A stretch of DNA of 64,000 nucleotides from Bryopsis sp. KO-2023 (Eukaryota; Chlorophyta; Ulvophyceae; Bryopsidales; Bryopsidaceae): NCBI GenBank assembly GCA_030272585.1, contig BSYQ01000004.1:2294001-2358000 (forward strand). Direction: 5' to 3'. Shown in pieces: positions 1 to 64,000 of the stretch. Each line of letters opens with the position of its first letter. Positions within the stretch are counted from its first letter, which is position 1. Below the pieces are notes generated by a model. That model made no database searches, was not told the DNA's origin, and was given only the letters and a program-made list of their open reading frames with translations. Made by a program: the position numbers and the translations under genes.

Positions 1-5
1 GAAAC

Positions 6-41
6 CGTCTCGTCCTCAACATCGATGTTGAGGACGAGACG
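6..41. repeat. Perfect 36-bp palindrome
   Basis: Positions 6-23 are the exact reverse complement of 24-41, with the centre between 23 and 24 and no loop. It lies five bases from the window edge. It could be a true cruciform-forming palindrome or a fold-back artefact at a contig end. Confidence 0.9.
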
Positions 42-805
42 AAGGCGTGGGTTTGGCTGTACTTGGGATTGGCGTGCCGATCGGGGTGCTGTCTGTGCTG
101 TGTTTTCTCTGTTTCGGTGGTAAGACGATCTACAAACGTCAGGTGCACATCAATCAATGGTTCGTGTGGCGCTGGTGCCAGAACGGCTATGATGCATGGA
201 AAAGAAACGCTAGAAATCGCCAGGATTCTATGTCGTTTTGACAGTCCCCCGAGATCTGGAAGCTTGGGCAGACAATCTTGTGAAACCCGAAGCACACACG
301 CTTTCGAGAAGATGACTACGGCGACCCGTTTCGGTTGCAACTACGTTGTTGGGTGGTGTCTGCCAAAGGAGATTGAAGGAGTCCAACAAGAGCTCAAAAG
401 TGAACCCACCCCACATTTGTGGCCGCTTCGATGGGAGAACTTTTTTTGGGGGGGGGAGGGGGGGGGAAATTCATCACCTCACCACCCTTTTTAAATTCAG
501 AAGAAAAATCTCATAAAATGGGAGATTCGCTGTCCCTCTTTTTACATGATCGAACCCAGTGGATGGTTCGTATACATACTACAAGAAATTTCAGCAGCCC
601 ATTGGGGAATATGCTTCCTGTTCTTCCAATCCAACTCATTTTTTTCATCTTTCTTCGACTCGATTCTTCATTTAACTTATTTCCTACCATCTCCATATCT
701 AAAACAATCATAAACCAATTGACGCTTGAGCTTCTGCATTATTTTTCTTTCCCTCAACTGTTAGTTTCCTACATTAATCGTTCATTCGTGAAGTTTGTTT
801 TATGA
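42..805. other. No recognisable gene
   Basis: Only short unrecognised open frames are present, plus a G-run at about 448-467. This is the 3' flank of the aminotransferase gene. Confidence 0.6.
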
Positions 806-3419
806 TCACTGATGACGATCCTCCCTAATGTTTCTGGTCACATCATCTATGGCATCTGCCAGATAGTCGACGGAGCTTGCTGCCACTCCAGCCATGGACA
901 TTCTCCCGTTGGGAGGCAGGTAGATGTGCCATTTTGATGTCAGCTGCTTGACCTGGGATGGGCTGAAGCCAGGGAAAGCAAACATTCCGACCTGATGCAC
1001 AATGCATTCCCAGTCTCCCGGGGTGTTTCGTTTCATCATGGCCAAATACAGAAGCTCCCTCACGCTTCTAACCCTGTCCACCATGCCCTTTAGCTCCACC
1101 TGTCACGAACAAACATGCACATGTTTTGCCACCACTAAAATGAGAGTCAAAATATCATTGAAAATATTACCACCCCATGCCGCATCCTTCATCCAGTGTT
1201 TGGACAATAAAAAAAACTAAGAATAACTCCAGGCGGCCCTCTTTTTTTGTCATAAACTGGTACAAAAGCACCCAATGTACACTCGGCGACAAACCTGTAG
1301 CTCTGTAAATAATGCTCCTTATGAAGGATAGCACAGGGTAGACTGTGCTAATTTTAGTAATTACCAAAGTGATGTGACTCACCCTCCATTCTTTAGTCAG
1401 AACAGGGTCCTCTAGAATGGCCGTGGCGATATCGGAACCATGCCTCGGAGGAATCCCGTAGTGTGAGACGATGATGTCACCCAGTTGGCTGCCGACACAC
1501 TGTGCTTGCTCAGGAGTCTGACATACCACCGACAGGCTGCCACTTCTTTCACCATACAAGCCCATGTTCTTGGAGAAGCTCTGGGCCACCAGCATTTCCA
1601 TGCCTGCTTCCTCAAACAGCCTCAATGGATATGCATCCGCATCCAGATCCCCAAATCCAAACCCCTGGGAAGAAGGAAAGAAAGCCAACATTGAGTTTTA
1701 CTCATCGCATCCACAAATGTCTTGTTGGGAGCACTCTCATGAATGCTTGATGTTCCTAGTCTTATACTAGAGTTTTCCATGATATATCCGGATAAATACA
1801 AAGCTGTAAAATGTCTTTATTCCCATGCATCAGTATTAAATCACCAGAAAATCTCACAAATGTTAGGTCTTTTTTGTTTAGCGTTTTGCTGCCACCTGAT
1901 AGGCAATGTCAAAAAAGGGTAGCAGCTGGCGATATTGCATGACCTCCAAAATCTGACGCCACTGCTCTCGGGTGGGGTCGAGTCCAGTGGGGTTATGGCA
2001 GCAAGCTTGCAGCGCCACCGGAGCTCCTGGTTCTGCTTCCCACAAGTCTTCCAGAAGACCCTGCACAGCAAGCTCTGCTTTACCAGCCAAACTGATGCAC
2101 AACATCAAAAAAAACGAAAAAAAAAAAAAAAAAAAAAATTGAAGCAGCAAGTAAACTCTAGTTTCCCGATTATTTCATTCTTAGATTGTGTTTCAGGGAA
2201 ATGCAGTCAAGCCTGAGTTGCCCCATTCCGGCTTTCACAGTGAAAATTTTCACCACAAGACTCTTTTAATGTCCTGACGAGTTGAATATGGATGTCTGAC
2301 TGTGTTCATGCCTCACCTCGATGTCTAGAGTTTTCTTTTCGTAGTCAAAATATCTGATTTTTCGACTGCGAAGCCCTGCTCCAGGGAAAATCTTGGAATA
2401 GCCCACCCAGGCAGGATCTGTGACATAGATGGTATTGGTCCCCTGATGAGCCTTCAAAAATTCCGCCCCCAACTATAACAATAAGGAAAAAATATCCCAC
2501 CTCAGAGCTAATTCGGTAGGTGGAGTACCGGTCGACCCGAAAATACAGATTCTTTTTTTCCTTTTTTTGCCTGCTGGTGTGGAAAAAGCTGTGGGCAAGC
2601 TATTACCAGCATCAGGCCGCACCTTTCAACTAAGGATACAACTCTTCGACCAAAATTTCATATTTTTTTGGAATGCATTTTGCATCTCATCAACACAATC
2701 ATATGCTTCCAAGCCCAGGTGGCAAACTCACTCTGAGAGCTCCAGAACCTGAAATTGTCTGGTAAGTGTAAATCGACCCATCCATGGCTCGTGGGCAATT
2801 TCCAAACAACAGTTCACAAACTTTCTCACGGAAGGGGGCAGTCCCTGTGATCGGTAGATATTCCTGAGGTGTGGGGAGAAAAAATGTCGCACAATGAGTG
2901 GGAGATGGCTGATTCTCAACACATAATTGAGGATGAAAGAGTGAGCAAGAGTCTGTCGAAACATCCTACCTTGGGGAAGGCATTACGGGCAGTCAGCAAA
3001 TTTTCCACTTTCTGTACGACATCCAAAATGTGGGGCTTCCCGTCCTGAAAGAATATTTATTTACTTATTTTATACATACTTCGTTCAAAAAACATTATAC
3101 AAGGCCCATATCATTTGCACAGTGGATGGACTGCATGGGGGGTTCAGCAAATAGCTTTTTATATGTATGTGCATATCTATACATACATTAAAAAAAGAGA
3201 CATCACACAACCAAGCTGAAACATTCAGCAAATTTTCCTTCATCCTCAATGAACAGGGTTTTTTTTTTTTCTTACACTTCCCAAACTCGTGGGATGAATG
3301 GGTGCATTGATATCACTTCACACCTCTGTTCTGTAAGCTCCCAACCCAATGTTCATCTTCTGTGGATAAGGATCATTGAAAAACTCCCCCGCAACAGAAA
3401 AAACCTTGTCTGCAGGCAG
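806..3419 (-). CDS. Aspartate aminotransferase, 7 exons, 5' end missing
   Basis: PLP-dependent class I/II aminotransferase that interconverts aspartate and oxaloacetate with glutamate and 2-oxoglutarate. I splice seven exons, all in phase 0: 3419-3324, 3044-2970, 2863-2732, 2472-2317, 2072-1896, 1664-1383 and 1099-806, giving 403 residues ending at TGA. Visible motifs are [15 protein letters not shown] (residues 58-64), [34 protein letters not shown] and [12 protein letters not shown], in which the PLP-binding lysine is about residue 244. The family is about 400 residues, so only a short N terminus is missing. The first exon seen starts at a splice acceptor and has no initiator Met, so a further 5' exon must lie upstream and could carry a targeting presequence. 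The divergent neighbour is the AMPK beta gene, 3.5 kb away. The assignment is secure; the compartment is unknown. Confidence 0.93.
3098..3165 (+). repeat. Dispersed intronic repeat family R1, copy 1
   Basis: It lies in the intron between aminotransferase exons 2970-3044 and 3324-3419. It shares the core GGCCCAYATCA..TTTGCA, then RTGGAYGGRCTGCATGGGG, with the copy at 24330-24405, and the reverse complement of that core with 28128-28200 and, more weakly, 8537-8590. Confidence 0.6.
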
Positions 3420-6400
3420 CTGCACAACACAAAAACACCAAAAAAGTTCCCAAGAAAATCAACAACCCAGAATCAGGGGCAATCCTTCAATTTTGAAATC
3501 GAAAAGACCCCATTCTCCAATGAAATGGATTATTTCTGTTCATTTGTAACACTTTTCTGACAGTGGGAAGTGCAAAAAAATAAATATCAGAATATTCCTC
3601 CGGTAGTTTTTCATTGGTTGATTGTATGTTGGTATGAAATGGAAATCATATGTTTACAGATCACCACCACAACTTGATCAGCACCGTCTGTCATAATATG
3701 TTTTTTTCCCTATTCACATGTAGATCCCTTGTTGCATTTTGCCATGAAACTGAAACGATAATCAAAACGAGGATTTCTGGACAGGTCATTCAAGTCAGAT
3801 GGATCATTCCTGTATGACTGACATAGCACCAATTTCTTCCTTTGTGCAAAACCACACGTGCCTGATGTGAATATTACTGAAACAATAAACAGGCATGGGA
3901 AATTTTCGCAATGCTTGCATTTTTTTCCAACATTCAGGTGGAATCAGGCATTGTGTCTGACATGGAGATGTATTTTTATTGGTGAAAAAGAATTAAAATT
4001 CCATGGGCAGGCGGGAGGCAGTTGAGTCGTTTGCCTCAGTAATCTTCATTTCTTCCAAGGCACCGGGTAACAGGCTAAAACCTGAAGCAAATTTGCCTAT
4101 ATCTTAAAAAAATATATGTGCGTTGTGTTTCCAACATACAAGCTTTTTGTTCTGCAACTGCGCGTCGCGCCGGGATCTCGTTTTTGAGATGGTGTGAATA
4201 TGTCGCTACCACAGCGCGGCCACAAGAGCTTGGATTACTAGCAGTCGTAGAGGATACTTATGTGAAAGGTAGATTAATATTTAAGGCGATTCTGCAAATT
4301 TTAGGCAACGGTCACACCCTCATCCAGTACTTGGTCGCTTTCATGCGGGAGGTCGATTTTCTGAAGTGCGTGTTCCCCTGCGCATTGCATCAGCTACCTG
4401 CGGAACGTTCGCCCAGAAAGACGCTTGGCGCGCCCTGCTTCCGATTTTCTCCTCCCTCAAGTAGTCTATTTTGTCAAAAAACAGAACATAGCACAGTCAG
4501 ACCGTCGTTGCGCCAATACTTCAACACGACCAGCAGAAAATACTGGCAGGCTAAGGTTTTGCCGCATCGCTAGTTTCGTCTTCACCTGGGCTGGCGATCG
4601 CACGGTGAACCACTGTCTTCTTAATACTTTGGCCAAGAGAGACTCTGGGTGGCCGTCCAGGCAACTGGCAACTTCTCGCCACTCCATCGGCCATCGTTCC
4701 TCAGAAAGAAGTGGCGGACACGTTTACTGGAGGGCCTATGGGTGGCAGACCCAGGAGATTACCAACAGTGCTCCGTGTATTCAGCGACGCACCACTGGAG
4801 ACGACTGGATAAGATAACGAAAGTCAACAGTTGCGATGTACATGTGTAAGCAGGGGCGCAACAGCCTTGAAAAAACGAGGTTTGAGCGGCCAGAAACTTG
4901 AACTTCGATTCACAACCACTAACTCACAGCTCTATCTCACCACAAACTCAGTTTACTGATATGAGACGATAGACTCACAAAAATAAAGTCCGCACCTCCC
5001 CAACAGTATCAGTTCATGAACCGATACTGTAATTACAGTTATTACTGTTGCCAGTGGCCCTTTTGGCCCATTTTGGCCCCCCAAAAAATCAGAATGGAAA
5101 ATTTTGGGCCACAAAAGGGCCACATTTACCCGAAGTTTGTAAGGCCTGGGCCACATCCAAGAAATCAATCGAGTTTCCACAAAAATCAAAACCAACAACA
5201 TTAGATAAATGCTATATAAGCCCCAAGCCTTGTAATTTCTGTTTTTGAAGTTGGGGCCACATTCTATTTTTTTCGAACAAATTGGGGCCACACAAGGGCC
5301 ACAACTGGATGAAACGGCCAAATTTAGGGCCACTTTGAGGCCAGTGAAATTGAAAAAAAATACACTGATCCCCTGCTACGTAACTACCCCTCCATTCTTG
5401 TTGATAAAAATCACAACAACTCGTGGTTGAACCTTACACGAAACTCGTTTCAGACCTTCCGTTGGTGGAAAAACTTGTGATTGCTTTAATCGCGATCGAT
5501 CGATCCAGTTCAAGACCAACTCAGCAACGTACCCCTTTGAAAAAGAAAGGAAAAAAAGGGGAATTATCGAAACAAGTTCGCAGTGTGTTCCATGTCTACT
5601 GTGAAAACGAATCGAGTGCAACGTATCACGCAGGTACTAGTAGTTGGAATTGAGCAGTAAATTATGCAAGGCCGAAGCATCGTGCGGGAAGCTGATATGT
5701 GCAATGGGGCTAGCCCCATCATACAGCTACTGAGTATACGTATGGACGTCTGTGGACACAGTTTTTGGTTCAGTGAGTGATTCGTGGCGACAGTGTTTCG
5801 TTTATCGATATTTCCTTTCTGGTTGTGATTGGTTATTCACGGTTGTTATGAGGTTCATGCATGAACCATATGGGATCCCATGAACCGGATAAAAACTCCA
5901 GGCTGAAAGATTTAGGACAATCGGTTCTGTTTATTGTGTAAATATTGGGACTTCATAGCGCTGTATGACCACAACCTGTTTCCTCTATACATGAACTGTG
6001 ATATGTGATATGACTGAGATTGATGATAAAAGGGAATAAGTCACGATTGATTTCTGTTGTCGTTTAGGGACTGTGGGTTTGGGTTGGCTCTGTCTGTAAG
6101 CAACAATTGCACAGAATAGTTAAAATAAATCTTGGCCCACACAACAGCAGGCAGGAACAAACAAGAGTCAGCAACGTTGTGGAATGCATTTTCATATTTT
6201 CTGGATCTTGCTCCTTTCAATCAAGTTTTGTATTTTCGGCCCAAAAAAAGAATTACAGAACCAGGGGCTTGGTTCTCTTCTTGATACATGCTCAGTACAT
6301 GGTTTATTCAGGTTCAGAACAATGTGCGTTTTCAATCAAATTCAGCAAAGAGCAAACAAACAAACAAACATCAATTACATTGTGTAGGAGAGACAAAGAG

Positions 6401-6892
6401 CACAACCGCAGGAGTTAAAGTCGTCGCGCTCAAATGGATTTCAATTCACAACACAGCATTTGTCGATTTTTTCTTATTAATTTTTGCACGTTACAACGAT
6501 ACAAAAGATGTGGAAAAAATGGGGGTGCTCCTTCAGGGAAGTTTGTCCTCTGGAAGAAATTGCAAAAACATAGACAACACTAAAAAATGAAATTAATCCG
6601 ATTCGAAGAGCAAACACAGATTTTCTTACATGTGCGAAGTAAAAGAGAGGGAGAAAGAAAGCCGTTCGGTTCGCAGGTGGAGGAAAACTGGGTTGATCAT
6701 ACCCCACCGCCCCGTCGCCATGGCAACCAGCCTGAATTGTCTGACCTGCAGACGAATGCTTCGTCAGCAAGCGTTCATGGTGAGCTGGACGGAAATGGGG
6801 AACGATGAGCGTCCAGCAGCACCCTGCGCAGTTGTGATGTGCCGTTGACACCCTGAGCAAGGGAAGCGTCTTGTGAAACGAGAGGAGCCAAC
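3420..6892. other. Intergenic region, no gene recognised
   Basis: It separates the divergent aminotransferase and AMPK beta genes. A 151-codon open frame at 4118-4573 (+) has no family features I recognise and no splice context. At about 5050-5345 the word GGGCCAC recurs at least six times within 300 bases. At 5852-5880 there are short palindromes (GGTTCATGCATGAACC and ATGGGATCCCAT). The 5' exon of the aminotransferase is expected somewhere in the left part but was not found. Confidence 0.5.
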
Positions 6893-9712
6893 ATGGTGAG
6901 CCCACGCCGGCTGTTTTTACGAAGCAGTCTATTTCTCGGTCGGACGGTTTTTCCTCTCCTCTGTGCCTGCTGGCTCCCCCCCCCCCCCCCCTCCACAGAG
7001 ACCTGTGTGAAGTTTTGATATATCCACGGTTTCCTGTCGAAGCTTAACAAGTGAAAGGCCACGTTCCCCCCCCTGATCCACCATCTTTCTGATTTCTTTT
7101 CTGGAGATCAATCATGGATACCTAAAATTGTACGAATTCCCTCCTCAGTTACATTCCAAATTCCTCCACTTCCAGCATCGCATATTTCCTCCAAATAGAA
7201 AAGAAGAAATGGATATACTATTTGGGGAGCTGAAAACAACAAAACGACGGATGCGAAAAATCCAGTCCAGACGAATCCATAAGATTTGGCTTGTATTAAT
7301 TTTCATTCTTTTCGCCTAGTTTTTTGTTTGTCCTTTGATCGGACGTTGTGAATCCAGGGGAACACACCGGGTCATCACAAACATCGGTCGTCGCAAGACG
7401 AGGGCTGTAGTGATGATTTGTTCAGCGGGACGTCCCCATGCAGTCCTGGATCGCCTTTGAGCTACAGCAGCCAAATCTTGATGGAGCCGGTGTCCAAGGA
7501 AGATGGCCAAGCCGGTCGAAGTCCAGAATTGTATGGGATGGCGGGCTATCCTGCACAACCGAAACTGGTCCCCACGATGGTTGTTTGTGAGTTAATATAC
7601 ATCTTACATATATACATTTGTTTGTTCAAGTGAATATGAGTGTTGTCGATTTGTCAAGTTGCATTGGATGGATTCAGTTAGCCTATCTGCACACCTCTTC
7701 GTTTTCTGTGCAGGCAGAAATATGGTAAAAAAAGCAACTCTTTCTATTTATTATGTCAGGCCTTTGGGGGATCAACTTGAAAAGAATTTTTGAGCAATGT
7801 TCTCTCCCAACGCAACGAAGAAGGCTCTGAATGGGTCACCACTGAAAGCTTACATTGATTATCTCTGGATGTTTCATCAGTTATTGATAAGACGAGGTCT
7901 TTTTGATATATTTGTTTTTTTTGTGTCGATTAACAGGGAGTCATGGAGGAAACCACGTTGCTGTCGAGGGCTCTTTCGACAACTGGACCGCAAGGCAGAC
8001 CCTTCAAAGATCTGGGAAAAATTTCACAGTTGTCAAACTCTTACCTCCAGGAGTTTACCAGGTAATATTTTATTACTTACTTTTCTTTGTGCAAGTGTCC
8101 CTCCTTCCCCCTTTGAAAAAAACAAAAGCAACAGGAAAAAATAAGAAAAAGAACAATTACCAAATAGATCTGGTGACTGCTTGGAACAGCAATTTTAGAG
8201 TGAAGGCCAATATCACTATTGCTTGCACAATGGGAGGCTTTCACTCTCGACGTTGCGAAAAAAAATGACGATGGGAGGGTTAAGAAAAAGGCGAATCTGA
8301 TATTCGTTCTTTTGATTTTTTTTGGATCTGACAGTACAAATTCATCGTGGATGGCGAATGGAAATACGACCCGAACCAATCTGCGATGTACGATGAAATG
8401 GGAAACGTAAACAACGTGATGGAGGTGCAAGAGTTTGTGCCAGAAAACCTAGGAGGACTCTCTGGGTTCGACCCTCCACCATCACCACCCTCCAGGTAAC
8501 CTCCATCAGGTGGTGGATTGGGTGTTATGAGTCCAAAGTTGTTACATCGAGGCTAACCGCCCCATGTAGCCCTTGGGTGGTATGATTGCACAGACAGTAG
8601 TTCAGCAATGAGAAAAGCCCATTTGTCTTTAAGCGAATGCCAACCAACATCTGGAAATAAATTCGGGATGGATGAAGGTTTTGCCAACTATCTTTTAACA
8701 CTAGATAAAAAGGGACTTTTAAATTTGGTAGGTAAAAATGTACTAAATTTTTAAAATAGGTCAAAATCAATTGATTCTGTAGTATGTTTCGGTAAAATCC
8801 TTACAGAACGAACCCCCTTTTTTGACGAAATCCTGCAACGCCGGTTCAGGATTCACAGTTCAAACTGCTCCAGTTGGTGGTTTCTTTTTCCAATTTTCCG
8901 ATACAATTAAAAAACGTGCCTTTCATTCAGTGTGGTTGTCAGTACTGTGGTGTGTTTTCTTCAACTCCCTGTTGATTGTTTGGGTGGGGGTATGTGTGTT
9001 ATCAGCTACAACTGCCCTGAGAGTTCGAGTGAAGATTTTGCGAAAGATCCCCCTCTGATGCCACAGCATCTGCAATACACCTTGCTGAACATGCCTCCAG
9101 TGATGGACCCTCAACAAGCTCTTCCCAGACCTTGGCATGTCATCTTGAACCACATGTACATTCAACGAGGTTCCCCGGTGAGTGGTTCACAGGTACAACA
9201 GAAAGAAACCCCAGAGGGGGACTATTTGCTTCTTTTAACACTGTGTTATCAAAATTCTTTCTTTTTCCGACCGAGTTGTAGCTTATCGCATGGGGGTTGC
9301 TTTGCAGATGTCTCCCCCCAAGAAAAACAATAAATAAATAAACGAAAAGAGACACATACATATGAAAAGTCGATAAAAGTGCTGGAAATAAATAGCATTA
9401 TGTTTTTTGGTGGAGTGGTTGAGTTATCCCACACAAGCATTGTTGATTTTTTCTTCCAATTGTTTCTTTTTTTTGGGGGGGTGTTGGTGTCAGTAGAGGG
9501 GTGCTTTCCCTTTTTTCCTGTGTTTGGGTTTTTTGTGATTGTTTTTTCTCAAGCATTTTTGTTGTTGTTTTCCTTTGGCTGATAAACAGAACGTGAATGC
9601 ACTGGTGGTGGGGACTACACACAGATATCAGTCGAAGTACATTACGACTGTGATGTACAAACCTCGGAAAAACAAACGAGTTTCCAGTGGATCTGGAGAG
9701 ATGGGCCGATAG
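6893..9712 (+). CDS. AMPK/SNF1 kinase beta subunit, 6 exons
   Basis: Regulatory beta subunit of the AMP-activated/SNF1-related kinase, the scaffold joining alpha and gamma, with a glycogen-binding domain. The exons are 6893-6895, 7358-7586, 7937-8061, 8335-8495, 9006-9177 and 9590-9712; the phases agree throughout and give 270 residues ending at TAG. The first coding exon is just ATG, and splicing yields an N terminus beginning MGNTPGHHK, a good N-myristoylation signal as in animal and plant beta subunits. The CBM48 domain begins at about residue 78 with WSHGGNHVAVEGSFDNW and continues through YKFIVDGEWKYDP. The C-terminal interaction domain (about 180-270) contains PPLMPQHLQYTLLN and the terminal THRYQSKYITTVMYKPRK. 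Both diagnostic domains are complete. An unusually long intron (6896-7357) follows the start codon. Confidence 0.95.
8537..8590 (-). repeat. Dispersed intronic repeat family R1, copy 2 (short, divergent)
   Basis: It lies within the AMPK beta intron 8496-9005. It reads GTTACATCGAGGC, then GCCCCATGTAGCCC, matching the reverse complement of 24330-24405 and the forward sequence at 28128. Confidence 0.55.
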
Positions 9713-10735
9713 TTTTTTGTTTTTTTTCGCATTTTATGAAGGGGGATAGACAAAACGGAAGAATATTCCATAAAGGAAGGGAAAAAAACATGTTTTGTAC
9801 ATTATCCAAACGCCCCCTCTCCCCCGACAAGGTGGAGCGAATTTTTTTTGGGCGATTTGAGTTTTGAGAATGTGCTGGATGCTTTAATTTTGCTTTGTTT
9901 CATTTTGGTTTTTTTTTTGGGAGGGGGGGGTTATGAGGGAAGGATGATGACTTTTGTTAGGAGGAGAGAAAAAAAAAGAAAATCGTCTTGACGAAAAAAA
10001 GAAAGGGTACTAGTAACAAGAAATTTTTGCATCGAGGATTGCCTGAGTGATATTTCCACGGGGCTACCATTGACATACAATTTCTAACATTTTGCTGCTT
10101 GAGCCGGTTGTGCCCGATTTCATTTTTTTTGGAAACTCTGACTGGGGAGGTTAGGTAGTTGAACACACTAAGTATGTCTTCATCATTAAGATGCTTCATG
10201 GGGTTGTCAAAAAGAATGACCAAAATGCGGATTCATTCACGTTATCAATGAATATAAAAAAAACAAATGTTAGCACAGCTCGACTTGTTGCTTTGGGTTT
10301 TACATTATCTATTATTCATATAATAATGATATAATGGCAACATGAGGGAGAATTCATACAGTGTCAGTGTTTGGCCTTGATGCTCTTCCACCAGCATGCT
10401 GTTCTGAGGTTGGAATAGCTGATGATTGTAGGGACATGCATACACTTCCCAGAATTTATCTCTCTCTAAGATATTGACTAAACCCTAACCTCAGCACACA
10501 TTTCCCCTCCCAGTTCCACCCTAAGCTGGGTTAATCGATCAAGCGGATTCTATTGTCTGGCTTACTAAGCAGATCGGCTTAACGGGCTTAGCTGATTCAG
10601 GGCTGTGTCTTAGATCATTCAACCTCCTTCTCATTAAATTTCATAGCAGAGTTCAGCAGCCAGCCTCGAGGCAAGTCCATCAACACATCAATAAAAAAAA
10701 CCAAAAACCCATTTTGTTACAACTTTCTAGCATGC
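9713..10735. other. Intergenic, between convergent 3' ends
   Basis: 3' flanks of the AMPK beta and helicase genes. It has T-rich runs near 9840-9925 and no open frame that looks like a gene. A short CTAAACCCTAACC string near 10479 is too short to be telomeric. Confidence 0.7.
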
Positions 10736-13700
10736 TTATCCTTTCCTCTTTTTCAGCAGGCCATGCCTCCTGCCCTTCTTCTTCTTGTCTTCTTTCCTGG
10801 TGGACCCCGGTTTCAAAACCGCTGAGGCCATGTGTTCCAGCAGCTCATCTTCCTCCTTCGAAACTTCAGCCGCAACAAAACCACGACAAACACCCCTCAA
10901 CAGCTCACCCAAAATGACAAAGAAAAAAGAGGGTATGCTCCCGAAAACGAAGAAAACGGAACAAATTGTATATGCACCCCCCAATACACATTGATGCTGA
11001 AAATATCGTCCATCCAAACTTTTCACCAATGCCCCTTTTATGAAGCGCAGCCCATTATCCAGACAAAGAACAAGCAAAGTCCCCAGCCTCACAAACTGCA
11101 TCTCATGAACAGCTCATTGATTGAGACTTAAAACAGGTCCTAGGTGTACCGCCATAGCGACCTAATCAAGTGTAAACAAATTCCGGATTCCAAGCCTCAC
11201 CAGGATCTTCTTTCTGGGCCACTTCTTCCTCCATTTCTTCCTCGTCCTCTGTGAAAATCTCCTCCAAAGAGTCGTCTTCCTCTTCCGCCTGTTCCATTTC
11301 TTTCATCACTTTGTCTGCCATCTCGAAGGCTTCTGACAATCGCACCAGGTTGGGGTCAACCACCTGCTCGTGGTGCTCCAGCAGCTCGATGAGGTCCGGA
11401 GTCAGTTTCGCCTGACACCCAGCAGCCCAGCCTCAGTACATAATATGCTTGCTTGCAAACCTTCCTTGTGAGTGAACAAAATGAAGCAACCCTAAACCCA
11501 GTCATGTTTTGTGTGCTACTCCAGTCCCTGTGGGGGAATTCATCAAAAACCTAAATCCCACCGAATCAAACCTTGAAAACAAAAACCACATTTTTCCCCA
11601 ACACACACCAGATTTCTAGTGAAGAAACTGTATGCATGTCCGTAAGCAGCCAACCTCCCGGTTCGCCCCACTCGATGGATGTACGTTTCTATCCGGCTGG
11701 GGAAATCGTAGTTGACGATGTATGGCAAATTCCTGATGTGCAGTCCTCTGGCTGCCACGTCGGTGGCTACGAGGACCTGAGATTTTCCCGCTTTGAAATT
11801 AGACATGGCTTGTTCTCGCTCCGTCTGGGACCGCTTCCCATGGAGCATCGCAACTTTGTATTCTGCCTCCTTGAGGGTGGTTTCCAGGAATCTCACTGCC
11901 TAACAACAGGGGTGGCAAAAAATGTAAAAAAAAACAACATAAGCACAGGACCCTACAGTGGGGATGTCTGACTGAGAATTCTCTGAGCAACACATACAGA
12001 AATCCTGTGAAGGGTGAACGCATATCCACAATAAGGGCATTATCTTTGGGGAAGAAAAAAGAGTGAATGAGTGAGCACAGCTTAACCCATATGAAATAGT
12101 TTGCCCGCTTGTTCAAAACAGGGGTGATTTTGCAAGCTTTTGTCCAACTTTTTTTCTATTTTTTTATTGGTTCACCTTCACGGTGTTTGCAAAAATGAGA
12201 ATTCTTGGACGTTGTCTGGCATCCTTGCATTTTTCGTTGATCTGCTCCAAATGTTTCAGAAGCTTCCCTGGCTTCTTGTGCTCCGCACACACATGCACCA
12301 CCTGAGTGATCGTTCGGCTGACAGACTTGGCCGAAGGATGAAATTCCAATTTCGTGGGTTTTTTCATCCAGGCCTTTGCAGCCCCCGAAACGCTTTCTGG
12401 CATTGTGGCCGAGAAGAAAACGACCTGGAAGTGAGCATCAGGAAAATGGTGCAAATCGATAAAAGCAGATTGAAGTTTGCATTTTGCTAGGGTTCGGAGT
12501 TTTCGTGAATTTATGTAATTTTTTTTGATCGGATTTTTTTTTTGGTGGGTTGTTCTGAATTCGATGTTTGAAACGGATAGCTACGTGTCCAGGGTATTCA
12601 GACATGGCTTTCGAAATTAAAATGCTCCGTATTTTTCACATTCTTGAAAACGAGCAAAAATGGACCAGCTGATCGGCACCAGTTCGATGCTTGGTCAAAT
12701 TCTTCTTGAGGCTTACTTGAGGTCGATCACTGCCTTTTTTTGGTAAATGCGATCGAATTTCTTCGCATTGCTCCAGCATTCCGGGTGAAAGCAGCTTGTC
12801 AGCCTCATCCAATGCCACGTATTGAACTGACCCTGCAGGGGTTGGGGCGGAAAAAGCACAGAATAACATCAAAACAAATCACCCTTTTGGTTCCTTCCCC
12901 ATTCTTCGACTCAGGAAAATCAACAAGACAAAGCCTCATATCCAATTCAAGATTGACCCTCCACCGTCCTTGCAAATATGTCGAATCAGACCATCGCTCC
13001 TTTACGCCCGCAAGAACCGGAACATGCCCGAAAAAAGCACTTCACTTTTTTCAAGCCACTTTTAGACTGAATAAAACTTTAGAAGAAAAAATGAAGAAAA
13101 ACGACTTGACAGACTCGTTTCTTACGACAGAAAAACCTACCCAGATTGACGTGGCCATCATTGACCAGCTCCAGAAGGCGCCCCGGCGTTCCAATTACAA
13201 TATGTGGATTTCCTTGAAGGCTCTCGATCTGCCAAAAGCCGAATTTTTCAAAACAAGGAAACGAGTCAGGTCGAACGAAACGATGCTTCCCACAAAGGCT
13301 TGCCATTTTACACCAATCCATGAAGTGTGGTCCAAGCATGTCGACCAAGTCTCACCTGTCTTTCTTTTTCGACACCTCCGAATATGAAAGCAGTCCGAAG
13401 CCCAAATAGCTTGTACATGGGGCGACAATCGACGGCGATTTGACTGACCAGCTCCCGAGTAGGAGCAATGATCAGAGTCCACAAACACGAGCCAGAATTC
13501 ATGGAGGCCATCTGATGACACAGAAGGTCGCTTTTCAGGAAAATTAGAAAGAAAACACCATCCCACTGTCACAAAAAAAGCGGCTACCGAGGTTATGCCA
13601 TAATTTCTGGCAGCTGCCAGTCCCCCCCAACTAATTTTTTGCATTTTTCTGCCCGAAAAAAAGGGGGTGGGAGGGTGCAAAACTTCACAGATTGAAGGCA

Positions 13701-15195
13701 CTGTTGCACGCTGGTGAACTTTTGCTCCTTCTCTTGAATAAATAAACCCCCTCATACTTGGGTTTCATTTTTTGCAACACAGAAGATTGAGCAAAATCGA
13801 AAGGGGAGAATAATAGTACCAAGGCAGTCATCTTCACTGCAGCCGGCAGGAGAAAGGCCAACGTTTTGCCGCTGCCCGGCTCAGCAACGCCTTGCATATC
13901 TTTTCCCTCCAAGCAAACTGGCCAGCAGCCTTCCTGCACTGGAGTGGGCTCGATGAATCGCATGTGGGCCATGTACCTAATTTTTTTCCATAAAATTCAC
14001 CAAAAATCTCAAAAAAAAACAGAGAGTTTTCCTTTCTGCCTAATTGTGTGAACTGTTTGAAATTAAAAAAAAAAACAATGAATGGTTGAAAGAAAAAGGA
14101 AGTCGACAATTACATCACACAATCTCACTCACAGTTTTCTCACTCTTTTTTTCCCTTGCATGACAAGAATTCTGAGCAAGGACCCTCAAAACCCCAAATT
14201 TCAATATTGAGGATTCACAACATGCTACAAGTTCCTCTGAATATTTTGATCTGGAATCTCATTATTATATTAAGATAAATAACATTATATTAATAAAAAA
14301 AAAAAAACATATTCTTATTATTCCACCTCTGAATTGCATCAGGAAACTCCTTGAGTGCAGCAGAAGGAAGATGCTCGACAGGAGTGCTTTCGGATTTCTC
14401 CTCAGCATCGTCCTTGTGCTCTTTTGCAGTTCTCAAATTAATATCTGTCGACAAGTTGAAGCTCTGACTTGATTTTCGCGTTCTCCTCCTTTTCCGTGGC
14501 TTCTCCTCAGATTCTTCTGGCTCTTTCCGCATCACGGTGCCCTGAAAAATAAAAAAATTCCCAAAGCTCGAAAAGTGCGAAACAGTTGCAACATGACCAT
14601 TCACTTGTGCAACCCCCCCCCAAAAAAAAATAATAATAATAAATAAAAATAAATAAATAAATAAAAATAAAATAAAATAAAATAAAATAAAATAAAAGAA
14701 TGTTATTATCATTATTATTAACAAAAGTGATGGAGTTTAGAAAAATGTTGCCTACCCTGATTGAAAACTGAGAAATCTATTTGTATGATTCAAAAAGTAA
14801 AGAGCAGCACATCTCTATCACAAAAGCTCCCCCCCCTGTTTTTCAAATTTTGAGTAATCTAAATGTGAAGCATCATACTTCCACCACCATGTGAATCCTA
14901 ACCAAACACTCAATTATGTTCAACTCACAGGAATAACGATGGGGAGATCCGATCGCTTGGGCCCCTTGCTCTCGGCGCCCTCCACCATTTCTTCCACAGG
15001 CCACAGCTTGTCTTCCGCTTTCACCACGGGCTCTTGAAAACAGTGGCCCCTGCACAGACGTCTGACTTTCGCCCTCTTTGGGCGCTCCTTCTTTCCACGA
15101 GGCGCATCGTCCGCGAAAAAATCGACCGAACCAGACTTGCCCCCACCACTCCGTCTCTTTTTGGCAGATTTTCTGGCGGCGTAATCGTTCCCCAT
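10736..15195 (-). CDS. DEAD-box RNA helicase, DDX24/Mak5 type, 10 exons
   Basis: ATP-dependent RNA helicase. The DDX24/Mak5 group acts in nucleolar 60S subunit assembly. The exons are 15195-14929, 14541-14327, 13976-13820, 13511-13356, 13228-13141, 12832-12717, 12424-12176, 11899-11609, 11411-11201 and 10863-10736; all junction phases agree, giving 625 residues ending at TAA. Motifs in order are the Q motif (FIEPTPVQ, about 168-175), Walker A AEPGSGKT (192-199), [22 protein letters not shown] (303-306), FFSATMPES (SAT at 338-340), [12 protein letters not shown] and HRVGRTGR (491-498). The N terminus is basic ([18 protein letters not shown]) and the tail is Lys/Arg-rich ([16 protein letters not shown]), as expected of a nucleolar protein. 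An acidic stretch follows the helicase core. The DDX24 subgroup call rests on the long basic N-terminal region and overall layout. Confidence 0.92.
11111..11191 (+). repeat. Dispersed intronic repeat family R2, copy 1
   Basis: About 80 bp inside the helicase intron 10864-11200, ending next to the donor of exon 11411-11201. By eye it matches 52468-52548 at about 80%; both share the words GATTGAGACT and CCATAGCGACCTA. Confidence 0.75.
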
Positions 15196-16019
15196 TTTTT
15201 TTTTTCACCCCAACACCAGATCAATGCAGGATTTTTATATCTATATATATACAAAAGGAAAGAGGGTATGTGTATGTGTGAAAATGCTAATGATTTATGC
15301 AGGATGTGCTGTAAATCGAATGGGTCCAACAGGGAGCTGTTGGATCGAAATTCCAACCCACTTCTTCCAGATCCAGACTCTTGAAAAAAATCGATTCACA
15401 ACATTCCACACCCTTCCAATGTGGAAAGCATTCATCTCATCTCTAAACCAAATCGACATCCGGATCCACGGAACAGTCCCGTCACCCCTCACAACAGATT
15501 TGATGCTCGCCAACCCAACCAGTTGCCACTCTCCAGTTCCGAAATCGCGTTTACCCGTATCATCCCCCCCACTTCCTCTGTTTCACAGGGTAGATCTTCC
15601 GCCATGCTCGGGTGCGATTACTCTCTTTCTGTCCCATCCACGCGGGGAACGGCCTGTTTTGTTTCGTGTAATGTGAACTGTTCTGCTGAGCTGGCGAAGC
15701 TGTCTCGAAACTGGGGGGGTGGATGTGGGGTTGATAGATCTATCACTTGAAATCTGTGTGATGTTTTCTGGCAACTTTTGGATTTTTTTTTTTGCCACCC
15801 TAGAGTAATGATAAAAATAGAAATCGAAAGCTTGACACTCAATGGCTGGATAGATGGGCTGCATTAGATCGTCAGTCTCAATGCACTGGGCGTTTCTTTC
15901 CCGTCAAAAAAAGAAGAGGATCAAAGGATGATATTCCAGCTGATTTTCTATGTTATTCAACAACTGCACACCCAACCTAATGCCCGAGTCGTACTATTGC
16001 TAGGAGAAGTTTTGGCGAG
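15196..16019. promoter_or_regulatory. Divergent intergenic region (shared promoter area)
   Basis: It separates the start codons of the helicase (-) and the GIY-YIG-domain gene (+), so it should contain both promoters. Short open frames here do not resemble known proteins. A TATATATATA tract lies at about 15238-15251. No specific regulatory site can be supported. Confidence 0.45.
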
Positions 16020-19000
16020 ATGGGTCGATGTGTTGCACCTCGGCCGGTTGCTCTGAGGGCAACTGCACACGCTCCATCATTTGTTGGGAAAACCCATCAG
16101 AGATTTGGCTTGAAGCGCACCCTGCCCAGAAGGCTTTCTCCGCCTTGCTTAGCTTCTCAAACTCTGTCTGAACTGCCCCTTTTTACCATTTTGAACCCAG
16201 ATGTGAGTAGCTGTTGTCTTTTTATTTTAAAAAAATAAAAAAAAGAGAGAGAGAGAGAAACATCAAATGTGTTTTGAGCGATAAACCAGAGCTCTATTCA
16301 TGAAGAATCGTTTTGATGTGCCATTTTTCTTCGAGCAATTTTTTATTTTGATTCCAATTCTGGTGCACTGATTTCTTGGCAGAGTGGATGGTTGAGATTT
16401 CTCTCTGAAATGAGCTGGAAAGCATCTGTCGTCTGGAAAGGGAAGGATTTTTTTTTACTGTTTTGAATGATGTGCAGGGTTATGTCAGCCCAGATGTGGA
16501 GGAAGGCACCGAGGCGTCCGTGTTCGCTATTTTCGACGATGGCAAGAAATTGCAGTACATCGGATTTTCCAAAGAGCTGGATTCTTCCCTGAAAACCGTT
16601 TTCACACGACGACCAGATAAGGCATATTACTACAAGTGAGTTGATGATCACTTTCGTTATTTTTTGTTTTTCTTTTTCTGTGGGGGGTGCAATTTACGAA
16701 AAATATAGCGGAATGTGGTTGATTCTGTTTTTCTTTTCTAAAAGGGGGAAATCTTTTTTTTTTTTGGAGGGCATGTAATTTGAAGGAACTCAACCAACAA
16801 GAGATGTTGGAGATTCGTCAAAACTGGTTCGAAGAAGTGGCGGGCCCTCCTCCAGGAAACAAACGTAAGAAAATGAAAATGATGGTTACGTTTTTACCAT
16901 CATTTACCAATAGAATATGCCATGTCAATCGCGATAATATCCCTGTTCGAAACACCAAGAAATAAATAAGGGAAAAAAAAAAAAAAGAGAGAGAGTAAGG
17001 TGAAGAGCACCCGTGAATTAAAAGTTGTTTCAACGTTTTTTTTGTTCCAGAAAAGAAAAGGATCACATTATCAAGTTGCACCCTCCAAGATAGAATAGGT
17101 TTAATCCGGAAAATGAAGAATCGACCAAGGAAGTGTCAATAAATCCACCAACTATGTCTCTTTGCTTGATAAAATTCCTGAATTTTACACTTTTCAATTC
17201 TCTGCAGTGGCATTGGAACGAGCTGCTTGGCAAGAGCCCGTTGATTCGGATGCGATCAGTGCCAGAGCCAAGGCTGCCGCCGCCGAAGAGAAAGTCAAAA
17301 GCTTGCTGGAGGAAATCCGGTTGAGGGGATGCAAAGAGGACTTCATCGCCGATCCAGCAAAAATTGCTGAAGGAAAGGTGATGCTTGATTTCGTCTACCG
17401 ACCCCCTGTATGCCATATCTGCCCCCCCCCAAAAAAAAAATAAAAATAAAAAGTAAATAAATAAATAAAACCTGAAAAAAAGAGAAGAAGATGAAAAATT
17501 ACAAGTAATGATTATTTTTTAAAAGAATTAAAATATAGCAAAAGAAAATTAAATAAAAGAAGAAAAAAAATTGACATGGGGATCTGTGTCAATCCGGTCC
17601 GCCACAGTCGATCAAGTCCTCTGAGCGATGGTGTGTAGTCAGCAAAAAAGTGGGTTGTGGTTTTTACAAGGTGGATTTCCTGCCGACCGCAAAGCTGACG
17701 AAGGAAGCGCTGGCGGAGCGACAAGCCGCAAGGGATGTCATCTTGAAAGCCAGTCGAACGTCCACTGTGGTGGTGAATGGGGAGGAGGAGGAATTCTCGG
17801 TGTATTTTTCCTCCTCTTTCGAAACAAACGGGGGCCACATGTTCGACATCACGGTGTCGTTCGATTCTGAAGACACAACGCACAGGGTCATCGTTGGTAA
17901 AGTCCAGCTGTTTGTTTAAAAGGAAAATCCGATATGGAGATTGCGATATTCAGGGAAACTTCAGACAGGTGTTTCAGGCTTTCTTGGTCAAGAGGATGTG
18001 GAGAAACATCGAAAGTGGAACAAAGTATCAAATTGTTTGTTTTTTTCATCTTGTTGTTTTTCTCCTTAGTAATAGAATTAAGCGGAAACAAAAACGAAAG
18101 TGATCTCTGTACAAACAAGTATGGTTTCAAACGTTGAAGTGAGTGCCCAGCTATATATATATATTGGAGATGTTCAACAGAGAATTTCATGCATTTTTTC
18201 TTTCAAGCTAAACCAAACTAGTAGTGATGGTTGGACTGGGGGTTGGGTGGACATGTTTGTTTCTTTATTGTTTTGTTCTTTTTTTCTTTTTTTCAGGGAA
18301 AGATTACTACGAGGAGTACGGTGCGGAGCCCGAAGAGGTGGTGGTGCTGGCGATGGGTTTCCTGCTTTCCAAAAACGAAGCCCGTCAGACTGAGGGAATG
18401 CTGCTGAGTTCGCAGTTCCCTGTGAATTACTTCAGCCTGTCGGAGCTTGACCAGCTCTACGACGATTTTGCCGTCGAATTCGGAGAGAAATTTGGCGAGC
18501 TGAAAGGTAGTTCAGTTTTTTTTTTCTTTCGTTCCAAACAGGTGTTGTTATAGATCATCACATCGACAGGTCCTTCATGCACCCAGTGATTTCATTGTCT
18601 TGAGCAAAGCGTTTTGAAATTCTCAAGTTTAATAGGCTAAAAATCAATAAATTTCCTCCCTATTTCCCTGGGGTAAAAAAAAATTAAAAAAATGCAAAAT
18701 ACAAATATATACTTTTTTGTTGCATTTTTTTATGTCTACATATATTTATTAATTATTTTTTCTTATATATATTTTTCAGAAATGCTTTGTTTTTAGTATA
18801 TGTATGTTTTCTCCTATATATATTTTAAGAAAATGCTTTTTTTTAACACTTTGGTAAATAGTTGAAAAAAAAAGAGTGAGAAAAAAAATCTTTTTCGAAA
18901 GAGAGCAAAAGGAAGTCGACCCTGATTCTTTCTGCTGTGAAAAAAACATTCAGCCGACACGTTTTGGAGATTCAATCGTATTCATGACTATGGAGCCATG

Positions 19001-19129
19001 TACGAAAACGTCGACAGCTTGTCTGCTGCCATGAGCGATAACTTTTTGAATGGCAATGAGGAAGAAGAAGAAGAAGAAAAGGAGGAAGAGGAAGAAAAGG
19101 AGGAAGATCTGCTGGAAGCCAAGAAATGA
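16020..19129 (+). CDS. Putative plastid-targeted GIY-YIG-like domain protein, 8 exons
   Basis: The exons are 16020-16202, 16478-16635, 16770-16864, 17051-17098, 17208-17377, 17671-17896, 18297-18506 and 18954-19129; phases agree and give 421 residues ending at TGA. The first exon encodes a Ser/Arg/Ala-rich stretch without acidic residues, typical of a chloroplast transit peptide. Residues of about 70-135 (SVFAIFDDGKKLQYIGFSKEL, then an aromatic WF and AGPPPGN) resemble the GIY-YIG-like N-terminal domain of plant glutaredoxin S16 (known family knowledge; similarity judged by eye). No glutaredoxin domain follows. The middle part is a charged helical segment (KAAAAEEKVKSLLEEIRL) and the C terminus ends in a Glu/Lys run at about 395-413. 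Function unknown; the nuclease residues of true GIY-YIG enzymes were not verified. The gene model is strong, the family assignment moderate. Confidence 0.7.
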
Positions 19130-19912
19130 AATTTCACAACGAACGGGAGCATTCTGCAACCAGTTGGGTCGCTGCCCAAACAACTGTGGTTTGTTTTTTT
19201 TTCTTTTTGGGCCATGCTGGCTTCAGGGTGAAAAAAAAAGAGAGGAAAAAGAAATTTTAGATCTTAAATTAGATACCGATGGGTTTTTGCAATTTGGGAA
19301 CGGACGTGTCGTGGAGAAGATATTTTTGTTTGCCCTCCCTTTTTTTTTTTTTGGCTTGCAATTCGAATCATTTTGTTTTTGTTTTTTTATTCAGAATTCG
19401 TTTAGTGTCTTCTCGTGGGTAAAAAAAAAAAAGATTGGTCACCAAAAAAAAAACAGAAAAGAAAAAAACACTCGGAAAAAAACGTAATGGATGTGTGGTA
19501 ATGGATGGTTAGCTCATAATCAAACAGAGAAAAAAAAATTGTAAAGACTGGTGGCGGTGTGGAGGGATTTTGTCAGAATTGATGTGTGAATTGATGCTTG
19601 AATGACTGGTTAGTATGTGTAAGAAGCGTACACACTAGACAGTGAAAACTTCAATAAAAATCCCTCACTAAAACTTGACAGTTGTGAACAGACCTGCCTG
19701 CTGCAGGAAAGGAAATCAATTTTATGAATCCTGATTGTTCCCCCATGATCAAAACCCCCCACTCCCCTTGTGGAAAAAAAAAATCTGAGTGATGTTGTGC
19801 TTTGGTTTGAGAGTCTGCCATGGAGAAAATCCACTAGAATTGTCTTTTTCTCCTCTAAGAGAACCCCTGATTGGATCCCACTCTTCCTCTGAACACAGTC
19901 ATCCATGGATAA
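19130..19912. other. Intergenic, no gene seen
   Basis: 3' flank of the GIY-YIG gene, with many A/T homopolymer runs. No supportable coding or RNA feature. Confidence 0.7.
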
Positions 19913-20869
19913 TCACTGACAGATGCAGAGAGTCCCCTCTCGGTCTGAAAACGTTCTCCGTCTATTCCCTTGGACATTGAATTCGCTCTTTCTTAACCAG
20001 GGCCCATGAGCACATCCTTTTCTTTGGCATGGGCAAAGGAATCTCCTAAATCCACGATTGCAACACATCTCGTTGCCAGGCCCGCGGCAAACCTTGGTCC
20101 CTGCACCCCCTGCACAAGGATCCCCTATTTCAAAGATGTCACCCTCCCCGTCGGAGTCGGGCACATCGCTGCACACACTCGAGGCAATCAGTTCTTCATC
20201 TGGGAAGGACGAAAAACAACGGAAACATTAGCCACCTCGATTGATTGCATTCCATTTGAGACACAAACAAAGAATTTCGCAGAATATGATGCATGAAAAA
20301 GACTAAAAATGGCGCACATGCACATGCAAATTCGCCATAAAGGAACTTGCCACTGCGAGGAGGTGTGGGGATGAGTATTCAATACTGGAAAGCACTCAAC
20401 CTTACTGACCTGCGGAACAAGCTTCGGCGGTGGATCTGGCAAAGGCCACCGCAATTCTACTCTGGGCGGTAGACACAAATGCATTCTTGACGTCCTCAGT
20501 GGTCCCACGGGCACCACAAAGATCCGCACGGGCCTCCAGGACAGCCTCGGAAATTTCCTTGGAAAGAGCTCGAATATCAGCAAAGCAGAATCCCGCTACA
20601 CTAACGCCGGTGCTAGCCCCAGCTTCGGCGGAGGCGTGTGCAATCGCTTCGGCGAACGCAATAGACCAATGTTCGCCATGATGGAAATCCCATCCACAAG
20701 AGGAAGCCTGTGCCTCGCAGGTGAGCTTGCCAAATGCGTTAGCCCAGACTTTGGCAATCGCTTTTGCAACAGCTGTGGCGGCCACTTCTGCTTTACCGCT
20801 GTCACACGCACCTCCATCAGCATACCACATACCGAAAGTTCCGTACCCCGTGCACGCCGATGACAAAGC
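19913..20869 (-). CDS. Unrecognised Ala/Cys-rich protein, partial
   Basis: Two exons are visible. Exon 20869-20410 starts at a CAG acceptor and encodes 153 residues dominated by Ala with helical spacing (AKAIAKVWANAFGKL, AEAIAHASAEAGA) and scattered Cys. Exon 20199-19913 begins in matching phase, is Asp/Glu then Gly/Cys-rich (DGEGDIFEIGDPCAGGAG, CNRGF) and reaches a stop. The upstream exon with the start codon was not identified; it should lie within the left inverted-repeat arm. The gene crosses the arm border at 20830 without a break, so the left arm is in its original flanking context here. Its counterpart in the right arm is cut after 40 bases. I do not recognise the family. Confidence 0.55.
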
Positions 20870-21028
20870 CTGCGGAAGCTGGTGACAGATGTTGAATCAC
20901 CTGAGAAAAATGGAGTGCTGGGCCCCGCTTCCAACGCCAATTCGCCGCGTAGGGGGTAGTCCGGCTGGTGCTTCTTGTTGCCCATCAACCGTGAAGAACT
21001 TTCGAACTTCGAGCGTCGCGCCGCTGCA

Positions 21029-22379
21029 ATGTCGGGGACAAATGGTGTTGACCTCAGAGGGTTGGAGTTCAAAATAATCGTAAGTTTCAAAACCGAGGGC
21101 CGTTTGCGTAGCGTCCTGTTTCCTTTCACCTGTTTACTTTTCCCGTTTCGTGTGTGCAGGCTGGGTTCGCTCTCGAAAAGCGGGCGAATAATACAAATTC
21201 CTTGTGGGAAACCTGGGAAGAAGTAAGCAAAAAAGTAGGATATTCCCAATTTGATCTTTTGTCAAAAGCGTACTATCTTGCTGTCGACGGTGCGAGTATG
21301 GAACTGGATGGGGTTTTGAAAGATTTAGTGCGAGTATGGAACTGGATGGGGTTTTGAAAGATTTAACCAGACCTCCAAAAACCAACCAACCCAAAAAACA
21401 AAAACAGAAACGCTTCTGTGAGATTGGGCGGCCTGAAACGACCGGAGGAAGACAACTCAGAGGTGAAATCTGTTGCATATAGAACATAGGCAGCCTTTCC
21501 GCAAAAGAACAAACACACCGGACGGTGGTGCAAATTCCCCGCCAGGAACTAATCTCGAATTCTTAGAAAGGGGCTGGGCGTGCAAAGAGGTCAGCGGAGT
21601 GCGGAATAATTCATAGATTGGAGGCAATCCCCACAAAAGTGATGGCCAGGGTGCCTACAGGGAAGGGCAGGGAAAAAGAAGCCTCGATCGAAGCCAGGGA
21701 TCTTTCCAACTGGGCTAAGAGGTCTTTTTCTTTCCCGATTCAGGTTTTGGTCAGTTGCGGAGCTTCAGAGCAGCACCTCGTTCCAATTCTGAAACGCCGA
21801 TGCAAATTGCAGCAAGGCTTGGACATGTGGCTGTGATTGAGGTGAGTCGATGATCATGATTTTCTTTGTTTTCCTCTATTCCTCCTGACGTAGTCAACGT
21901 TCTCTAGACTTCCTCGAGTATTGCTGGGTTGGGTTGATGGCTTCAGATGAGGGGGGGGGGGGGAGGGGAAATTCGGGTGGATTAGCAAAAGAGATACCAA
22001 AAGAGAGTTGGGCAGATTATGGTTACCACTTTCCGAGGGGGTGTGTTGCTTTTCCCCATGGAGATTCATTAACAAGGGATACCTTGCATGGAACCAACAG
22101 ACTGACAACCCCCCGACTCAACTGGAGGAGAGTGCAAAAAGATCATTAGCAAAAAGAAAAAGAAGAAATGAAAGCTGGGATGCTGTGGAAGGCGAGAAAA
22201 TCGTGACTGATGAGGTTTTGACCTCTAGGCCGGATATTCTTTCCGAAGTAGAATTCACGAAGGATATCGAAATCAAGGTGGGCACCCAAAAGATGCTGCT
22301 GCCGGTGGCTGCCGTGCAAGATGTGCTGAAATCCAAAATGAGGGAAATGGTAGAAGAGGCAAGGGCAAAACATGGCTAG
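21029..22379 (+). CDS. Small protein with one ankyrin-like motif, left copy, 4 exons
   Basis: The exons are 21029-21079, 21160-21289 and 21744-21841, then a last exon starting at about 22032 and ending at TAG 22377-22379; phases of the first three match exactly. The protein begins MSGTNGVDLRGLEFKII, continues with a helical segment (NSLWETWEEVSKKVGYSQ), and exon 3 encodes half an ankyrin repeat (SETPMQIAARLGHVAVIE). The C-terminal part is charged (SAKRSLAKRKRRNESW) and ends in a predicted coiled helix (DVLKSKMREMVEEARAKHG). I do not recognise the family. The start of the last exon is the weakest part of the model. An exact copy lies on the other strand in the right arm. Confidence 0.6.
21290..21365 (+). 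repeat. Exact 38-bp tandem duplication at a splice donor
   Basis: Units 21290-21327 and 21328-21365 are identical. Each begins with the GTGCGAGT that serves as the 5' splice site of exon 21160-21289, so the donor sequence itself is duplicated. It is repeated in the right arm at 34305-34380. Confidence 0.9.
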
Positions 22380-22589
22380 TTTTGAACATGGCTAGTTGAT
22401 TCGATTACGAAGCAGTCCAATTTTTCTGCAAAAGAAAACAGTGTTAATCTTTTTTAATATAACATAGCTGAAGATTCCATATTATGCAAATGGAGAAACA
22501 GAAATGCAGAAACAAAAGACTCTCTTAATATTTTCTCAGGGTCAATGTCATATTTCAGAAAGAATATGGACCAGTGAGGTTATTTCTTA

Positions 22590-23011
22590 CTTTGTTCTTG
22601 AGCTCTCGACCTCATTCTGCGGCAATTTTTTCAATTTGAATTTTATGTCAGCGGTGTACAGAAACTGCTTTCCCATGTCATGTGGCCACCACAGATTGTA
22701 AGGTTCTTTCACAACCACCTGAAAGTTTTTGAAGACACAAGAAGAACTTTAGGCTGCCCATACCCCCAATCAAAAATAAAAATTCAAAGCAATGCAATGC
22801 AAAACAGTCTGTAAATTATCAGTACAAGTTCTTAAAAATTGCGCGAAAATTTCCCAACAGTTCTGTGTACGTTTCTGTTATTGTTGAACAAGTCTCCTGT
22901 TGACTTGAAATTCAAAGAAAGGCTCATTAAGGCAACGAGAGAAAAGCATGAAACGAACCTCATCCATTTTGACGATCAGGGAATCCTGACCCTTCAATTC
23001 TACAGTGGGCA
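22590..23011 (-). pseudogene. Two isolated beta-mannosidase exons, left arm
   Basis: Exon 23011-22959 (TVELKGQDSLIVKMDE) and exon 22718-22590 (VVVKEPYNLWWPHDMGKQ, then a beta strand LYTADIKFKL) match the end of the second beta-sandwich domain of GH2 beta-mannosidase, just before the catalytic barrel (known family layout: the LWWP..G..Q LY strand). No upstream or downstream mannosidase exons follow on this strand. The barrel exons lie on the opposite strand from about 23940. The fragment cannot make a protein as arranged. Confidence 0.7.
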
Positions 23012-23742
23012 CTGATGGTAGTGGACACAACATCATCGAATCCCTTCGCCATAAAATGAACGAAACCTATCCGGCGCTCACCCCGTTAACTGGGCAGCAT
23101 CCAGGGGGCGAGCCACTGCCCGGGGTTTCCCTGTATGATGTCTCTGTGGAAACACGGGTCAGCAAAGGCAAAGGGGGTGTTCGGCAGTCGGATCGATCAG
23201 GGTTTCTTTTCACTCACAAGGGCTACAGTGGACCCGGCTTCTTGGATTTGTCACACTATGCCGTAATGGGGATGGAACGAAATGGTGTGAAGCCGAAGTT
23301 GACGGTGAATTGGATAGGCAAAGATGTGGCATTCTGGGAGGGTGCTCTGAAAAGCACGACGAAAGGCTTGGTTCCAAATCTGTTGCACCGCCAGGGCATT
23401 CCACAGCGACTGTGTGATGCTCTGTGTAGGGCTGCGAATGTCCCACTTGATCGGAGATTGTCTCAAATCAGAAAACTTGAAATGAAATCCTTGCTGGAGG
23501 TGCTGACTCGGTATGAGTTGCCCTCCGAGGGTCATCAAAGGTACAAGAAAGCGGAAGTCACTGGGGGCGGGGTGCCTTTATCTGAGTTAGACTGTTCAAC
23601 GATGGAATCCAGAGGTTTGCCTGGGGTGTATTTGTGTGGCGAGATTGTGGATGTGTTAAGGAGGATAGGTGGGTTCAACTTTTATTGGGCATGGTTGTCA
23701 GGGCGACTCGCAGGATCGAGTTGCCGGAAATCACTGCTCTGA
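23006..23742 (+). pseudogene. C-terminal half of a HI0933/BaiN-like flavoprotein, left copy
   Basis: One exon of about 245 codons ends at TGA. It matches the C-terminal half of the HI0933-like (YhiN/BaiN) FAD-dependent oxidoreductase family: GTDGSGHNIIESL, YPALTPL, GFLFTHKGYSGPGFLDLSHY, the segment KKAEVTGGGVPLSEL followed by TMESRGLPGVYLCGEIVDV, and GFNFYWAWLSGRLAG. The N-terminal Rossmann half with the dinucleotide-binding GGGAAG-type motif is absent upstream; instead the sequence runs straight into an antisense mannosidase exon, overlapping it by six bases. The gene is therefore 5' truncated at a rearrangement junction near 23005. The family is common in bacteria and plastid-bearing eukaryotes. 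Confidence 0.85.
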
Positions 23743-23939
23743 AATGCTCGTTATTGCAGGAATTGTTTTTGTATGATGGAAGGGGGGTTGGAAAGGTTTG
23801 TAGAATTCAAGGAATCGGGTTTCCTTGAACCCCTTTTCTTGCTACTGCACGGGTCTAATTGAAAAGGTGTCCTCTCACCATTTTACTGCTACCACATTCA
23901 GTCTTTTCTTTTCATTCACTATTCACTCTTTTGCAATGT

Positions 23940-26900
23940 GGAGCTTGTCAGGCAGTCCCTTGGAAACGAAGTGGAAGGTTGGTTGAATTTCTTATTGAAC
24001 TCAAGCAGGCTGGAAAGCTAAAAAGTACATTCATTTTTTGAATGTAATTTTGATTTGGGGAATCGTTCTATTTTCGCGTGAACGGAGTGCCGATATTTGC
24101 CCAGGGAGCCAACATCATTCCGATGGATATCATTCATTCAAAACCCACTGAGAATGAAATACGACAAATGACAGCAGATGCTAGAGAAGCCAACATGAAT
24201 ATGCTGAGAGTGTGGTGAGTTCCGCAGGGTTTTTTTTGTGCTTCTTTTCTATTCTTCTATTTATTCTTTTATGCATTTTTCCAGGTTCAAGAAAACAGTT
24301 AAGTAATTTTACAGACAATTTTATGGACACATACTGTGGTAGGCCCACATCACTCATTTGCATAGTGGACGGGCTGCATGGGGCGATTGCCTCGATGTAA
24401 CAAGTTTGGGACATACTGTGGTAATATTGCCGATGTGGGTTCCATAACTGGTTAATTTCCATTCTCCAGTCATGAGCCTTTCCTATTCTTTGCAGGGGTG
24501 GTGGAAACTATTTTTCACATGCTTTTTATGATGCCTGTGATGAATTGGGGGTGTTGGTTTGGCAAAAAGCCATGTTTGCATGTGGAATGTATCCTAGACA
24601 TGAACCGTTCCTGAAGGAGGTAAGCATCGATAAAGTATGGCCCATGTCAGACTGGATTCTTTTAGATTTGTTGTGTTTCAACACATTTTGTAAATACACA
24701 TAAAAAAAAAATCTGCAGAGGCTTGGAAAAAAAAAGAAAAAAAGAAGTTTTTTAAAGAATATTGGATAGCACAGCAAACCTTTGTTTGTTCCAGTGGCTG
24801 AATTTGTCTTCTTGATCGTCCAATGTAAATTCTCCTCGTTATTGCCTATTTCAATTATTACTTTATTTCATTTTATTTCTCTACATTTTATTTTAATTTG
24901 TTTTTTCAAGTCTCCATTTGATTGAGACATTGTATGTTGATTTTGTTTTGCTTGGTTTTCAAAGATAGAACAGGAGGTTTCGTTTCAAGCGTTTAGACTG
25001 GGCTCACATCCGTCCATCGTAATTTTGGGAAGCAACAATGAAAACGAAAATTCAATGGACTGGTTCAAAGTCACCTGGGACAATCGAATTCGATATGCTG
25101 TAGATTTGTACAAGATTTTTGTCGACACCGTTGGTGCAGCCTTGAACAAAGTAAGGGGCCACCGAAAAAAAAAAGGATTGGAAAAAGAAAAGAAACCATT
25201 GCCATCGTAGAGAATGCTTGAAAGAAAGGACACTTTTTGAAAATCACGAAACCGTTTTTTGTGCAAGTAAGCTATCATAAAAAAACTCACAAAAAAAGTG
25301 CTGTTAAAAGTGTACAGCAACAGTATGTTTTGTAGGATATTATTCAGATTCAAATACTGGACCCTGGGTTGTTTCTCACAGTACCTTTTTTTGTATTACA
25401 TACATAATTGTCCAATAAGAGTAGGTAATAATGGGTGAGTCTTTTTTTCTGCTCTTTTTCTTGACTATCAGGTGGATCCACACGTACTTTATATCGACAC
25501 CAGTCCTTCCAATGGTGTGATATCAGAGGATCCCTACGTCAAAAGATACGGCAACACAAACTGCATAGAGTATGGGGACGTTCATTTCTATGACTACGTG
25601 AATGATGGGCTGAGCTATTCGACTTTTCCAAAAGCCAAATTTGTGTCAGAGTTTGGGTTCCAAAGCTTTCCCTCTTTTGAGGCATACCGAGCAGTCAGCA
25701 GCCCTGAGGACTGGAGCTACGATTCGGAGCTTTCGGAATTCAGGTCTGACATACGTATTGGGTGCATATGTTCCAGTCTGCGAATGTGATATATGACCTG
25801 GATGGTCTCTTGGACCTAGTTTGCTGCCATCGCCTCAGTCATTTCTTCATTTTCATTTTCTTCTATTATTAAGATCCCTGGATTTTTTTCTTTGCTTTTT
25901 ACAGTTGAGTCTTTGTTCTTTTGTGACAGGCAAAGACATCCAAATGGAAACAAAGAATTGCTGTCACAGTTGGAAAGACATTTTACTCTACCGTTGGCAA
26001 GAGATCCCGATGAAAATCCAAAACGCCAGGAATTGCTTTTCAAGCACTGGATTTACTTGACTCAGGTTGGAGGGACAAATTTACGACACGCTCATTCCGC
26101 TCTAAAATGGTTTTGCTGTGTTCGTAAAATGTGCAGAACAAATATGGTTCCCAATCAGAAAAAAATGCTGTTTTCGGTGCCCCCCCAGCAAATACAAAGG
26201 AAGCTTTCCTAAAAATAGCATTATCGTTATGTTTGCTGCTGAAACAGAAACGGGGAAAACAGAAGCTGAGAATAGTTTTGATATTGTTTTAAACGTCCAG
26301 TTGCATCAAGCACTTTGCTACGACACAGCAGTCCGATATTGGAGGAGCCTGAAGTCCGACCCCAAAGCACTTACAAGGGGAGCTTTGTACTGGCAAGTGA
26401 GGATCGATTGCTAAATTGTTCCGTGTTCTTTTTGAATTAGTTTTAGTCTTCATGTGGAAAAAATAGTCGCTGGGCAGTTCTTTGTGGGTCGTCTTACATG
26501 TTCCATCTGTTCCCCCCCCCCACAGTTGAATGACATTTGGCAAGGTCCTTCCTGGAGTGGGATCAATTACGGGGGCCAGTGGAAATTGCTGCATTACGTG
26601 GCTCGTCAGTTTTTTGCACCCTTCGCAATCTCCACCAGACTCCACAAAGCCAATCAGACGCTGGAAATTCACGTGACCAGCGACGTGAATAGCGAACTCC
26701 AAGTTAGCATGGAGGGTAAGGTAAGCCGATTCATTCCCATCGCACGCACGATCAACTCTTGTGGTACAGAATTTGCTCGGAATTTGACGAATTTCGTCGA
26801 TCCTGTCTTCAACATACGCCAAGGTGATTCCTCTGGAAGGAGAACCAACCGGCCCCGTTGAGACGATCAAGGAAACCACAAACCTCCGCCTGATGAGACT

Positions 26901-27403
26901 CGCGCCCTGGTATCTCTCCCTTTCGACGATCTTTTTCCAGTGGGTAGCTCCTATACGAAGCACAACTGCCTCCTCCATATCGTGGCGACCGCTACCTCCC
27001 CCCCCCGGCCGCCGCCGCCACAGACGTCTCAAAATCGTCATTCGACGTTGCTGAGTCGTCTTTTGCGAAACATCGAGAACTCAAGTCTGAAACGATCGTG
27101 ATGTTCGTTCCCTGGAAAGATGCAACACTTGAGAAGCGGCCAGAGATCGAAGCTGGCGGTTTCACGCGAGTGGACGCAAGGACGGTGAAATTTGTGCTCA
27201 GGGCGAAACTTGTGATGCCGCATGTCGCGCTTGAATCAGCGGTGGCGGGTGTTTTCAGCGAAAACATTTTCCTCATTGTTCCTTGGGAAACCAGAGAAAT
27301 CGTTTTCAAGAGTAGGGAAGACATGGACGTTGACGAATTCGAGGACACGCTGCAAATTTTCACTCCCGTTGGCCCCGTAGCTTCTGGGTGGCTTCTTTCG
27401 TGA
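23940..27403 (+). pseudogene. Beta-mannosidase (GH2), catalytic and C-terminal part, 5' truncated
   Basis: Lysosomal/vacuolar-type exo-beta-mannosidase that removes terminal beta-linked mannose. Clear exons are about 24060-24214, 24496-24619, 24965-25150, 25472-25743, 25930-26065, 26301-26396, 26526-26720 and 26824-26909, then C-terminal coding to 27403. Motifs: SFYFRVNGVPIFAQGAN, ANMNMLRVWGGGNY, the acid/base region GSNNENEN, the nucleophile region KFVSEFGFQSFPS, ALYWQLNDIWQGPSW, and the C-terminal GVFSENIFLIVPW. A VELVRQSLGNEVEG block near 23940-23980 is probably another exon, but its junction to 24060 lacks a clean AG and has an in-frame stop before it. The junction after 26909 is also unresolved. 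All N-terminal domains are missing here, and the neighbouring arm carries two of the missing exons in the wrong orientation. Probably non-functional as assembled. Confidence 0.85.
24330..24405 (+). repeat. Dispersed intronic repeat family R1, copy 3
   Basis: It lies in the mannosidase intron 24215-24495. Its reverse complement aligns with 28128-28200 over about 65 bases (GTTACATCGA, GCCCCATG, ATCCACYAT, AAATG). Confidence 0.65.
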
Positions 27404-29887
27404 GAGTGTCGATTTGTGCTTCTTTGTTCAAATTTCAATGACGCTCTTATTATGGCAGGCAACGAAAGCTTAAAGCGTACCTCTTTAGTGGTAGGGAAAT
27501 GGACGAGGTCGAACTTGCTCTCATTCGCAAAGGAGTTTTCCCTTTGCTTGGTGTGGGTTCATTTTGTTTGAGATTGTTGTTTTTGATGTTGATCCTGCCG
27601 TGCTCATGAGGGGGGATGCTTCGTTGAACCTTTGTTGTACAGAGAGGGAGAGAGGCACATTGTAGTAGGGGAACATTGAAAATGAGGAATGTATGAAAGC
27701 TTACAGTCACATGGGGAATTCCCCTTTTCGAAAAGGGGTGGAAATCATGAGCTTGGAACGGGTATTTTTGTTTCTTCAACCTGTAGAAGTTGCAGTTGAT
27801 CAATTATGCTTGAAAAGCAAGTCAGCACGGGGTTTGGAACTGATGTTTCACATGGTTTTTGCTCTCTATCCGTCGCACAATCTTTCTTTTCTGGTTCTTC
27901 CACAATCTTTGTGTTTACATTTCGTCCTTGGCCTGAAGGATTGGGATGAAAACCCAACTGGCTGACCCTGATCTATATATAGAGAGATTTCTATCGTAGT
28001 GTTTGTGTTGGAGCTCAGTCGGACTGACAACCCCCAGCAGGTATTGCACGAAATCTAGCTCACAAGTCTTCTGCGATTGATCAACTTTCACTGGCTAAGC
28101 TTTGGGTCCAATTGTCCAGGGTTTTCAATGTGTTACATCGAACCTGAAGCCCCATGTAGGCCATCCACCATAGAAATGTGTAAAATAGGCCCATACAACC
28201 ACCAACCAAAATTGCTGTACCTGTCTTCGAATGTCAATTGGTTTTATCCAACTACATCTTTTAGTTTTATCATAGTCTCAGTGCCATTTTATCAATCGAT
28301 CAAACCTCACACCCTTCGAAAAAAGGACTCTTGGAATGAAGAAGCCTCTGATAAACAGTAATATCAAAACTACATATTTTTTGAAGTTCACAATAAAAGC
28401 AAAAAAAAAACTTGAGTATGCCTTGTGGAGTATCAATATCCACTTTATATACAGTGGAGGTCATCAACAAAAGCACAATCCTAAAACAGTATAAAAAAGT
28501 CGTTCGCCCAGCACAGTCACATGACCCCAGTTGTGGGCCTAGCAAGTAAAGCGCTGGGTATGTTCGTTCGGGGAGTTTTCTTCCATCTTTAACTGGCAAG
28601 ACACAGAGAACCCCCACCGCCCCCTGCAATTCAGCATACTATCTAAAGTGATCTCCAATGTGGAGAAGATCAACGCTCTGAAATCCTGCTTTGTTCAGTT
28701 CCGGATTTTTTTTTCTTCTGAAAATAAAGCGATCCGAACCCTAAAAACAGCCCGACACGAAATCAACCACCCGCCCCGAAACAAAAACAAAAAATCTTCT
28801 CACCACTTTTCCTTTCTTGCAAAATTCAATCATCCCATCGAAAGAAAATGACATCAAAATGAGGGAAAGACCCCCCCCCCCCAAAAAAAAAGCACAGACA
28901 TACAAAGACCCAAAATTCAACTGTGCTCGACGAAATTTTCTTCGACGAACAAAACCTCACAAAACTCTGGCTGCAGACAAGACAAAACCTTGTGCAGCGA
29001 TGAACTCGGGCAATGTCGGCAAAACTATCATTGCTGGGATTTCGTGCTTGTGTGGAATTCGAAGTGATGGTGACTGTCGAAAAGGCAACCTACCGCACCA
29101 CATTTTTTCTCCAAAAAACAGAAAAAAACCCAGAAAACCCCAGAAAAACCAGAAATGAAAAACCAGACAACCAGGAAAAACAGAAAGAAAACATATAATG
29201 AGCCAGTTTCTTTTTCGAAGAAGTCTTCTAATTTTTTTTTTCAGCTTCAGGGTTCAATCGGCAATATTACACACTTTTTTTCTCCATGTTTTTAATATTC
29301 AGCAGATGATTATGTGTTTTTTCAGTTCTTTTTTTGCCACCCATCATAAAAAGCATCTCTTTTTTTTACCCCCTTTTCCTTCTGGACCATATCTTGCTTC
29401 TCTCTTCTATCGGCCCATTCCCCCCTTTTTTTAAAAAACACGTAGAATTATGAAAATAAAAAAAAGAAACAGCAAATCCAAAAACTTAATCCATACACCT
29501 CCCTTTTTTTGTCTGCAACACAGTCCCCCAGTCAGACCAATTTAACATCATAATTTTTTTTGTAGCATACCCTCTTTATGGTTGGTGCCCTCTTGGGGAC
29601 GTGGAAAAAAAATGGTAAAAATTGATATAATTGCTAACTCAAAATGATGCAAAAATCATTAACAATGTCGGCACCTTTAGTCATGCTGAGTATCTGACAC
29701 AAGGTAGAATAGATTTTCCCCCCATATTTTCCCTCGTCACTTCCTCTCTCTAATTCATGGACCTTTCGCATGCATCAATAATCCCTGAACAAAAACACTC
29801 GCATCGACTCTTTTTTTTTTCTTTTGAATTGCAATCAAAATCATACCTTTCTTTTTCCTCCACCCTCCCCTCTCTTTTATAAGCGTT

Positions 29888-29919
<32 letters not shown>
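27404..29919. other. Intergenic between convergent gene fragments
   Basis: No gene recognised. It holds a repeat-family R1 copy at 28128-28200, C and A runs near 28867-28890, a low-complexity AAAACC-rich stretch at 29105-29195, and a 32-base T run at 29889-29920. Confidence 0.65.
28128..28200 (-). repeat. Dispersed repeat family R1, copy 4
   Basis: It begins GTGTTACATCGAACC and contains GCCCCATGTAGGCC and ATCCACCATAGAAATG. It is the only copy not inside a gene model, lying between the mannosidase and SWR1-like 3' ends. Confidence 0.65.
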
Positions 29920-29920
<1 letters not shown>

Positions 29921-30257
29921 CATGCTAAATCTTTCCCCCCACCCCCCGCTGAAGCAATTCTACCACCTTCGCAGCAAATTGCGATCCCCTCCTCCACTTT
30001 TTTTTTTCAGTCGTTGTGTTGACCAGGTTTTTCCACTTATCGTGGAGGTCAGAACGCAACCGACCCTTCTTTTTGAATATTGGGTAGTCCGAATGGATTT
30101 TGATCCACCTCCCGGTGCCGTACCTGAAACGGCAATAATATATATATATATTAATATATATATAACACGCCGCTCACCGCTCGATCCCACGCAAGAGCGT
30201 CGACGTCTCCTCGTCGCTCCACGGCCGCCGCTTCCGCCGCACACCCTCTGGTGGGGC
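29920..30257 (-). CDS. Telobox-type Myb/SANT domain exons
   Basis: Exon 30257-30178 and exon 30123 onward join in phase (CG plus G) to give RRPWSDEETSTLLRGIER followed by YGTGRWIKIHSDYPIF and RLRSDLHDKWKNL. This is the Myb domain of telomere-repeat-binding proteins, whose third helix carries the (V/R)DLKDKWKNL signature (family knowledge). Reading stays open to TGA at 29922-29920, so this is a C-terminal domain. The upstream exon on the same strand (30747-30517) ends in phase 0 and this one begins in phase 0, so it could be the tail of the SWR1-like gene. Equally it may be a separate gene lacking its 5' exons. The Myb call is strong; the gene boundary is uncertain. Confidence 0.7.
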
Positions 30258-30261
30258 CTAG

Positions 30262-30356
30262 GCCGCCTAGCAAAAGTGAACATCGATGGATATTGATTAG
30301 TCATCAGTGAAAAATCTGCTTGGAGGGAAATCCTGTATTCCCTGCAATCCTCACAT
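30262..30356 (+). repeat. Repeat family R3, copy 1 (carries an acceptor site)
   Basis: It matches 31367-31461 at over 80% over 95 bases, starting with GCCGCCTAGCA and ending with CCTGCAATCCTCACAT. Both copies sit at the 3' end of an intron of the minus-strand gene and include the CTAG acceptor. Confidence 0.85.
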
Positions 30357-31366
30357 AAAGCCTACAAAAACCCTGCTAAAAATTGTGGATGGTGGGGATT
30401 TCTCCAACACTTCAATAACCCCAAACGGTATTTCAAATCAAGAAATTCATCAAGGTCAATTTAAAAATCACTGTGATCCAACACAATCCTGCTTTACAGG
30501 GAGAACAGCAACCCACCATTCTTCTCCTCTCTTCTTCAGCCTCCTTCTGCGCGGCTTCCACCTCCGTTTTATACTCTGCGGTGGCGGCTTTCTTGTCCCA
30601 CGCATCCACCCAGAGTTCATCTTCCATGTCGATTTCTTGATCATCTTGTTCTTTTTGCTCCTCAATTGCATCCAATTCCCACTCTTCCTGATTAACGTCC
30701 GCAACCAATTGATGAGCAGCAGCCTCGATATCCACCGTCCCAGCCATCTGGTCAAATCAAAGAAAAATCACTACCATACAAGCATTTAGACACCCAAATT
30801 CTTGTCCGTCTGCATGAAACAAGCAATATCATATTCCTTCAAACAGGGTTTTCTATTGATTTGTTGGTGCACTTTCCAGGGTGTCTGTCTAGGTTCCACC
30901 CACCTGCTCAATTGATTGGATGGCAAATTTTTCAATGGGCGTGAAAGACTCCAGCAGCTTGACCATTTCTTCGCTCCCCACCATCCCTTTGTTCAATCCA
31001 CCAAAACCCTCTTCATCTTCCCCAGCATCCGATCCATTTCCCTCTTGTTCTTTCTGAACAGTTTCCTCCACTTGCCGCTCCCCACCCCTCCTACCATCCC
31101 CCTTTTCGCCAGAATTATCATCCCCAGTCGCTTCGACCTCCGGGGCAGCAGGGGGAGGATCAGTGTTTCTGGGGGTGTCAGCCTCTGGTGCTTGTTTCGG
31201 CGACTCTTCGGGCTCAGCCTCATTCTCCAAGTCATTTTCTGGGTCATTTCGATCTGCTTGCAAGACAGGGGGCGGGTCCGCAGTGAATTCAGCCAGTTCT
31301 GCTGCAGCCTCTTTCTCAGCTTCGGCAGCAGCGGTCGCATCAGCCTCGTCCTCAGCACTGCGCATT

Positions 31367-31461
31367 GCCGCCTAGCACAAGTAAAAATCAATGGATATTG
31401 ATTAGTCATCAGTGGAAAATCTGATTGGAAGAGAATCCTGCATTCCCTGCAATCCTCACAT
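31367..31461 (+). repeat. Repeat family R3, copy 2 (carries an acceptor site)
   Basis: Same element as 30262-30356, placed at the 3' end of the preceding intron of the same gene; it includes the acceptor used by exon 31371-30904. Confidence 0.85.
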
Positions 31462-31570
31462 GGTGATTCTTTTCGCTGGAATAAAAAATTCCCCCGTTGA
31501 AACTTCAGAGATTTTGTTTGTCGAAAAAAACACCTTGATTTCGTCGTCGCTGGTGCCGCCCAGCAAGTCC

Positions 31571-31660
31571 CTCGTGGTGGGAGGTGGTGGAGGTGGTGGT
31601 GGAGGCGGAGGTGGCGGTGGTGGAGGTGGAGGTAGTGGTGGAGGCGGTGGTGGGATGGAG
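31571..31660 (-). repeat. Proline-codon microsatellite
   Basis: A GGT/GGA/GGC triplet run that on the minus strand encodes about 25 prolines within the SWR1-like first exon. The plus-strand poly-Gly frame is a shadow. Confidence 0.8.
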
Positions 31661-31927
31661 TCCAGCCTCATCCGCTTCGCGTGCTCCGGCTTCCCTAGCG
31701 TCCTTGTTCGCTTCTGTTGCTTTGGCTTGAAGCCCGACGAGCGGTCGCGTCGCGGTCGCATTCGCTCAGATATAGAGTTCTGATTCTGTTTGTTTTTTGG
31801 ACGAGTTTCTTGATTTTTTTCCGCAATAGAAGCCGAGCGGCTCAAGGAAACCCGATTCCTTGAATTCTACAAACCTTTCCAACCCCCCTTCCATCATACA
31901 AAAACAATTCCTGCAATAACGAGCATT

Positions 31928-32664
31928 TCAGAGCAGTGATTTCCGGCAACTCGATCCTGCGAGTCGCCCTGACAACCATGCCCAATAAAAGTTGAACCCA
32001 CCTATCCTCCTTAACACATCCACAATCTCGCCACACAAATACACCCCAGGCAAACCTCTGGATTCCATCGTTGAACAGTCTAACTCAGATAAAGGCACCC
32101 CGCCCCCAGTGACTTCCGCTTTCTTGTACCTTTGATGACCCTCGGAGGGCAACTCATACCGAGTCAGCACCTCCAGCAAGGATTTCATTTCAAGTTTTCT
32201 GATTTGAGACAATCTCCGATCAAGTGGGACATTCGCAGCCCTACACAGAGCATCACACAGTCGCTGTGGAATGCCCTGGCGGTGCAACAGATTTGGAACC
32301 AAGCCTTTCGTCGTGCTTTTCAGAGCACCCTCCCAGAATGCCACATCTTTGCCTATCCAATTCACCGTCAACTTCGGCTTCACACCATTTCGTTCCATCC
32401 CCATTACGGCATAGTGTGACAAATCCAAGAAGCCGGGTCCACTGTAGCCCTTGTGAGTGAAAAGAAACCCTGATCGATCCGACTGCCGAACACCCCCTTT
32501 GCCTTTGCTGACCCGTGTTTCCACAGAGACATCATACAGGGAAACCCCGGGCAGTGGCTCGCCCCCTGGATGCTGCCCAGTTAACGGGGTGAGCGCCGGA
32601 TAGGTTTCGTTCATTTTATGGCGAAGGGATTCGATGATGTTGTGTCCACTACCATCAGTGCCCA
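31928..32664 (-). pseudogene. C-terminal half of a HI0933/BaiN-like flavoprotein, right copy
   Basis: Identical at protein level to 23006-23742 (245 codons). It lacks the N-terminal FAD-binding half, as does the left copy, so the truncation predates the duplication. It lies 87 bases from the arm's inner border, beyond which the SWR1-like fragment starts. Confidence 0.85.
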
Positions 32665-33080
32665 CTGTAGAATTGAAGGGTCAGGATTCCCTGATCGTCA
32701 AAATGGATGAGGTTCGTTTCATGCTTTTCTCTCGTTGCCTTAATGAGCCTTTCTTTGAATTTCAAGTCAACAGGAGACTTGTTCAACAATAACAGAAACG
32801 TACACAGAACTGTTGGGAAATTTTCGCGCAATTTTTAAGAACTTGTACTGATAATTTACAGACTGTTTTGCATTGCATTGCTTTGAATTTTTATTTTTGA
32901 TTGGGGGTATGGGCAGCCTAAAGTTCTTCTTGTGTCTTCAAAAACTTTCAGGTGGTTGTGAAAGAACCTTACAATCTGTGGTGGCCACATGACATGGGAA
33001 AGCAGTTTCTGTACACCGCTGACATAAAATTCAAATTGAAAAAATTGCCGCAGAATGAGGTCGAGAGCTCAAGAACAAAG
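32659..33080 (+). pseudogene. Two isolated beta-mannosidase exons, right arm
   Basis: Copies of the left-arm exons: 32659-32711 (TVELKGQDSLIVKMDE) and 32952-33080 (NLWWPHDMGKQ). Donor and acceptor sites are intact (GAG before GTTCG, TTTCAG before GTGGTT). Downstream on this strand there is no barrel exon up to the arm end, so the fragment is orphaned. Confidence 0.7.
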
Positions 33081-33290
33081 TAAGAAATAACCTCACTGGT
33101 CCATATTCTTTCTGAAATATGACATTGACCCTGAGAAAATATTAAGAGAGTCTTTTGTTTCTGCATTTCTGTTTCTCCATTTGCATAATATGGAATCTTC
33201 AGCTATGTTATATTAAAAAAGATTAACACTGTTTTCTTTTGCAGAAAAATTGGACTGCTTCGTAATCGAATCAACTAGCCATGTTCAAAA

Positions 33291-34641
33291 CTAGCCATGT
33301 TTTGCCCTTGCCTCTTCTACCATTTCCCTCATTTTGGATTTCAGCACATCTTGCACGGCAGCCACCGGCAGCAGCATCTTTTGGGTGCCCACCTTGATTT
33401 CGATATCCTTCGTGAATTCTACTTCGGAAAGAATATCCGGCCTAGAGGTCAAAACCTCATCAGTCACGATTTTCTCGCCTTCCACAGCATCCCAGCTTTC
33501 ATTTCTTCTTTTTCTTTTTGCTAATGATCTCTTTGCACTCTCCTCCAGTTGAGTCGGGGGGTTGTCAGTCTGTTGGTTCCATGCAAGGTATCCCTTGTTA
33601 ATGAATCTCCATGGGGAAAAGCAACACACCCCCTCGGAAAGTGGTAACCATAATCTGCCCAACTCTCTTTTGGTATCTCTTTTGCTAATCCACCCGAATT
33701 TCCCCTCCCCCCCCCCCCCTCATCTGAAGCCATCAACCCAACCCAGCAATACTCGAGGAAGTCTAGAGAACGTTGACTACGTCAGGAGGAATAGAGGAAA
33801 ACAAAGAAAATCATGATCATCGACTCACCTCAATCACAGCCACATGTCCAAGCCTTGCTGCAATTTGCATCGGCGTTTCAGAATTGGAACGAGGTGCTGC
33901 TCTGAAGCTCCGCAACTGACCAAAACCTGAATCGGGAAAGAAAAAGACCTCTTAGCCCAGTTGGAAAGATCCCTGGCTTCGATCGAGGCTTCTTTTTCCC
34001 TGCCCTTCCCTGTAGGCACCCTGGCCATCACTTTTGTGGGGATTGCCTCCAATCTATGAATTATTCCGCACTCCGCTGACCTCTTTGCACGCCCAGCCCC
34101 TTTCTAAGAATTCGAGATTAGTTCCTGGCGGGGAATTTGCACCACCGTCCGGTGTGTTTGTTCTTTTGCGGAAAGGCTGCCTATGTTCTATATGCAACAG
34201 ATTTCACCTCTGAGTTGTCTTCCTCCGGTCGTTTCAGGCCGCCCAATCTCACAGAAGCGTTTCTGTTTTTGTTTTTTGGGTTGGTTGGTTTTTGGAGGTC
34301 TGGTTAAATCTTTCAAAACCCCATCCAGTTCCATACTCGCACTAAATCTTTCAAAACCCCATCCAGTTCCATACTCGCACCGTCGACAGCAAGATAGTAC
34401 GCTTTTGACAAAAGATCAAATTGGGAATATCCTACTTTTTTGCTTACTTCTTCCCAGGTTTCCCACAAGGAATTTGTATTATTCGCCCGCTTTTCGAGAG
34501 CGAACCCAGCCTGCACACACGAAACGGGAAAAGTAAACAGGTGAAAGGAAACAGGACGCTACGCAAACGGCCCTCGGTTTTGAAACTTACGATTATTTTG
34601 AACTCCAACCCTCTGAGGTCAACACCATTTGTCCCCGACAT
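33291..34641 (-). CDS. Small protein with one ankyrin-like motif, right copy
   Basis: Mirror copy of the left-arm gene; exons map to 34641-34591, 34510-34381, 33926-33829 and about 33638-33291, ending at TAG. Every frame I compared is identical except the single base noted for the arms. If both arms are real, the genome has two identical copies of this gene facing away from each other's flanks. Confidence 0.6.
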
Positions 34642-34800
34642 TGCAGCGGCGCGACGCTCGAAGTTCGAAAGTTCTTCACGGTTGATGGGCAACAAGAAGC
34701 ACCAGCCGGACTACCCCCTACGCGGCGAATTGGCGTTGGAAGCGGGGCCCAGCACTCCATTTTTCTCAGGTGATTCAACATCTGTCACCAGCTTCCGCAG

Positions 34801-34840
34801 GCTTTGTCATCGGCGTGCACGGGGTACGGAACTTTCGGTA
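34801..34840 (+). pseudogene. Exon fragment of the Ala/Cys-rich gene, cut at the arm border
   Basis: It encodes ALSSACTGYGTFG as in the left copy, then changes at 34841 to unrelated GC-rich sequence. This is direct evidence that the right arm's outer edge is a breakpoint. Confidence 0.85.
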
Positions 34841-35904
34841 CGGATCCGCGCCGGGACCAGGGTCCGATCCGGGCGGGGGGAGCGTACGGCAGCATGCATA
34901 GTACGGCGCATCCCCCCCCCCTCCTTGTTTCGCCAACGCTCACGCGGCGGAACCACCCCAACGCACGACCCCCCCTTTCGGACCCCCCCTTGCCCTTGGC
35001 GCTACCCCCGCGCGCGCCGCCGACGCCCCGTGCCTCACCTCATGGCTTCCGCCGCTGATCTGCCTGGTCGAAGACACTCTCTGCACGCTTCGCCTCTTTT
35101 CGAAAAGAACAAGGCGCCGACGAAATAGGATTGACGGACGACGGCCTGTCTCGTCACCCGAACAAGGTGGCAGTCTAAGGTAACGAGGTAACACGAAAAA
35201 AGAGTGGCGGAGAGAGGTGGGCGAGCACCAGCCCAAAAAAACAAAAAAAATAAATTCTATACATAGAAAGCTCTTCTGGTTGCAACATCCAGCCCCCCAT
35301 GTATTGTGAATTCCTTTTTTTGATGTTTTTTTTTTCTTTTGGCCATGATTCTAGACTGTTCAAAGGAACTTGAAAAAAAAAAGAAATGATTTTAGTTTTG
35401 GGTGGAGGGCTTCATCCCTCCCTGAACTCCTGGCTCTGGCAGTTTGGGGCCTCTTTCGAAAAAATGCAACCTTGTGAAATGAATTTCGTTCGATGACTAT
35501 AAGATCACGCTGCCTTCAGGTGGACCCAGTGCCCTTGTCCTGAGCATTGAGACAAGTGCCAACATGGTACTTCCAAGAGGATTTTATGAGAGGGTGAAGG
35601 GTCCCATTGGAGGCTCTCGAGACTCAGAGTGGATACCTGGTGGGATCAACTGGAGGTTGTGGTAGGCTTCCAGGACTTTCAATCAATAAATCAATCAGGA
35701 ATGTAGTCACATCTCTTATTAGCAGAAGGCCATCGCCTGAGCAGTTGGTGTAAGATGAGGGTGGTGTTGGTGTGAAGCATCGCAACGATAAGAAGTGAAA
35801 AGAGCTACTTACGATTACTTTCGATTACTTCTGATGGGTGTTAGGACAACAAACAAAAGGGTGGCTTGATTTTTCTAGTTTCTTCTTCTTTCTTTCTTTT
35901 AAAG
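34841..35904. other. GC-rich breakpoint flank, then low-information sequence
   Basis: 34841-35060 is much richer in G and C than the rest of the window (runs such as CCCGCGCGCGCCGCCG) and starts exactly at the inverted-repeat border. A stretch at about 35517-35664 (+) has a plausible open frame (GPSALVLSIETSANMVLPRG) but no recognised family; it could be an upstream exon of the VPS54-like gene. Confidence 0.5.
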
Positions 35905-37690
35905 AATCGCCAGGACATCGTGGAAACTGCTGAATGAAATCGCTGCACGCTCTGATTCCATCTTCGAGCATGCTGAATCTCTTGAGAGCCTGCGAATGTC
36001 GATGGAGGACACTCTTGAGGAAATCAGAGGGCTTCGGCATGGTATGGATACCGTGAATTCGGGCCTGTGGGTCCAGGCCCTGAATGGCCGAAGAAATTTG
36101 TTTAAGGAGGCTGTGGAAATGTTCCAAGTAGGTTAACGGTGGATCTACAAATAATGGTCACCTGCAAACGCACATTTTTGTCTATTTAGAAACCATAATT
36201 GGAAGGAAGTGTTCTTCAATGTCTTGACAAATATGGCTTTCTGGTTGTATCGGCCCAGATTGAGGCAAGCATCACGCTGTTCCGCTCCTTTGTTTATTAT
36301 CTTCTTTTTGCATCGATTATAGGTGATGGAAGCCGTTGTGCATTCCCAAGAGGCGTTGCAATTGTTGGATTTGGGAAGGGACTACTCGTCGGCGCTGCAA
36401 TGCACCGATCAAGACCTGTCCAGATTGCTCTGTGTGGGGCATCTCCCCAGCAACTAGGCAAACGGGATGTCTTCCATCACAGAATCAATGGTGGGGGATA
36501 TTGTGGAGCAGATGCGCTGGAAGCAAACGGCCTCTGTGGTGCATTTGGCAGTGATGAATGCACTGGAGCGCTCTGATAAGCAGAATCATAATGCAGCATG
36601 GGGGAAGGGGGGGGGGGGGTTGTCTTTCGCCCTTTGACGGGGAGAAACAGGGCCATCGACGCACCAAAAATTTCCCAATGCTGTTTCGATAGTTTGAGAG
36701 CAACACCCACATTCGTATCGACGGAGAACATACACCCAGGAATTTTCTTGTGTTGCTTCAAGTTTTAGACATCTATTGATCGATTTGCAGCACAAAAAAA
36801 AATGGTGGCCCTATTTTTCCCCATCAAAGACAATATGATACGAAGTGCTCAGCAATCGGAGTCTGTCTAATGACTAAGAAACGGTTGGTCTCAGGTTTAA
36901 CAGAGCGACTGCCATCTCCGTCAGCATCCGACCTGGTTCCGGGGAGGATCTCCAAATATATCTTCGCTGCTTTCGCTGTTGAGGCCTTGGCAAAACTGGC
37001 ACGTTATCCGGTGAGAGCAGATTGAATGGCGACATCTGTCCTCGTAGAATGCTGTCTTTCATTGAAGTGCTTCTCTTGACACTGGCAAGCATCTTGAAGT
37101 TCGGTTGTCCTCCAGGCTTCCTCAATTAAATCAGAGCTTCTGAAATCAACCAGTTAAAATGCACTCCGTTCTGTGATGGAAATTCTGTTGCCTCTGATGG
37201 TGCGCGCTTCGGTGGGGCCAGGCAACCATTTGCAGACGCAATCTTTGGGGGATCAATCGAGAGCCTTCGTGGGAGAGCATTTTCTGAAGCCGGTGGGTGC
37301 ATGTTTGGCCGTCAAGGAGGCCTGATGCAAGCATTTCGTATGCATGAAATATTTACTTTTAGTGGAATGTTTTTCCTTCTTTCGTGGGGGGTGGAAGGGA
37401 GGGAGTAGAACTTTTTTTTTCTCTATTTCTAGACAACTGGTGGTTGCTCTCGTCATTAGGGAGCTGTGGTTGCAGAACAGATCTGCTTAACCAATATGGT
37501 GCGACAGCGATTCGTCCGAGAGAAGCAATATGAACCCAAGAAAATGTGGCTGATTGACACCATCGCCCAGCTTCGTGTTGAGAGGAATTTGCTCGGGATA
37601 TACTGCCATCAATGAAATGGCTGTGGATCTCCTCCAAGTTTTGGTGGAGACCATGCACAATCGATGGGCCAAGATGATGATGATGTGACT
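35905..37690 (+). pseudogene. VPS54-like (GARP tethering complex) gene, fragmentary
   Basis: VPS54 is the GARP subunit that tethers endosome-derived vesicles at the Golgi. Exon 35905-36127 (EIAARSDSIFEHAESLESL, EEIRGLRHGM) and exon 36323 onward (VMEAVVHSQEALQLLDLGRD, ALQCTDQDLSRLL, HLPS) match the plant VPS54 coiled-coil core in order. Exon 36895-37010 and a block at about 37155-37325 (NALRSVMEILLPLMVRAS) continue the match, and NRWAKMM near 37670 fits the region before the C-terminal domain. An in-frame TAG at 36455-36457 interrupts the second exon, with homology continuing in the same frame (MSSITESMVGDIV). The N-terminal region and the C-terminal Vps54 domain were not found. Probably a decayed or partly assembled copy. 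Confidence 0.6.
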
Positions 37691-40064
37691 GGGAGGTAGG
37701 TATCTTGTTCCATCGAACAACAAAAACAAAAAGTTCTACAGGGAGGGAAGGGGGGGGGGGTTGCATACACGTAGTTTTGGTGCTGTCCCGTGGTGGTGAT
37801 TTCGAAAGGTAGCGAAATTGCATGTGATTTCAATGGTGGAGTGTTTCCATCAGGCCCAATGCAAGGCCCATATGAAAGCTGCACAAGACCAAAACGTGGC
37901 TCAAAATTTCGGGGCCCTGGACTCCGGTAGATTTTGGAGCGAAATGTTAATCCAGAGTGGATAGTCTGACGTCCAACAAAACCGGAAGCTGGAGTGGGGA
38001 ATCCAATGGTGGTCAACAGATCCCCCAGATCAGGTGCTGCCACTTAAAACTTCATACATGCTTGAAAACTTCGTCATGGAATTGGACGAAAGATTCAACG
38101 CTGAAGTCACCAAAAATGTGTCTGACCCAAAATGCGACCAACGTTTGACATCGATACATCGCAATATTTTAGTCCGAAACTTGATAAGGGATCCACAGGC
38201 TTTTGTGCTGGATATCTGTCGCCACAGTTTGTTGATGGAGGGGTCCACATCATCCGAAAATTGATACAACGCTCTGGAGCCTTACGGCAACATGATCTAT
38301 GCGTCGCACGTTGCCGGCATCCTTCCTCCGGAGATATACCTGGAAGAAATAATTCACGTTACGACAGGTCTGTTAGCCCCTCAGTGTCGAACGAATCTTC
38401 CAGTTAAGGGACAGGCGAAACGATGTTTTTCACAATATTGGATTGCTCAGGCTGAAGTACATCTCACCGACCCAGTGACAAAATTCCTCAATCCAACGCA
38501 TGCATGACCCTCCTTTTCCTTTTTTGTTCAAGGTTCCAAGGGCACTTCAAGCAGGATTTGAGGTCCCTTATAAAAGAGTTTATTCACCGTTGTATGGGGA
38601 GTTCATGCTGAGCATCAAGCCTGGAAGAAGCTGCATCGTCAGTTTCCCACAATACTACGTCAAAGATGGAAGGCCTCAGCAGCCAAGAAGCTCTGGATGC
38701 GTTACAAAGGAAAAAAAAACCCGCCCAGCCATCGTGGGACAACTGCCCTGGATGTTGTTTCCTTTTCTCGTCTCTTTCCCCTATTTTTTTTCTTCTGTTC
38801 TTTATCTTTCTCCACTTCGAAAAGACTACACTGATGTTAGGTGTGGTCTGTTTTATTTTTTTTAGCAGGTGCGAGTCGCGATCAAGCAAACGCCCCAGGC
38901 AAAGAAAGGGCGATGAAAGACCAGCATGTCCTTCAGTTCCCGTACTTATGAAGCTCTGGAATGAGGGATCCAGGTGACGGAGGCATCTCTTTCTCTATCT
39001 CTGAGATGTCCTTCATGTCGTGAGTTTCTTTGGATGCCCCCCCCCCCCCCCCCCTCAACAAAATAAATAAAATGTTTCGCTTCGCCTCGTGCGACCCGTC
39101 TGCTGTATCTAATGAGCGATCCCACCGATTTGTTTTCCTTTTTTCTTGGTGTCATTTTTTGGCCATGCGCAGCAATGGCTGGATCAGCACACGTTCGCAT
39201 GCATCCCATAAAACGCGGAGGAGGGCGCAAAACTCGTGTTGACTTCCTGGATGGGGCTGAACCACACTGCTGTGGACAATAGCCAGCTCAACTTCAGGCA
39301 CATGGAGAATGGGCCGTTGAGCTGGGTGATTTCAGATATCAAACGAGGGTGCCCGTTGCCCACTGGTGACAATTTGAAGAAAGGGGTCGAGCTGGATTGC
39401 TTCGAGTGCGATATTTGATTCATGCTCAAGACAGAGGTCAGGCATACTGGTCAGGCATACATCTAATTTTATACACACGTTTGATTTGATCATCAAACTG
39501 TGCCCTCATGCATTGCCCTATGAAAACAGCCCGACTCTTATGGCTTCGCTCTCAAATCAGGCACCTTTTTTTACAAACATATTCCCAAGCTTGCTTTTCG
39601 TAGAAACATTTCATACTAAGGTAGTCAGCATCTTGATGATATTTATGTTTGTGGAACCTGCCAGGCTTGTGACCATGTGAACCAATCTTGCGCTAAGGAA
39701 TGGCTGGCTCTCCCCGTATGCTGCCACCTGATGTTCAGTCTCGTTCCGTTGGAACTGCCATGGTCCTCTAAAGGTAAGAAGCTTTTACATATGATATCAC
39801 ATTTCAGTAGGTTCTTGAACTACATTCGCCAACATCTCTCTCTTCAAGCGCCTCCTTTCTTCGAGCACCTCCTCAAGTGATGGAATCAAATATTTATCCA
39901 TCAGAATTCGTTCCGCGAAAATCAAGACGTACACCCCACAGCTGATAGTATCAGCCTAGACAGGAAAAACAGTTACTCTTACGATATTTAATAATGTTAA
40001 TGATAAGGATTATGTTTAATTTGTTTTGCCTTTTTCCAGATCAGAGCGGGACTGAGCAAATCAC
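37691..40064. other. Unresolved region with possible small exons
   Basis: Several short stretches have splice-like borders but no family I can name: 38034-38170 (+, SYMLENFVMELDERFNAEV), 38275-38370 (+, LEPYGNMIYASHVAGILPPE), 38530-38600 (+), 39236-39418 (+, NSQLNFRHMENGPLSWVISD) and 39672-39775 (+, acceptor CCAG, donor GTAAGA). A 17-base C run lies at about 39038-39054. I could not assemble these into one gene. Confidence 0.4.
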
Positions 40065-41188
40065 CTGGACCCGAGCCTGGTCCACTGCCACGACGGACCA
40101 ATTCCCCTCCGAAGCGAGCGAACCCACCATCCGGCCCAAGCGGACTGCTTTGTCAAAGAGCAAGGGGGGCGTGATGGCGAGGGAGTCGATGACCAGAAGC
40201 TGCCGATTGGAAGGTGAGAGAACAATGAGCATCCTGTAGATATAACGAACGGCGCAGAACGAAATTTAATCATTCGTTCATTTGATTGAACTCCGGGGGT
40301 GGTTTTAATATCAGTAATTTTATGCAAGACAGAAATTGTGTTTTCTTGTTTCTTTTTTGTACAGTTATTGTACAGTCTTGAGTTCTCGTGATGACGGGTC
40401 ATTCGAATGATTTTTTTTTCCTCTTAATGGCCCTTTCGTTGCAGGCACTGAAAATCCACAGAAATTTACGAACCAATGATTGTTGTGGTTCAGGGGAAGA
40501 AAAACAAGCCGAGCCGAGGACAAGCGTGCCCGGGCAGCCCACCCACGCAGCCCACTGGGGTTGCCCTCCATGAGTGCCACGGTAGCTGCCAAGCATCCCA
40601 ACACCGCCACCCTATCTCCCTTCAAACGAGCCAACTGCAAAAAACAAAAAGGCGAGGCATGTGTTCAAGCTTAATATATATGTGTATTCACTTCATTCAT
40701 GCATTGTTACACTTTTTCCGTGTATTTGTTTAAGGATTTCCAGACTATCGCCACCCTCAAACTTACACGACTTACCCCGAAATCAATGACGACATCATTG
40801 AGCATACCCTCGGTGGTTGCCAATGTGTCCGTTGTCAAGGGAGAGTTAATTGACCGAAGAATTCCCAAACTGCGATTCCTTTCTCTCCTTGGCTGAAGTG
40901 TGGTGTTTGTGTTTGTGGTGTTCGGAGCATCGTTCGGAGCAACCTTCGGAGCATCGGTGGAGACCGTCACGGGGGAGCCTGGCGTAAGGTAAGGTACATC
41001 AACCCTCCCTTTGGAAACATCATTCACCTCATCCCTAAGCCCTCGTAGAGAAATCTTCAAATCGAATTTTAAACCAATTTTTTTCCCTTTTTGTGTTTCT
41101 CTTTTTGCTCTCCCAAGTCGAATTCTATAGGTTTCCACCCGTGTAAGAGCTCGTTCAACTCCTGTGTTGTAGGGAACTTGCTCGACTT
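40065..41188 (-). CDS. Ulp1/SENP-like cysteine protease (C48), partial, 3 exons
   Basis: SUMO/NEDD8-protease-like fold. Exon 41188-40776 has a strong acceptor (T-rich then TGTAG) and donor (GTAAGT) and ends with TTEGMLNDVVIDFG, the entry motif of Ulp1 catalytic domains (W/MLND.VI..). Exon 40634-40470 includes RLVFLPLNHNNHWF, matching the segment with the catalytic histidine (FVPIN...HW). Exon 40199-40065 begins LLVIDSLA in phase 0, consistent with the HW.LLVID strand. The QxNxxDCG segment with the catalytic cysteine was not found downstream, so the protease is incomplete or its last exons are elsewhere. No start exon was found. Proteases of this type occur as host genes and inside several DNA transposon families; the adjacent recombinase gene is on the same strand. 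Confidence 0.55.
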
Positions 41189-41465
41189 CTACAAGCAAAA
41201 AAAAAGATTCAAAACGAGACGCTTCTCCGTTAAGAAATAAACAGCGGGGGTCCGGCGAGGACGAAATGAATTATTTTCTGAGTAAAATGAGCGGATGGCA
41301 TCGATTCATGTCGACGGATCAGAAGGATTCCCTTTATCCTCAACTTCATAAGGAATGAAGGTAAGCACTTAATAAGCATTCTCAGACCTCATAAACAAAT
41401 ACGGCTGCACATGGTATATTTATTACCATGAATACGTAGTTCTAGACTGTTTCAGGCCCCCTCCC

Positions 41466-41530
41466 AATAGAAAATGCAAAAATACTGATGAAAATATGTC
41501 GTCCATGGATGTTCCTGCGGCCAGATTGCA
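41466..41530 (+). repeat. Direct repeat flanking the tRNA gene, upstream copy
   Basis: It ends in CGTCCATGGATGTTCCTGC, then GGCCAGATTGCA. The copy at 41755-41840 shares this 31-base block with four or five changes, plus the AGAAAAYGCRAA segment before it. Confidence 0.75.
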
Positions 41531-41650
41531 CCTGGCATCGGAACCTCAGATGAGGAAAAAAACTCTGGTGCTACGTAATGTTCCAGAGCTGCCCTCCCCT
41601 CCCCCCCGTTAAAAAATAAATACGAAACAATGAAGACGGATTTCAACGTA

Positions 41651-41724
41651 ACTCCTTTAGCTCAGTTGGTTGGAGCACCCGTTTTGTAAGCGGGAGGTCC
41701 TGAGTTCAACTCTCAGAGGGAGCA
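41651..41724 (+). tRNA. tRNA-Thr (anticodon UGU)
   Basis: A 74-nt cloverleaf: D stem GCTC/GAGC, anticodon stem CCCGT/GCGGG around loop TTTGTAA (anticodon TGT, decoding ACA), T stem CTGAG/CTCAG with loop TTCAACT, and acceptor stem ACTCCTT/AGGGAGC with discriminator A. No intron and no encoded CCA. Position 1:72 is an A-C mismatch and 6:67 is a T-G wobble, so the acceptor stem is imperfect and the gene may be decaying. It lies alone between the C48-like and recombinase genes, inside a pair of direct repeats. Confidence 0.85.
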
Positions 41725-41754
41725 GTAGATGTTTTGTGAATACCCCCCGTCAAG

Positions 41755-41840
41755 AGAAAACGCGAAATAATCAGTGAATTTAAATATATATAGATATAGA
41801 TATATATATCGTCCATAGGCGTTCCTGCAGCCAGATTGCA
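41755..41840 (+). repeat. Direct repeat flanking the tRNA gene, downstream copy
   Basis: Second copy of the 41466-41530 element, expanded internally by a TATATAGATATAGATATATA tract. Confidence 0.75.
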
Positions 41841-42250
41841 TATGGAAATGTTTGAAAACAATTCCCTAGACTGTAGAATAAAATAAAATATAGACAACAT
41901 ATGCTGGTATACATATATATATATACCAATTATATATGTTTACAAAAACAACAAAACTGGATTGAAATGAAAGATAAATTTAATGGAATCTGACTGACCT
42001 GAAATCTTCTCTGCACATTTCTTGACAAAGTTCACAAGGATAGCCCTATCTTGGACAGCCTTCTTGACACCTCCTTTCGTGGGGAACCCAAAGTCGCCAT
42101 CAGCCCGTTGCTTCTCGGCAATTTGAAGAGGAGGCCCTGTGCATCCGCCACCCAGGTTTGCTCCCTCTTCAAACCACTCTTTCCATATAGTCCTCACGTC
42201 GTCATAACCTGTAAAATAATGCAGAAATGGATGAAAACAATGGAACTTTT

Positions 42251-42367
42251 GCATTTTCAGACTAATATTTTGCTTATCCTGTACCCACAGTTCAGGAAGA
42301 ATATTCTTTGCATTTTCAAACTAATACTTTGCTTATCCTACACCCACAGTTCAGGAAGAATATTCTT
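42251..42367 (+). repeat. Tandem duplication of about 59 bp
   Basis: Two copies of a block containing TTGCTTATCC and CCACAGTTCAGGAAGAATAT, with four differences, in the last intron of the recombinase gene. Confidence 0.85.
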
Positions 42368-43989
42368 ACCTGCAAGTCCTCGAAGTTGTTTGTACGGATA
42401 TTCTGTGGGCCTTTTTTGCAGTTTGCGAGGTCGATCTAGGACATCATTTTGTGGAGGCTCTGGGGCATCTTCATTGGTAGCCTGAAATTGTGAATGGTTG
42501 CAGCCCGCAACCTAGCTTGGCATTGCTTCCTTTGCTTGGAGCCGCTCTTCATTTTGTGATGCAAGTTCTGTGAGTTTTTCGTAGATGTCGCTTAGCCCTG
42601 TTTCCACTTTTGTTTCGATTTCTGAGATTCTGTGGAGAACCCCCAAATCGTTTGCCGTAAGGTCTTTCCCTTGTGTTTTAATCTTGTTTATATCGTGGAG
42701 CCTTCGAATATGTTTTTTTTGTGTCTCTTTCCAGATCAGGAATGCCTCCATGTGAAAAGTCGTCGAAGAGAATATTGGAAGCTCGGGAAAGAGGTCATGA
42801 ATGCTCGGTAAGTCTTGCCAAAACACCACCCTGATGTAACGTAGTGCCTCCAACGCTCCTCTCGCTGCGCTATCGTCCCCTTTCTACAAAGTAAAAGGGT
42901 TATATATATTTATTTTTTATTTTTTATTATTTATTATTTTATTTTGTTTTTATTTTGTTTTAACTTTGTTTTTTTTGTTGTTTTTTTTCTTTTTTCACCT
43001 CATACACGCGGCGTTCGTAGCCTGGATCGTCGAGTTCCGGGAAGAGGGCGTGCGCCATTGCATGGATAAGGGGATCAGAAGATTGGAGGGGGTCCAAGGC
43101 TGCCCGCTCAATGAAGTACCCTTCAGCCCCGTCGAGGAACCCGGCGAGGCGAGCCACCGTATCCGCCAACTGGAATCGACCGTATGCCTCGTGACATACC
43201 CTGGCCCCCTTCTTCCCCTCTGTCCAAAAGCCAAGGCTTTGAAGCTCCGGCATCGACACCCCGTGCAATCTGGAAAAGGTAAGAAAAGCAATAGAAAAAA
43301 ATCGAATCGAATCGTGAAAAATGTTTGTATCACTTCCCTTTTTTTTTTTTTTTTTTTTTTATAATATATTACCTTGCAAGCATTGCACCAGTTTTCCTAT
43401 CATCGTGGTTGGTAGGATCGGCATGCGTCCCGGTTGCTTGTAGGTTTTTACTAACGTGATCATACGATGTTGTCGAACCGAGGGTGTTTCCAGTTAGGGT
43501 GGGGAATAATTTTATGTTATACCTAAGTAAGGAAAAAAAACAAGAAAATTATGTCAGAAAAAATACACGGATGAATAAATATAGTTATATTATATTATAT
43601 ATTTATATATATATATATTACATGAGTGTGCATCTTCTCTTATTTTTATTTTATTTGTCTTAAGGAATAAAATTTTATCGTTTGTTGTGTTCGTCGTCTG
43701 ATTTTGATTGTGTTTTAACCTTCAGGTGAAAACAAAAGAATTCCAGATTTGTCTCGGCCTCATTCACCCACAAGCATTGGCAGCATACAAAAAGGGGTAT
43801 GTCGGGGGTCGAAAAGAGATGATATGAAGATCCCCCCCTTCTGGAAAAAAAGGGGAACATTTCAAGTATATATATATTTTTTTTTTCCGTGAGAAATACT
43901 TCTGGGAAATGGAGTGTGTGAGAAAAGTGGCAAGTATCAATATGTGACAGAAAAATTATGAGAAGGGGAGGGGGGACTTGCAACACTGA

Positions 43990-44355
43990 TTTGCTGACAA
44001 TCTTTCCAGAAATGTGTCCAGAAAAAATAAAAAATAAATAAATAATAGGAAAAATATTGATTATTAGTCTGGAAATTCACTAGGTCACGTGTTTCTTTGA
44101 TGCGGGGGGCACCTGCAGCACTAATTTGCTGACAATCTTTCCAGAAATGTGTCGAAAGGAAAAAAAGAGAAGAAAAGTATTAATGGATCAATTATTAGTC
44201 TGGAAATTCTCTAGGTCATGTGTCTCTTTGATGCAGGGGGCACTTGCAGCACTGATTGTTGACAATCTATCCAGAAATGTGTCAAGAAAAGAAAAAAACA
44301 CAGGAAAAATATTGATGGCTTACTTATTAGTCTGGAAATTTACTGGGCTGTGTGT
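43990..44355 (+). repeat. Three tandem copies of a ~115-120-bp unit
   Basis: Units start near 43990, 44110 and 44235. Each contains GACAATCTTTCCAGAAATGTGTC (one base changed in copy 3), ATTATTAGTCTGGAAATT and GGGGGGCACCTGCAGCACT-like segments. They lie in the 1.1-kb recombinase intron 43523-44624. Confidence 0.85.
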
Positions 44356-46923
44356 TTTTTTATAATGGATAGGGGGGGGAGGGGCGGAGAAAGATTATGA
44401 ATTTGAAAAAAAAAAGGGGGCTGAATGAGAGCAAAATATTTTGAGTGAGTGGGATTTGATTTTGAAATATTGTGCATAAATAGAACGTCTTTCTGTGGTA
44501 GGAGTTTTTCTACAGAAAGAAAGACGGATATTTCTACCTAGATATTCTGGTTGTGGTTGAGAATGGTGGAAACAAACTTTTGGGCTGATGTCGGCTAATC
44601 TATTATTTGTTGATTAGGACGCACCACTCCCGCTTGTGTTTGTCGAGCGGGGGAAATGGTTCAAGGAGCACAAGATTCCGGAATGCCAGCCACAGTCCAA
44701 TTGATCCAATTGGGCATTGAAGAGGATCACGATGACGCGGAAGGACTGCCCAGTCAGCAGGTCGGGAATCCTGTAAACGTCAAACTCTACGATCATGAAT
44801 ATGTGTGTTCTTTAATAATCTTATACCACTCAACAGGAGGAGAAAAAAAAACTGGCACCAAGGCTGGTTGAGAGTGCTTGATTAAAAAAAAAATGATTTT
44901 AATTGTTGAATTTTATATTATTTTTCTCTTTCTTACGGAGCGTGTTTTATGGGTCTGTTGAACGCAGTACAACACCCTTATGTCTTGATGTCCTTCCTTC
45001 ACCGGGTATGACAATGGGAAGAGATCAGCTATGTCCCAGATCTTACTGTCTCCAAATCTGGAGACGCTAAAAGTCTGGGACATTGACATCGCTCGGTATC
45101 GTAGAGGAACACGTGCCCGGTGAGGTGAAGTACAAGCAAGTCTGAGCCATTCGCGGGATTGAAGATTTTTTTTTATCAACAAATTAATCCCGGGTGCTAG
45201 TGGAACCGTTTCCTGGCGATCTTTGAATTCCCTTGGTGGAATAAAAAAGAATTTCTCAGTTAATCCCATTCATTTGTTTCAAGGTTTTCTTGAGTATAAA
45301 ATTGTCGAAAATATTTTTTTCTATATATTTCAGTTGGATGTCTGTGGATTGATATTGTCCTATTCAAAAGACGAAGAAGGAGAAAAAAAAAGTAAGAGAG
45401 TGTTCGTGCAGCCTATTTTTTATTCTTTTTTCCTGTTTTTTTTTGTGTATGTATATATACAGATGTTGAATTGAAAGTAGTTTACACAAATCCAAACGGC
45501 CGAGTGCAGCCCGTTCACGAAAATGTGTTATAGGCTATATATATAATATATATATAAATATTGAATTGAAAAGTAGTATATATAAAAATAAAATGTGTTA
45601 TAGGAAAAACAAAGACACGAGTTCGAAAATATCCAGAAAAAACGCTAAGCATCTGTTTATTTTTATTTTTTTCTTTCTTACCTTTTTCTTTTTCTCAGGT
45701 GCTTGTTTGTCTTTCGCTCGTAAGCAAGCCACCAGCGAGGGATATGTCGAAAACTTCATCACCACCGGGATTTGCAACAAATCATGTTGCATGGTTTGGA
45801 AAAAGGTAAGATTGGAAATCATTTTTTCCATCCGTCCCACCTCAAGTGCGCTAAAAGCATCGTTCCCCAATTCGTACTTTTCCCATGCCCTCCCTTGAAA
45901 AGTTTCTGGAAAGAACGGCTGATTGCCATCTAGACGAACGACACCACTATCGTACTCGTAAATGTACATTAATCCCAGCCCATTTTCGACGATGAAAGGT
46001 CCTTCATCTCCCCGGTTTTCTTTTATTCTTAACCATAACTGCATTAACAACAATAAATATAACTATCATTATTGTCAACAGAATTCCTAAACCTTTTGCA
46101 TGTGTTTCAGACTGTCCAGCCAGCCAGCCAGCCCGCCAGCCAGCCAGCCCGATTGCAAGTGAGTTAGAGAAAATATCTAAAAACAGGGAACAGGAAGAAA
46201 ATAAATGAAAGAAAGAAGGGTAGGGTAGGGAACAAGGAGATGGGAAAATAGGCGGGATGGGAAAAACAGGAAAAACGGGAGAAATGGGAAAAGAGGCAGA
46301 AAAAACAAAAGTAGGAAAAATGAATCAAATAAATTTTTTCCCTTCTACACGAGAAAAAAAATTCAAATACGCATACCAATGAACAGAATTGCATATACTC
46401 CCCCCCCCCCCTTAAAAAAAAAGGTTTACAATTACCATATATGCATTCAAATCCATGTATGCTGTGCACCGCGTAGCTCGGGATTGCTCTGTCATCATGT
46501 TCTCGATGTGAAGAAGGGTGCGTTGGGTTGTTGAAGGCCCTTCGCAAGCGGTATCCAAATCCCGTCCCGTATATTTTTTAACAATCGATTCACTCAACCC
46601 AATCGCGATCAAAAATTCAGTGATATCTCTCGATTCTAAGGCTCGCTTGCACATGTCTGCAAATTTCTTTCTCACATTCATGGTTGGTTTTTTTGTTTTT
46701 TTCTCTTTTTCCCCACGTGCATCAACCGTCTTCGGTTCGTCCTTCTTTGAATAGATTTCCTGAATCGTCGATGCTTCAACCAGCTCTCCTTCGTCTTCCA
46801 TGATTCCTTCGGTTGTTGGTTCGTCAGGGATTTCATCATTAGGTGCACCGATTTCTGCAGAGAAAGGTACAATATATGCAAAGAGAATTGGAAATTGATG
46901 AAACCTCGAGAAGAGAAAAAAAA

Positions 46924-47018
46924 ACTGGGGGGCGGCTGGGGGGCGGCTGGGGGGCGGCTGGGGGGCGGCTGGGGGGTGGCTGGGGGGTGGCTGGGGGGTG
47001 GCTGGGGGGGGGGGGGGA
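46924..47018 (+). repeat. 10-bp minisatellite, GGGGGCGGCT then GGGGGTGGCT
   Basis: About nine units followed by a G run, inside the recombinase intron 46855-47185. The change from C to T units is ordered along the array, as expected from recent slippage. Confidence 0.85.
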
Positions 47019-47475
47019 GGGGGAATTCTGAATGCATTTTTATTTTCCACTCCGAAACGAAAAACTGGATGATGTGATTATTCTACAGTTTAAAACAGGG
47101 AAAAAAAAGTGGGGGGGGGGGAATTAAACATATTCTGAAATTCTGTTTTATCTTCTAAAATTAAGAAAATCAAATCTTTACTTACTTTCAATGAAGGATT
47201 GTAAATCTGAAGATTCCCAAATTTCCCGCAGTTTTTTCTCCACACGCGGCAAGTCCCATGTTGAGCCAAAAAGAGGTTCGATGAACCTCCAGGGCTCTCC
47301 GTGGACGGCATGCACGTTGGCCAGCAAGGTTAGGTAGGTGATTTTTTTTTTTTTACCTTTCACTTTGATTTGCAAGCCGTACTCCCCGTTTTTTTTCAAC
47401 CCACGTTTGGTCAGGAATTGATGAACATCTAAAAATAAGAATGAATAAAAAAATTCATATATGAAAAAATATTAT

Positions 47476-47523
47476 AGCTTCGCGGTTAATGGTTGTTAAC
47501 CAGGTTCGAATCCTGGAAACCGC
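47476..47523 (+). tRNA. tRNA-like relic lacking an anticodon arm
   Basis: A perfect T arm (CCAGG-TTCGAAT-CCTGG, B-box GGTTCGAATCC) is enclosed by a 6-bp stem GCGGTT/AACCGC. The 12 bases between hold no anticodon arm; upstream TAGCTTCGCGGTTAATGG resembles an A box. It could be a deleted tRNA, a minimal armless tRNA or a tRNA-derived SINE head. It sits antisense in the first recombinase intron (47535-47429). Confidence 0.5.
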
Positions 47524-47600
47524 AACAATTCTTACCCTTGGGCTCAACATGATGTTGCTGCAGGTATGCTATCGCATCTTTGTTGCTCTTGATGCATGCA

Positions 47601-48674
47601 CTACATGAAAAAAAAGAGGAAGTACAAAGGACAATTAAAATGCATGAAAAAGAATGGAACTCTGAAATGAAGAATTAAAAACTTATTCGTCAATTAAGAA
47701 AAATAATAACCATGCGCTGCAAACGTACTCGAAAACGCCACACAGCGAAAAAAGAGACGTCACATGAGGACACTGTCGTGATGGTCACGCAACCGCAACT
47801 GAATTCATCGTTTCTCTCTCACACTTCTCTCACGACACAAGCCGCTTTTTTCCTCTGCAGTCTGTGGAGTGTGGGACACTCTGAGTCGGTTTCATTTTTT
47901 TCTTTACAGTCTTTCTAGACTGCCCACGTTCTCTTGGCGACCGAAGCCGACGTCTTTATTTCGAACGAGAGAGTTCTGCAACTGTCTGCGAAAATTGATA
48001 TTGACGTCCTTAACGACGTCTCGACGATTCGGCCTCAAAGTAACGACGTTGTCGTGATGGGGGCGTGACTGCGAGACTAACTTTCCGTTTTCTATACTGT
48101 TGTGTGATGTCGTGTGATGTCGTCGAGGACGTTACGATCAAGCGAAGTTGTTCTGCAGCATGAAAATTGATCGAAACAAGCTCGACGACGTCACACAACG
48201 AAAAAGTTACCCACTTTGTCCTGCGAACCATCGGGAAACAATCTAACGTCTGGCGACGCCCGATAGTCTAACGATTTCAGCAAACCGTCCGAATCAACTC
48301 CGCCCAAGCAAGAATAGCCGCCAGAATCTGTTAGACTGTTCCACAGTTCGTTTCGAATCAGTCTGTCACGACAGAAACTTGTGATGATGACTAATGTGAC
48401 TCAAAAAATTTCGCGCCGCGCTTCGCGCGGCGCTAATCCTGGTACCTGATCCGAAGGGACCGGTACCGGGTGTCCCAAGACGAGCCGGTACCATTGTTTT
48501 GGAACCGGATCCGTGGGTGTGAATGGCGGATCCGAACTCGTCATTACATCCATTTAATGAGCGAATCCACAACGTAGTTCTAGACTGTTGAATGCCGCCC
48601 TGAATTCTCTGATGGACTCGGTTACAGCCTGAGCAAATACACATGGAAATGTTCAGAAACAGCTGGCATTGTTA
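47601..48674. other. Intergenic, with a strong GC hairpin
   Basis: No gene recognised. GACGTC-like words recur at 47950-48200. A 9-bp GC stem with a 3-base loop lies at 48413-48433 (GCGCCGCGC/GCGCGGCGC), in a stretch with repeated GGTACC and GGATCC sites. The string GTTCTAGACTGTT occurs here (48575) and at 41439, and in part at 35351. Confidence 0.55.
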
Positions 48675-49175
48675 TTACATTTGTCGACCAAGCACAAAGG
48701 ATGCACGCTGGCAAGAATTTACACAGGTAAGCCACTGGGTACCAACCTTGCAATCAGCGCTCAGAGTTCCACCACAAGTGCCAGTGATATCTAGAATATC
48801 AAGAATGGCGAATGCTTTGCAGCTGGTGTCCACAGCTTGAAGGCAGATGATTCCGGCCTTGATTTCTCGATCCAGAACTTGGCTCTCTGTGCGAGAAGCT
48901 ACTTCAGGGAAAAAGTTAGAGCTCTGGACCGTGGGGACCCCTTTTTTGGATGAGATTTCCTCTATCCCCGTAGAACTAGGGAGAAGTCCTGCTGTAAAAT
49001 TTGCAACGACCGTCTCCTGTCGACTGGTACTGGGGGTCTGTTTGATTCCTCCGCAGACGTCAATATTAATATCGGTTGTTGCCGAAGACTCGGCGTCGCG
49101 ATAGCATTCGTTCGCCAGTCCCTGGTGCAGCACCAACAGGAGGGCAACAATCGAGAAGCTGGACTTCATGTCCAA
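48675..49175 (-). CDS. Small predicted secreted protein, unknown
   Basis: A single uninterrupted frame of 166 codons with an ATG, ending at TAA. The N terminus has a clear signal peptide (MDMKSSFSIVALLLVLHQ, then GLA before NECYRD). The mature part is Ser/Thr-rich with about seven cysteines (CYRDAE, DVCGGI, IICLQ, TSCKAF, GTCGG, ADCKVG), so it may form disulphides outside the cell. The last 20 residues cross a potential splice site, so the true C terminus may differ. I do not recognise the family. It lies upstream of, and divergent to, the secreted protease-ankyrin gene. Confidence 0.5.
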   Translation of the reverse strand: MDMKSSFSIVALLLVLHQGLANECYRDAESSATTDINIDVCGGIKQTPSTSRQETVVANFTAGLLPSSTGIEEISSKKGVPTVQSSNFFPEVASRTESQVLDREIKAGIICLQAVDTSCKAFAILDILDITGTCGGTLSADCKVGTQWLTCVNSCQRASFVLGRQM

Positions 49176-50078
49176 AAATAATTCCTCGTGCGTCGTGGAT
49201 TTGGCACAAGATTTTTCAGTTTTGAATGCTTGGCTTCGTCTCGCAAGGGTCTCTTCGAGAAGTATTGCGACCTGCTCTTTGTCGCTGTGGCAGCTTAAGG
49301 GGGTTTCTGTGGCAGGTTCTTTTTTTCGTAGGAAGCTAGTGCAAGTGAAATTTTATGGGCTGGGTTTTGGATGACCTGGAGGCCATCCCACCTGGGAAGC
49401 GATCTCGTTCACACTACTTAAGTTTGTTGAAGTTTTGGGCATCAATAACACATGTGCATGTAGGTATATGCGTTCTGTAAACTCACATCCACAAAAACTC
49501 GTTTGAAGCCTTCACAGAGTATTTGGTCTCTGAGTAGAGGCATACCTCCATAGCACAGGATGTTTTTTATTTTTTTCAATGCAAATTCTTGGGATCTGCG
49601 TATACGAACTCGAACATGGAAGATAAGAAGAAAAAAAAAACGTGTTTTTTTGGCTTGAGTGCCATGACTGAGATGCCTTTGGGCGGCTGCCAAAAACTCT
49701 GAAGATGATTCCAGTTGGTGTGGAATTTGGGATTTTGAGTTCTGAGCTTGTTTTGGGCCAAACGAGGTGCCCATTACAGGGTCGGACGAGGACGATGCAA
49801 TAGAAACAAACGATACATTTCGATGCGACGAAGTTTGGTGGCGAAATCACGTCAGGGAGCAGCCGCGTCCGTTGCGCAAGGAAAAGAGTGAAAAGCACTG
49901 GAGACACGCGAGTGGAAAACTAGTGTCGTTCCAGATCTAGCAGTATACCTAGTAGGATAAGCCTGCGAGTTACACTTGCCAAGTAGCGTGAGCAGTGTTG
50001 GCGGACGTTCCAGATCCAGAGTGGAACTTTTGTGTATACGTGACCTCCACCCACAAGCGCAGCATTTATCTGCCTCCA
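49176..50078. promoter_or_regulatory. Divergent upstream region of two secreted-protein genes
   Basis: It lies between the start codons of the small secreted protein (-) and the protease-ankyrin gene (+). No coding feature or defined regulatory site could be supported. Confidence 0.4.
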
Positions 50079-53000
50079 ATGCAACTGCAAACCGTCTTGA
50101 TACTGTCGGCGATCTGCTGCGTTTTGTCACAAAGAGTTTTTTCTGCGCTTCCGTCAGGTGGGTCCTTTCAACGTCCTCCCCGTTGGCACCTTCTCCCTCC
50201 GTGTGGGACTCACTTCGCTTTGACTTCCAGGGATCGCGCGCGGCGGCTATCGACAGGTGGATGTTTATCTCTCACTGCTTTATACAGTCCCCTTGTCCAG
50301 TTTCCAGCTTGAAGAATGACTTCGTTCCGTGAAGCAGGGTAACCTGTCCGTCGGCCGGCTCCTTCAAGATGCGGCACCGTTCATTAGAGTGAGTAAACAT
50401 GCAACGGCCCATGGGCGCAACAACATTCGACCATTTTCATTCACGTAGTTTGTGCGAACGTTGGTTGAAGTTTCGGGGAGCCTGACCGATTTGCTACATC
50501 CTTTCTGCATCAAAAAATTGTGGCCGCAGTTGCTATATAGTCATACCTCGTACAAACACTCACCTACATGACAGTACTCTCACACTTTTCTGTCTTGCCT
50601 CATCATCAAGAAACCTGATCAAATCTCCAAGCAGTATTGCTGCACTTCATCTTCCCTGTTCTGGATGGATTGCTACTCTCATACATGAAATGATTCCTGA
50701 TTCCTGAAATGTATGGTGTACAGAAGATACAAAAAAAAAATTAAAAATCAAACAGCACTTGTACATCATGCATTTCATTTCATGTGTAGAAAAAAGTGTT
50801 GAATATGAATGTGTCCTTCCACAAAAACACAGTGTTCAATTTTTCGTTGCCCCAATTGGGGACCTTGCAAGATGCAGCACTCTCCATCGATGTTGTGGTG
50901 CGGGCCAAAATTGGCATCGCTCTAAAAAACAAAGCTGCCCTTTTCTGGCCCCTCCAATTCCTCCCTGGTTTTCAGAGTTGGACTACTGCTACCCAAAAAA
51001 TTCAGATGAAGAATAAAACTGGGGACATAGAAACACAGCTTTTTTTTTCTTTTTTTTTTAATCTTCATGATGGTTGTGTCGAGTACAAACATTAAACTCC
51101 ATTATGCATTATGGTGTCTGCAGGGGGGGCAAGACGCCCCGGAAGGGCGGTTTCCTTATGCTTGCTCTCTGAGGGCAGCGGGTGTTCGAATTCATCAATG
51201 TGGAGGCACCTTGATCGCCCCTGAATGGGTTTTGACCGCGGCCCATTGTTTGATTGGAGAAGATACGTTGGGGCCGACGCCCATCGTGTATGTGGGTGCT
51301 CTTGGAATCGATGATGAATCGTCTGCGGAGGTAACTCAAAGATCTCTTGTACCCCTTCAAGGGCTGCAGAATTGTTCTGGCAAAAAAAGCCAACTGAGTA
51401 ACCCATGGCCAGTGTGCATCTGTTCACGCATATATTTTTTATCAACCCCAAAAAACATTTTTTTTTATTTTTTATATATATATATATTTATATTTTATTT
51501 TAGAAGCAGAAGTACCTTGTATGCTCGACGCTGTGCAGATCATACTGGCAGAGGGTGCCATTATCCATGAGAGATACACAGGCAATGTTCTGGATGGATT
51601 TGATATAGCTCTGATTAGGCTGAAGACACCCTCCACCAAATTGCCAGCAGCGCTGGCGCAAACTGATCAGCAGCTCGGGGCAAGTCAGCTGTTAGCAACC
51701 ATTGGATGGGGAAGGACTAGTCTACGTGGCCCGCTGCCCCAAGTCCTTCAATTGGCAGACCAAATAGAGTATGTCAGCAACCAGAACTGCCTGCGCAGCT
51801 GGCCCGGCCTTAAAGACAGCATGCTCTGTGCATTCTCCACCTCACAATCAACATGCAAGGGTAAGGGAGTCAGATTTCTGGTTCCAGCCAAACAAACAGT
51901 GTTGCTTTTGCACCAAGTCGTTTGCAACCAGCCATGTTAGACAGACGATAGTCTATTGGAGGCTTGCAAGCATGTCTGGGACTTAATGTTTGATTTGCAT
52001 GTTTTACCCACAATGGGCCGATCTTGTTTGTACAGGTGACTCTGGAGGTCCTCTGATGATTGCTGATAGCAGAGGGGGGGACAGCACCACTGCAGGGAGC
52101 CCGGAGCTTGACGTGACTGTTGGCATTGTATCTTTTGGCCCAGAGGGATGTGATTCCACGAAGACTGATGTTTTTACCAGAATGAGCAGTTTCCGGCAAT
52201 GGGTCGATGAAACGATGGCGAGGGGGCTTTCACAACCACCCAGGACTACAGCTCCTCAAGCAGCAACTCCAGCCACACCCCAACCCGAGGTGAAGCAAGG
52301 TTAAAGTCAGCCCGCCTCTTTCTGTTCAGAAGCAAGGAAGTCTCTGTGGTCAACGTGTAAACTATCTGCTTGAAATCTTGAAACACACCCCTGCTGACCT
52401 GTGTCCAAGCGTATGGCAGACTCAATTTTAATCATCGGGTTGAGAGCACCCCCTTCCCCCCTCCTCAGCTTATCGATTGAGACTGAAAACAGACCCCAGA
52501 TGTTCAGCCATAGCGACCTACTCAAGTCTAAAAATTTTCCAAGATTCCCTACCCCCCCCCCCAAAAAAAATCTCGTCCCCAGGGAAAATTTTCAGGGTGC
52601 AGAAAAATGAATTCCTACCATATGGGGGTCTTGAAACCTTGTTCATCTAATAATACGTGCAGTGCCTAAGTTTTGAAAAAACGATTCACAACGACTTCCT
52701 GAATTTTTGCTTTTGATGCCTTTTAATTTTCCAGCAGGTTTCTGAAGCTGTTCCAGACCCTCCCAAGAATCCTCCATCCGTGCCAACCCAGGGGCGATGT
52801 GAAAAAGATTGCGATAATCTGAACTTAGACCTCTTCAATGCTGCTAGTTCTGGGCAAAACAGCAAGGTCAAGGTAAAAAAAACGCTCTCCAAGCCTATGA
52901 TTTTTTTCCCTTTTTCTTTTCCTTTCTTTTGTCTGGGCATGTGAAGAAAAATGCAACAGATCAGCATACTGTTTGGTTTGCAGGATTTGATTTCGAAGGG

Positions 53001-55521
53001 GGCTGATGTGTCGTCCACCCATGGAGAGGCCGATTCTACTCCATTACATGCTGCTGTCAAGGAAGAGCATGATGTTGTTGTCGAATTGTTGATCGAAGCA
53101 GGTGAATGGCAGCACTATTTATAATTTTTTATTTGAATCCTATCCGTCTGCATGTACATGGGGCAACATAGGATTTTCAGGATTTTTCAGGATTTTTCAG
53201 GATTTTTTCAGGATTTTAGGATTTTTTCTTTAGGATTTTAGGATTTTTATTCAAATGAAAACATAAGCGACCCCATACCAAAAGTTGCACAGGTTTTTTC
53301 CACGCTGAATTGTCCTGAAAAAAAAAGGAAAATGATTGATTGATTGTCGATTGATGCTCCAGATTTTTTTTTCTTCTCTAAATTGTTGCAGGGGCCAATG
53401 TGGATGCACAGGACGCCAGCGGAGGAACTCCACTGTATTATGCTGCAAGAATAGGCTATTTGGATGCTGCCAAAGCTTTGGTCAAAGCAGGTGAGAAGTT
53501 CAATAATTTTTCCACGCTGCTCCAAATGTATATTGCAACAACAGCACAATATTCATCCCCAAACTGCAACAACGCTGATCGACAGGACGATCATTTTTTT
53601 TTTCTACTTGCAGGGGCAAACGTGGATTTGGAAAAAGAGACTGGAACCACCCCTTTGATGGCTGCATCGATTTTTGACGAAGTGGAATTCCTGGAATTTC
53701 TGCTGGAATCAGGTGCTGTTGAGATTTCTGGCCACCCACTGAGACTGCCAAATTTTCATGCCTGGGTATTATAATAATGGAAACCTTGAGACAAAAAAAA
53801 TTGTGGTTTGTGGAGCGTGGGTGACAATTTGTCTGTTGATTCGAAATAATAAAAATAGTAATATGCCGTGGATGCAATATGCTTGACTTTTCTCATCATG
53901 TGTTTCAGGTGCCAACCCGGATGCTCAAACTGTTCAGGGAAAGACGGCGTTATTTTTTGCTGGTGAAAATGGGCACTTGGAGATTGCCATGGCTCTAGTC
54001 AAAGCAGGTATATTTTGACGCTGGGCATGCAAGTGCACGTGTGTTTTTTTTGTTTAAAAAAAAATAAAAAAAATCATGGTTGCTTGGCATCAGGTAAAAG
54101 CAGGAGCTTACGTTGATTTTGTTCCCTTGTTGAACATCTCTTTTTTTGCCGGGATCGAGTGGGTTTTTTTCTAATTCATTTTTTTTGAGACATTATAGTT
54201 TTTTTTTATGTCAATTTTTTTTCCCTTTTTTTCTTTCAGATGCAGAATCAACGAAACGAACAAAAAGGAGGGAACTTTTTCTTTGAAAAATGCTTTTTTT
54301 CTTTTTTTGAACCGACAAAAAAAAAAACAAAAAACATGCTATGAATTAGAAAAAAAAAGAAGCATGCTTCATATCCTTGAATAAAAAGTCTGAAAAAAAA
54401 TCTTCGAGCTTCACATTTTTTTTAATTATCAATAGCTTTTTGCCTCCTCTGTTTCTTCATTTTTTCTTTCCCCTTTTTGACGCAGCAAGACAACCTGCAA
54501 AAATAGAAGCAAAAAAAAAAAGCAAAATATATATTGTAAAATTTCTTGACAGAGAGGTACCACATGTTTTTCTTTTCGTTTCGATTGGTCGATTTTTTTT
54601 CTTAATTTTCCTCTTGTCGGTGGCAATTTATACTCAGTCCTGAATCAAGCAAGCAGCAAGAAGTGACTGATGGAATAAAATATGGTTGGCTTTTCCTTCG
54701 GTTCACCTTGTTTGTTTCAGGGGCAAATTTGAATTTGAGAACAAACAATAAGACGAGTCCGCTGACTATCACATCGAACAAAGGCTTTCTGGAGACGGCA
54801 GCGTTTCTACTGGAATCAGGTGCACATGACCTTTTTCACCCCCATCATCGAATTTTACGCAGTTTTTTTTTAGTTTCCAAAGTGCTAGGCACTTTCACAA
54901 GCGATTTCTACTGGGTTGACTTCATCTTAGATGCAACTGTGGAGAACTGAGTGTTTTATTGAGGTGGATTTTTCTTAAGGGCAGGGTTAAATCACCTTGT
55001 TGTGGATGGCCTTCAATGCACAAGTGTGCCTAATGTAAATTAAAAATTCATTCAGGATGTCGATCTCAAATCCAGTTCCGCTGCAGTGCTAGCAAGCATC
55101 CGCATGTCTGTCACAAGTCAATTTCGCTTCGTTTAACGAAACCAAAACTCTATTTCCTCCAGGTGCAAAAGTGAATATCGAGAACCACAGGAATATGATC
55201 CCATTGATGGCTGCTGCCGGGTCAGGAAACGCAGAACTGGTTCAATTGCTCTTGGACAAAGGAGCTGCAGCTGAGTTGAATGCCCAGGACAGGGAAGGAA
55301 GAACCGCATTGTTTTATGGAGCTTTCGCTGGAAGTGGCGATGCTGTCGAAGTGCTGATCAAAGCTGGGGCTGACACCAGCATCGAGAACGAGGATGGGAA
55401 GAAGCCTGTGGATATTGTTTGTGGTTGCAAGACGCCGGTGCCTGGGCGGGATCCCTCCTGTGGGGAAGACAAATGTGGAACAGGAGAGCAAGAACGTATC
55501 GAAGCAATTCTGAAAAGTTGA
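50079..55521 (+). CDS. Secreted trypsin-like serine protease fused to ankyrin repeats
   Basis: Exon 50079-50157 encodes a signal peptide (MQLQTVLILSAICCVLSQ). Protease exons 51124-51330, 51539-51860 and 52036-52289 join in phase and give an S1 domain with GGQDAPEGRFPY, TAAHC (His), FDIALIRL (Asp), TIGWG and GDSGGPL (Ser). The last protease exon ends in a Pro/Ala/Thr linker (TTAPQAATPATPQPE) and joins in phase 0 to exon 52738-52872, which continues it (AVPDPPKNPPSVPTQG) and then reads RCEKDCDNLNLDLFNAASSG. Ankyrin exons follow: 52984-53101, 53392-53490, 53614-53712, 53909-54007, 54721-54819 and 55163-55521, about eight repeats, ending with a Cys-rich cap (DIVCGCK, CGEDKCG) and TGA. The exon linking signal peptide and protease (50158-51123) is unresolved. 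The Pro-rich linker shared across the junction is the best evidence for one transcript. Confidence 0.75.
52468..52548 (+). repeat. Dispersed intronic repeat family R2, copy 2
   Basis: It matches 11111-11191 at about 80% over 80 bases. It lies in the intron (52290-52737) joining the protease to the ankyrin part. Confidence 0.75.
53166..53240 (+). repeat. GGATTTT(TCA) tandem repeat
   Basis: About eight imperfect units of AGGATTTTTC inside an ankyrin-gene intron. Confidence 0.85.
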
Positions 55522-56931
55522 CCCCTTTCAAAAAAAAAGAGCTGTTTTCGAACAAACGTACCTAGTGTAGTGAGATATTTTGCATCCTTCAATTCAATGT
55601 AGATGCTGTGTTCGACACACTTCAGAATTCATATTAGGACTTTTGGTTTTTTCAAGTGACAACGTCGTGTTCCAACATATATATGTGTGTATCGTCTTTG
55701 CAGAATGAATGGCAGATAGGCCTCGTTTTTCTTCTCAAATGTACATTTCATCGTTTTTGTTGGATGGAGAACCTAGGATTTTTTGGGGCAAGGCAAATGT
55801 GGTTTAGAAGAATGCCGAAATTACTTGTGTTACCAAGGTGTGTCCAGATCGTTACAATTCTGTTTCAATGGATATTGCAACATCCCTAGTTATCTAGGAG
55901 TTTGCAACCAAGGCAGCTGAAGCTATGACAGACCTGGATCTTTAACTGAATCCACCTGTTCCCCAGCACCCTCCTCATAATCTTTGAGGGATTTCGCTCT
56001 GACTAATTTCAAAACCTGTTCGAATGAAATCAAATTTAGGGACTGATCAAAGTACAGCACAAGAAAAATTGCATTAAAAAACGAAAAGAACAACACCACA
56101 TATCTTCATCATGAGAAGTTTTGCCGATTATATAATATTCCTTTATCCATGCACAAGGAACCTTTCTTTTTCTTTATCCGAATTCTTCCCGAAAAGAAGT
56201 CTTTCCCATGAAACTCTCCCTCCTTTGCCCACCTTGGTCAGTGGATTTAATTTTGATCAAACCGAAATTAAAAAAAATCTAAAATCTGAACCGATTTGAC
56301 ACAGTTTCACCAATGATTGGGCATAGTTGGATGCCAAGGATAGGGTCTTCAATTGCCCCTACCTATCCTCCTTTGTCCCTCGCTCCCCACACATAGTTTC
56401 CCTGAACATGCGTTTCGTTCAAAGTGATGTAATCACACTCCGAGGGAAGATGAAAGGAAATACTTTATCGCCCACAACAAACTTTTTCCCGTGCATTGAA
56501 GTCGTAAAAATTCCAATATTTTCGATCACGTGATAAAACTCCCGTATTTAGTCCGAAAAAAACGTTTCATCAAGAATACGCGCGTGTGTACAAGCGTATG
56601 AAAAAGTTCGCTTTCATGCGCGTATTTTCCAGCCCTGGGTACCCCAACAGGACAATACACGTGCATATCTTCCTCCTAAGAGGGAACAACAAAAGGGAGA
56701 GTGAAGCGACTAAGGTACCCTGAAAGTATCACTGTACCCTGGAAGTGATCGCACTGTACCTACGGGGGAAGGGGCTTTTAACCCAACCAGTATGTGATGA
56801 GGAGAACATGCATTTTTTGATATTCCTTTCTCGTTGTTTCTGATCAGTTTTTGGAACTCGGGTTTTGCAAACGGGGGCAGAAAGAATATACATATTTACA
56901 GACAAGCACGGCGTTTTTGACCGGGTTTACG
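55522..56931. promoter_or_regulatory. Intergenic; right part is a duplicated upstream region
   Basis: No gene seen. From about 56455 the sequence is repeated at 62077 onward. It includes three near-copies of ACTGTACCCTGRAAGT at about 56710-56765 and a TCACGTGA palindrome at about 56525-56532, shared with the second copy and therefore candidate promoter elements. Confidence 0.5.
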
Positions 56932-58390
56932 ATGCTCTCCTTGTTGATCGTGTTGACACTGTGCTACTGCTCCGAGGCGACGCTTTCGTATGCTGCACCG
57001 ATAGGTGGGTTGATCCACAGTGGGGTCTTCCACTGTAACGCAGCTGTACGTCTGCGTAGTTCTGGGGAACGTCGTTCGAGCTTTGGGGCGAATGGGTGGT
57101 GTTGTGTTGCGAAGTTCAAGTCGGGGGTGCTGTTCCACAAAATTCTGAAATCGCTTTGGTTCCGCAGGCGTGGCGGCTGGCGGCGATCCTCGGCAGGTGT
57201 GATAATACCCCTTCAAATATTTGAATTGATGGAGTCGCACATCATTCCCAGTTGATGAGCTGATGTCTTGTTGGTTACACAAACTACAGGGCGACGCGGA
57301 AACGGCGCGTGCTGGGGGCTGGACAAGGGTCGATCGTTCGACTCGGAAGCTGCTGCAGGTGCTACCACAGATAGAAGATGATGATCTTCTTGAGGGAAGC
57401 AAGCTTGATGTGGTTATATTTGCACTGGGCTTGTCCAGAGAGTTCAATTGGTTGTAGGGTTGTAGGAGATCAAAAGCCAATTCTTCTTTTGAGCAAAAGA
57501 TACTTCATGGCACCCCCCGAAAAAAGAAAAGAAAAAAATACCCAGTTGACTGACAGCCTCTGATGTATCTTCATGCATGCATGGATGTATTGTTTTGACA
57601 GCGGGAACATGTTCAGATTTTGAAAGGTTGATTCTCTGCGCCCTGTGTTCCATCGTTAGGATGCAACAGTCATGTGGCAGCAAGGGCTGAAAAGCACAAA
57701 TCAAGGATCAGTTAAATGCTTTTTTGCAGAGGTCCATGCTTTCATTGCTGCACAGCCCTGTTTTTGACAACGGATTTGCTTTGTACTTATTATTTCTCAG
57801 TCCTGTTTTTTTTTTTCCTTTTTTTTTCCAGGCAGAATGTCGGAACTGCAACAGATTGAATGAAGCACTTTTCAATGCGACTCTTGAGGGTGACTCCGAG
57901 AAAATTGAGGTATTCCTGTGATCAACTGCAGACTTGTCCTGGAAATTTAAAAATAAAATGTCTTTTCTAAAACAAAAACATCTGTGTCAATTATTTTTGC
58001 AGGAGCTTCTCTCAAAGGGTGCTGATGTGAACCAAACAGCATCGAAGAACGGGGAAAGCCTGCTTCATATTGCTCCTTTTGTGGATAAAAATGCTTCAGA
58101 CATTGTTGAAATTCTTATCGCAGCAGGTGAGCACTCCAATCTTCAAGTACTCAATATCAACGCCTGCAGACCTCCTCCATCGCACCCCCTTTGTTTTTAG
58201 TTCACAATCAAACAAAAATGGCTGCTCAAATTGTTCAAATTGGGGCGATACAGTACGATCAGTACACTGCAGGATATCATGTGTTGGCTATCGCACGCTG
58301 TGACTTCCCACATGTGGAAACATACAAGTTTCCAGCATTGTTTTTTGTTCATTGAAAATATGGAGAATCTGCAAATAAGAACAGTATTTT
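56455..58390 (+). repeat. Tandem segmental duplication, first copy
   Basis: It is homologous to 62077-64000 over upstream region, signal exon, introns and the first two ankyrin-gene exons. The offset is 5,592 bases at the signal exon and 5,612 at the later exons. The end of homology on the right is beyond the window. Confidence 0.85.
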
Positions 58391-60944
58391 TTTCAACAAT
58401 TGGATGAGAACTTGTTGCAGGGGCAAGTATTGATGCACAGGATGAAAATGGCGAAACTCCGTTGCATCTTGCTGCACAATATGGCCACTTGGATGTTGCC
58501 AAGCTTTTGATCGATGCAGGTAGTGCCAAAAAAAAAGAATTTCAGTAAAAACAATTCATTCCAGGTCAGAATGTTTTTCTTTTTATTATTTGCAGCAATA
58601 ATTTTTGTTGTTTTTTGTCTGTTTGTTTGTTTGTTTGTTTGTTCTATTGCCCATCCATTGATGCACTCCTGTTTCCACCGCAAACTAAGTCTGTCCAGCT
58701 TTTGATCGTTGCTCTTTCAGGGGCAACTGTAGATTTCAAAGACGAGGAGGAATACACCCCATTGATTGAAGCGGCAAGATCTGGAAGATTGGAGTTGGTT
58801 GAGTATCTCCTAGAATCAGGTACTTTCTGGAGGGGTTTTTGACCACCTTTCTAGATTTATGCAGATCATAGTTTTTGTTGAACTACCTATGGGCACCTAA
58901 TGGTCCACCATCCACACACACCCCTGTTGGAAAAAGAGGCTAGGCTGATTTTTGGAATGTGATCGACCGTGATCGACGGTGAAGTGGAGGCGGTGGAGTT
59001 TCTCTTGGAATCAGGTGTTCTTGGGGATTTTATTGCCACCTGCACATGCAAGCACCGGAAAAAAAAAAAAAAACGTCTTACCAAAAAGAGTCAGATGTTG
59101 CAATTGAGATGCTGTAAAGCACATATATGTGTTGTAACCCTTCCCCATTAATTGCTGTAGGGGCAGATATTGAAGCACAAAATGAATGGGGCCAGACTGC
59201 TTTGTATCTCGCTGCAAAAAATGGTCATTTGGATGTTGTTCAGATTTTGGTCAAATCAGGTGATCTTTGATTGAGATGCTACAAATTCTCTTTAGATTGT
59301 GCCCTTGCTTATGCAGCACACATTTACATGTCTTCACCCATAATAAGGTACCAGGTTGAATTGAGATTCATAACCCTCCCCTGGAGTCCTGCAGTAGTGA
59401 TATCCTTTTCAAGCCTCGCTTTTTTTCTTCCAGGTGCAAGTGTGGATTCGAAAGATGATGATGGACGCACTCCTTTGATGGAGGCTGCAGGAGAAGCCAA
59501 TGCAGGGGTGGTGAAGTATCTCCTGGAATCAGGTGCTCCTCGCAAGGTTTTTCAGCACCTGCTGTATAGTGGAAACCAGGGAAGCAGTGAGCATTTCAAA
59601 TTTCAACAGAAATAGGGAGGGAGGGAGGGAGGGAGGGGGGGGGGGGACCAATTTCTGCATGCAGGCCCATCGAGGCACCAGAACTGCACAATGCCTCATG
59701 CAGTGCCAGAGTTTGGGACTGTTTGTTTCCAGATGTTAACAACCTCTAGAGTCTTGAAACCTAGAAAAATCAAGTTCCATGTGTTTTGATGCATCCCTTG
59801 AGCGTGATGCAGGTGCAAGTATCCATGTGCGGAGCGATTTAAAACGCACTTCGTTGCAATTTGCTGCACAATATGGTCACTCGGACGTTGCCAAGGTTTT
59901 GATCAAAGCAGGTGATGGGAATTTTTCTCTGTTCGAACCTTGGTGTTTCACAGAATATTTTTTAAATCTATCGTCGCATTCAGTAGCAACTTATATTTTT
60001 GTTTGCCCTCTACTTTTTGCAGGGGCGCAAATTGACGTACAGGATGATTGGGGTCGAACTCCATTGCATTATGCTGCAACTAGGGGCTTTTTGGACTTTG
60101 TCAAACTTCTGATCAAAACAGGTGATGTGAATTTTTTTTTCTGATTCAGGTGTTCTGGCAGAAATGATTTCATATCTGTCATTACATTGCACACTCATCA
60201 GTGTCTTAATATGGTTTGGCCTTTTTTTGTCAGGGGCAAATATGGATTTAAAATCAGAGGCAGGAGAAACCCCTTTGATAGAAGCATTGATAGAAGCAGC
60301 AGGAGAGGGTGAAGTGGAGTTGGTGGAGTATTTCTTGGAATCAGGTGTTCTTGACAGGCCTTCTTCTGCTGAAATGTGCAACCTAACCAACTCCCAGTTT
60401 CACTGCAGTAATAGTAACCATGACACATGGATGACTCATTAAACAATATCCAGATAAAAGATTGTGGCGAACGACAGGTGCCATTTCTTTCCTCCTTTGG
60501 AATCGCTGCAGTGTTTAAAAAAGTGATACGCACAAGTCATGTTCAATACAGTCGAGAACCACATGTTTGTATGTTTTTTGGGGGGGGGGTTGTTTTGCAG
60601 GTGCAGACATCAATGCTCAAGATGATGGTGGCGAAACAGCATTGATGAAGTCTATTGACAGAGAGCAAGTTAACCAAACACTGGTTGCACTCTTTTTGGA
60701 CAACGGAGCTGAAGTGAACGTTCAAAATGATGATGGAGACACTGCACTGCATTTTGCAGCCGAAGAAGGCCATGGTGAATCAATCGAACTTCTTATCAAG
60801 GCGGGGGCTGATGTTGACATTCAAAATGATAATGAGGACAAACCTGTGGACGTAATTTGTGAATGCAAGCTGCAGGGGTGGTGCGGAGAAGAAGCATGTG
60901 GCGAAGAAGAGATAAAACGTCTCGAAGGCATTCTGAAAGGTTAA
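56932..60944 (+). CDS. Predicted secreted ankyrin-repeat protein, Cys-capped
   Basis: Exon 56932-57004 encodes a signal peptide ([19 protein letters not shown]) ending in phase 1, like that of the upstream protease gene. Exon 57832-57909 ([20 protein letters not shown]) matches the protease gene's RCEKDCDNLNLDLFNAASSG cap. Ankyrin exons: 58003-58126, 58421-58519, 58721-58819, 59161-59259, 59435-59533, 59813-59911, 60023-60121, 60234-60344 (12 nt longer) and 60601-60944, about eleven repeats ending in DVICECK and CGEEACG, then TAA. The 99-nt exons start in phase 1 after AG and end in phase 1 before GT. Between signal and Cys exon lies a conserved frame at about 57290-57400 with [14 protein letters not shown], possibly a cystatin-like exon, whose splicing is unresolved. 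No protease domain was found. Confidence 0.8.
58965..59015 (+). pseudogene. Relic of an ankyrin exon inside an intron
   Basis: It reads [14 protein letters not shown] followed by GTGTTC, the end of a LLESG-type repeat plus its donor. The first half and the acceptor are lost. It lies in intron 58820-59160. Confidence 0.65.
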
Positions 60945-62523
60945 TTTGTCAAAGTTTTCCTTTCAAAACTATGGCTCACAAAACTTTCTCGGTTCCACCA
61001 CAATGTTTTCAGTCTATGTGTTTCAATATGTGCCTTACCGCTAGTAGTAGTATCAACTGAAGTTGCTTTCTGTTTTTTTTTGTCATTTGGATTAATACAG
61101 ATTTTTGAAGTGTGTGTGCTGACTGAGAAATTTTAAGGGGGGGGGGGGGGGGTATCCACAGTTTTGTTGCACCCCTGGGTTCTTTGTGATAATGCTCATA
61201 TAAACATGGAGGGTGATGGAGGGGCTTTGGTTTTTCTGGTCGCCAAGCCAGAAAATCAGATATTCAGATTGTTCTGAATCTGTGGACTCATTTTCACTGT
61301 TTTCTAAATTAAGCCTCGACCCTGCAGAGGGAGCTTTTGTTTCTTTCGCATTGTGTTTCCAGTGTATTTTTGATGAGATGATTGTTTGGTATTAAGTTGC
61401 GATAGGGCAGAGTGGCTCCTCAGGCAACATGTAATCATTGTTTTTGTGTTTCCAACCCTCAAGGTCGTCATACTGAAGCTGTTTCATACGTTAATCAAAG
61501 ATTGTACATACAGAAGCGAGTGGAACACAGAGCACTACGCCCACCCGCCCACTGTGGATACCCCCATGGCTGTTAAAAATGTATTTCACTGAAATACGTA
61601 GCGATATTGCACGAGTATTTTGCGTTGGGGTAATTTAATACGAGAAAAATACTCGAAGGGTTCGATCCGCCCCGTCGTCGGTTTTGACTTTGGTGACATT
61701 CTTCCAGCGTCGAAAACAGCATATCCCTTTTTTAAAGGTGTCGCCCCATGATCGCTACTACCACAAACATCAGCATCCTGAAATAACTTTACAGAAACCA
61801 ACCGCGCAGGCGCGAAGTTTAGCAAACCAAACGAAGCGCTGCGAGAGGTGCGTTTGGGTTTCACGTTCCTCGTTGGAATGGTCAGTAGTGAACATGAAGC
61901 TGATCGATCGAGAACAAGCTCGACGAAAAAGAGCAGACTCTCTTTCGACAGGCTCTTGAAAAGAAAAGTAATTTGCTGGTGTGGTTGCACAGATTTCTGA
62001 CGAGTAGCTGTAGTAGCAGTAGCAAACATGGGGAGTAGGGCACAGGACGCTAAAACGAAACGGGGCGAAGAAAGGAAATACTTTATGGCCCACAACAAAC
62101 TTTTTTCCGTGCATCGAAGTCGTGAAAATTCCAACATTTTAGATCACGTGATAAAATTCGCGTATTTAATCTTAATCAAGGACACGTGTGTGTGTGTTAA
62201 ATGTATGAAAAAGTTGCCAACCCTGGGTACCCCGACTGGACAATACACGTGCATCTCAGAGACGTCCGTCGATTTCCGACAACAAAAGGGAGAGTGAAGC
62301 GACTAAGGTACCCTGAAAGTATCACTGTACCCTGGAAGTGATCCCGCTGTACCTGTGGGGGGAAGGGGCTTTTAACCCACCCAGAATGTGATGAGGAGAA
62401 CAAGCCTTTTTTGATATTTCTTTTTCGTTGTTTCTGATCAGTTTTTGGAACTTGGATTTTGCCAACGGGGGAGAAAGGGTTATCTCGTGTATTGGATGTA
62501 TGTCGTTTTTGACCGGGTTTACG
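60945..62523. promoter_or_regulatory. Intergenic; right part is the second duplicated upstream region
   Basis: No gene recognised; a G run lies at 61137-61151. From about 62077 it repeats the 56455-56931 region, including the TCACGTGA palindrome and the ACTGTACCCTGRAAGT copies. Confidence 0.5.
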
Positions 62524-64000
62524 ATGCTCTCCGTCCTTGTTGTTTGGACACTGTGCTACTGTTCCGAGGCGACGCTTTCGTATGCTGCACCAATAGGTGG
62601 GTTGATCCACAGTGGGATCTTCCAAATGAACGCAGCCAATCTTGACGCACTCGTCTGCGTAGTCCTGGGGAACGTCGTTCAAGCTTTGGGACGTTGGGAC
62701 GGGCGTGGTGTCGCTAGTGGCCGTTCCACAAAATTCTGAAATCGCTTTGGTTCCGCAGGCGCGGCGGCTGGCGGCGATCCTCGGCAGGTGTGATAATACC
62801 CATTCGAATTTGAGTTGATGGAGTCGCACATCAGTCTCAGTTGATGAGCTGATGTCTTGTTAGTTGCAGGGCGACGCGGAAACGGTGCATGCTGGGGGAT
62901 GGACAAGGGTTGATCGTTCGACTCGGAAGCTGCTGGAGGAGGATATTCAGAAGGAATATGACGATCCGTTTCTTGAGGAACGCAAGCTGGATGTGGGTGT
63001 ACTGGCAGTGGTGGGGGGGCGGGGGCTTGTAGGGTTGTAGGATATCAAGAACCCATTTTCTATTGAGCAAAAGATACTTCATGGCACCCCCCTCAAAAAT
63101 AAAAAATAAAAATAAAAATATCTAATTGGCTGACAGCTTCTGGTGCATGTGTTCAGCGCGTACATGTTCAGATTTTTCTTCTGCGCCCTGGGTTCCAACG
63201 TTCAAATTTACTAAAAAAAATGAAAGAAAAACTTCCAGGGGGCCGAGTAGGCAAATTAGTGCTGCGCTGATAGGGATGCAACGATCATGTGGCAGCATGA
63301 AAAGCATGAACGATCAGTTGAATGCTTTTTTGCAGAGGTCCATGCTTTCACTGCTGCACAGCCCTGTTTTTGACAACCAAAGAGATTTGCTTTGAATGCT
63401 TATTATTTCTCAGTCCTGTTTTTTTTTAACTTTTTTTTCACAGGCAGAATGTCGGAACTGCAACAGATTGAACGAAGCACTTTTCAATGCGACTCTTGAG
63501 GATGACTCTGAGAAAGTCAAGGTACTCCTATGATCAACTGCAGACTTGTCCTGGAAATCTAAAAACAAAATGTCTTTTCTAAAACAAAAACATCTGTGTC
63601 AATTGTTTTTTCAGGTGCTCTCCAAGGGTGCTGATGTGAATGAAACATCATCGAAGGAGGGGGATAGCCTACTTCATATTGCTTCTTTTGTGGATAATAA
63701 TGCTTCGGACATTGTTGAAATTCTTATCGCAGCAGGTGATCACTCCAATCTTCAAGTACTCAATATCAACGCCTGCAGACCTCCTCCATCGCACCCCCCT
63801 TTTTGTTTAGTTCACAATCAAACGAAAATGGCTTCTCAAATTGGGGCGATACAGTACGATCTGTACACTGCAGGATATCATGTGTTAGCTATTGCACGCT
63901 GTGACTTCCCACATGTGGAAACATACAATTTTCCAACATTGTTTTTTGGTCATTGAAAATATGGAGAATTTGCAAATAAGAACAGTATTTTTTTCAACAA
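62077..64000 (+). repeat. Tandem segmental duplication, second copy (runs off window)
   Basis: Homologous to 56455-58390, with substitutions and small indels spread through introns and few in exons. Confidence 0.85.
62524..64000 (+). CDS. Second secreted ankyrin-repeat protein, 5' part only
   Basis: Paralogue of 56932-60944, cut by the window end. Exon 62524-62596 is the signal peptide ([19 protein letters not shown], same phase-1 donor). A conserved frame at about 62871-63040 reads [17 protein letters not shown], then DPFLEERKLDVGVLAV, which fits the start of a cystatin domain. Exon 63444-63521 is the Cys cap ([20 protein letters not shown]). Exon 63615-63735 is the first ankyrin repeat ([20 protein letters not shown]), one codon shorter than in the first copy. 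All splice sites seen are intact, so the copy is likely expressed. Confidence 0.75.

What the first reader, a model, noticed from the sequence alone, without database searches (positions are those of the whole stretch)
50079..55521. Secreted trypsin-like protease fused to a run of ankyrin repeats
An S1 protease with intact His/Asp/Ser motifs is followed, across one intron in matching phase, by a Pro-rich linker, a Cys motif and about eight ankyrin repeats with a Cys-rich cap. Ankyrin repeats are usually intracellular; here a signal peptide and cysteines point outside the cell. I know of no described S1-ankyrin family of this layout.
Basis: partly seen in the sequence, partly recalled or inferred. 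Interest (0 to 1): 0.78.

Follow-up and report, generated by a model that had tools for sequence, protein, structure and literature searches.

The report
Secreted protease-ankyrin fusion gene family
An alga-like genome carries a large family of genes that join a secreted chymotrypsin-type protease to a run of ankyrin repeats, a combination I did not find described and which may aim the enzyme at chosen targets outside the cell.

Summary
Window 50079-55521 fits a 13-exon gene with every splice phase matching (648 aa): signal peptide, pro-region, whole S1 domain (Pfam Trypsin 2.2e-41), Pro/Thr linker, Cys N-cap, 8-9 ankyrin repeats, four-Cys C-cap. It is a family: of 67 family D-exons found genome-wide, 52 have an ankyrin match within 5 kb downstream on the same strand (opposite strand 2; random placement mean 9.7, max 17). 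The five neighbouring siblings read repeat the layout.

Corrections: position 189 is never Asp in the 8 genes read, so the pocket looks chymotrypsin/crab-collagenase-like, not trypsin-like; the activation site has Phe at P1 in the 5 genes where it was read. New: inner repeats are 99-nt phase-1 exons of two alternating types; neighbouring secreted ankyrin-only genes keep signal and pro exons but lack the protease exons, a phase 0-0 cassette. Replacements gather at ankyrin binding-face positions, but this rests mostly on the ankyrin-only genes.

Best reading: extracellular proteases aimed by their ankyrin arm. No transcript evidence. Probably a green-lineage alga, species unknown. Capped paper searches found no S1-ankyrin family.

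The parts
50079..50157 (+). exon 1: start codon and signal peptide (MQLQTVLILSAICCVLSQRVFSALPS)
   Evidence: hydrophobic core and small-residue cleavage motif judged by eye; phase 1 end
50231..50256 (+). exon 2: pro-region
   Evidence: starts phase 1, ends phase 0; similar exon in the neighbouring ankyrin-only gene
50338..50388 (+). exon 3: pro-region ending LLQDAAPF-IR, predicted activation cleavage after Phe
   Evidence: LLQDAEAF followed by I or V in g2194, g2213, g2243, g2249
51124..51330 (+). exon 4: S1 domain with catalytic His (TAAHC)
51539..51860 (+). exon 5: S1 domain with catalytic Asp (GFDIAL)
52036..52289 (+). exon 6: S1 domain with catalytic Ser (GDSGGP) and Pro/Thr-rich linker
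   Evidence: phase 0 donor GAG|GTGAAG
52290..52737 (+). intron joining protease and ankyrin parts; if retained, stop codon at 52302-52304
52738..52872 (+). exon 7: Pro-rich linker and Cys N-cap (C-x3-C-D)
52984..53101 (+). exon 8: first full ankyrin repeat
53392..53490 (+). exon 9: ankyrin repeat type A, 99 nt, phase 1-1
53614..53712 (+). exon 10: ankyrin repeat type B, 99 nt, phase 1-1
53909..54007 (+). exon 11: ankyrin repeat type A, 99 nt, phase 1-1
54721..54819 (+). exon 12: ankyrin repeat type B, 99 nt, phase 1-1
55163..55521 (+). exon 13: last ankyrin repeats and four-Cys C-cap (C-x-C-x10-C-x4-C here), stop codon
56932..57004 (+). neighbouring secreted ankyrin-only gene, exon 1 (signal peptide [21 protein letters not shown])
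   Evidence: splice sites placed by eye
57168..57196 (+). ankyrin-only gene, exon 2 (pro-region counterpart)
   Evidence: by eye
57290..57358 (+). ankyrin-only gene, exon 3 (pro-region counterpart ending STRKLLQ)
   Evidence: by eye
57832..57909 (+). ankyrin-only gene, N-cap exon ([18 protein letters not shown]); no protease exon was matched between it and exon 3
58003..60938 (+). ankyrin-only gene, repeat exons to the end of the C-cap match (stop codon not placed)

Best explanation
The locus encodes one member of a large family of secreted zymogens. After signal-peptide removal the pro-region (LLQDA..F) would be cut after Phe, freeing the Ile/Val N-terminus that activates the S1 domain, perhaps by a chymotrypsin-like family member or by itself. 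The pocket (Ser, Gly, Ala or Thr at 189, usually Asp at 226) suggests broad or hydrophobic P1 preference. A Pro/Thr linker ties the enzyme to a Cys-capped ankyrin solenoid that binds a target and so brings the protease to it. The solenoid can grow and shrink in whole 99-nt exons, so the family could form a set of differently aimed proteases; protease-less sisters keep the secreted binding arm alone, and in these the binding face changes fastest. Shown by sequence: architecture, exon phases, intact triad, pocket residues, Cys caps, paralogue numbers, exon modularity, protease-less paralogues. Inferred: secretion, activation route, disulfide pairing, target binding by the repeats, and the biological role.
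For: Gene model with all phases matching and Pfam domains. Five siblings with the same exon order. 52 of 67 D-exons with an ankyrin match downstream on the same strand within 5 kb; opposite strand 2 of 67; random placement mean 9.7, max 17 in 500. Phe before the new N-terminus in the 5 of 6 genes where the pro-exon was read. Position 189 never Asp in 8 of 8, position 226 Asp in 7 of 8 (placed by the alignments to 1eq9 and 1azz). C-cap Cys pattern in 6 of 6 genes, N-cap Cys pair in 5 of 6; Cys is 3 of 2409 residues in 73 repeat exons. Pair g2194/g2213: protease omega 0.18, N-cap plus repeat exons 0.80, last exon 1.5; 12/20 against 28/9 replacement/silent, Fisher p 0.0017. 21 exon pairs: omega 0.97 at seven binding-face positions against 0.46 elsewhere, equal dS, permutation p 0.0002.
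Against: No transcript or protein data. Signal peptide judged by eye. 16 of the 21 exon pairs behind the binding-face result come from the ankyrin-only region (50 of 136 replacements at the seven positions, p 0.0004); the 5 pairs from protease genes give 4 of 8, p 0.07, with dN well below dS in both classes. Binding-face positions are loosely constrained in ankyrin repeats in general and omega does not exceed 1, so relaxed constraint explains the pattern as well as selection does. The positions are recalled from DARPin design. 15 of 67 D-exons had no ankyrin match in the lists pooled. Some of the 52 pairings could involve a neighbouring ankyrin-only gene. g2187 lacks the N-cap Cys pair; the mature window protein has an odd number of Cys (13). 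In g2194 the frame of exon 6 stays open through the intron into exon 7, with a Met in the intron.
Confidence: 0.53

Rival explanations
1. Two neighbouring genes: a secreted protease that ends near 52302 and a separate ankyrin gene, copied together as a pair.
For: Reading through intron 6 gives a stop 4 codons after the donor, and a TGTAA lies 51 nt after that stop in this gene. In g2194 a Met lies in the open frame upstream of exon 7.
Against: Exons 7 and 8 of the window gene hold no Met and the phases can be matched in the six genes read, in g2243 and g2249 with donors placed by eye. The sequence beyond the donor differs between paralogues, with stops after 2, 4, 27, 31, 38 and 76 codons, and none of the five siblings has TGTAA within 400 nt after that stop. 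The ankyrin-only sister supplies its own signal and pro exons.
Confidence: 0.06
2. The ankyrin part is an internal regulator: it covers the active site or makes the enzyme dimerise, and does not choose targets.
For: Zymogen-type proteases are often held by attached domains (established knowledge). An extra Cys at mature residue 16, kept in 6 of 6 genes, could bridge domains or subunits. In the protease genes the inner repeats change little in sequence.
Against: Repeat number differs between near-identical sisters: g2213 has one more A-B exon pair than g2194. Protease-less sisters persist.
Confidence: 0.2
3. A digestive or housekeeping protease expanded by tandem copying, with an ankyrin tail under weak constraint and no specific ligand.
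For: In the one close pair, protease exons are under purifying selection while the ankyrin side is near neutral; some matched exons carry stops.
Against: Framework positions of the repeats are still constrained (omega 0.46), C-cap Cys are kept in 6 of 6 genes, and ankyrin-only copies exist without the protease.
Confidence: 0.16
4. The proteins act in an internal compartment of the secretory path (vacuole, food vacuole or ER), not outside the cell.
For: A signal peptide alone does not tell the final place; no retention or vacuolar signal was tested.
Against: None found: Cys caps and Cys-poor repeats fit any oxidising compartment, so they do not separate the two.
Confidence: 0.3

Closest known systems
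Chymotrypsin family S1A; best-scoring solved chains include fire-ant chymotrypsin (1eq9, first), an enteropeptidase (3w94, second) and crab collagenase (1azz, third)
   Same: Sequence match over the whole S1 domain; triad; Cys at three of the usual disulfide pairs (recalled); 1eq9 and 1azz align Gly at 189 and Asp at 226 where this gene has Ser and Asp
   Different: Here a Phe activation site and a long ankyrin arm are added; the second-best chain, enteropeptidase, does not share the 226 residue in the alignment
Ankyrin-repeat solenoids (animal ankyrins, DARPins)
   Same: Repeat sequence and helix pattern
   Different: Secretion signal, Cys-rich caps, attachment to a protease, inner repeats as 99-nt exons of two alternating types
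Alpha-latrotoxin and relatives (secreted ankyrin proteins)
   Same: Ankyrin repeats in a protein that works outside the cell; four such chains are among the 60 solved sequences shown
   Different: The match covers repeats only; no S1 domain there to my knowledge. Their toxin domains were not looked for here
Tandem ankyrin family of Bathycoccus prasinos (149 copies; PMC3491373, passages read)
   Same: Green alga, strong lineage-specific tandem expansion, repeats in the C-terminal part
   Different: The paper reports no hit for the N-terminal part, and the word trypsin does not occur in it; its sequences could not be compared here
Bacterial conflict systems with trypsin-like effectors (PMC8195603, passages read)
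   Same: Trypsin-like peptidase effectors, and repeats such as ankyrins proposed to sense invaders
   Different: In the passages read the two are not described in one secreted chain of this layout

Membership tests
S1A serine protease (chymotrypsin fold) | Catalytic His, Asp, Ser in their motifs | tested here: met
   Window gene and five siblings and L026, L027: 8 of 8 read. L027 belongs to a D-exon for which no ankyrin match was pooled
S1A serine protease (chymotrypsin fold) | Whole-domain profile match above Pfam's cut-off | tested here: met
   PF00089 142.6 bits, cut-off 20.6, profile 1-220 of 220
S1A serine protease (chymotrypsin fold) | Pro-peptide followed by Ile/Val-x-Gly-Gly type N-terminus | tested here: met
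   Window gene IRGG, g2243 VTGG, g2249 VSGG; g2213 reads IAGS and g2194 IAKS, so the Gly-Gly is in 3 of 5; g2187 not read
Trypsin (specificity) | Asp at position 189 | tested here: not met
   Ser here; S, A, G, G, S, T, A, G over 8 genes, placed by the alignments; numbering recalled
Crab-collagenase-like pocket | Non-Asp 189 with Asp 226 | tested here: met
   7 of 8 genes; g2243 has Gly 226. Function of the pocket not tested
Ankyrin-repeat protein | Tandem ~33-residue repeats above Pfam's cut-off | tested here: met
   PF12796 196.8 bits, PF00023 156.4 bits; helix pairs in the model of exon 13, mean pLDDT 78.6
Latrotoxin family | Latrotoxin-specific N-terminal toxin domains | not tested
   The Pfam scan of the whole protein lists only S1 and ankyrin models at E 0.001; no latrotoxin model was compared by name
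Bathycoccus ankyrin family HOM000035 | Sequence relationship of repeats and N-terminal part | not testable with these tools
   Those sequences are not in the collections offered

The most novel reading that the evidence does not exclude
A single-celled alga-like eukaryote keeps a repertoire of about fifty secreted, differently aimed proteases plus free binding arms, diversified by gain and loss of whole ankyrin exons and by change at the binding face: an extracellular recognition system built on ankyrin repeats, playing the part that leucine-rich repeats or immunoglobulins play elsewhere, for defence, prey capture or self-recognition.
Probability: 0.23. Interest if true: 0.87.

Novelty: new variant of a known kind. 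Interest (0 to 1): 0.64.

Why it matters
Ankyrin repeats are treated as intracellular binders, apart from cases such as latrotoxins. A family of some fifty secreted protease-ankyrin genes would be a natural counterpart of engineered binder-enzyme fusions, with exon-by-exon length change and, at least in the protease-less sisters, a binding face that changes faster than the framework. It opens direct tests: what do the arms bind, and does the arm set what the protease cuts?

Tried and rejected
Separate-gene reading: judged unlikely. Trypsin specificity: rejected on pocket residues. Viral relatives: in viral contigs 22 stretches matched the patterns from alignment A1 and 164 those from A2, none confirmed as a relative. 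Bacterial and archaeal genomes: 23 stretches matched, 1 confirmed, an S1 frame in a Hyphomicrobiaceae MAG (L051) that ends shortly after the S1 part. Poly(A) signals: TGTAA and AATAAA gave no usable signal; only 2 of 17 control trypsin loci yielded a gene end under my pattern, so that control failed. One search scanned 19 loci (L012-L030) on the stored strand only; L026 and L027 alone gave the family's motifs, the rest were not read for them. Organism: light-harvesting (107 matches), RuBisCO small subunit (10) and SBP-box (6) families point to the green lineage; an earlier guess of a chlorarachniophyte was dropped after the SBP result, though not excluded. The 18S search did not complete. Paper searches: nine, of which 53 was on latrotoxins and 58 on DARPins; for several only the head of a long list was seen (15 of 989, 15 of 5,469, 12 of 1,006). 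None of the titles seen describes an S1-ankyrin family. A note says that Asp 226 was in all siblings; g2243 has Gly. Notes also give the C-cap as ending C-x3-C; it is C-x4-C. One search used coordinates off by one and was redone. One search was an empty script. One search was a filing that did not fit the form.
Full report
The window lies at C4:2294001-2358000 of a 91.1-Mb genome in 28 contigs. The finding's gene starts at 50079 and stops at 55521. A model of 13 exons, all with GT donors and AG acceptors, gives 648 residues with no phase clash. Pfam finds a complete Trypsin domain at 51-285 (2.2e-41) and ankyrin models over the rest (Ank_2 7.2e-59). The layout is signal peptide (by eye), pro-region, S1 domain, Pro/Thr linker, Cys N-cap, eight to nine ankyrin repeats, Cys C-cap.

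The question that matters most is whether the two halves are one gene. Within this gene the joining intron is phase 0 on both sides and exons 7 and 8 hold no Met. I read five sibling genes in the 258 kb around it (C4:2180001-2438000). They show the exon order His, Asp, Ser, linker with N-cap, ankyrin, C-cap. A script found phase-0 GTRA donors before the read-through stop in four of the six genes (window gene, g2187, g2194, g2213); for g2243 (GTACGA, with an extra linker exon) and g2249 (GTGGGG) I placed the donor by eye, and the N-cap exon of g2187 and g2243 was also found by eye. Beyond the exon-6 donor the paralogues have different sequence, with stops after 4, 38, 76, 27, 2 and 31 codons, as an intron would. 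Against this, in g2194 the read-through frame stays open into exon 7 and holds a Met in the intron.

Genome-wide, a search with one sibling's Asp exon, in which all 138 candidates were scored, gave 96 matches, 67 of them at E at or below 1e-17 (65 on C4, one each on C3 and C6). Of these 67, 52 have a same-strand ankyrin or cap match within 5 kb downstream with no other family Asp exon between; on the opposite strand 2 of 67; same-strand upstream 18 of 67, which I put down to tandem neighbours. Ankyrin matches placed at random in C4 1.29-2.61 Mb gave a mean of 9.7 and a maximum of 17 in 500 trials; matches on other contigs and the few beyond 2.62 Mb were left in place, and seven Asp exons on C4 lie outside the interval. 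The ankyrin list pooled 96 places picked by hand, whose lists are capped, so 15 unpaired exons are not shown to lack ankyrin, and a single pairing does not by itself prove a fusion.

The protease looks active but not trypsin-like. The triad is intact in 8 of 8 genes read: six in the region, plus L026 and L027. L027 is one of the 15 without a pooled ankyrin match. Set against 1eq9 and 1azz, position 189 is S, A, G, G, S, T, A, G and never Asp; position 226 is Asp in 7 of 8 and Gly in g2243. The names of these positions and their link to specificity are recalled. The pro-exon reads LLQDAAPF before IRGG here and LLQDAEAF before I or V in g2194, g2213, g2243 and g2249; that of g2187 was not identified. 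The Gly-Gly after it is kept in 3 of these 5; g2213 reads Gly-Ser and g2194 Lys-Ser. Activation would therefore need a cut after Phe, which suits an enzyme with this pocket; that it activates itself is a guess.

Extracellular placement is supported but not proven. The C-cap pattern C-x-C...C-x4-C is in 6 of 6 genes and an N-cap Cys pair, of varying spacing, in 5 of 6. Between the caps of the window protein there is no Cys in 277 residues, and in 73 repeat exons Cys is 3 of 2409 residues, two of them in one degenerate exon. I had no cytosolic ankyrin set from this genome to compare. An AlphaFold model of exon 13, made from two window sequences, gives the expected helix pairs with mean pLDDT 78.6; most of the Cys-cap loop is below 50, so no disulfide pairing can be read from it.

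The repeats are modular. Inner repeats are mostly exons of exactly 99 nt, phase 1 at both ends, and alternate between a type ending in LVKA-like and a type ending in LLES-like sequence; 73 such exons were found in the 258 kb, 24 in protease-ankyrin genes and 49 in the ankyrin-only region. g2213 has one more A-B pair than its sister g2194. Between these two, protease exons show 12 replacements to 20 silent changes (omega 0.18), the N-cap and repeat exons 18 to 7 (0.80) and the last exon 10 to 2 (1.5); 12/20 against 28/9 gives Fisher p 0.0017. This is a single pair of genes.

Over 21 non-overlapping pairs of 99-nt exons at least 75% identical, the seven positions randomised in DARPins (numbers recalled) carry 54 of 144 replacements, omega 0.97 against 0.46 elsewhere with dS 0.171 and 0.166; the permutation p is 0.0002. 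Split by gene type, 16 pairs from the ankyrin-only region give 50 of 136 (p 0.0004) and 5 pairs from protease genes give 4 of 8 (p 0.07), with dN 0.047 and 0.014 against dS 0.121 and 0.148. So the fast-changing binding face is shown for the ankyrin-only sisters and only hinted at for the protease genes. It does not show positive selection, since these sites are free in most ankyrin proteins. A review passage places the randomised positions of DARPins on the concave surface (PMC8229355, passage read).

Next to this gene are secreted ankyrin-only genes. The one from 56932 has a signal-peptide exon, two pro-region exons and an N-cap exon in the same phases, then repeats and the C-cap up to 60938, but no matched protease exon. 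Relatives at about 2356, 2363, 2412, 2416 and 2434 kb look alike. The one at 2416 kb keeps RKLLLDVDAFLV, a likely relic of the zymogen site, which suggests that the protease was lost there and not gained. The three protease exons are flanked by phase-0 introns, so their loss, or their skipping, keeps the frame. Of 57 cap matches in the genome, 33 have a family Asp exon within 6 kb upstream and 24 do not.

The genome has many light-harvesting exons (107 matches), RuBisCO small subunit (10 matches) and SBP-box matches (6), which suggests the green lineage; the species is unknown and the 18S search did not complete.

In print, nine searches were made, two of them on side questions; I saw listings, several of them only the head of long lists, and passages of six papers. 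None of what I saw describes an S1-ankyrin family. The closest precedent is Bathycoccus prasinos, with 149 tandem ankyrin genes whose N-terminal part had no database hit and for which a role in binding scales was suggested (PMC3491373, passages read); a later study did not find ankyrin enrichment in the families shared only by scaled taxa (PMC4815162, passages read). Many genome papers are not in the library, so absence in print is not established.

Verdict: a real, repeated and, as far as I could find, undescribed domain combination. The parts are known; the secreted fusion, its modular repeat exons and its protease-less sisters are the news.

Noticed in passing
window 20596-23742 and 31928-35128: Inverted duplication: the same open frames, including a 250-aa HI0933-like flavoprotein frame, occur on opposite strands.
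   Followed up: partly
window 48675-49352, minus strand: A short frame with a signal-peptide-like stretch (MKSSFSIVALLLVLHQGLA) and several Cys, divergent from the protease-ankyrin gene; no Pfam match at E 0.01.
   Followed up: partly
G000 C4:2230240-2231749 (L036): Reverse-transcriptase-like retroelement fragments, part of them repeated, inside the gene cluster; judged by eye from the translation.
   Followed up: no
G000 C14:1.11-1.39 Mb: A second cluster of PF00089 exon matches that the family Asp-exon search does not list, so perhaps another S1 expansion.
   Followed up: no
G000 C4: about 752, 863-876, 1649, 1675 and 1754 kb: Family Asp exons followed about 0.7-1.4 kb on by ankyrin in one long open frame, as if these members lost the repeat introns.
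   Followed up: no
L014, C-terminal end of the S1 part: Another S1 protease with a PAPVPAPVPAP tail, so repetitive Pro linkers may recur in this genome's proteases.
   Followed up: no
window gene, mature residue 16 (exon 4, YACSLR): An extra Cys kept in 6 of 6 genes that has no partner among the usual S1 disulfides as I recall them.
   Followed up: no
window 57832-57909 and relatives: An N-A-T glycosylation sequon in the N-cap exon of the ankyrin-only genes, N-A-A at that place in the window's protease gene.
   Followed up: no
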